DNA from: Thermincola sp.
GTDB taxonomy: Bacteria; Bacillota; Thermincolia; Thermincolales; UBA2595
Assembly (NCBI GenBank): GCA_022735835.1
Contig: DYZU01000133.1
Location: forward strand, 1 to 38,005
Direction: 5' to 3'
Length of the DNA: 38,005 nt
The notes under the pieces are model-generated. The model was not told the origin of the DNA and made no database searches. It worked only from the letters and a program-made list of their open reading frames with translations. Within the stretch, counting starts at the first letter, position 1; each line of letters opens with the position of its first letter. Position numbers and translations under genes: made by a program. Shown here one piece after another: positions 1 to 38,005 of the stretch.

Positions 1-1062
1 GCCGACTTCTTTTCCTTCGGCATTCATTATTATTCTTACGGTAGGCCTGATTGGCAGGGCCCTGTTGACATTGACAACTATGCCAATTTCTCCTGTACTT
101 AATTCAACCGTGCTTCCGACAGGGTATATTTCACAGTTTTCAACAAACGTTTTGACAATTTGGGGGTCAAATTGATACCCGCTGGAAGCGATGATGATTT
201 CCATAGCTTCATACGGCAAGACGGCATTCTTGTAAACCCTGTCCGCGGTCAGGGCATCATATACGTCAGCCACAGCCACTATCTTGGAGTATTCGTGAAA
301 TTCATCATTTTTTATTCCCCGCGGATATCCTGTGCCGTTGTAGCATTCGTGATGCTGTAAAGCTATTTTGGCGGCATCCGGTGTGATGTCGGAATTTTCA
401 CGCAGGATTTCATATCCCAGAATCGTATGTCGTTTAATCTCGTCAAACTCTTTTTCAGTAAGAGGACCGTTCTTTTTCAAGATTTCGTCGGGAACCTTCA
501 TCTTCCCCACATCATGGAGCAAAGCGCCGATTCCTAACTCTTTTAACCTGATTTTGGAATATCCCATGACGATTCCTGTCGATATTGACAGGATGCAGAC
601 ATTGACAGAATGCGCAAAAGTGTAATCGTCAAGAATTCTTATATCAGCAAGTTTCCCGACTATATGCCTGTTACTTATCAGCTCGCCTACAATTTTTTCG
701 ACAACTTTCCGCGCTTTCCCGGTCTTGATGAGGTTTCCGGTCTTTACATCATGCATGATTTCCTGGACAACACGTTCGGCTTCTTCTCTTACTTCCGAAG
801 AGACCATATCGGGCAATTCGCCATGGTACAGTCTTTTGGGCGCTTTCTGAACAGGTTCAAAGCCGGGTTTTTCGCCGGTACTTTCCTCCGGGGAATCATT
901 GCCTTCCACATAAATCGTAGGTATTCCGAAATCGATTAACCTGCTAATCCACTCTTCGGTAAGAACTGCTCCCTTACGTAAAAGAAGCCGGCCATTCCGG
1001 CTGTATATTTCTTTGGCCAAGACCATATCTGGCTTAACATTGTATATCGCCATTCTTCTCAC
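1..1062 (-). CDS. HD-GYP domain phosphodiesterase-like protein, truncated at the window edge
   Basis: Manual reading of the minus strand from GTG at 1062 (MRRMAIYNVKPDMVLAKEIYSRNGRLLLRKG...), with GGAGGGG upstream; the frame is open to base 1. Contains HHECYNGTGYPRG...VAVADVYDALTADRVYK...GYQFDPQIV, typical of HD-GYP. Absent from the ORF track because its stop lies outside the window. Confidence 0.88.
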   Translation of the reverse strand, partial: MRRMAIYNVKPDMVLAKEIYSRNGRLLLRKGAVLTEEWISRLIDFGIPTIYVEGNDSPEESTGEKPGFEPVQKAPKRLYHGELPDMVSSEVREEAERVVQEIMHDVKTGNLIKTGKARKVVEKIVGELISNRHIVGKLADIRILDDYTFAHSVNVCILSISTGIVMGYSKIRLKELGIGALLHDVGKMKVPDEILKKNGPLTEKEFDEIKRHTILGYEILRENSDITPDAAKIALQHHECYNGTGYPRGIKNDEFHEYSKIVAVADVYDALTADRVYKNAVLPYEAMEIIIASSGYQFDPQIVKTFVENCEIYPVGSTVELSTGEIGIVVNVNRALPIRPTVRIIMNAEGKEVG

Positions 1063-1201
1063 CCGGCAGTCCCCTCCGGAGTTCATTTAAGCGCCGCCAA
1101 TGCAGACACTAATATATATTCTATATAACTGACAAAAATCCCTTCTTATTAAAAAGAAATTTACCAAAAATTCAGCATCTTTTGTATGTTTGTGTTCCTT
1201 T

Positions 1202-2002
1202 TTACCAGAAGCTGCCGGATAATTCCGCGACCTGTATTTTCCTGATAAAGGTTTTCCTGTGTAAAGGGCATGGACCGTACTTTTTCAGCATCTCCAAATG
1301 CTCCGGCGTACCATAGCCCCTGTGGCTGGCAAACCCGTACTGGGGAAAATTCTTGTCGAATTCATCCATCATGTTATCCCTGGTAACCTTGGCAATTATG
1401 GAAGCAGCGGCTATTGACATGCTCTTCCCGTCTCCCTTTACTATTGGCAGTTGCCTGACACTGATTCCGGGAATTTGAACCGCATCAACCAGGATGTAAT
1501 CAGGGACTTGTGTGAGGGCTCTGACGGCCCTTTGCATAGCCAGCAGAGTTGCCCGCAAAATGTTTATGTTGTCAATCTCTTCAACATCAGCTATACCGAC
1601 TGACCAGCAGACGGCGTTGTTTACGATTTCATGATAGAGGTTCTCTCTCCTGGCCGGAGACAGCCTTTTTGAGTCGTCTATACCCGGAATATTGGTTTCC
1701 GGGGGCAAAATTACCGCCGCCGCAACCACCGGTCCGGCCAGGGGACCCCGCCCGGCCTCATCAACTCCCGCGATAATGCGAAACCCTCTGTTGCGGGCCT
1801 CCTTTTCATATAGCCGCAGGTTTTCCAGACGTGCTCTTTCTTTTTGGGCCAGCGCCTCCTGGCGGCAAAACTGCTGATACAGTTTTCTTACTCCGGAACG
1901 GGAATCATTGATTAACGCGTTTCTCTCTTGTTTCGACAAAAATGAGCCGCGCTCCCGGAGCAGCTTTTGAATTTCATTTACTGACATTCCGGAAAGGTTC
2001 AT
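1202..2002 (-). CDS. rnhB: Ribonuclease HII
   Basis: IAGVDEAGRGPLAGPVVAAAVIL...DDSKRLSPARRE...KGDGKSMSIAAASIIAKVTRD. Start set at MNLSGMSVNE (GAGGG upstream); the ORF extends to 2041. Confidence 0.95.
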   Translation of the reverse strand: MNLSGMSVNEIQKLLRERGSFLSKQERNALINDSRSGVRKLYQQFCRQEALAQKERARLENLRLYEKEARNRGFRIIAGVDEAGRGPLAGPVVAAAVILPPETNIPGIDDSKRLSPARRENLYHEIVNNAVCWSVGIADVEEIDNINILRATLLAMQRAVRALTQVPDYILVDAVQIPGISVRQLPIVKGDGKSMSIAAASIIAKVTRDNMMDEFDKNFPQYGFASHRGYGTPEHLEMLKKYGPCPLHRKTFIRKIQVAELSGSFW

Positions 2003-2126
2003 AATTCCCTCGCACAACTTACAACATATCATAATTTTCATTCTGCTTCAACCTGAAAATCCCTTCCTTTTTCAATTAAAAATCATTTCCTGTCCAAGAT
2101 TACATGATGTCTTCAGACAAAATTAA

Positions 2127-2163
2127 AAGAAATGGTTCCGTATTGATAAAGAAACCATTTCTT
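2127..2163 (-). terminator. Rho-independent terminator downstream of rbgA
   Basis: Perfect 11-bp inverted repeat AAGAAATGGTT...AACCATTTCTT followed on the minus strand by TTAATTTT. Confidence 0.6.
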
Positions 2164-2201
2164 GACATGAGCCCGAGTTTTCTGTTAAATATGGACCAAT
2201 G

Positions 2202-3065
2202 CTACCTCCTGTCGAGAGTAAACAACCCTATCTTCCCCTCCCTGAATTCGTTCAGAACTATGGCCGCTGTTTTAAGGGTATCAACATTGCCGCCGGAAAT
2301 AAGGCATCCCCTTTTCAGACCGATTTTTCTCAAGGTTTCATAAGCATCCTCATCCAGTGTTTCAAGTTTGTATCTTGTTCGCAGTTTTTCCGGCGCTATC
2401 TTTGTCAGAAGCTGTATTAGCTTTACTGTTACCTGCTCAACATTGATTATTTCATCCTTGATAGCGCCTGTTACAGCCAGCCTGAAACCCACTTCAGGGT
2501 CTTCAAACTTGGGCCAGAGAATCCCGGGTGTGTCCAGCAGTTCCAATTCTTTGCCGACCCTGATCCACTGTTTTCCCCTGGTAACACCGGGGCGGTCCCC
2601 GGTCCTGACAGACCCTCTGCCGGCCAGGCGGTTGATAAGCAAGGATTTGCCCACGTTCGGAATACCGAGCATCATCAACCTTATGGGCCTGGGTCTCCTG
2701 CCTTTGGCTGCCAATTTTTGAAGGACACCGGCCCCCTCCTCCTGGGCAGCGTGCAAAAGGTTGCTGATTCCCTTGCCTGACTGGGAATCAACAGGAATAC
2801 ATCTTAAGCCCTCTTCCTTTTGAAAAAATTCTTTCCATTTTTCGGTTTGCGCCTGGTCTGCCAGGTCAGCTTTATTTAAAACTATTATTCTGGGTTTATC
2901 ACCGACAATTGAATTGATTTCCGGATTGCGGCTGCTGATGGGTATACGGGCATCCAGCAGTTCAACCGCTATGTCCACCAGCTTTAAGTTTTCTTTGATC
3001 ATTTTGCGGGCTTTGACCATATGCCCCGGATACCATTGAATTGTCTCCAGTTCCATCGGAGTCAC
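2202..3065 (-). CDS. rbgA: Ribosome biogenesis GTPase YlqF/RbgA (circularly permuted GTPase)
   Basis: IQWYPGHMVKARKMI..., NKADL (G4) preceding GIPNVGKSLLINRL (G1), DTPG (G3). Confidence 0.95.
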   Translation of the reverse strand: MTPMELETIQWYPGHMVKARKMIKENLKLVDIAVELLDARIPISSRNPEINSIVGDKPRIIVLNKADLADQAQTEKWKEFFQKEEGLRCIPVDSQSGKGISNLLHAAQEEGAGVLQKLAAKGRRPRPIRLMMLGIPNVGKSLLINRLAGRGSVRTGDRPGVTRGKQWIRVGKELELLDTPGILWPKFEDPEVGFRLAVTGAIKDEIINVEQVTVKLIQLLTKIAPEKLRTRYKLETLDEDAYETLRKIGLKRGCLISGGNVDTLKTAAIVLNEFREGKIGLFTLDRR

Positions 3066-3083
3066 CTACCAGTCCGGCAAACA

Positions 3084-3632
3084 CTAGCGCAGGGCCTTTA
3101 TCCTGTCAACAGGCCAATATATAAATATCGCCTTTCCAATTATATTTTCCCTGGGAAGAGTGCCCCATACCCTGCTGTCTTCACTGTTGTTCCTGTTGTC
3201 ACCCATCATAAAATACCTGTCTTCCGGAATATCGACAGGTCCAAAATCTCCGTATTTCAGACCTTCCGGCAAAAACGGCTGGCTAATGGGCACGCCGTTG
3301 ATATATAACTTGCTGTTTTTTATTTGCAGGGTTTCTCCCGGCAATCCGATGACCCTCTTGATAAAATCGCGTTTGGGGTCAACCGGGTATTTAAAAACCA
3401 CAATGTCTCCTCTTTGTGGTTCTTTAAATCGGTAAATCAATTTATTTACTATGATTCTGTCGCCTTTGGTCAGGGTTGGTTCCATGGAACCGGACGGAAT
3501 ATAAAACGGTTGAAATAAAAACACCCTGATAACAACTGCCAGTATAACGGCAATGGCCACAGACTCAATTATTTCACTAAAAAGATGGCCGCGACCATTT
3601 GCTTTAAATTCCCTGGAGTGGTCTTCTGCCAT
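3084..3632 (-). CDS. lepB: Signal peptidase I
   Basis: Single N-terminal TM, PSGSMEPTL (catalytic Ser), RGDIVVFKYP...FIKRVIGLPGE (Lys), MGDNRNNSEDSR. Confidence 0.95.
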   Translation of the reverse strand: MAEDHSREFKANGRGHLFSEIIESVAIAVILAVVIRVFLFQPFYIPSGSMEPTLTKGDRIIVNKLIYRFKEPQRGDIVVFKYPVDPKRDFIKRVIGLPGETLQIKNSKLYINGVPISQPFLPEGLKYGDFGPVDIPEDRYFMMGDNRNNSEDSRVWGTLPRENIIGKAIFIYWPVDRIKALR

Positions 3633-3654
3633 TTCTAATTTCCTCCTTGGATAA

Positions 3655-3683
3655 GGTAAAAAGGGACTGTCAATCAGTCCCTT
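3655..3683 (-). terminator. Rho-independent terminator of rplS
   Basis: AAGGGACTG-ATTGA-CAGTCCCTT perfect 9-bp stem followed by T-run on the minus strand. Confidence 0.75.
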
Positions 3684-3686
3684 AGT

Positions 3687-4031
3687 TTAAATATGTTGCT
3701 CCCTGATTCTGGCAGCTTTGCCCCTGAGTTTTCTCAGATAGAATAATCTAGCCCTGCGCACTTTACCTCTCCGGACTATTTCAATCTTATCTATACGGGG
3801 TGAGTGTAAGGGAAAAGTTCGTTCAACACCTACTCCATATGAGATTCTGCGGACAGTAAAAGTCTCTCGCATGCCTCCGCCGCGTCTTTTAATTACAACT
3901 CCCTGAAATACCTGAATTCTTTCCCTTCCACCTTCAACGACCTTTACATGAACCTTTACGGTATCACCGGGCCGAAAATCAGGTATATCCTTTTTCATCT
4001 GTTCTTCTTCCAGCAGCCGGATAACATCCAT
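3687..4031 (-). CDS. rplS: 50S ribosomal protein L19
   Basis: [35 protein letters not shown]...[31 protein letters not shown]. Confidence 0.97.
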
Positions 4032-4039
4032 TATGTGTG

Positions 4040-4140
4040 CCCCTCCTTCCTTAGGACGTTCTTAACCTGTTAAACTCGAGGCAGCGGACCGTCCTTTCTG
4101 AGCCGGAACCTGCAAAGTAAAGGTTCCGGGACGACTAACA
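4040..4140 (-). ncRNA. Ribosomal protein L19 mRNA leader (candidate)
   Basis: Leader between promoter and rplS contains nested stems CCGGAACCT...AGGTTCCGG enclosed by GTCGTCC...GGACGG plus a second GAACGTCC segment; consistent with the L19 leader family. Not checked with a covariance model. Confidence 0.55.
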
Positions 4141-4146
4141 TTAAGT

Positions 4147-4175
4147 ATTATATCACAACGATATGGGATTTACAA
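4147..4175 (-). promoter_or_regulatory. Sigma-A promoter for rplS
   Basis: Minus strand TTGTAA-17 nt-TATAAT. Confidence 0.7.
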
Positions 4176-4180
4176 GAATT

Positions 4181-4762
4181 TTACTTCCACCATTTTTCCC
4201 CCAGCAGCCGGTCCAGAATAATAGCCACCGCGCTTCTGACGCTTAAATGATTGTAATCCCCCGCTCCGTAAACAGGCTCCAGGATGTAGTCACACCTCAA
4301 CATGGTTTCCCTTTCTATGCCCCAACCGGTCCCGAACAGGATAAGGTAAGGATTTCCGTCAGCCAACCTTTTCCGCATCTCCCTGTAACTGACCGTATTT
4401 GGATAGGAGCGGGCGTCAGTAGTCACCACAAACGGGTTAACCCCGTTTTCCCGCCTGATTTGCTCCACCGTCTCCTCCAGGCCCGGTATAAGGACAACTT
4501 TGTTAAAAGCGGTCTTCCGGTCTTCATTGTACTGGGCGCCATAACCCTGCTGCCAGTAATCCAGAATGTCCTGAATCAGTTTTCTCTGGGTTTCCAGGGG
4601 ATGAATGACGTAGTACCGGCGAACTTCATATGTACAGGCTATTCTGGCGATATCATGTATATCGAGATTAGTAACGGAAGTTGAAATTACTTCCATTCTT
4701 TTGTTATAAACCGGATAATGCAACAACCCTATATATACATTCGGCTTATTTTCCCGGGTCAA
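4181..4762 (-). CDS. SPOUT-like RNA methyltransferase domain protein between trmD and rplS
   Basis: YIGLLHYPVYNKRMEVISTSVTNLDIHDIARIACTYEV...LILFGTGWGIERETM...YNHLSVRSAVAIILDRLLG; C-terminal knot-like GTGWG/NHLSVRSA signatures. Confidence 0.8.
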   Translation of the reverse strand: MTRENKPNVYIGLLHYPVYNKRMEVISTSVTNLDIHDIARIACTYEVRRYYVIHPLETQRKLIQDILDYWQQGYGAQYNEDRKTAFNKVVLIPGLEETVEQIRRENGVNPFVVTTDARSYPNTVSYREMRKRLADGNPYLILFGTGWGIERETMLRCDYILEPVYGAGDYNHLSVRSAVAIILDRLLGEKWWK

Positions 4763-4802
4763 TCCCAGCCCTCCTTATCCCTGTCGTCCTGTTAATGGAA
4801 GG

Positions 4803-5531
4803 TCAATCTGTCTCCAACAGTTTACGGTCTTCCTCGGAAAGGTCGTCTATTTTCAACAGGTCGGGCCTGCGTTCAAGTGTCCTCTGTAAAGACATCTTGC
4901 GGCGCCACTGTCTTATTTTTTCATGGTCACCGCTCAACAAAATGTCCGGTACCTTCATCCCGGCAAATTCCCGCGGCCGCGTATACTGCGGGTATTCCAG
5001 CAATCCTTCGTAAAAAGAATCGTTGGCGTAAGATTCCTCTTCCCCCAACACGCCCGGGATCAACCTGGCCACAGCATCTACGATGACCATGGCCGGAAGT
5101 TCTCCGCCGGTTAAAACAAAGTCTCCTATGGAGATCTCCTCATCAATCAGTTTTTCCCTTACCCGCTCGTCAATTCCCTCGTAATGCCCGCAAATCAGGA
5201 TCAGATGCGGCTCTTTGGATAAATCTTTGGCCATCTCCTGGTTAAACACTCTGCCCTGGGGACAAAGAAGCACCACTTTGGCGCTTTCCTGCCCGCTCCG
5301 GGATCTGACAAATTCAACGGCTGCAAAAACAGGCTCAGGTTTCATCACCATCCCGGCCCCGCCGCCGAACGGGTAATCGTCCACAATTCTGTGCTTGTCA
5401 TGGGCAAAGTCCCGGATGTTCGTCACGCTTATATCCAGCAGCCCTTTTTCTCTGGCCCTTTTAATAATGCTGACGTCAAAGGGACCTTTAAACATCTCGG
5501 GAAAAAGGGTCAGAATGTCAATTTTCATCAT
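4803..5531 (-). CDS. trmD: tRNA (guanine-N1-)-methyltransferase
   Basis: [13 protein letters not shown]...[15 protein letters not shown]...[10 protein letters not shown]...[17 protein letters not shown]. Confidence 0.97.
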
Positions 5532-5538
5532 ATATCAC

Positions 5539-6057
5539 CTATAACTCGAGCAGGCCTTCCAGGGGGTTGATTACAATCAGCCTTTTGCTTTTATCGACAT
5601 TTTTGATTATTTCTTTTACGGCCGGAATCAGGTAATCTTTTGTCTTGCCGCCAACAACATAAACGTCGTTGCTCCCGGTCTGGACAACTTCCTTGATCCT
5701 GCCCAGGGAGCGGCCGTCCTCGGTCTGCACTTCCATGCCCACAATTTCAAAAATGAAATACGTATCTTCTGGCAGTTCCGCCAACTGGTCCCTGGTAATT
5801 TTCAACATAGCGCCTTTAATCTCTTCGGCGGAATTCATGTCGGGTATTTCGCGGAACTTGACGATAAAAAAGTTTTTGTGCTCCCTGACTTTTTCGACAG
5901 TTAAATGCCTTCTCAGACCGTTTCTATCCAGTACCAAATCACCGTTAACCCGATACCTTTCCGGGAAGTCGGTGAGCGGCCGGACCTTCACCTCTCCTTT
6001 ATTACCCTGTGTATTTACTATTTCCCCGACGGTGATCAGGTCATCTTTAGCCGTCAT
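5539..6057 (-). CDS. rimM: Ribosome maturation factor RimM
   Basis: ITVGEIVNTQGNKGEVKVRPLTDFPERY...GSNDVYVV...LIPAVKEIIKNVD. Start set at MTAKDDL. Confidence 0.93.
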   Translation of the reverse strand: MTAKDDLITVGEIVNTQGNKGEVKVRPLTDFPERYRVNGDLVLDRNGLRRHLTVEKVREHKNFFIVKFREIPDMNSAEEIKGAMLKITRDQLAELPEDTYFIFEIVGMEVQTEDGRSLGRIKEVVQTGSNDVYVVGGKTKDYLIPAVKEIIKNVDKSKRLIVINPLEGLLEL

Positions 6058-6058
6058 T

Positions 6059-6481
6059 TTAGTCGCCTTTTCTCCTTCTGATATCGATAATTTTATCGTC
6101 ACACAGCACCACTTCGACACCCATTATCTCGTTCCAGTCGTCACCCACGTTGATTTCCGTAACTGATTCCAGGGTTCCCTGGATCACTTCCGATCCTATG
6201 GCCATTTTACCTATGGCTTTCAGCTGGTCTGTCAACCTGTTTTTAGCTTGCTGCCGTTTCTGTTTTTCATTTTCAAAATGCTGCCTGGCCGCTGGAATTC
6301 CCTGAGGGTTTTTCTTTTCCAGATCCGCGACCATGCGTTTAATTTGAAAATCCAGCTGATTTAGTTCCGCATCCAGTTTTTTCAGCGCTTCCTGGACCTC
6401 CAGAGCCATTTTGCCTTTAAAATTTTCGGTTACCTTGACTTTTACTATTACAGGCCTCTTGATGGTCAACCCCTTTGACAT
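6059..6481 (-). CDS. ylqD: YlqD family protein
   Basis: Coiled-coil 140-aa protein in conserved rimM/khpA context. Confidence 0.75.
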   Translation of the reverse strand: MSKGLTIKRPVIVKVKVTENFKGKMALEVQEALKKLDAELNQLDFQIKRMVADLEKKNPQGIPAARQHFENEKQKRQQAKNRLTDQLKAIGKMAIGSEVIQGTLESVTEINVGDDWNEIMGVEVVLCDDKIIDIRRRKGD

Positions 6482-6503
6482 ACAATACCTCCTGGATATT
6501 AAC

Positions 6504-6555
6504 GCGAAGCCAGCTTCGCCGGGGCCCGGATCCGGTCTGTTTCATGCCCCGGGCC
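6504..6555 (-). other. GC-rich structured intergenic segment between khpA and ylqD
   Basis: GCGAAGC-TG-GCTTCGC dyad (6504-6519) and two competing GC stems (6519-6525:6546-6552 and 6523-6529:6549-6555). Confidence 0.5.
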
Positions 6556-6578
6556 GCCGGTGAAACTGGCAAGGTATT

Positions 6579-6809
6579 TTACAATATTTCTACCACCGCT
6601 TTTTTCCCTTCCCGGGTGGCGGCTGCTTTGACAATCGTTCTGATGGCCTTTGCTATTCTTCCTTGTTTGCCGATGACTTTACCCATATCTTCCGGAGCCA
6701 CCTTGAGTTCCATAACCAAAGACTTGTTGCTTTCCATGACGTCAACACAAACTTGATCCGGGTTATCGACAAGGGATTTGGCCAGCAATTCTAGTAATTC
6801 CTTCATCAT
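6579..6809 (-). CDS. khpA: KH domain RNA-binding protein KhpA
   Basis: MELKVAPEDMGKVIGKQGRIAKAIRTIVKAAA; 76 aa next to rpsP. Confidence 0.93.
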   Translation of the reverse strand: MMKELLELLAKSLVDNPDQVCVDVMESNKSLVMELKVAPEDMGKVIGKQGRIAKAIRTIVKAAATREGKKAVVEIL

Positions 6810-6824
6810 TGCACCCCCTCACCA

Positions 6825-7085
6825 CTACTTCCCGGCAGCTTTTTCCATCAATCCGGCTTTATTTAAGAGGGCCCTGACGGTTTCCGAAGGCTGAGCCCCG
6901 TTTTTCAGCCATTTGAGCGCCTTTTCGCCATCTATTTTTACCTCGGCGGGGTTTTTCAGCGGGTCATAGTACCCAATTTCTTCGATAAACCTTCCATCCC
7001 TGGGTGACCTGGAGTCAGCCACAACTATCCGGTAAAAAGGTTTTTTCTTTGCTCCCATCCTTCTAAGACGAATCCTTGTTGCCAC
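6825..7085 (-). CDS. rpsP: 30S ribosomal protein S16
   Basis: [43 protein letters not shown]. Confidence 0.97.
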
Positions 7086-7130
7086 ACAATCACCTCCTTA
7101 CTATAATTTTCCATATGTTTCGTTTTTATA

Positions 7131-8483
7131 CTATTTAAAAAAAGGAAGTTTCAAGCCGGCGCCTTTTTTTATGTTTTTCTCCATTCCGGCAAACTGTTTC
7201 ATCATTTTTTTGGTATCTTCAAACTGTTTTAACAGCCGGTTGACATCACTTACCCTGGTGCCGCTCCCCCTGGCTATGCGTTTTTTCCGGCTGTCCTTGA
7301 TAATTTTGGGGTCCTGGCGCTCTTTCACGGTCATCGACTGGATAATTGCTTTCATCCGTACAAATTCCTTGTCATCTATGGAACCTTTCAAGTTTTTCAA
7401 CTGTTTCATCTGGCCGAGACCGGGAATCATCCCGATCAACTGGTCCAGAGGCCCCATACTCCTGACCTGGTCCATTTGGTCCATGAAGTCCTGCAGGGTA
7501 TACTCCTGGGTCTTTATTTTCCTTTGCAGTTCCTGGGCCTTCTGGGCATCCATGGCGGACTGGGCCTTCTCAATGAGACTCAGAACATCTCCCATGCCCA
7601 GTATCCTGGAAGCCATGCGTTCCGGGTGGAACGGTTCAAGGGCATCGAGTTTTTCGCCCATTCCGGCAAATTTTATGGGCTTCCCGGTTACCGCCTTGAC
7701 CGATAAGGCCGACCCGCCGCGGGTATCGCCGTCCAGCTTGGTCATAATTACGCCGTCAATGCCGAGCTGCTCATTAAACGTATTGGCCACATTGACCGCG
7801 TCCTGGCCGATGGTGGCATCCATGACGAACAGTATTTCATGAGGGTGTACTTCGTTTTTAATGTTCCGGAGTTCTGCCATCAACTCTTCATTGATATGCA
7901 GGCGTCCGGCAGTATCGATAATTACGGTATCATTGCCAAAAGAGCGGGCATGTTCCAGAGCGCCTTTGGCTATATCCACCGGGTTTGTCTTGTCACCAAG
8001 CGAATATACCGGTATATCCAGTTGCTCGCCCAGCACCTGGAGCTGTTTAATGGCGGCAGGACGGTATACGTCCCCGGCCACCATCAGCGGCCTCCTGCCC
8101 TGCTTTCTCAGAAGGTTGGCCAGTTTGCCGGCAGTCGTGGTTTTGCCGGCTCCCTGCAATCCGACTAACATTATTACCGTGGGAGGTTTGGATGAGATGT
8201 TGATTTTGCTCTGAGTTCCTCCCATCAGTTCGGTTAATTCTTCATTTACTATCTTGATTACCTGCTGGCCGGGGGTAAGGCTGTCCAGAACTTCGTGACC
8301 GACAGCGCGTTCCTTTACCTTTTTGATAAAATCTTTGACAACTTTATAATTTACATCGGCCTCCAGCAAAGCGACCCTGACTTCCCTCATCGCCTCTTCT
8401 ACGTCCGTTTCGCCGAGCTTGCCCTTCCCCCTGAGCTTTTTAAACGTGTTTTGCAGTTTTTCGGCCAGATTTTCAAATATCAT
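7131..8483 (-). CDS. ffh: Signal recognition particle protein Ffh
   Basis: MIFENLAEKLQNTFKKLRGKGKL...GLQGAGKTTTAGKLA...DTAGRL...TKLDGD, C-terminal M domain. ORF extends to 8540 but MIFENL with GGGGGGT upstream is the likely start. Confidence 0.97.
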   Translation of the reverse strand: MIFENLAEKLQNTFKKLRGKGKLGETDVEEAMREVRVALLEADVNYKVVKDFIKKVKERAVGHEVLDSLTPGQQVIKIVNEELTELMGGTQSKINISSKPPTVIMLVGLQGAGKTTTAGKLANLLRKQGRRPLMVAGDVYRPAAIKQLQVLGEQLDIPVYSLGDKTNPVDIAKGALEHARSFGNDTVIIDTAGRLHINEELMAELRNIKNEVHPHEILFVMDATIGQDAVNVANTFNEQLGIDGVIMTKLDGDTRGGSALSVKAVTGKPIKFAGMGEKLDALEPFHPERMASRILGMGDVLSLIEKAQSAMDAQKAQELQRKIKTQEYTLQDFMDQMDQVRSMGPLDQLIGMIPGLGQMKQLKNLKGSIDDKEFVRMKAIIQSMTVKERQDPKIIKDSRKKRIARGSGTRVSDVNRLLKQFEDTKKMMKQFAGMEKNIKKGAGLKLPFFK

Positions 8484-8517
8484 GCCTTTACCCCCCAATA
8501 TTCCCGTTTCCGTATCC

Positions 8518-8868
8518 TTAATCATTTTGCTGAATTTCAACTATTTCGTCAATTACTTTTTTTATCTTTTGCTTAAATGCCTGGTTGTTTTCCAATTCGT
8601 CTATCAGGCTTAACACCTTTTCAAGTTTTTCCTTTTCTAATATGAATTTTTTGACCAGACCCAGTTTTTCTTCAAAACTCTCCAGAATCTTTTCCGCCCG
8701 CCGGATGATATCATGCACCGCCTGGCGGCTGACCCTGTATTCTTCGGCAATTTCGCCCAATGACAGGTCCTGGCCGTAATACAGCAGCAGTATTTCCTGC
8801 TGTCTGGCGGTCAGCAATTTCCCGTAGAAATCGAACAACATGGCCATGCGTTCAAATTTTTCTATCAT
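8518..8868 (-). CDS. ylxM: YlxM family DNA-binding (sigma-70 region 4-like) protein
   Basis: [52 protein letters not shown] upstream of ffh. Confidence 0.93.
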
Positions 8869-8883
8869 TCAGGCGTCACCTGC

Positions 8884-8907
8884 CTGTAAAGGTTATTTCC
8901 TTTACAG
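8884..8907 (-). repeat. 9-bp perfect inverted repeat in the ylxM leader / transcription start region
   Basis: CTGTAAAGG-6 nt-CCTTTACAG just downstream of the -10. Confidence 0.7.
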
Positions 8908-8911
8908 TAGA

Positions 8912-8940
8912 ATTGTAATAAAATCATGGCACTTTGTCAA
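8912..8940 (-). promoter_or_regulatory. Sigma-A promoter for ylxM-ffh operon
   Basis: Minus strand TTGACA-17 nt-TACAAT. Confidence 0.8.
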
Positions 8941-8972
8941 CAATGCTTTGAGTCGACAATGCTTTTAGTCGA
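8941..8972 (-). repeat. Two 16-bp direct repeats abutting the ylxM -35 box
   Basis: Plus strand CAATGCTTTGAGTCGA / CAATGCTTTTAGTCGA, 15/16 identical, contiguous. Confidence 0.8.
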
Positions 8973-8975
8973 AAT

Positions 8976-9005
8976 AAAAAACGCGGATTATTTTAAAAAT
9001 CCGCG
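8976..9005 (-). terminator. Rho-independent terminator of the Spo0E-like gene
   Basis: Minus strand CGCGGATT...AATCCGCG followed by TTTTTTATTT. Confidence 0.8.
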
Positions 9006-9013
9006 CTCATCCT

Positions 9014-9190
9014 TTAATGAAATTTTATGCGGCTCTGTCTTTTTTCTTCCTGCAAAACCTTATCTATGTATTCGTCAAGGTCCATTATCTTAACCAAAAT
9101 CTTAGCGCTGTCAGATGTTTTATTTTTCATCCAGCGGTCCACCAGAATATCTCTTTCAGCCTGCAGCACAGACAATCTCTTTCCCGCCAT
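9014..9190 (-). CDS. Spo0E-like sporulation regulatory (aspartyl-phosphate phosphatase-like) small protein
   Basis: Two-helix 58-aa protein LSVLQAERDILVDRWMKNKTSDSAKILVKIMDLDEYIDKVLQ, resembling the Spo0E SQELDxLI pattern; GGAGGTG SD upstream. Confidence 0.5.
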   Translation of the reverse strand: MAGKRLSVLQAERDILVDRWMKNKTSDSAKILVKIMDLDEYIDKVLQEEKRQSRIKFH

Positions 9191-9309
9191 TGCCTTCACC
9201 TCCCCGGGTTTGACTTGTTAATGTGAAAACATTCACTTTGTTCTTTTCGACATTTTTAAAATTTTTCCTTCTTTTTTTTCGGTAATAATGCAAATTTATT
9301 TTATAATTA

Positions 9310-10611
9310 TTACTTCTCTCCCACCAGCCTGCCGGCACATCTCTGGACATTGGCAAGTACTTCTTGTTCGTCTATAGTAATTACTTTTCTGTTTTTCATG
9401 ACGATTTTGCCGTCAATAATCACTGTATCGATATCGGATGACTGGGCGGCGTAAACGGTATGGGCAATTATATCATGCTTGGGATACAAATGAGGTTTTG
9501 TAAAATCAATAAGTATTATGTCGGCTTTATACCCAGGTTCAATCATTCCTATGTCAGCCAACCCCAGAACCATGCCCCCGTTCCTGGTAGCCATTTCCAG
9601 GGCCCGGTAAGAAGGAATGGTTGTCGGGTCACCGGTATTTACTTTATGCAACAGGGCCGCTGACCGCATTTCTTCCAGCATATCCAGGTTGTTGTTGCTG
9701 GCCGCTCCGTCCGTACCCAATCCAACGTTGACCCCTTCCGCCAATAACTGGGGTACGGGAGCTATTCCGCTGGCTAACTTCATGTTACTTTCAGGATTGT
9801 GAGCAACCCCGACCTTTTTCTCTTTTAAAATCCTGATGTCATTTTGGGTAAGGTGGACACAGTGGGCGCCCAGAACAGGAAAATCCAGCACCCCAAGGTC
9901 GTTGACGTACTCAATGGGCGTTTTCCCGTACTGTTTCCTGATATCCTCCACTTCTGCCCCTGTTTCGGCCAGGTGGATGTGGATTCCCACATTAAATTTT
10001 TCTGCCAGGGCCAGGACCTTTTTCAGGTATTCGGGCGGGCAGGTGTAAGGCGCATGCGGTCCCACCATGGTAGTTATGCGCCCGCCGGCCGAACCGTTCC
10101 ATTTTTGGATAAACCGTTCGGTTTCCTCCAAAGCCAGTTGAGCGGTCGGCGCCACTCCTATCATCCCCCTGGCCAGGCTGGCCCTGATTCCGCTTTTTTC
10201 TACCGCCCGGGCCGCTTCGTCCATGAAAAAGTACATATCGGCAAAAGTTGTGGTTCCTGATTTAATCATTTCCAGGATACACAGCATGGTGCCCCAGTAC
10301 ACGTCCTCTCCCGTCAGCCTGTCTTCCAGGGGCCAAATCCGCTGTTCCAGCCATTCCATCAGGGGCAGGTCGTCAGCGTAACTGCGCAGCAGGGTCATGG
10401 CGGCATGGGTGTGGCAGTTGACAAACCCCGGCATGGCCACCATGCCCCGGGCATCGATTTCCTCATCGGCGCCCCAGTTATCCGGGATTGTCCCTGCCTC
10501 TCCAACAAAAACTATTTTATTCCCCTCGACACCTATCTCACCGCCGTAAATCATTGCATCCGCCCCGGTCATGGGAACAACGGTGGCGCCCTTAATCGCT
10601 AATCTGCTCAT
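9310..10611 (-). CDS. mtaD: 5'-methylthioadenosine / S-adenosylhomocysteine deaminase (MtaD/DadD-type amidohydrolase)
   Basis: PGFVNCHTHAAMTLLRSYADDLPLMEWLEQRIWPLE...GPHAPYTC...HLAETGAE...GTDGAASNNNLDMLEEM. Confidence 0.88.
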   Translation of the reverse strand: MSRLAIKGATVVPMTGADAMIYGGEIGVEGNKIVFVGEAGTIPDNWGADEEIDARGMVAMPGFVNCHTHAAMTLLRSYADDLPLMEWLEQRIWPLEDRLTGEDVYWGTMLCILEMIKSGTTTFADMYFFMDEAARAVEKSGIRASLARGMIGVAPTAQLALEETERFIQKWNGSAGGRITTMVGPHAPYTCPPEYLKKVLALAEKFNVGIHIHLAETGAEVEDIRKQYGKTPIEYVNDLGVLDFPVLGAHCVHLTQNDIRILKEKKVGVAHNPESNMKLASGIAPVPQLLAEGVNVGLGTDGAASNNNLDMLEEMRSAALLHKVNTGDPTTIPSYRALEMATRNGGMVLGLADIGMIEPGYKADIILIDFTKPHLYPKHDIIAHTVYAAQSSDIDTVIIDGKIVMKNRKVITIDEQEVLANVQRCAGRLVGEK

Positions 10612-10626
10612 CCTCCGGCCTCCTTC

Positions 10627-11217
10627 TTACCATTTATTATAATCTTTGTTTTTCTTTTCTTTTATATTGCCGTTCAGGGTCCTGGTCAAATAAATAATCT
10701 TACATATGTTCTCCAGGCTGGATGTCCACTGGTAAGCCTCTTCCAGCAACTGGCCGACGGCAAAACTGCCGTGTCCCCTGATCATGACTATTTTATATTC
10801 CTTTAAAAATTCCGGCAGGACCCGGGCCACCTCCGCGGAACCGACGGTGTGTTCAAACCCTATAACCGGAATCTTATGCAGCATGTACTGGCCCTCCGAA
10901 TCGAGGGGAATAATTTCGTCTTCCATCAGCGAGAGGGCAGTTGCGTACACCGGATGGGCATGAACAATGGCCAGGGCCGAAGTATTTTTGTATATCGACC
11001 GGTGGACTCCCACTTCTGTGGAAGCCAGGGTTATATGGCTGTCATTACTTTCCAATCCGGTCTCAATCAGATCGGATTCCTTCAGGTTGTGCAGCATCGA
11101 CCCCCTCCTGGTAATCACCAGCCTGTCTCCCAACCGCACGCTCATATTGCCGCTGTGCGAACTGTTTAACCCCTGCACAAACAGGTCGCGCCCTATTTGA
11201 CTGAACTGACTGTACAT
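10627..11217 (-). CDS. Class II aldolase/adducin family protein (fuculose-phosphate aldolase-like)
   Basis: NSSHSGNMSVRLGDRLVITRRGS...ASTEVGVHRSIY...IVHAHPVYATALS...RGHGSFAVGQLLEEAY; catalytic Glu and three Zn-His positions present. Confidence 0.88.
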   Translation of the reverse strand: MYSQFSQIGRDLFVQGLNSSHSGNMSVRLGDRLVITRRGSMLHNLKESDLIETGLESNDSHITLASTEVGVHRSIYKNTSALAIVHAHPVYATALSLMEDEIIPLDSEGQYMLHKIPVIGFEHTVGSAEVARVLPEFLKEYKIVMIRGHGSFAVGQLLEEAYQWTSSLENICKIIYLTRTLNGNIKEKKNKDYNKW

Positions 11218-12999
11218 TTACCCAACCTCCAGCCCAAGTTCTGACAGCTTCTTGGCCGTAGGAACCCCCTGAACGTCCCATCCTCTGAATCTGTAATAAT
11301 CCCTCAGCATCCTGTCCAGGTAAACAACATGCCCCTTGGACGGGCCGTGTTGCACAGGTTCTTTCAGGAGGCGTTCCGGTAAAGTGTCATCGGCGCTTGA
11401 AAAACCTTCCCGCAAGTTGTACATCCGTTCCAGGTTCCAGATTCTTTCCCCGACAGTATGCAGGTCCTGGGGCTGAAAATCAGCCCCTGTCACGGCAGAC
11501 AACAGCCGGGCAAAGTATTCTTCCGAAACGGTCAAACCCGTGAACCGGCAAATAATCAGAGAGTCCATAGCCGCGTTAAGGTTCTGATAAAAGATGGTCA
11601 GCCCGGCTTTCCCCTCGGTGGAAAACCTGTCCACCATTTTGGGGACGCCAAGGATTTCGGGACCAACCATATATGCCCGGAGGTGGCATCCGCCACGGTT
11701 TGAAGTGGCAAACCCGAGGCCCATGCCCTGAACCCCCCGGGGGTCATATGCCGGGAGTTCCAGCCCCTTGACCTGCATGGCAAACTGCTGGCCGCCATAT
11801 TTACGGGCAAAAGCCCGGGAGCCTTCGGCCAGTTCTTGGCCCAGTCCGCGCCGGTAGGCAATGTCTTCAATCAATGAAGACAGTTTGGCGGCATCGCCAA
11901 ATCTGATATCGGCATCAACCAGTTTTTTGGCGGCCATTTCCATGGCGCAGCCGATGGTGACCCCCACCGATATGGTGTCCAGACCCAGCCGGTTGCAGAG
12001 GTAATTGGCCTCAGCAACGGCTTCCAGGTCATTGATGCCGCACTGGGGGCCCAAAGCCCAGATGGATTCGTACTCCGGCCCTTCCCCGGAATCATTCTTG
12101 GTTTGCGTCAGCCTGGTGCATTTTATCGGACACCCGTAACAGCCTTTTTTCCCCACCAGTATTTTTTCGGCGACAGCTTCCCCCGATATATTCTCGGCAT
12201 CGGGAAACTGGGATTCCTGAAAATTAAATGACGGGAAGATGCCGCATTCGTTCATGAGGTTGACCAGAACAGGAGTGCCGAATTCGGGCAGGCCCTGGGA
12301 AGTGATGGGGTTGGCCTTTATCCACTTGTTGGTCTCATACAGAATAAAAGCCAGCTTTTCCGGATCGGCCGGACGGATCTTCTGCACCCCCTTGACCGCT
12401 ATGGCCTTGAGAAGTTTGGAGCCCATCACGGCGCCCAGACCGCCCCGGCCCAGGGCCCGTGTGTTATCGTTCATAATACAGGAAATCTTAACCCGGTTCT
12501 CACCGGCGGGACCGATACAGGCCACGCTGTATCCCCGCCCTTCGGCCCCGGTGACAGCCCCGGTGGTGTCAGGTACGTTCAGGCCCCAAAGCTTTTGGGC
12601 ATCTTTAAGCACAACTTCTTTTTCATTAATCAATATATATACGGGTTTGGCGGCCTTGCCTTCAATAATTAAGCCATCATAACCGGCCTTTTTTAAGCGT
12701 ACACCCCAAATACCGCCGGAATTCGAGTCAAAAACCGTCCCGGTAAGCGGTGATTTTGATGTTACCGTAAACCGGCCGGAGGTGGGAACTTGGGTACCGG
12801 TCAAAGGTCCCGTCAAAAAAATCAGCTTGTTTTCCGGGGCCAGGGGATCTGTCGGAGGACCTACTTCTTGCCAGAGAATGTGGCAGCCCAGTCCCCGGCC
12901 TCCTAAAAATCTGCTGTAACTGTCATGGCCGGGTTCTTCAATATTGATTTTTTGATCCGTAAGATTAATTCGCAGAATCCTGCCGGTCCACCCGTTCAT
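11218..12999 (-). CDS. Aldehyde:ferredoxin oxidoreductase (tungsten/molybdopterin AOR family)
   Basis: MNGWTGRILRINLTDQKI...LGGRGLGCHIL...GPLTGTQVPTSGRFTVTSKSPLTGTVFDSNSGG...RALGRGGLGAVMGSK...CYGCPIKC...LGLDTISVG. Confidence 0.95.
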   Translation of the reverse strand: MNGWTGRILRINLTDQKINIEEPGHDSYSRFLGGRGLGCHILWQEVGPPTDPLAPENKLIFLTGPLTGTQVPTSGRFTVTSKSPLTGTVFDSNSGGIWGVRLKKAGYDGLIIEGKAAKPVYILINEKEVVLKDAQKLWGLNVPDTTGAVTGAEGRGYSVACIGPAGENRVKISCIMNDNTRALGRGGLGAVMGSKLLKAIAVKGVQKIRPADPEKLAFILYETNKWIKANPITSQGLPEFGTPVLVNLMNECGIFPSFNFQESQFPDAENISGEAVAEKILVGKKGCYGCPIKCTRLTQTKNDSGEGPEYESIWALGPQCGINDLEAVAEANYLCNRLGLDTISVGVTIGCAMEMAAKKLVDADIRFGDAAKLSSLIEDIAYRRGLGQELAEGSRAFARKYGGQQFAMQVKGLELPAYDPRGVQGMGLGFATSNRGGCHLRAYMVGPEILGVPKMVDRFSTEGKAGLTIFYQNLNAAMDSLIICRFTGLTVSEEYFARLLSAVTGADFQPQDLHTVGERIWNLERMYNLREGFSSADDTLPERLLKEPVQHGPSKGHVVYLDRMLRDYYRFRGWDVQGVPTAKKLSELGLEVG

Positions 13000-13050
13000 C
13001 AGGCAAAAGCTCCTTTTCCGATTATTTCCGGTACTTTTTTGAGGTAAGAA

Positions 13051-13281
13051 TCAGCCGCCTCCTATCAGCGGAAAAACACTGACGGCGTCCCCGTCCCGGA
13101 GTTGATAATCGTGGTCGACCCTGACCCCGTTAACAAGCACAAGCGGGGCCTCCTCCAGAGGGACCCCTTTTTTTTGCAGCAGCTGACCGACTGTTAACGT
13201 TTCTTTTAGGTCAATTCTGGTTCGGTCACCTTTACTCTGATATTTTCGTAGGGAGGCGAACAGCTTGAGTTCAACCTGCAT
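13051..13281 (-). CDS. MoaD/ThiS family sulfur-carrier protein
   Basis: 76-aa beta-grasp protein ending VSVFPLIGGG, adjacent to AOR. Confidence 0.88.
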   Translation of the reverse strand: MQVELKLFASLRKYQSKGDRTRIDLKETLTVGQLLQKKGVPLEEAPLVLVNGVRVDHDYQLRDGDAVSVFPLIGGG

Positions 13282-13282
13282 G

Positions 13283-14536
13283 TTATTCCCCGTGCTCCCA
13301 TCCGTATAAATACTCTTCCTGTTCCGGTGTCAAACGGTCTATCCCCATGCCAAGAGATTTCAGTTTTATTTCAGCCACTCTCTTGTCTATTTCCTCAGTA
13401 ACCCGGTAGACCCTCTTCTCCAGGTTCCTGCCGTTTTCTAACATGTGCCTGGCTGACAAAGCCTGGAGAGCAAATGACATATCCATGATCTCGGCCGGAT
13501 GGCCGTCTCCGGCCGCCAGGTTGACCAGTCTTCCCTCGGCCAGCAGGTACAGCTTTCTTCCGTCGGGCATGGCAAACTCTTCAATGTTCTGCCTGACAAC
13601 CCGGCTGCCTGCAGAGCTCTCTTTCAGTTCGGGTTTATTGATTTCCACGTCAAAGTGCCCGGCATTGGCCAGGAGCGCTCCGTTTTTCATTTTTGCGTAA
13701 TGCCTGCCTCTGATAACATCCTTACACCCGGTAACCGTAATGAATACATCACCCAGCCCAGCCGCTTCATCCATGCTCATGACACGGAATCCGTCCATAT
13801 GGGCTTCGATGGCCTTGATGGGGTCAATTTCGGTAATAATGACTCTGGCGCCCAAACCCCTGGCCTTCATGGCGATTCCCTTGCCGCACCAGCCGTATCC
13901 GGCCACAACCACAGTCTTCCCGGCAACTATCAGGTTGGTGGTTCTCATGATACCCGTCCAGACTGACTCCCCGGTACCATACCGGTTATCAAACAGGTAT
14001 TTACAGAAGGCATCATTTACGGCCATCATGGGAAACTTCAGGAGCCCCGCCTTTTCCATGGCTTTTAAGCGCATAACTCCGGTTGTGGTCTCCTCGCAAC
14101 CGCCGATAACCTGGCCGGCCAGATGGCTGCACTCATTATGCAGGAGGTTAACCAGGTCTCCCCCGTCATCAATCACAATTTCCGGTTTGGTTTCCAGGAC
14201 TTTGACCAGGTGCTCCTTATATTCCTCCGCAGTTGCATTATACCACGCAAAAACCTTTATCCCGTCATCAAGAAGAGCGGCGGCCACGTCATCCTGGGTC
14301 GAGAGAGGGTTGCTCCCGGTGATAGCCACCTCAGCGCCGCCTGCCTTTAAGACTTTGGCCAGATAGGCGGTTTTGGCTTCCAGATGGATGCTGACCGCAA
14401 TTTTTACCCCCTGAAAGGGTTTGGTTTCTTCGAATTCCCTGCGAATTTCGTTTAACACGGGCATGTGTTCCTTAACCCAGTCAATCTTCAGCCTGCCTGA
14501 AGGCGCAAGACCGATGTCCCTGACGATATAGTCCAT
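13283..14536 (-). CDS. ahcY: Adenosylhomocysteinase family protein (possibly S-inosylhomocysteine hydrolase)
   Basis: [15 protein letters not shown]...[16 protein letters not shown]...[31 protein letters not shown]...NAGHFDVEI...[23 protein letters not shown] at 14536 preceded by AAAGGAGGG. Confidence 0.95.
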
Positions 14537-14555
14537 GGTGAAACCCTCCTTTAAC

Positions 14556-15584
14556 TTAAAACAATGCTCGCAGGCTCTCCTCATAGGGTGGCCTGACAAT
14601 GCCCCGGTCGGTGATGATTGCCGTTACCAGATAATTTGGCGTGACATCAAAGGCCGGGTTAAATACCCTGACCCCTCTGGGGGCTATCTCCTGCCCGCCG
14701 ATGGTGGTTATTTCCACCGATTCTCGCTCCTCTATCGGGATTTCATCACCCGCAGCAAGAGTCATGTCGATGGTTGAGACAGGAGCGGCCACATAAAACG
14801 GAATGCCGTGTTCCTTGCATAAAACGGCTACGGTATATGTCCCTATTTTATTGGCCACATCCCCGTTGCCGGTGATCCGGTCAGCCCCCACAACGGCCAG
14901 GTCGATGCGGCCTTTTTTCATCAGGTATCCCGCCATGCTGTCGGTAATCAATGTCACCGGGATTTTATCCTGCATCAATTCCCAGGCGGTCAGGCGCGCT
15001 CCCTGCAGCAGCGGGCGTGTCTCGTCGGCGAAGACCTGGATCTGCTTGCCTGCTTCATGGGCAGCCCTGATCACGCCGAGAGCGGTTCCATATCCTGCCG
15101 TCGCCAGGGCTCCGGCATTGCAGTGGGTCAATATGCCGGCCCGCCGGGGAACAAGTGAATTGCCGTATTCGCCTATCTTCCGGTTCATCTCAAGGTCTTC
15201 CTGTAATATTTTATGGGCTTCCTGCAGCAGTAGTTCTTTTAGTTCCGAAACATCATCGGAGTGGGTGTCATAAACAACCTTCATCATTCTCTTCAGAGCC
15301 CAGAAAAGGTTGACCGCGGTAGGCCTGGTGGACCCCAGCAGTTCCGAAATCTTTTGGAGGCTCTCAATAAACGACTCCTTGTCTGTACTGTTGTCCTGAA
15401 CAGCTCCCAGAGCCAGGCCGTAAGCGGCTGCGGCCCCAATGGCAGGCGCTCCCCTGACCTTCATGGTTTTTATAGCTTCTGCCACTTCCTCCGGTTTTTT
15501 GCACCTGACGTATCTTACCTCTGCCGGCAGCCTGGTCTGGTCCAGCAAAACAAGGCAGCCGTTGTACCAATCCATAGTTTTCAT
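14556..15584 (-). CDS. mtnA: Methylthioribose-1-phosphate isomerase (5-deoxyribose-1-phosphate isomerase-like)
   Basis: [19 protein letters not shown]...NCNAGALAT-like [23 protein letters not shown]...[17 protein letters not shown]...[20 protein letters not shown]. Confidence 0.95.
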
Positions 15585-15626
15585 CACAAACACCTTTTTG
15601 CTAAATATTTACGAGATATATTTCCC

Positions 15627-16418
15627 CTACCCCAGGGAACCGAGCTCTTCCAGGGCACACTGGCACTCGCAGTTTCGTTCCGGCGGCATAATTTCGATGG
15701 TTTTGACAAGCAGCTTCTTCAGGTTTTCATTATTCTTTCTCATGGCTTCCAAAACTTCCGCATGGGTCAAGGGCGTGGGGGATATCCCGGCAGCAAAATT
15801 GGTGACCATGGCGATGGTCGCGTAACAAATCTCCGCTTCACGGGCCAGTACCACCTCGGGAACACTGGTCATCCCCACCAGGTCTCCCCCCAGGGAACTG
15901 TACATTTTGATTTCCGCAGGGGTTTCAAAACGGGGGCCCTCGGTGCATACATATGTCCCTTTAGTCTTCAGAGGCATACCTAATATTTTGGCTGCTTCCA
16001 TAATCACTTTCCTTAATTCGGGGCAGTAAGGGTTAGTCATGTCTATATGAACAACACCCTTTTCCCCTTCCTCATAAAAGGTTTGGACCCTGTTTCGTGT
16101 AAAATCGATAAACTGGTCCACCAGGATAAATTCGCCCGGCCTCATTTCCAGGTTCAGGGAACCGACAGCCCCGGTGGCCAGAATTCTGACCACCCCCAGT
16201 TTCTTCAGGGCCATGATGTTGCCCCTGTAATTCACCTTATGGGGTGGGACCGCGTGGTCCTCTCCGTGCCTGGGCAGAAAGGCCACCGGTATCCCGTTGT
16301 ATTCCCCGGTTTTTACCTTAATCAGGCCAAAATCTGTTCTCACGTTTTCTTCGGAAACAGATGACAAAATTTTCGGGTCATAAAGCCCTGTCCCGCCGAT
16401 TATTCCTATTTTAATCAT
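15627..16418 (-). CDS. S-methyl-5'-thioadenosine/thioinosine phosphorylase
   Basis: [12 protein letters not shown]...[22 protein letters not shown]...[15 protein letters not shown]...[32 protein letters not shown]. Confidence 0.9.
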
Positions 16419-16438
16419 TTTTCTACCCCCGATACACG

Positions 16439-17350
16439 TCAATCTTCAAAAAGGGCATCCACAAACTCCGCCGGATTGAACTCTTTTAAATCGTCAATTT
16501 TTTCGCCTATTCCTACGAATTTAACCGGGATATCAAGTTCGGCTTTAATGCCGATAACCACTCCGCCCTTGGCCGTCCCATCCAGCTTGGTAAGCGCTAT
16601 CCCGGTAACCCCGGCAGCTTCTGCAAAGAGCTTCGCCTGGCTGATGGCATTCTGGCCTGTAGCGGCATCCAGCACCAGCAATACCTCATGAGGGGCGCCG
16701 GGCATTTCCCTGGAGATAACCCGAAACACTTTCTTCAATTCCTCCATCAGGTTGGTCTTGGTATGAAGCCTCCCCGCGGTATCTATGATCAATACGTCCG
16801 ATTCCCTGGCTTTGGCGGCCTGCACTGCATCATAAACCACGGCGGCCGGGTCGGCCCCCTCTTTATGTTTGATCACGTCACAGCCGACGCGTTTGCCCCA
16901 TATTTCCAGCTGGTCAATGGCAGCTGCCCGGAATGTATCCCCGGCAGCCAGCAGGACTTTCCTGCCTTCCTGTTTGAGATTGTGAGCGAGTTTCCCGAGG
17001 GTTGTGGTTTTGCCAACCCCGTTAACACCGATGACCACCAGTATCGCCGGTTTACCCCCGAGATTTAAAGCGCTTTTTTCATCCCTCAAAATTTCCTTAA
17101 TCAGCTCTTTTAGTACATTTTTCAGCTCAGAGGCATCTTCTATTCTTCTCTCTTTGACAGCCTTTCTCAGGTTTTCCACCAGTTCCATGGCCGTGGTGAC
17201 ACCCACATCAGCCTGGATCAACAGTTCCTCAATCTCGTCGTAAAGCTCCTCGTCAATCTTTTTGCCTCCGCTGACCAGGTTTTCTATTTTATTGAAAAAA
17301 CCCTGTCTGGTTTTAGTCAAACCCTCTTTTAGTCTGGAAAAAAAACCCAT
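16439..17350 (-). CDS. ftsY: Signal recognition particle receptor FtsY
   Basis: [19 protein letters not shown]...[16 protein letters not shown]...[18 protein letters not shown]...[10 protein letters not shown]. Confidence 0.97.
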
Positions 17351-17411
17351 GTCTAACTACTCTCCTTTTAACTGCAAAACAGTCATCATTTTGCTCATAT
17401 TCGGTAATAAA

Positions 17412-17441
17412 ATGAGGGTCAAGATATACCTTAACCCTCAT
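17412..17441 (-). terminator. Rho-independent terminator of the JAMM-like gene
   Basis: Minus strand ATGAGGGTTAAG-GTATAT-CTTGACCCTCAT (12 bp with one T-G pair) then TTTATTA. Confidence 0.75.
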
Positions 17442-17447
17442 ATTGTA

Positions 17448-18593
17448 TCATAACCGGCCTGTTATCTCAATCGGTTTACACAAATTAGTATACTCCTGAG
17501 CCACACCAAATTTGCGGTTGCGTATTTCCGCCTCTTCTTCCGGTGTATTTGCCTCAAAAAACTTTAAGCCCAGTTCCTCATCCTCATCGGCAAGGTCGTA
17601 TACCTCCCTTAGGGCCTTAATCACGGTGGCTCCCCGGACAGCCCCTTCATTATCATGTCCGATGGCAACTATCGGCCTCCCCCACGAACCCGGTCCGGCA
17701 CTGGCGTCGCCGATGTGCATAACCCCTGTTCCCCCCGGATGGGTATGAACAATCACACCATTGGGCGGGATCATACCCGCGTAAATTTCCCGCAGCGATT
17801 TTTGGGAAATGTCAACACAACTGGAGGCCAGAATACGCGAAGGAACATACCCGATTCCGCCAACCACTATACCCCCTTTTTGAGTTATATGCCCGTTCTC
17901 GTCAACCACTCCGATGGCTGCAACTTCCCTGCCCTGCCCAACCTCCATGGATTTGGCCACCAGTTTCCTGGCAAATTCTCCTGATATGGAATTAACATCC
18001 GGTTTTGGTAAAATAAATTGTTTTCTGTTGTTGGTCCTGTAAACCGGCTCTGTTTCCGGGACATCAACAATGTCGAGACCCAATGATAATTCCAGGTATT
18101 TCAGACTGAGCTCCGTTGATGCCCTTAAAACCTCCTTTTCCTCCTCCACAGTGCGTGCCGCCAGAATTTTTAAATCAACTTCTTCCGATTGGGTCGCCAA
18201 GTCAAAATACTCTCTTTGCGGGTAAATAATTCCGATCCCGGCCATTTCTCCATTTTTGACACCTATAGCGATAATAGGAATGTTAAAGAAATCGATCCCG
18301 CTGACATCGGTGATCAGACCCGTTTTGCCGGGCCGGGTAGTTATCATCACCGCATTGGCGGGAAGCATCTCCAGCCCTTCAATTAAGCTCTTTCCTTTCA
18401 TGTCAGTTATGTTGTCAAGAAGTTTTCTCAGAGGTAAACCGCTGAGCCCGCCGAGGACAACGGGAGTCATTCTGTCCACAATGCCCTGTTGGTTCAGCAA
18501 CCCGAAACACCCGGCATTACGCCCCTGGCTGATTTGAACGGTTTTTTCTACGAGTTTTTCCGCGATATATCTGGCAATTCCCTTTACTTGCAC
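17448..18593 (-). CDS. Conserved protein of two tandem homologous domains, C-terminal copy with JAMM/MPN-like HxHP-x9-D motif
   Basis: Manual self-alignment of N- and C-terminal halves; GTG start with GGGGGAA upstream. Confidence 0.6.
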   Translation of the reverse strand: MQVKGIARYIAEKLVEKTVQISQGRNAGCFGLLNQQGIVDRMTPVVLGGLSGLPLRKLLDNITDMKGKSLIEGLEMLPANAVMITTRPGKTGLITDVSGIDFFNIPIIAIGVKNGEMAGIGIIYPQREYFDLATQSEEVDLKILAARTVEEEKEVLRASTELSLKYLELSLGLDIVDVPETEPVYRTNNRKQFILPKPDVNSISGEFARKLVAKSMEVGQGREVAAIGVVDENGHITQKGGIVVGGIGYVPSRILASSCVDISQKSLREIYAGMIPPNGVIVHTHPGGTGVMHIGDASAGPGSWGRPIVAIGHDNEGAVRGATVIKALREVYDLADEDEELGLKFFEANTPEEEAEIRNRKFGVAQEYTNLCKPIEITGRL

Positions 18594-18708
18594 AAAGTTC
18601 CCCCGTTTCTGGTGAAAGGATGGTACGATGATATTTTTTCCGGGTGTATTTACGGATATGCAGATTAATTAATATGGCCCGGTTTGAAATAATGGCCGGC
18701 TGCCGGGA

Positions 18709-21700
18709 CTAACTGACCTTGCTTATGGCCTCACTTAATTTCATGGAAACCAGTTTGGAAACCCCGGAATCATCCATGGTTACACCGTAAAGAACGTCTG
18801 CCGCTTCCATAGTCCCTTTCCTGTGAGTAATTACAATGAACTGGGTAATCCCCGTAAATTCTCTTAAATAACTGGCAAATTTGTCAATGTTAGCTTCATC
18901 CAGGGACGCTTCAATTTCATCAAGTATACAGAAAGGACTCGGTTTTGTCTTCAGGATCGCGAACAAAAGCGAAATAGCGGTCAGCGCCCTCTCACCCCCG
19001 GAAAGCAGGGAGAGGTGTTGAGTTTTCTTCCCCGGCGGCTGGGCCAGAATATCTATACCGCTTTCCAGCAAGTTTTCGGCATCGGTAAGGATAAGTTCGG
19101 CCCTGCCTCCGCCAAACAGTTTACTGAAAACTTCCCCAAAGTTTTTGTTTATATCCGCAAAGGCTTCCCTGAATTTCCTGGTCATAATCTGGTCCATCTC
19201 TTCTATTACTTTGTAGAGCGATTCTTTTGCCTGCCGGAGGTCGGTATACTGCCCGGTAAGGAAATCATAACGCTCTTTCAAGCGGGCAAACTCGTCAATA
19301 GCCCCGACATTTACACTGCCCAGGGCGCTGATGGCCTCTTTCAGCTCTTTTATTCTGGCAGTCACTTCCTTCCTGTTTTTAATCTCAGTTTTCCTTAATA
19401 CCGCTTCCTCGTAGGAAATTTGGAATTCCTCCGAGAGTTTGAACACGGAGTTATCAATCTCGAACTCTAACCGGGCCTTCCTGACTTCAGACGCATGCAA
19501 CTGTTCTTTGGTAAGGGCTATTTCTTTCGACAGCGTTTTTATGCTGTTTTCTTTTTCCTCAATTCCCGCGGCCTGGGCCAGCCTTTCATTCCTCAGCCTG
19601 TTCAGATCGTCTTCCAGCATCCATCTCCGTTCGCTTAATTCTTTAACCTCCTGTTCATTCCGCGCAATACCGGCTTTTAATAACTCCTCCTGAGACGCTA
19701 AATCCTTGATCTGGTTTTCTTTTCTCCTGGTTTGGGATTCCAAATCCTTTATTGTTTCAGATATCCGGTTCATTATCTGCGTGTAATTGACTTCTTCCTG
19801 ATACAGGGCGGCCAGTTCCACCTTTATCTCAGTTACCGTTTGCGAAAGGCGCAGGCGTTCTTTTTCCCTCCGGGCCACCTGTACCTGCAGTTCCTCGATA
19901 TGTTTCCTGATTTCCCCGTCTTGTTTCAGCAGTTCTTCCAAGCGCAGTTTCTGATTATTAATGCGTTCTCTGGATTCTGCAGTCTCTTTGGTCAGGTTAT
20001 CAGCTTCCTCCTCAACCAGTTTTAGAGTAGTTTGAATTCGGTCTTTTTCCTGAGAAACAATATCTGCATCTTTCTGCAGGGAACTACGGGCAATGTACAG
20101 ATCCTGCAACCGAGACTGAATTTCAGTTATCTGGGCGGAAAATTTATCATAGTCTTCCCGGGTCCTGTCAATAGTGGATGCCAAAGCATTTACTTCTTTT
20201 TGCAGAACTTCTATCCCGGCTTTGTTATCTTCAATTTCCCGTAGACGGCCGAGCAGACTGGACCTGCCTTTTTGATAAACCCCGCCCGTCATGGAACCTC
20301 CCGGATTAACCACATCACCGTCCAGGGTAACTATCTTGCTGCTGTAGTTAAGTTCCCGGGCCAGTTCCGCGGCACATTTTAAGTTTTCCACAATAAAAAC
20401 ATTACCCAGGAGATACTCCATGACACGGGAGTATTTCTCTTCACACTCCACCACCCCGGATGCCACGCCGAAAAATTCCGGCATTCCCTGAAAATTGTGA
20501 TTGCTCCTGGGTCGGCCGGCAGGCTTTATGGAGTTTAAAGGAAGGAAAGTAGCCCGACCCGCTTTATTCTTCTTTAAAAAACCGATGGCTTTTCTGGCAT
20601 CTTCATCACTTTCCGTTATAATGAACTGAAGCGCGCTGCCCAGCGCCACTTCCACGGCGGTCTCGAATTGCTCGGGAACCCTTATTATCTCGGCCACAAC
20701 ACCGCATATATGGCCGCACTTTTTTCCTTTTTTGCTTTCCAAAAGGACTTCTTTTACTCCCCGGTAATATCCTTCATAATCACTCTGCAGGTCCTCCAGG
20801 GCTTTCAGCCGCGAAGACTTATCCTGTAAGGCTTGGCGGGCTTTAATGAGCTCTTCCTGCAGCTTTTTCAACCGCTCATCCAGAAGAGTTTTCTCTTTCC
20901 CAACGTTATTTTCCCTGCCAACCAGGTCTTCAATTTCCCTGTTAATGTCACCGAGCCGTTTTTGAATGTCCCTTTCTTTCCGCCAGGAACTTGCCAGCTC
21001 CTCCGCCAGGGCCGTTTTTTGTTCTTCCAGCTGCCTGATCCGCCTTTGCCGGGTCTGCCATTCAATTTCATCCGAATTAATTGAATTTTTGACGCTCGCT
21101 GTTTCATTGAGCAGGTCAATGATATCCGCCTTCCGTTCCTCAATTTTTTCCTGCTCATTAGAAACAAGCGCTTCAATTTCCAATAATTGTTCTTCCGCCT
21201 GAGACAGCCGGCGTTCCCCGGACTTGATTTTTTCTTTTAATTTCATGAAATATTGCTCATCTTCCTGATGCCGGGCCTTCTCGACCTTTTCCCGTTCAAG
21301 GAGCTCAGCAATTTCTCTGGCTAAATTATTCTTTTGGAGGTCAATGTCTTTCAGCCTTTCGCGGGCAACCGTTACTTCCGCTTCTTTTTTTTCCATAAGA
21401 CCGCAGGTATCGAACAGTTCTTTTTGTAAGCCGGCAAATTCTTCGTCCAATTTGCTTACGGCCAGTTTCTGGCTTTCAATATCCGATTCCAAACTCCTCA
21501 ACAGTGTCTCGGCCTGGATCAGCCCCATTTTGAGTCCGTCATCCCGGGCATTGCTTTCAGCCAGTTTTGCTTTTTGTTCTTCCACCTGGTTTACCAGTAA
21601 ATTTACCTCTAAATCTGCCAGTTCATTTTTGTAACCCAGGTATTCCCGTGCCTTTTCAGACTGTTCCTGTAAAGGCCCGATCTGGGTTTCCAGTTCTCTG

Positions 21701-22299
21701 ATGATGTCATTTATCCTAACCATGTTCTGTTCGGTATCATGCAGCTTTTTCACGGCCTGGGCCTTCCGGTTTTTATATTTTATAATGCCGGCCGCTTCTT
21801 CGATTACCTGTCTCCTGTCTTCGGATTTCGTGCTTAATATTTCATCAATTTTACCCTGGCCGATGATGGAGTATCCTTCTCTCCCTATCCCGGTATCCAT
21901 AAAGAGTTCCTGGATATCCCTCAGCCTGCAGGGAGATTTATTTATTAAATATTCACTTTCTCCAGAACGGTACACCCTGCGGGAAACAGTTATTTCAGAG
22001 TAATCCAGGGGAAAGATAGATGCGCTGTTATCCAGGGTGATGGAAACTTCCGCCATTCCCACAGGCTTTCTCTTATCGCTGCCGGAAAATATCACGTCTT
22101 CCATTTTAGCCCCGCGAAGGCTTTTTACGCTCTGTTCGCCCAAAACCCACCGGACTGCGTCCGCTATATTGCTCTTTCCGCTGCCATTTGGACCAACAAT
22201 GGCAGAAATGCCGGGATTGAACTCCAGCTCCATCTTGTCTGCCAGGGATTTAAATCCCTGTATTTCCAGCCTCTTCAGATACAATTTGTCCCTCTCCAT
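18709..22299 (-). CDS. smc: Chromosome segregation protein SMC
   Basis: LEIQGFKSLADKMELEFNPGISAIVGPNGSGKSNIADAVRWVLGEQS, long coiled coils, hinge, LSLLSGGERALTAISLLFAI, LDEIEASLDEANI. Confidence 0.98.
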   Translation of the reverse strand: MERDKLYLKRLEIQGFKSLADKMELEFNPGISAIVGPNGSGKSNIADAVRWVLGEQSVKSLRGAKMEDVIFSGSDKRKPVGMAEVSITLDNSASIFPLDYSEITVSRRVYRSGESEYLINKSPCRLRDIQELFMDTGIGREGYSIIGQGKIDEILSTKSEDRRQVIEEAAGIIKYKNRKAQAVKKLHDTEQNMVRINDIIRELETQIGPLQEQSEKAREYLGYKNELADLEVNLLVNQVEEQKAKLAESNARDDGLKMGLIQAETLLRSLESDIESQKLAVSKLDEEFAGLQKELFDTCGLMEKKEAEVTVARERLKDIDLQKNNLAREIAELLEREKVEKARHQEDEQYFMKLKEKIKSGERRLSQAEEQLLEIEALVSNEQEKIEERKADIIDLLNETASVKNSINSDEIEWQTRQRRIRQLEEQKTALAEELASSWRKERDIQKRLGDINREIEDLVGRENNVGKEKTLLDERLKKLQEELIKARQALQDKSSRLKALEDLQSDYEGYYRGVKEVLLESKKGKKCGHICGVVAEIIRVPEQFETAVEVALGSALQFIITESDEDARKAIGFLKKNKAGRATFLPLNSIKPAGRPRSNHNFQGMPEFFGVASGVVECEEKYSRVMEYLLGNVFIVENLKCAAELARELNYSSKIVTLDGDVVNPGGSMTGGVYQKGRSSLLGRLREIEDNKAGIEVLQKEVNALASTIDRTREDYDKFSAQITEIQSRLQDLYIARSSLQKDADIVSQEKDRIQTTLKLVEEEADNLTKETAESRERINNQKLRLEELLKQDGEIRKHIEELQVQVARREKERLRLSQTVTEIKVELAALYQEEVNYTQIMNRISETIKDLESQTRRKENQIKDLASQEELLKAGIARNEQEVKELSERRWMLEDDLNRLRNERLAQAAGIEEKENSIKTLSKEIALTKEQLHASEVRKARLEFEIDNSVFKLSEEFQISYEEAVLRKTEIKNRKEVTARIKELKEAISALGSVNVGAIDEFARLKERYDFLTGQYTDLRQAKESLYKVIEEMDQIMTRKFREAFADINKNFGEVFSKLFGGGRAELILTDAENLLESGIDILAQPPGKKTQHLSLLSGGERALTAISLLFAILKTKPSPFCILDEIEASLDEANIDKFASYLREFTGITQFIVITHRKGTMEAADVLYGVTMDDSGVSKLVSMKLSEAISKVS

Positions 22300-22435
22300 T
22301 CCAGACTTAGATGTTTATGAATTCTACGAAAGACATTACTTTCCTTCTCAGGCCGCTTTTATCCGGCCCGCCAATATTCATAGAAAATATTTTTTATCAG
22401 CGGGCAGGACTTTCGGACCAACTACAGAATGTAAT

Positions 22436-22459
22436 GTTCACAACCCAATAGTGGTGAAC
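22436..22459. repeat. 24-bp imperfect inverted repeat between smc and cobT
   Basis: GTTCACAAC-CCAATA-GTGGTGAAC, 8/9 paired. Confidence 0.55.
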
Positions 22460-22526
22460 TCTTTTATATTTTAATAAAATTCTCAAAATCAAAATCAATT
22501 AATTCCAAAACAAGGAGGAACAAGAA

Positions 22527-23570
22527 ATGAGTTTGCTGGAAAAAACCATTCAACAAATCGGTGACCTGGACAGAGACTCCATGACCAAGACTCAGGAAAG
22601 GCTGAATAACCTGATTAAACCGCCGGGCAGTCTCGGAGTTTTGGAAGAACTGACCTTGCAGCTTAGCGGTATTTATGCCGACCCTATGCCCAAAATAGGT
22701 AAAAAAGCAATCATAGTGATGGGCGGGGATCACGGTATTGTGGAAGAGGGAGTCAGCGCTTTTCCTCCGGTTGTGACAACATTGATGATGCCCCAGTTCC
22801 CCAAGGGGGTAGCCGGAGTCAGCGTTCTGGCCCGACACGCGGGCGCAACCGTCACTGCCGTGGATATTGGGGTAGCATCGCCGGTAGACCATCCCGGTGT
22901 GCTGAACAGAAAAATTAAACCCGGGACGGATAACATGGCCAAGGGGCCTGCTATGTCCAGGGACGAAGCCATTAAATCCCTGGAAGTTGGAATAGAAGTA
23001 GCCACGGAAGAAATAAAAAAAGGCGCCGTCGTTCTGGGCACCGGTGATATGGGGATTGGCAATACCACTCCCAGCAGCGCAATCCTGGCGGTGCTGGGCG
23101 GGTTCTCCCCCGCGGAAGTAACAGGCCGCGGCACTGGCATAAATGACGAGGTCTTGCAAAATAAAGCCAAAATAATTGCCAAAGTTATTGAAATCAACAG
23201 GCCCGATAAAAACGACCCGGTGGATGTCCTGGCCAAGGTCGGAGGCCTCGAAATCGGTGGCATAGCAGGTATAATCCTGGCCGCAGCCGCCCACAGGGTT
23301 CCTGCGGTGGTGGACGGCTTTATCTCCAGCGCGGGAGCGTTGATAGCAGCGCGACTGGCGCCCAAGTCAATAAATTTCATGGTCCCTTCGCACTGTTCGG
23401 CTGAACAGGCTCACCGGGCCATGCTGGAAACTATCGGCTTAAGACCAATGCTGGATATGAAAATGAGGCTCGGGGAAGGTACAGGCGCCGCCCTGGCCAT
23501 AACAATTATTGATGCATCTCTGAAAATACTGCATGAGATGGCCACGTTCCAGGACCTGGGATTGGCATAA
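22527..23570 (+). CDS. cobT: Nicotinate-nucleotide--dimethylbenzimidazole phosphoribosyltransferase
   Basis: LNNLIKPPGSLGVLEELTLQLSGIY...VMGGDHGIVEEGVSAFPPVVT...GTGDMGIGNTTPSSAI...SHCSAEQAHRAMLE...RLGEGTGAALAI. Confidence 0.96.
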   Translation: MSLLEKTIQQIGDLDRDSMTKTQERLNNLIKPPGSLGVLEELTLQLSGIYADPMPKIGKKAIIVMGGDHGIVEEGVSAFPPVVTTLMMPQFPKGVAGVSVLARHAGATVTAVDIGVASPVDHPGVLNRKIKPGTDNMAKGPAMSRDEAIKSLEVGIEVATEEIKKGAVVLGTGDMGIGNTTPSSAILAVLGGFSPAEVTGRGTGINDEVLQNKAKIIAKVIEINRPDKNDPVDVLAKVGGLEIGGIAGIILAAAAHRVPAVVDGFISSAGALIAARLAPKSINFMVPSHCSAEQAHRAMLETIGLRPMLDMKMRLGEGTGAALAITIIDASLKILHEMATFQDLGLA

Positions 23571-23632
23571 AATCTACATAAATTTCGTTTTATTGGGAAA
23601 AGTAAAGTGTAAAAGGTAAAAGGAGCAAAAAT

Positions 23633-24082
23633 ATGACCGAGTTATTGAAAGCTGTCAAATCCTTTGGCCTGACACAGTTTTACTTTTCCCTTTCTGTTGC
23701 TGATAAGGCTGATTTAGACAAATATGCAAAACATCTCTCCTGTTATCCGCGGAGAATTTTAAGCTGCTCCCCGGCCTGTGAAGGCTGCTTCATGGTTACC
23801 AACGGGGCTCAGTTTCTCTGGGCAGCGGCGGCCAATGCCATTCCCGACAAAAAGCTGGATTTCGCCGAGCGGCTGCTGACTCACGCCCTGACCATAGCAG
23901 TTGATACGGAAGACAGGGCCTGGATACATGCCAATCTAGCCCAGGTCTATTACGAAATGCATAAAAACAGACCCGAAGCGGGCAAAAAAAGCATTCACCA
24001 CTGCCGTGAACTGCTCAAGCTCGGTTATATGAAATCATGGGCCCAAAACATGATAGATGAGCTGATGGTGTTTCAGGTCTAA
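23633..24082 (+). CDS. Uncharacterised 149-aa protein with Cys cluster
   Basis: ORF with AAAAGGAG SD; CYPRRILSCSPACEGC motif and TPR-like helical C-terminal region. Confidence 0.75.
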   Translation: MTELLKAVKSFGLTQFYFSLSVADKADLDKYAKHLSCYPRRILSCSPACEGCFMVTNGAQFLWAAAANAIPDKKLDFAERLLTHALTIAVDTEDRAWIHANLAQVYYEMHKNRPEAGKKSIHHCRELLKLGYMKSWAQNMIDELMVFQV

Positions 24083-25155
24083 CCGGGCAGTTCCTTCCTG
24101 CTGACGGAGTAATCAACACCTTTTCCGTCTACTGCCGTTAGTTTGACTATGCCCCTGGGCAAATAAGAGTCGGTTACAGTAGCATATCCAACTATGCCGT
24201 ACTTTTGTTTAAAGTACTCCACATTGCTTCCTTTATGCCCTCTCACAAAAGAAACGTCCTGAGCAGGAACGGTAAGCTCAATTTCGCATGCTTTTTCAAC
24301 CGCGGCCTTTTTCAGCAGGAATTCCACCTGGTCCCTGGCCACTGCCGACTCCACCAGTTCCCGGAATGCGGGATGATATGGTCCCGCTAAAACATCTCCC
24401 TCCAGGTTAATCTGCTCACTTGGCTGGAGACCGATTCTGATTACATTTATACCTGCCTTTTCAAACATCAGAAGCAGTTTCTTACATATTGTTACCGCCT
24501 GGTCTGTAGTCAGCGGAATGTATTCTCCAGTTTCAAACAAATCCGCCAGTCGAGTTCCTTCCAGTACCAGGCAAGGGTAAATCCTGACCAGGTCGGGCTT
24601 AAGACCGATAAGTTCAGAAGCGGTAAAAACATCCTTTTTTTCGGTATCTCCGGGAAGTCCAACCATCATTTGAAATCCCAGGTCCATGCCCCAGGCCCTC
24701 ACGAATGCTGCCGCCCTCAGTACATCCCTGCTGGTATGGCCCCGGCCGGCTTTAAACAAAACTTCGTCATCCATGGACTGGACACCGATCTCCACGGTAT
24801 TTACCCCGTAACTGGACAATAGGGCCATGATTTCTTCCGAAACCGAGTCCGGCCTGGTGGAAACCCTGATACCGTCAATTTCACCTTTCACCAATGATCG
24901 ATAGGCAGGAGTCAAAAGTTCTCTCTGCAACCCCGGGTCAACAGCTGTAAAGCTGCCGCCGTAAAAAGCCACTTCTCGCTTGATTCCCGGCCCGCAAGGC
25001 ATGGTTTTGAGGTAAACCGCTATGAGCGCCGCTACTTTTTCCCGGCCGGGAATGTTTCTTAAGCCCGTTATCTTTTTCTGGTTGCAAAACACGCACTGGT
25101 GCGGGCAGCCCAGGTCGGGAACGAACACCGGGATTATATAGTGAGATTTATTCAT
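24079..25155 (-). CDS. Radical SAM protein (Elp3/YhcC-like family)
   Basis: HYIIPVFVPDLGCPHQCVFCNQKKITG (CX3CX2C), FYGGSFTAV, VEIGVQSMDDEVL, MVGLPGDTEKK. Confidence 0.9.
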   Translation of the reverse strand: MNKSHYIIPVFVPDLGCPHQCVFCNQKKITGLRNIPGREKVAALIAVYLKTMPCGPGIKREVAFYGGSFTAVDPGLQRELLTPAYRSLVKGEIDGIRVSTRPDSVSEEIMALLSSYGVNTVEIGVQSMDDEVLFKAGRGHTSRDVLRAAAFVRAWGMDLGFQMMVGLPGDTEKKDVFTASELIGLKPDLVRIYPCLVLEGTRLADLFETGEYIPLTTDQAVTICKKLLLMFEKAGINVIRIGLQPSEQINLEGDVLAGPYHPAFRELVESAVARDQVEFLLKKAAVEKACEIELTVPAQDVSFVRGHKGSNVEYFKQKYGIVGYATVTDSYLPRGIVKLTAVDGKGVDYSVSRKELPG

Positions 25156-25889
25156 TTTTCTTCACCGTCAGTAATTTTGAGCAGACCGGCTTTTATTTTC
25201 TCCAGGGCATCCCTGGCTGCGGCCTGTTCCGCCTCTTTTTTGGTCCGGCCGCTCCCGGAACCCCATACTTCTCCCTGGTAATCAACTCCGGCCACAAATG
25301 TCTTACAGTGGTCCGGACCGTATTCGTCAATAATTTTATATGACAGGAGGTTTTCGCAGTTTTGCTGCACAAGCTCCTGTAAATGGGTTTTGTAGTCGGT
25401 AATTATTCCTCCGTCTTCAGCCATCTTTTCAATAACGGTCCCCAGCTTAGCTCTGACAAATTCGAAGGCTTTTTCCATGCCCTGATCCAGGTAGATGGCG
25501 CCGATTATCGATTCCATTGCATCGGCTAAAATGGACGGGCGCTCTCTGCCGCCGCTTCGTTCCTCTCCTTTTCCTATCAGCAAATACTTCCCCAGCTCCA
25601 AGCCTCTGGCAACATAAGCCAGAGACGGTTCACAGACCACACCTGCTCTAATCTTGGTTAGGGTCCCTTCAGGAAAATCCGGATATTTCCGGAATAAAAA
25701 ATCGCTCACTGCCAGTTCCAGAACGGCATCTCCCAGAAACTCAAGGCGCTGGTTATGCTCGAGGCCCAAATGTCTGTTTTCGTGAGCATAAGAAGTATGG
25801 GTAAGAGCCTGAATCAGGTATTTGGGATCCTTACATTCAACTCCCAGGCTTGTTTTTATTTTTTTTAACGACTCATCGTTCAGCAGCAT
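25152..25889 (-). CDS. rnc: Ribonuclease III
   Basis: LTHTSYAHENR...NQRLEFLGDAVLELAVSDFLF...ADAMESIIGAIYLDQG...C-terminal dsRBD. ORF extends to 25928 (TTG). Confidence 0.96.
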   Translation of the reverse strand: MLLNDESLKKIKTSLGVECKDPKYLIQALTHTSYAHENRHLGLEHNQRLEFLGDAVLELAVSDFLFRKYPDFPEGTLTKIRAGVVCEPSLAYVARGLELGKYLLIGKGEERSGGRERPSILADAMESIIGAIYLDQGMEKAFEFVRAKLGTVIEKMAEDGGIITDYKTHLQELVQQNCENLLSYKIIDEYGPDHCKTFVAGVDYQGEVWGSGSGRTKKEAEQAAARDALEKIKAGLLKITDGEEK

Positions 25890-25920
25890 AAGATCACCCG
25901 GTTCAAAGAAAATGCTCCGT

Positions 25921-27159
25921 CTAGGCAAATTTCTTTACAACAATGGTGGCGTTGTGTCCCCCGAAGCCAAAGGAATTGGACATGGCCACCCTGACATCCC
26001 TGCGGACAGGTTTGTTTGGCACGTAGTTGAGGTCACAATCTGGGTCGGGGTTCTCATAGTTTATGGTGGGGGGAATCACACCTTTTTCCACGGCCAGGGC
26101 ACAGATAATGGTTTCAATGCCCCCCGCAGCCCCCAAAAGGTGACCGGTCATGGACTTGGTCGAACTTACCGCAACACTGGGGGCACTTTCTCCGAACAAC
26201 CTCTTAATGGCAAGTGTTTCGCTGATATCCCCTATCGGAGTCGATGTCCCGTGGGCGTTGATATAATCCACGTCCCGCGGGGTTAAACCGGCGTCCTGGA
26301 TAGCTTTTTCCATGGCTTTGGCCGCCCATGTGCCTTCCGGGTCCGTGGCCGTAATGTGATAAGCGTCACAAGTCACCCCATAGCCTGCCATTTCGGCATA
26401 AATATAGGCGTCTCTTGCCATGGCGTGTTCAAGGGACTCCAGGATTAGAATGCCTGCCCCTTCTCCCATCACAAAGCCATCACGGTCCCTGTCGAAGGGG
26501 CGGCAGGCTTTTTCCGGCGAGTCGTTTTTGGTAGACATCGCTTTCATGGCACAGAATCCCGCCATGGACAACGGAATTATCGGGGCTTCGGTACCTCCGG
26601 TTACCGCCACTTCAGCTTCACCGGTTTGGATAAGCCTGAATGCTTCCCCAATCGAATTCGAACTTGACGCACAAGCGGTGACGGTGGTCAAATTGGGTCC
26701 TTTAAAGCCGTAATTAATAGCAATTTGAGCTCCGGCTATGTTGGCTATCATCATCGGAACAAAAAAAGGACTGATCCTGTTGGGGCCCTTGGCAATCAGG
26801 GTTCTGGCCTGTTCTTCAACGGTCTCTATTCCACCCACACCGGATCCGATGATAACTCCGACTTTTTCCCGGTCTACCTTCTCAGGGTCTAGAGCTGCAT
26901 CTTCCAGGGCCAGTCTGGTTGCCGCACAGGCAAAATGTGTACACCTGTCCATTCTGCGGGCATCTTTTTTGTCAATGTAGTTTAAAGGGTCAAAATCTCT
27001 CACTTCACCGGCTATACGGGTTGGAAGTTCGCTGGCATCGAACCTGGATATCGACACTATACCGCTCTTGCCGTTTATTAAGGAATCCCAAAAAACCTCT
27101 TTCCCTGTACCGACCGGTGTTACCATGCCCATTCCAGTTATTACGACTCTTCTCCTCAA
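25921..27159 (-). CDS. fabF: 3-oxoacyl-ACP synthase II
   Basis: RRVVITGMGMVTPVGTGKEVFWDSL...TVTACASSSNSIGEAF...NAHGTSTPIGD...KSMTGHLLGAAGGIE...SNSFGFGGHNATIV. Confidence 0.97.
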   Translation of the reverse strand: MRRRVVITGMGMVTPVGTGKEVFWDSLINGKSGIVSISRFDASELPTRIAGEVRDFDPLNYIDKKDARRMDRCTHFACAATRLALEDAALDPEKVDREKVGVIIGSGVGGIETVEEQARTLIAKGPNRISPFFVPMMIANIAGAQIAINYGFKGPNLTTVTACASSSNSIGEAFRLIQTGEAEVAVTGGTEAPIIPLSMAGFCAMKAMSTKNDSPEKACRPFDRDRDGFVMGEGAGILILESLEHAMARDAYIYAEMAGYGVTCDAYHITATDPEGTWAAKAMEKAIQDAGLTPRDVDYINAHGTSTPIGDISETLAIKRLFGESAPSVAVSSTKSMTGHLLGAAGGIETIICALAVEKGVIPPTINYENPDPDCDLNYVPNKPVRRDVRVAMSNSFGFGGHNATIVVKKFA

Positions 27160-27173
27160 AATTACACCCCACT

Positions 27174-28154
27174 TTAAGCCTTTTCCATCTCGCGAACAAG
27201 ATTATTAATAATATCTTTCACCGGAAGGATATCCTTTATCTCTCCTACCCTTTCCCCCGAAAAAACCAGGCCGTTTACTGTATCGCCCTGCTGTGACCTG
27301 ATCAGGGCACGTAAAATGCAGAACCTTCTTGAACACTTTTTTAAACAATTGTCACACTGGTTAGGTTTCAGGTTTTCACCACTGAACAATCTCTTGACAA
27401 AAGTATTCAAAATGCTTCTGCCCGGAAGGCCGACAGGGCTCTCTATAATTACGACATCCTCGGGTTTTGCTTCAAGATACATTTTCTTAAACTCTTCCGA
27501 GGCATTGCTTTCCTTGCTGGCCACAAATCGCGTGCCCATCTGTACTCCGTCTGCTCCCAGGGCGAATGCTTCATTGATATCGGCGCCGTTGATTATGCCG
27601 CCGGCTGCGATTACCGGAATCTTAACGGCCTGCTTGACCCGGGGAACTATGTCCTTAACTGATTCACAGGTACCCAGGTGTCCCCCGGCTTCTTTCCCTT
27701 CCACAACAACGGCCGCGGCCCCCAGTTTCTCGGAAAGTTGGGCCAGCTTAGCAGTTGAGACAATAGGGACAATCGGTACTCCCGCTATCCGGCCCCATGA
27801 AAAAATATCCCTGGAAAAACCTGCCCCCGTAACTATCAGGTCAATGCCCTCTTCTATTGCAGCTTTGATCAGGTTAGCAAACTGGGTAGCTGCAAACATT
27901 ATATTTATCCCTATAATGCCCTTTGTCAAATCACGGGCCCTGGCTATTTCGCTTTTTAATTCGTCAATACTCATCCCGGTAGCGGCGATTAAGCCGATTC
28001 CCCCCTCTTCTGCCACGGCCGCAGCAAGGGGAGCAGTGGAAATTCTGACTGCCATACCCCCCTGGACAATAGGCAACTTAGGGACCAGATTACCAATTTT
28101 TAACTCCGGAAATTTCACTTGTTTTCCTCCAATCTTCAAAAACAAAGAGGGCAA
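27174..28154 (-). CDS. FabK/nitronate monooxygenase family FMN oxidoreductase with C-terminal Cys cluster
   Basis: PIVQGGMAVRISTAPLAAAVAEEGGIGLI...VIAAGGIINGADINEAFALGADGVQMGTRF; CDNCLKKCSRRFC near C terminus. Confidence 0.88.
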   Translation of the reverse strand: MPSLFLKIGGKQVKFPELKIGNLVPKLPIVQGGMAVRISTAPLAAAVAEEGGIGLIAATGMSIDELKSEIARARDLTKGIIGINIMFAATQFANLIKAAIEEGIDLIVTGAGFSRDIFSWGRIAGVPIVPIVSTAKLAQLSEKLGAAAVVVEGKEAGGHLGTCESVKDIVPRVKQAVKIPVIAAGGIINGADINEAFALGADGVQMGTRFVASKESNASEEFKKMYLEAKPEDVVIIESPVGLPGRSILNTFVKRLFSGENLKPNQCDNCLKKCSRRFCILRALIRSQQGDTVNGLVFSGERVGEIKDILPVKDIINNLVREMEKA

Positions 28155-28161
28155 ATTCAGA

Positions 28162-28191
28162 AAAAGTCCCGCAGGCGCCCACGGGACTTTT
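28162..28191 (-). terminator. Terminator-like hairpin downstream of acpP inside the fab operon
   Basis: AAAAGTCCCG-10 nt-CGGGACTTTT perfect 10-bp stem with U5 tail on the minus strand. Confidence 0.65.
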
Positions 28192-28205
28192 CAGTTAAAC
28201 CAGGT

Positions 28206-28445
28206 TTATTGATTTTCCTTTTCTTCAATGTATTTTACGGCATCACCAACTGTCCTGATTTTTTCAGCGTCCTCGTCAGGAATTTCCATATCGAACTCCT
28301 CCTCCAGGGCCATGACCAGTTCGACTATGTCTAAAGAGTCAGCGCCCAAGTCATCAACAAACGTGGATTCCAGAGTCACCTCTTCGTCCTCCACACTTAA
28401 CTGTTCTACTATGATTGCCTTAACTTTTTCGAATACAGATGACAT
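28206..28445 (-). CDS. acpP: Acyl carrier protein
   Basis: [73 protein letters not shown] before ATG 28445. Confidence 0.97.
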
Positions 28446-28488
28446 TCTGCCACCTCCTTCCACGAATATATTCAATTATTAATTTTAA

Positions 28489-29232
28489 TTACTGCATTAC
28501 CATCCCGCCGTCTACCGCGAGAGTCTGACCAGTAACATAACCGGCAGCATCAGATGCAAAAAACACCACGGCTTTGGCTACATCTTCGGGCATCCCCAGC
28601 CTTCCGAGAGGTATCTGCTCCATCAGCCTGTTCTTTACGTCTGCAGGCAACACATCTGTCATGTTTGTGACTATAAATCCGGGAGCAATGGCATTAACAG
28701 TAATATTCCGGGAAGCCAGTTCCCTGGCTGCGGATTTGGTCAGGCCAAGCAAACCGGCTTTCGAGGCTCCGTAGTTGGACTGGCCGGCATTTCCTATCAG
28801 GCCTATAACGGATGATATGTTCACAATCCTGCCATACCTCTGTTTCATCATAATCCTGGCCACAGCCTTGGTACACAGAAACGCACCCTTCAGATTAACA
28901 TCAATGACGTCATCCCAGTCCTCCTCTTTCATCCGCATTAACAGTGTATCTCGGGTTATACCCGCGTTATTCACCAGGATATCAATTCTGCCAAATTCTT
29001 CTGTCGCCTTTTTTACAAAATCCTCAACGTCTCCGGCATTCGCTATGTTACCTTTCAGGGTAAGAGCCCGCCGGCCAAGTTTTTTGATTTCGTCAGCCAC
29101 CGCGGCCAGCCCGTCCGTATTGACGTCAACCAGGGCCACGTGGGCTCCGTTTTCGGCCAGGGCCAGGGCTATGGCCCTGCCTATTCCCCTTGAGGCGCCT
29201 GTAACAAGGGCAATTTTATCCCTTAGAACCAT
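28489..29232 (-). CDS. fabG: 3-oxoacyl-ACP reductase
   Basis: ALVTGASRGIGRAIALALAENGAHV...NNAGITRDTLLMRM...YGASKAGLLGLTKSAARELASRNITVNAIAPGFI. Confidence 0.96.
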   Translation of the reverse strand: MVLRDKIALVTGASRGIGRAIALALAENGAHVALVDVNTDGLAAVADEIKKLGRRALTLKGNIANAGDVEDFVKKATEEFGRIDILVNNAGITRDTLLMRMKEEDWDDVIDVNLKGAFLCTKAVARIMMKQRYGRIVNISSVIGLIGNAGQSNYGASKAGLLGLTKSAARELASRNITVNAIAPGFIVTNMTDVLPADVKNRLMEQIPLGRLGMPEDVAKAVVFFASDAAGYVTGQTLAVDGGMVMQ

Positions 29233-29233
29233 T

Positions 29234-30166
29234 CTATAGAACCTCCTTTAAATTATCAAGGGTATTTTCAAATGAAGATATATCTTCGACATTAAAAAAT
29301 CCTGCATCCCTGACAATTTTTTTCCCCAGGCCGGAAAGAACCCTGCCCGGTCCTAATTCAACAAAAACCTCTATGCCCATGGTCTTAAGACTGTTAATGC
29401 TCTCCTCCCACCGCACCGGACTGCTGACCTGTTTCACCAGCAGAGCCTTAATATCCGCGGCGGAACTGACAGGTCCAGCCGTGACGTTGGAGACAAGCGG
29501 GCAGGCAGGATCGTTTATAGTGGTTTTCGCCAGTTCCGAGGCTAGTTTTTCTCCCACACCGGCCATCAGACTGGAATGAAACGGGCCGCTTACCTGAAGC
29601 GGAACCACCCTCTTAGCTCCGAAAGTCCGGCACAGCTCCATGGCCTCCTGAAGAGCCTCTTTCTCCCCGGCGATCACAATCTGGCCGGGACAGTTATAGT
29701 TGGCAACCTCTACAATTCCATGCCCGGCGGCTTCCCGGCATGCTTTCACCACCAGACCCCCGTCCAGGCCCAGGACTGCTGCCATACCTCCCCCGGGAGC
29801 ACACTCCTGCATGAATTTTCCCCGTTTATGTACAAGTTGTACCGCCTCAGTAAAATCTAAGGCTTCTGCAGCCACCAGAGCCGAGTACTCGCCGAGGCTG
29901 TGGCCCGCCACCATGGCAGGAGTTATCCCGCGTTTTTTGACCAGAATCCAGCAGGCCACACTTACTGTGAGAATAGCCGGTTGAGTAACGGAAGTAATTT
30001 TGAGTTCTTCCTCCGGACCTTCAAAGCACAGCTTTTTAATATCAAAACCCAGGGCTTCATTAGCCTGTTCAAAAACATCGCGGGCTTCCGCAAAGTTTTC
30101 GTACAGTTCCCTGCCCATGCCGACATATTGCGAACCCTGCCCCGGGAAAATAAATGCCAGCTTCAA
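29234..30166 (-). CDS. fabD: Malonyl CoA-ACP transacylase
   Basis: MKLAFIFPGQGSQYVGMG...VAGHSLGEYSALVAA...VSGPFHSSLM...ELGPGRVLSGL. Confidence 0.97.
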   Translation of the reverse strand: MKLAFIFPGQGSQYVGMGRELYENFAEARDVFEQANEALGFDIKKLCFEGPEEELKITSVTQPAILTVSVACWILVKKRGITPAMVAGHSLGEYSALVAAEALDFTEAVQLVHKRGKFMQECAPGGGMAAVLGLDGGLVVKACREAAGHGIVEVANYNCPGQIVIAGEKEALQEAMELCRTFGAKRVVPLQVSGPFHSSLMAGVGEKLASELAKTTINDPACPLVSNVTAGPVSSAADIKALLVKQVSSPVRWEESINSLKTMGIEVFVELGPGRVLSGLGKKIVRDAGFFNVEDISSFENTLDNLKEVL

Positions 30167-30168
30167 AT

Positions 30169-31107
30169 CTATTTCACCCCCAGGGCCCGCAAGGTCTCTT
30201 CAGCCCCGGTTAAAATATCATTCATAATTTCTTTTGCCGGCTTAATCTCCTTAACCATTCCGGCAATCTGGCCGCAGGCTACCGTACCGTATTCCGTATC
30301 CCCGTCGATCATAGCCGCTCTTAACCGGCCGATGCCGAGCTTTTCAAGCTCTTCAACCGGTGCGCATTTCTTTTCCAGTTCTTCATATTCCTTGGTGAGT
30401 TTGTTTTTCAACGCCCTGACCGGATGCCCGGTGGAACGGCCCGACACAGCGGTATCCCTGTCCTTGGCCTTTAAGATCATTTGTTTGACATTATCGTGGA
30501 TTTCACATTCCGCTGCACACATAAACCTGGTGCCGATTTGGACTCCAAGAGCCCCCAAGGCCAGCGCTGCCACCAGACCCCTGCCGTCTCCTATGCCTCC
30601 GGCTGCGATAACCGGGATTTTCACCGCGTCAACTACCTGCGGCACCAGGGCCATAGTAGTTAATTCGCCTATATGTCCACCCGACTCCATTCCTTCGGCC
30701 ACAACGGCATCCACGCCGGCCTTTTCCAGCCGCTGGGCCAGGGCAACCGAAGGAATAACCGGAATTACTTTTGTTCCGACTTCTTTCAAGCGGGGAATAT
30801 ATTTCGCCGGGTTCCCCGCTCCGGTTGTTATTACCGGAACCTTTTCTTCCAATATCACCTCCATTACCTGCTCCACATGAGGTGACATCATCATTACATT
30901 TACTCCGAAAGGTTTGGCGGTTACTTTTCTTATTTCAGAAATCTGTTCTCTAACCCAGTGAGCATCCTGATGGCCGGAGCCAATTATGCCCAAGCCTCCT
31001 GCCTCTGAAACCGCTGCCGCAAGTTTGGCTGTGGAAACCCATGCCATTCCTCCCTGCAGAATCGGATATTCAATGCCCAGCAAGTCACATAAGGGTGTCC
31101 TCACCAT
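30169..31107 (-). CDS. fabK: Enoyl-ACP reductase II
   Basis: MVRTPLCDLLGIEYPILQGGMAWVSTAKLAAAVSEAGGLGIIGSGHQDAHWVREQI...IPVIAAGGIGDGRGLVAALALGALGVQIGTRFM. ATG 31107 with GGAGGAGGAG upstream. Confidence 0.92.
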   Translation of the reverse strand: MVRTPLCDLLGIEYPILQGGMAWVSTAKLAAAVSEAGGLGIIGSGHQDAHWVREQISEIRKVTAKPFGVNVMMMSPHVEQVMEVILEEKVPVITTGAGNPAKYIPRLKEVGTKVIPVIPSVALAQRLEKAGVDAVVAEGMESGGHIGELTTMALVPQVVDAVKIPVIAAGGIGDGRGLVAALALGALGVQIGTRFMCAAECEIHDNVKQMILKAKDRDTAVSGRSTGHPVRALKNKLTKEYEELEKKCAPVEELEKLGIGRLRAAMIDGDTEYGTVACGQIAGMVKEIKPAKEIMNDILTGAEETLRALGVK

Positions 31108-31127
31108 ATGACTCCTCCTCCTGATTT

Positions 31128-32159
31128 TTATACTGCCCACTTAATCACACTCGCGCCCCAGGTCAAACCGGCACCAAATCCTACCAGTACTATCTTATCA
31201 CCTTTTTTAATTTTACCTTCGACAACAGCCTCATGTAAAGCAACAGGTATCGATGCCGCGGAGGTATTACCGTATTTCTGGACATTGACAAATACCTTCT
31301 CCATAGGTAATTCCAGCCTCCTGGCCGCTGCCTCAATAATTCTTATGTTTGCCTGGTGGGGAATCAAGTAGTCTACATCTTTTCTGTCCAATCCGGCAAT
31401 TTCCAGGGCTTTTAGGGCACATTCACCCATAATTTTCACGGCAAACTTAAACACTTCACGACCTGCCATATAGAGGTACCGGTCCGGACTGTGACAGTTT
31501 TCCTCAGTGATAGGCGTTCTGGCCCCGCCGACAGCCAGTTTCAGCAAATCCCCGCCGGAACCGTCCGCCCCCAACTCAACAGACAGAATGCCGAATCCTT
31601 CCTCAACCGGTTTCAATACCGCGGCCCCCGCGGCATCACCGAAAAGAACACACGTGTTTCTGTCATGCCAGTTGGTTATACGGGAAAGGGATTCCGCCCC
31701 GATTACCAGTACCGTCCTGTAATTTCCTGTCTTGATGAACTGGCTGCCGATTTCCAGTCCGTAAACAAAGCCGGAGCAGCCGGCCGAAATGTCAAAGGCG
31801 GCGGCATGAAGCGCTTTCAGCTGGGCCTGCACAAGGCAAGCCGTGGCCGGAAACATCATGTCAGGAGTGACAGTGGCAACCAAAATCAGGTCAATTTCCC
31901 GCGGTGAAACTCCGGCATTTTTCAGAGCCATCCTGGCCGCGGCACAGGCCATGTCGGAAGTTGCCATGTTGTCACCGATAATCCTGCGTTCCTGGATTCC
32001 CGTCCTTGTTGTTATCCACTCGTCCGACGTATCAACCATTTTTTCCAAATCGGCATTTGTCAGCACTTTTTCCGGCAGGTACACGCCTGTGCCGATAATT
32101 CCTACGGGCACGGTCTTAACCACTGGCAATGGTATCATCCCCAATCGCATTTTTCCCAA
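31128..32159 (-). CDS. fabH: 3-oxoacyl-ACP synthase III
   Basis: [41 protein letters not shown]...[14 protein letters not shown]...PHQANIRII...[12 protein letters not shown]...[10 protein letters not shown]. Exact start uncertain. Confidence 0.95.
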
Positions 32160-33135
32160 TGCTTTCTTTAATGCTTTTCACCACGTTTATTTCTACGCAT
32201 TCCTTAGCTACCCGAATTGCATTTTTAATGGCCTTAGCCTGGGAGCTGCCATGGCAAATAATGCATACACCGTTGATCCCCAGGAGGGGAGCCCCCCCGT
32301 ATTCGGAATAGTCGATCTTCTTTTTTAATCCTGTGGCCTGCGAAAAAATAATAGCTGCCCCTATTTTAACAAAGATGTTTTTTTTCAGTTCTTCTTTGAT
32401 CATGGCCATCAAATCTCTGGCCAGACCCTCGCCGAATTTGAGAACCACGTTTCCCACGAAACCGTCGCACACCACCACGTCAGCAACACCGGCGGTGATG
32501 TCCCGTCCTTCAATATTTCCAATAAAATTGAGCTCGCTCTCTTTAATTAACCGGTAAGCCTCCAGATAAATGGGGTTTCCCTTGGTTTCTTCTTCCCCGA
32601 TATTTAACAATCCCACTTTAGGTTTGTTAACTCCCAGTATTTTATTGGAATAGATGCCTCCCATGACGGCAAACTGCATCAGGTTTTGCGGGGTACATTC
32701 GGCATTCGCGCCCACATCGAGGATCAGCGTCTTTCCTTTCACAGTCGGAATTACGCTGGCAATAGCCGGCCTGTGAATACCTTTAATCCGGCCGAACCCG
32801 AGCAAGGCAGACCCCATAGCCGCCCCGGTATTCCCGGCAGACACAAGGGCATCGCCAGCTCCTTCCTTGACCAGCCTGGCGCCGACTACAATGGAAGAAT
32901 TCTTCTTTTTCCTTAAAGCAACAGCCGGCGGTTCACCCATTTCAATAACCTCCGGGGCATGAATGACAGAAACAGGCAGATTGCCAACCCCGTTCTGGGC
33001 CAGCTCTTCATTGATCTTAGTTTCATCGCCGACAAGGACAACCTCTATACCAAACTCCCTGGCTGCGTCAACCGCCCCTTTTACGGTTTCAACAGGAGCA
33101 TAGTCTCCTCCCATAGCGTCAACTACAATTTTCAC
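32116..33135 (-). CDS. plsX: Phosphate acyltransferase PlsX
   Basis: [24 protein letters not shown]...[28 protein letters not shown]...[15 protein letters not shown]...[15 protein letters not shown]. Confidence 0.96.
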
Positions 33136-33710
33136 CTTGTAACCTCCTTATGGTCCACGGCAAAAACTATGAAATCACCCAGGAAAACCACTTCATTTTC
33201 AGACCTTGACGTTACTGAAATATTATATTTATTTCCTTTTTTACTATTTATAACCGCTTTTGCCACAATTTTTTCCCCTTGCCTGACCGGTCTCTGAAAT
33301 GATACTTTGGCAATCCCGGTCAAAGCCACTTCGGCGTCTACCAGGGCCACGGCCAGGGAATTGGCCTGCGCAAACAAAATATGGCCCCTGGCTATCCGGT
33401 GTTTCTGAAAAACCATGTCTTCCGTTATTTCCAATAACGACAGGCCCGATTTTTCCAGCTCCAGATCCAGCAGGTCACCGATAATTTCCTGGCCCTGCAG
33501 TGACTTTACCTGGGCATAGGATTCTTCCGCATATTTCTTGATCCTTTCCCGTAATTCCGGTATTCCCAGTTCCAGCCTGTCCAGCCTGATAGTCTGCACA
33601 CTTACCTTAAACGCTTTGGCCAGTTCCTCATCGGTTAAAAACGGGTTTTCTTTTATCTGTTCCCTTAATTTCCTGAGCCTCAAAGGTTTGGGGAAAAACC
33701 TGTTGACCAT
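33132..33710 (-). CDS. fapR: Fatty acid biosynthesis transcriptional regulator FapR
   Basis: N-terminal DeoR-like HTH (LREQIKENPFLTDEELAKAFKVSVQTIRLDRLELGIPELRERI) plus hotdog domain; first gene of plsX/fab operon. Confidence 0.94.
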   Translation of the reverse strand: MVNRFFPKPLRLRKLREQIKENPFLTDEELAKAFKVSVQTIRLDRLELGIPELRERIKKYAEESYAQVKSLQGQEIIGDLLDLELEKSGLSLLEITEDMVFQKHRIARGHILFAQANSLAVALVDAEVALTGIAKVSFQRPVRQGEKIVAKAVINSKKGNKYNISVTSRSENEVVFLGDFIVFAVDHKEVTR

Positions 33711-33727
33711 TAAGACTCACCACCGCC

Positions 33728-33748
33728 TTTTAGTACCTGGTACTAAAA
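33728..33748. promoter_or_regulatory. FapR operator
   Basis: TTTTAGTACC-T-GGTACTAAAA, 10-bp perfect palindrome containing TTAGTACCTGGTACTAA. Confidence 0.88.
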
Positions 33749-33750
33749 AT

Positions 33751-33779
33751 AGTATATAATACCAAGTTATAATTTGCAA
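33751..33779 (-). promoter_or_regulatory. Sigma-A promoter for fapR-plsX-fab operon
   Basis: Minus strand TTGCAA-17 nt-TATACT, operator directly downstream. Confidence 0.7.
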
Positions 33780-33826
33780 CCCCAAAGAAAATCGAAAAAG
33801 GAGAAATAATGCATGCTTTTCTCAAA

Positions 33827-33850
33827 GTGGGTAGTGGGTAGCGGGTAGTG
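33827..33850. repeat. Tandem G-rich heptamer repeat (GTGGGTA)2 GCGGGTA GTG
   Basis: Direct reading. Confidence 0.85.
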
Positions 33851-33859
33851 TCGAAGAAT

Positions 33860-33893
33860 AAAAAAAAGCTGGTTCCGTTTAATGAACCATGCT
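33860..33893 (-). terminator. Rho-independent terminator of rpmF
   Basis: Minus strand AGC(A)TGGTTC-ATTAAACG-GAACCAGCT followed by T8. Confidence 0.85.
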
Positions 33894-33937
33894 TATGTCA
33901 AGCTTTGTTTCTTAATTATACCCAGGTCACTGTCAAC

Positions 33938-34117
33938 TTACTTTTCTGCCGCAATAACTTCTTTATCCTTGTAGTAACCGCATTCAGGACAAACCCGGTG
34001 CGGCATCTTGGGCTCATGACACTGCGGGCAGGATATATATCCCGGAGCTTCTATTTTCTGCTGAGCTCTGCGCATGTTTTTCCTGGTTTTGGATTGCCGT
34101 CTCTTCGGTACACCCAC
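33938..34117 (-). CDS. rpmF: 50S ribosomal protein L32
   Basis: Manual translation from GTG 34117: MGVPKRRQSKTRKNMRRAQQKIEAPGYISCPQCHEPKMPHRVCPECGYYKDKEVIAAEK*, GGAGGTG SD; 59 aa, missing from the ORF track. Confidence 0.96.
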   Translation of the reverse strand: MGVPKRRQSKTRKNMRRAQQKIEAPGYISCPQCHEPKMPHRVCPECGYYKDKEVIAAEK

Positions 34118-34158
34118 TTAAGACACCTCCTTCAATAACTTCCAATTTTGAAAAATGT

Positions 34159-34683
34159 TTAAGACTCAAAATACTTTTGCAATACGGCCAACCGGGGGTC
34201 AATGTCTTCCGTTTTGCAATCACATTCCTCTTTGTTCAAATTGGCGCCGCACACGGCACACAAGCCGCGACAGTTCTCACCGCAAACTGATTTCATGGGA
34301 ATACCTAAAACTATATTTTCTATAATGATATCTTCCAGTTTTATCCTGTTTCCGTCGTAGACATGGATTTCTTCGGTATCCTGGCCGCTTTCCGCCAACT
34401 CGGCAAGGTCAGATGCATGACAGAATTCCTCTGTAAAACCGGCGTCCAGATGAAAGGGATATGTTTCCAGACACCTGCTGCAGACAAGTTCCGTATCACC
34501 TTTTATTCTTCCGTTGAAAACCAGTGTTTTCCCGGTATTGAGGATATCCAGGTTAACCACCAGGGGCTTGGCAAACCTGATCTCATCGTTTCCCACTACA
34601 ACCGGCTTTATTTCTTCGGTAAGGTCATAATGAAATCTGTGCCCCGGGCTGTTCCTAATTTCGCTGACATCAACGAACATCAA
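34159..34683 (-). CDS. DUF177 / YceD family protein
   Basis: LVCSRCLETYPFHLDAGFTEEF...CRGLCAVCGANLNKEECDC upstream of rpmF. Confidence 0.9.
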   Translation of the reverse strand: MMFVDVSEIRNSPGHRFHYDLTEEIKPVVVGNDEIRFAKPLVVNLDILNTGKTLVFNGRIKGDTELVCSRCLETYPFHLDAGFTEEFCHASDLAELAESGQDTEEIHVYDGNRIKLEDIIIENIVLGIPMKSVCGENCRGLCAVCGANLNKEECDCKTEDIDPRLAVLQKYFES

Positions 34684-34711
34684 GACTCACCTTCTTAATA
34701 TCACAACAAGT

Positions 34712-34741
34712 ATTATACTCATTTTGGTTTTGCTTTGTCAA
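34712..34741 (-). promoter_or_regulatory. Sigma-A promoter for DUF177-rpmF
   Basis: Minus strand TTGACA-18 nt-TATAAT (both hexamers perfect). Confidence 0.8.
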
Positions 34742-34860
34742 GGAAAACGTACCCTAACGCCAACACCTGTTAAAATTTTTTTCAGAACAGGGTTTTCTTA
34801 TGTGTGGGTGGAAATAATGTGAGTGAAAAAAATTCACCTTACTGCAAGCCGGAGGATAGT

Positions 34861-36108
34861 ATGAATGTTGTCGGATTAATAACCGAACACAACCCTTTTC
34901 ATAACGGCCATCTTTATCACCTGAAAAAAGCCCGCGCATTATGTCAAGCCGATTTTGTTGTTTCGGTCATGAGCGGCCATTTCCTGCAGCGGGGGGAACC
35001 GGCCCTGTTCAATAAATGGGCCCGGGCCAAAATGGCCGTCCTGGGAGGAGCAGATCTGGTGGTAGAACTGCCCACGGCGTTTTCAACGCGGAGCGCCAGC
35101 GCCTTCGCTCTCGGTTCTGTTTCCCTTTTAAATTCTATGGGTGTGGTAACTCACATCTGCTTCGGCAGCGAGTCAGGAGACATAGACGAGCTTTGGCCGG
35201 CTGCCCGCCTGGTATTTGAAGAACCCCCGGAGTTTAAGACAATGCTTCATAAATTTCTCGCCCAGGGTTACCCTTACCCGGCCGCCAGAGGCCGGGCAAT
35301 TGAACAGTTCCTTGTCTCAGATAAAAGGTCCTCCGCAGGTTTCTTCTCCACCCCCAACAATATATTGGGAATAGAATATTTGCAGGCTCTGCTAACGCTG
35401 GAAAGCAAAATCAAACCGTTAACCATCAGGAGATTCTCGGCGGGTTTCCATGACCCTGACATAGATGAATTCAGCGCCATTGCCAGCGCCACAAGCATTC
35501 GGGAGGAATTGTTATCTCAGGGAACAGTTACAGACAAGATCAAGGCGGTGGTGCCGCCGTCTTCTTTGGCAGTCATGGAACACGAAATTTCCGCGGGATG
35601 CGGCCCGGTTTTTTTGAAAGACTATGCCAAACTATTGTTCTACCTGCTTCGCACCACCCCGGCAGACCTGATAAGCAAACTGAACGACGTAACTGAGGGC
35701 CTGGAAAACCGCATCATCCAGGTTTCCAGGTCTGTGAATTCAGTTGAGGAACTGCTGGCAAAAGTTAAAACCAAGCGCTACACATGGACCCGGTTGCAAA
35801 GAATCCTGGCCTATATACTGCTGGGTTACACCAGGTCAATGGCCCAGTCCTTCGATGCCACCGGCCCTCGCTATATCAGGGTTTTGGGATTATCCGGGGC
35901 GGGGCGCACTCTTTTAAAGGCGGTAAAAAAGAAGGCCTCTCTTCCCGTAATAATCAGGACCGCACCGTATCTGTCCAAAAACGATGACGTTTCTTCCATG
36001 CTCCGGCTGGATGTCAAAGCAACAGATATTTATACCCTTCTTTATCCGGGGCCGGCAGTTGCCCCGCCGGGACTGGACTGCAAAATTATGCCATTTGTCG
36101 GCGGCTAG
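34861..36108 (+). CDS. tmcAL: tRNA(Met) cytidine acetate ligase / nucleotidyltransferase (YlbM family)
   Basis: MNVVGLITEHNPFHNGHLYHLKKARALCQADFVVSVMSGHFLQRGEPALFNKWARAKMAVLGGADLVVELP; SD GGAGG before ATG 34861. Confidence 0.95.
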   Translation: MNVVGLITEHNPFHNGHLYHLKKARALCQADFVVSVMSGHFLQRGEPALFNKWARAKMAVLGGADLVVELPTAFSTRSASAFALGSVSLLNSMGVVTHICFGSESGDIDELWPAARLVFEEPPEFKTMLHKFLAQGYPYPAARGRAIEQFLVSDKRSSAGFFSTPNNILGIEYLQALLTLESKIKPLTIRRFSAGFHDPDIDEFSAIASATSIREELLSQGTVTDKIKAVVPPSSLAVMEHEISAGCGPVFLKDYAKLLFYLLRTTPADLISKLNDVTEGLENRIIQVSRSVNSVEELLAKVKTKRYTWTRLQRILAYILLGYTRSMAQSFDATGPRYIRVLGLSGAGRTLLKAVKKKASLPVIIRTAPYLSKNDDVSSMLRLDVKATDIYTLLYPGPAVAPPGLDCKIMPFVGG

Positions 36109-36118
36109 TTCTATTATT

Positions 36119-36168
36119 AAGGCTCCCTTTATATATTGTACTGCTCAGACTTGTACAGGGGGAGCCTT
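36119..36168 (+). promoter_or_regulatory. Hairpin overlapping the ylbJ Shine-Dalgarno
   Basis: AAGGCTCCC (36119-36127) pairs with GGGAGCCTT (36160-36168); inner TGTAC/GTACA stem (36137-36141:36153-36157). Confidence 0.65.
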
Positions 36169-36170
36169 CC

Positions 36171-37406
36171 ATGATTTCTGCCGCTAAAAATCTGTCTACA
36201 CCGGGTCGCCTGATAATTCCCGCCATAACAGTGTTCATTGCCTGCATGGTGATCTTCCCCGCCGCGGTTTTGGAAGCTTCCAAAGCGGGGGTCTACGCTT
36301 GGTGGAACATCGTTTTTCCGGCCCTGCTCCCCTTTTTCATCAGTTCCGAACTGCTCCTGGGTTACGGAGTCGTCCATTTTATGGGGGTGCTTCTGGAGCC
36401 GGTAATGAGACCCCTGTTTAATCTCCCCGGAGCGGGTTCTTTCGTCATTGCGGTCGGTTACACCTCGGGATTTCCCGTAAGCGCTTCCCTGGCCGCCCGC
36501 CTGCGCAAAGACCGGCTTTGCACCCGGTTTGAAGCGGAGAGACTGATGTGCTTCACCAACAACGCCAGCCCTCTTTTCATGCTGGTTGCCGTCGGCGTGG
36601 GCATGTATAATAATCCCCGCCTGGGGGCTCTGATTGCCGGTTGCCATTACCTGGGTAATCTCCTGCTGGGGTTGCTCCTCCGCTTTTACAAAACAAATGA
36701 TCCCGAATACATTCACAAGACATGCATCCGGGAAAACCTGTTTCGGAGGGCCGTGGCCGAAATGCAAAAGGCTTACAGGTCGAACCCCCGCCCGTTTGGG
36801 AAGATGCTGGGCGACGCTGTTTCCTCTTCCATCAACAAGCTGCTGGTGATCGGCGGTTTTATCGTAGTTTTTTCCGTAATTATCAAGGTATCGGCACTTA
36901 CCGGCCTCATGGCATTGATCACCAGGGCAATCGGACTGGCGGCAGTTCCCCTGGGCTTTATGAACGAAACCGTCAGGTCCCTCAGTTGGGGACTTTTTGA
37001 AATTACCCTGGGAACTAAAGCAGCGGCTGAAGCGGCCGTCCCCCTTATCCAGAAAGCAATCTCTACCAGCATGATTCTCGGCTGGAGCGGAATCTCGGTG
37101 CTGGCGCAGGTGTCGGCAATGATCAGTGATACTGACCTGAAAATGGGTTTGTTCATTATATGCCGTTTTTTGCATTCCATTTTGGCAGGTATCCTGTGCT
37201 TCCTTTTCCTGCGGACCGACGCAATCCTGACCTGGCTTGCCAGTCCGGTGACAGCAGGCGCTCTGCCACCGGCCCACTCGTTTTCGTGGCTGGCAAGCCT
37301 CCTGTATTTCAGCCGGCTCTGCCTTTTTGCCGTACTGGCCTGGGCGCTGTTCGCCTTGACCGGTTACTTTATTCGTTCCTTTTCCTTCATTCGTTTCCGA
37401 ATATAA
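36171..37406 (+). CDS. ylbJ: Sporulation integral membrane protein YlbJ
   Basis: Multi-TM protein of NUP/gate type: WWNIVFPALLPFFISSELLLGYGVVHFMGVLLEPVMRPLFNLPGAGSFVIAVGYTSGFPVSASLAARLR. Confidence 0.92.
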   Translation: MISAAKNLSTPGRLIIPAITVFIACMVIFPAAVLEASKAGVYAWWNIVFPALLPFFISSELLLGYGVVHFMGVLLEPVMRPLFNLPGAGSFVIAVGYTSGFPVSASLAARLRKDRLCTRFEAERLMCFTNNASPLFMLVAVGVGMYNNPRLGALIAGCHYLGNLLLGLLLRFYKTNDPEYIHKTCIRENLFRRAVAEMQKAYRSNPRPFGKMLGDAVSSSINKLLVIGGFIVVFSVIIKVSALTGLMALITRAIGLAAVPLGFMNETVRSLSWGLFEITLGTKAAAEAAVPLIQKAISTSMILGWSGISVLAQVSAMISDTDLKMGLFIICRFLHSILAGILCFLFLRTDAILTWLASPVTAGALPPAHSFSWLASLLYFSRLCLFAVLAWALFALTGYFIRSFSFIRFRI

Positions 37407-37414
37407 AGGAAATA

Positions 37415-37483
37415 GGGCTGTCCCAAAAGTCAAAGATAAGTTTTTGTGTACCAAAAGCATAAAATTGATTTTGGGGACAGCCT
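37415..37483. repeat. Long inverted repeat with IS-end-like termini between convergent genes
   Basis: GGCTGTCCCAAAA (37416-37428) / TTTTGGGGACAGCC (37469-37482), one bulged G; similarity continues into flanks. Confidence 0.6.
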
Positions 37484-37513
37484 CTTAATTTCTTTGTTTA
37501 TTTGGTGGCCGGT

Positions 37514-37996
37514 TTATTTGGTAGCTGCAGCTTCCTGTTCACTTTTAGGAGGTGTGCGAAGCTCTGTCCTGGCGTTCTTAATCTGAGTTAGAATCTTTTC
37601 TATATTTGCTTCCGTGCTTTGCAGCAAATCATCGACAAATTGATAGGCGCCGATCTTGATTTCCCTTGACATCGTTTTAGCCTGTTCCATTACTTCCGTA
37701 GCCTGTTGGCGGGCCTGTTTGACCAGTTCGTTCTCCCCGGTCATCCTGTCCAGCTCTTCTTTGGCCTCAGTGATGATTCTGTTGGCCTCGAGCCTTGCCT
37801 CCTCAAGGATTCTTTCACTCTCAAGCATGACCGCTTTGGCCTTTCTCATTTCATCCGGCAAAGCAGTCCGGATGTGGTCAATCATATCAAGGATCAGCTC
37901 GTCATCAATCAGTATCTTGCCTACCAAAGGAACCTTGGTGCTCTCTTCAACCAATTCTTCTAACTCGTTTAAGACATCCGGGATATCCATTTGCAT
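37514..37996 (-). CDS. Conserved coiled-coil protein (ATP synthase B/DivIVA-like helical), function unknown
   Basis: DVLNELEELVEESTKVPLVGKILIDDELILDMIDHIRTALPDEMRKAKAVMLESERILEEARLEANRIITEAKEE; complete ORF. Confidence 0.8.
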   Translation of the reverse strand: MQMDIPDVLNELEELVEESTKVPLVGKILIDDELILDMIDHIRTALPDEMRKAKAVMLESERILEEARLEANRIITEAKEELDRMTGENELVKQARQQATEVMEQAKTMSREIKIGAYQFVDDLLQSTEANIEKILTQIKNARTELRTPPKSEQEAAATK

Positions 37997-38005
37997 TCCT
38001 CCTAA

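Follow-up and report, generated by a model that had tools for sequence, protein, structure and literature searches.

A SAM by-product salvage operon of Thermincola sp. pairs an aldehyde:ferredoxin oxidoreductase with a class II aldolase, suggesting an anaerobic form of the DHAP shunt

The window analysed here, a 38,005-nucleotide stretch of Thermincola sp. DNA (contig DYZU01000133.1), carries seven co-directional genes in the order mtnP-mtnA-ahcY-moaD-AOR-class II aldolase-mtaD/dadD, all on the minus strand and located where an earlier note on this DNA had placed them. The tight packing described in that note is also borne out when the junctions are read on the sequence: the AOR stop codon (TAA, 11220-11218) is followed directly by the aldolase ATG at 11217, and a single nucleotide separates the ahcY stop from the moaD start (TAA-C-ATG). 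The features of the locus are as follows.

16439..17350, minus strand: ftsY, upstream neighbour of mtnP
15627..16418, minus strand: mtnP-like nucleoside phosphorylase (MTAP family) with the base motif TNFAAG
14556..15584, minus strand: mtnA, (5-methylthio/5-deoxy)ribose-1-phosphate isomerase
13283..14536, minus strand: ahcY, S-adenosyl- (or S-inosyl-) homocysteine hydrolase
13051..13281, minus strand: MoaD/ThiS-like small protein with C-terminal GGG
11218..12999, minus strand: tungsten-type aldehyde:ferredoxin oxidoreductase (AOR) of an aldolase-linked clade (PF01314/PF02730)
10627..11217, minus strand: class II aldolase of the SSH(S/G)GN subfamily
9310..10611, minus strand: mtaD/dadD-type amidohydrolase

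The start of mtnA was set at ATG 15584 and that of ahcY at ATG 14536, not at the upstream TTG 14599, from ribosome-binding sites (AGGAGG for ahcY) and the starts of homologues. The gene ftsY lies upstream of mtnP in every operon-bearing relative and may be the first gene of the transcription unit. No terminator-like site lies between ftsY and mtnP, whereas one is found ahead of ftsY (17441-17412, minus strand) and another at 9008-8979 on the same strand; these hairpins, which are consensus matches only, would delimit a unit running from ftsY through mtnP, mtnA, ahcY, moaD, AOR and the aldolase to mtaD. Control of the operon by a riboswitch or another RNA element was rejected, as Rfam gave no match in the window.

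The adjacent phosphorylase and isomerase genes both score above their curated profile cut-offs (MTAP TIGR01694, 311 bits against 275; MtnA TIGR00512, 469 bits against 279), as does AhcY (TIGR00936, 635 bits against 498). The MtaD/DadD-type protein is an amidohydrolase (PF01979, 296 bits) whose nearest solved structure is the MTA/SAH deaminase 4f0r (302 bits); no NCBIfam equivalog was found above cut-off for it, and we propose from sequence similarity that it is a deaminase of 5'-deoxyadenosine, MTA and SAH. The base-recognition site of the phosphorylase reads TNFAAG (TN-x-AAG), where solved MTA phosphorylases have TDYD, and TN occupies this site in every mtaD-linked homologue tested. Both marks of an MTI-type phosphorylase route, the replacement of Asp by Asn at the base site and a deaminase gene nearby, are thus present. 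We take the TN motif to be a sign of 6-oxopurine-type base recognition in the MTAP family; the enzyme is then probably specific for MTI or 5'-deoxyinosine, and salvage probably proceeds via deaminated nucleosides. Sources of the by-products are encoded, namely spermidine synthase and 30-51 radical-SAM genes. A search for an MTA/SAH nucleosidase gave no match above cut-off.

The aldolase matches NF006413 (254 bits, cut-off 203), is also above cut-off for PF00596, and its metal ligands E68, H86, H88 and H149 are invariant. The earlier note had set it beside the class II aldolases of the DHAP shunt. In a tree without Ald2 it falls on a separate branch (support 100/99), outside the TWGN-type branch of ordinary mtn operons, and a structure alignment gives 19% identity to DrdA (6btd). 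It is here proposed, from sequence and gene context, to act as a 5-deoxyribulose-1-P/methylthioribulose-1-P aldolase; because the same subfamily works in other sugar contexts, sequence does not fix its substrate in this operon.

The AOR has both domains of its family (AFOR_N/AFOR_C, 270/503 bits), with invariant cluster cysteines C287, C290, C294 and C484, an invariant active-site H439 and a nearly invariant active-site E311. Its fold superposes on 1aor with a TM-score of 0.98, the best structural match being 9mqx (TM 0.99). Genes for the NADH/FeS partner subunits of the electron-bifurcating 9mqx type are absent beside the AOR in the window. There is also no adjoining gene for a ferredoxin or other electron carrier, and the enzyme is reversible; both points count against the pathway proposed below. 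The small protein upstream is ThiS/MoaD-like (PF02597, 42.5 bits against a curated cut-off of 22.5; PF14451 also above cut-off). It had been suggested to be the partner of the AOR, but its gene is not kept in the operon: moaD fills the gap between ahcY and AOR in the window and in G004 alone, and is missing there from G008, G003, G009, G013 and G059. This distribution speaks against a role as protein partner, and it is more likely that MoaD serves tungstopterin synthesis.

The operon, mostly lacking moaD, is present in five Thermincolia-like genomes, those of the window's family, and in two of another family; a third family has the arrangement mtnK-mtnA-AOR-aldolase (G276). An AOR found together with mtnA and an SSH(S/G)GN-type aldolase is therefore a feature of eight genomes in three families; restriction to this genome alone is what the earlier note would have held against its proposal. 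Some relatives manage with less: G001 has the same type of aldolase between ahcY and mtaD in an otherwise equal operon without AOR, and G005-G007 have an mtn operon with neither aldolase nor AOR, so that some lineages can do without the step. Across the phylum, the aldolase subfamily occurs in 27 of 399 genomes and is directly adjoined by an AOR gene in 15 of these 27, where about 0.1 would be expected by our estimate from ∼5 AORs in ∼2800 genes per genome; the adjacency is beyond chance. In the aldolase tree G276 groups with G209 and G176 (98/90), which suggests, though we do not claim it, that the pair joined mtn genes independently on two occasions; a topology test does not reject a single origin (AU p 0.107). 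The AORs located 10-17 kb from mtnA in one genus (L080-L086) belong to a different AOR branch, have no adjoining aldolase and were rejected as members of the system; a ferredoxin-like protein often precedes them.

Beyond these families, AORs with a class II aldolase directly downstream form one clade (support 99/98), in which 39 of 43 members show the linkage, compared with none at the 34 informative loci outside it. The clade extends over Bacillota, Chloroflexota, Thermodesulfobacteriota, Spirochaetota, Omnitrophota and Myxococcota, and in most Bacillota the two genes overlap or abut. Depending on the genome, the pair is found with SAM by-product salvage or with L-fucose or L-rhamnose catabolism (fucI, rhaI and FGGY kinases), the latter clusters including ABC transporters and, in one case (L093), LutA/LutB-like lactate-oxidation proteins. 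The aldolase step is alike in all three routes, giving DHAP and a short aldehyde. Its occurrence in SAM salvage and in the fucose and rhamnose breakdown of other phyla makes the pair look like a reusable metabolic module. It is fairly likely that these tungsten AORs are an ancient clade dedicated to work with an aldolase, and that the two genes are a module that would convert the deoxysugar 1-phosphates from SAM by-products, L-fucose and L-rhamnose into DHAP and an acid while releasing low-potential electrons, which would give these aldehydes an anaerobic outlet besides alcohol formation and NAD-linked dehydrogenases.

Taken with the gene content of the window, these observations make it probable that the operon encodes an anaerobic DHAP-shunt variant in which the AOR oxidises the aldehyde released by its partner aldolase. 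In the proposed scheme, MtaD/DadD would first deaminate 5'-deoxyadenosine, MTA and SAH, AhcY would split the homocysteine nucleoside, and the MtnP-like phosphorylase would yield 5-deoxyribose-1-P or methylthioribose-1-P together with hypoxanthine. MtnA would isomerise these sugars to their ribulose-1-P forms, which the class II aldolase would cleave to DHAP and acetaldehyde or (methylthio)acetaldehyde; oxidation by the AOR would then turn the aldehyde into acetate or (methylthio)acetate, and two electrons would be passed on, most likely to ferredoxin. The substrates of these enzymes are ones that we infer, as are the tungsten cofactor of the AOR, ferredoxin as its acceptor, its direction and the gain in energy. 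The core of the earlier proposal, that the AOR takes the aldolase's aldehyde in SAM by-product salvage, is strengthened by the conserved operons in several families, the mtnK-linked case and the existence of a whole AOR clade linked to such aldolases.

Three other explanations were weighed. The pair could be a general deoxysugar module that was inserted beside the mtn genes, its real substrates being other sugar 1-phosphates such as L-fuculose-1-P and the SAM by-product sugar being disposed of otherwise. The association with fucI, rhaI and FGGY kinases elsewhere, the annotation of the nearest solved aldolase structure as a fuculose-1-P aldolase and the aldolase-free mtn operon of G005-G007 are in keeping with this; however, seven genomes of two families all keep the pair between ahcY and mtaD, in an operon without sugar kinase or transporter, G001 retains the same type of aldolase there even without AOR, and in G276 the pair accompanies mtnK and mtnA, so that we regard this explanation as unlikely. 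Canonical AORs accept many aldehydes, and the enzyme might be a general detoxifier co-transcribed by chance, with the aldolase product reduced by an alcohol dehydrogenase encoded elsewhere. Known DHAP shunts do mainly reduce the aldehyde (PMC10986504) and G001 does without AOR, but a bystander would not be expected to show clade-wide adjacency to a class II aldolase in at least six phyla, with genes that overlap or abut, and this alternative seems quite improbable. An AOR that reduces an acid to the aldehyde, for condensation with DHAP into a deoxysugar phosphate by the aldolase, is highly improbable. In its favour, aldolases are reversible, and AOR with an alcohol dehydrogenase reduces acetate in Pyrococcus furiosus and acetogens (work cited in PMC11328732). 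Against it, the remaining genes of the operon supply ribulose-1-P, the clusters for fucose and rhamnose serve breakdown, as their ABC transporters and the LutA/LutB-like proteins of L093 show, and ferredoxin-driven reduction of an acid is unfavourable unless the aldehyde is kept at a very low level.

The proposed pathway bears on 5'-deoxyadenosine, an inhibitory waste product of the many radical-SAM enzymes of strict anaerobes whose disposal is only partly known; according to PMC6079011, further strategies for it must exist. If the proposal is correct, the toxic aldehyde is turned into an acid, probably with reduction of ferredoxin, instead of being lost as alcohol, one large group among the many AOR paralogues that lack known substrates gains a physiological role, and tungsten-dependent fucose and rhamnose breakdown is predicted in Chloroflexota. 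No description of an AOR paired with MTA, lactaldehyde, fucose/rhamnose or a class II aldolase was found in the open-access literature, although subscription journals may hold one.

The window AOR resembles those of P. furiosus (1aor) and C. autoethanogenum (9g7j) in its whole fold, 4Fe-4S cysteines and active-site His and Glu, but falls in a clade of its own whose defining trait is the link to a class II aldolase; Asp91 is a residue that its members share. As a whole, the pathway is best read as a novel form of the DHAP shunt by which R. rubrum and E. coli ATCC 25922 process MTA and 5'-deoxyadenosine (MtnP or Pfs/MtnK, MtnA and Ald2), from which it would differ in that the deaminase comes first, the aldolase is drawn from a class II branch other than the TWGN type, and an AOR replaces alcohol dehydrogenase in handling the aldehyde. 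The DrdK-DrdI-DrdA route for 5-deoxyribose in Bacillus thuringiensis shares the logic of isomerase and class II aldolase and an operon with mtn-like genes, but as described (PMC6079011, which also mentions a phosphorylase version) it involves neither AOR nor ferredoxin. Deamination before phosphorolysis, by a DadD/MtaD-type deaminase and an inosine-type phosphorylase, is as in the MTI route of Pseudomonas aeruginosa and with DadD of Methanocaldococcus jannaschii; the window joins these elements with an aldolase and an AOR in one operon. L-fucose and L-rhamnose catabolism (FucI/K/A and RhaA/B/D) likewise uses an isomerase, a kinase and a class II aldolase to give DHAP and lactaldehyde, and there the AOR-aldolase pair apparently replaces FucA or RhaD together with lactaldehyde dehydrogenase in Chloroflexota and some Bacillota.

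All seven co-directional, tightly joined genes claimed in the earlier note are found on the minus strand of the window (9310–16418), with junctions as described there. Family scans assign their products to an MTAP-family phosphorylase, MtnA, AhcY, a ThiS/MoaD-like protein, a tungsten-type aldehyde:ferredoxin oxidoreductase (AOR), a class II aldolase and an MtaD/DadD-type amidohydrolase, for which the nearest solved structure is an MTA/SAH deaminase; the start sites of ahcY and mtnA were corrected to 14536 and 15584, respectively. Terminator-like hairpins, found by pattern match only, flank the stretch from ftsY to mtaD, so the transcription unit may begin with ftsY as its first gene:

17441–17412, terminator-like hairpin between ftsY and its upstream neighbour gene
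9008–8979, terminator-like hairpin 3' of mtaD

A 381-aa protein without a Pfam match (17448–18593, minus strand) lies directly 5' of ftsY in all class relatives inspected, and also at the loci of genomes G013 and G059 (58%). The window's genome is a 1.96 Mb draft, 75% complete, and carries a second, distant AOR (37% identical; locus L003, G000:C35) with its own adjoining MoaD-like gene.

Gene order is identical in four genomes of the window's family (G008, G004, G003 and G009; AORs 76–85% identical) and recurs in G013/G059 of another family (AOR 63% identical). By AOR, the closest named relatives are the MAGs UBA2595 (85%) and SKS1.bin35 (81%), followed by 'Thermincola ferriacetica BM5_bin.18' (77%), on whose label the term 'Thermincolia-like' is based, and HGW-Firmicutes-14 (76%). 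Among the operon-bearing genomes compared, MoaD lies between ahcY and AOR only in the window and G004. Closely related genomes serve as natural controls. The G001 operon is mtnP-mtnA-ahcY-aldolase-mtaD and lacks the AOR; in G002 the aldolase is a different one, of the TWGN type, and there is no AOR; in G005–G007 (L150, L151, L152) the order is mtnP-mtnA-ahcY-mtaD, and both aldolase and AOR are missing. Several further Bacillota combine mtn genes with a TWGN-type aldolase in an operon that lacks an AOR. The AOR thus tracks the SSH(S/G)GN aldolase branch rather than the mtn genes per se. In the aldolase tree this branch splits from the TWGN type at 100/99; the mtn-linked aldolases of the window's family, G013 and G001 cluster together (97/87), the G276 aldolase is placed apart (98/90), and a topology test did not reject a common single mtn origin. 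Nesting of the G001 aldolase with that of G013 suggests that G001 has lost its AOR.

Coupling of AOR to aldolase extends across an entire AOR clade. Loci were retrieved by AOR sequence, and sampling was therefore not driven by the aldolase label. All aldolase-linked AORs fall in a single clade in both the 81-row and the careful 53-row tree (UFBoot/SH-aLRT 99/98 in the latter), with P. furiosus AOR outside it; in the 81-row tree, where window-like AORs are over-represented, an aldolase lies directly downstream in 39 of 43 members versus none of 34 informative loci outside. In one half of the clade (Bacillota, Chloroflexota) the partner is the short SSH(S/G)GN aldolase; in the other (Thermodesulfobacteriota, Spirochaetota, Omnitrophota, Myxococcota) it is a protein of 380–430 aa carrying Aldolase_II as its C-terminal domain, G261 being the sole exception. 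The N-terminal half of this longer partner (loci L111, L113–L121, L125–L128, L134, L143, L145, L147) matches no Pfam family, and no obvious sugar genes lie near these loci. Position 91 of the window AOR (11218–12999, minus strand) is Asp in 40 of 42 clade rows and mostly Ala, Cys or Ser elsewhere; Asp91, two residues from Asn93, which we take to be near the pterin site, is a candidate determinant of substrate or partner specificity.

The pair also occurs outside complete mtn operons. Of 399 genomes searched in the phylum, 316 carry mtnA (E ≤ 0.001) and just 27 the SSH(S/G)GN aldolase (E ≤ 1e-25), which adjoins an AOR in 15 of the 27. The G276 locus reads sugar ABC transporter-mtnA-binding protein-mtnK-AOR-aldolase (mtnK TIGR01767, 536 bits), and that of G390 combines a sugar ABC transporter and MoaD-AOR-aldolase with L-fucose isomerase (1123 bits) and a rhamnulokinase-like kinase. 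Of the Chloroflexota loci, L097 adds a rhamnulokinase-like kinase, rhaM (PF05336) and an above-cut-off L-rhamnose isomerase to the pair, L098 an L-fucose isomerase, and L093, L094 and L095 FGGY kinases. LutA/LutB-like lactate-oxidation proteins adjoin the AOR and kinase at L093 (11455–13736), and lactate as the AOR product would fit these neighbours. Fucose and rhamnose routes yield DHAP and lactaldehyde, just as the SAM by-product route yields DHAP and acetaldehyde or methylthioacetaldehyde, a likeness drawn for E. coli (PMC10986504). The same aldolase subfamily occurs, mostly without AOR, in clusters of other Bacillota (L195–L204, in G118, G011, G082, G046, G123, G087, G117, G041, G282 and G039) that also encode a ROK kinase and either a ThiF-like protein or an M20 peptidase, frequently together with a MoaD-like protein; similar clusters in G285 and G329 do contain an AOR.

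Upstream, the window phosphorylase carries TNFAAG at the site of TDYD in solved MTA phosphorylases. TN is found in every mtaD-linked homologue tested, while TDYD enzymes have no mtaD nearby or are a second paralogue (L157). In purine nucleoside phosphorylases, Asn at the base site favours 6-oxopurines. Deamination therefore probably precedes phosphorolysis in the window route, as it does in the MTI route of Pseudomonas (PMC6302742). No MTA/SAH nucleosidase scored above its cut-off in 13 genomes. An MTA source is present as two spermidine synthase copies in the window's genome, and radical-SAM genes number 30 in this draft and 39–51 in near-complete operon-bearing relatives.

Both enzymes appear intact. 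AOR residues C287, C290, C294, C484 and H439 are invariant and E311 almost so, and the predicted model (pLDDT 95) superposes on 9mqx, 9g7j and 1aor with TM 0.98–0.99. The aldolase metal ligands E68, H86, H88 and H149 are invariant; its model is nearest to T. thermophilus fuculose-1-P aldolase (2fk5; TM 0.88, 39% identity), whereas identity to DrdA (6btd) is just 19%. The two genes abut or overlap in most Bacillota and are 1–116 nt apart in Chloroflexota.

The simplest account is a relay in which the aldolase would free a short aldehyde from a sugar phosphate and the neighbouring AOR would oxidise it to the acid. The comparisons show the gene arrangement, how it is conserved and the link between AOR and aldolase across the clade; we infer the identity of the sugar phosphate, the involvement of tungsten and ferredoxin, the direction of the reaction and any energy gain. 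The earlier proposal, in which the AOR completes SAM by-product salvage, is partly supported and is widened to a general AOR-aldolase module beyond mtn genes. We found no description in the open-access literature of an AOR coupled to the aldehyde step of a DHAP shunt, and we regard the operon as a putative new variant of that shunt resting on the broader module. Known DHAP shunts mainly dispose of the aldehyde by reduction to an alcohol, whereas here it would be oxidised by the AOR.
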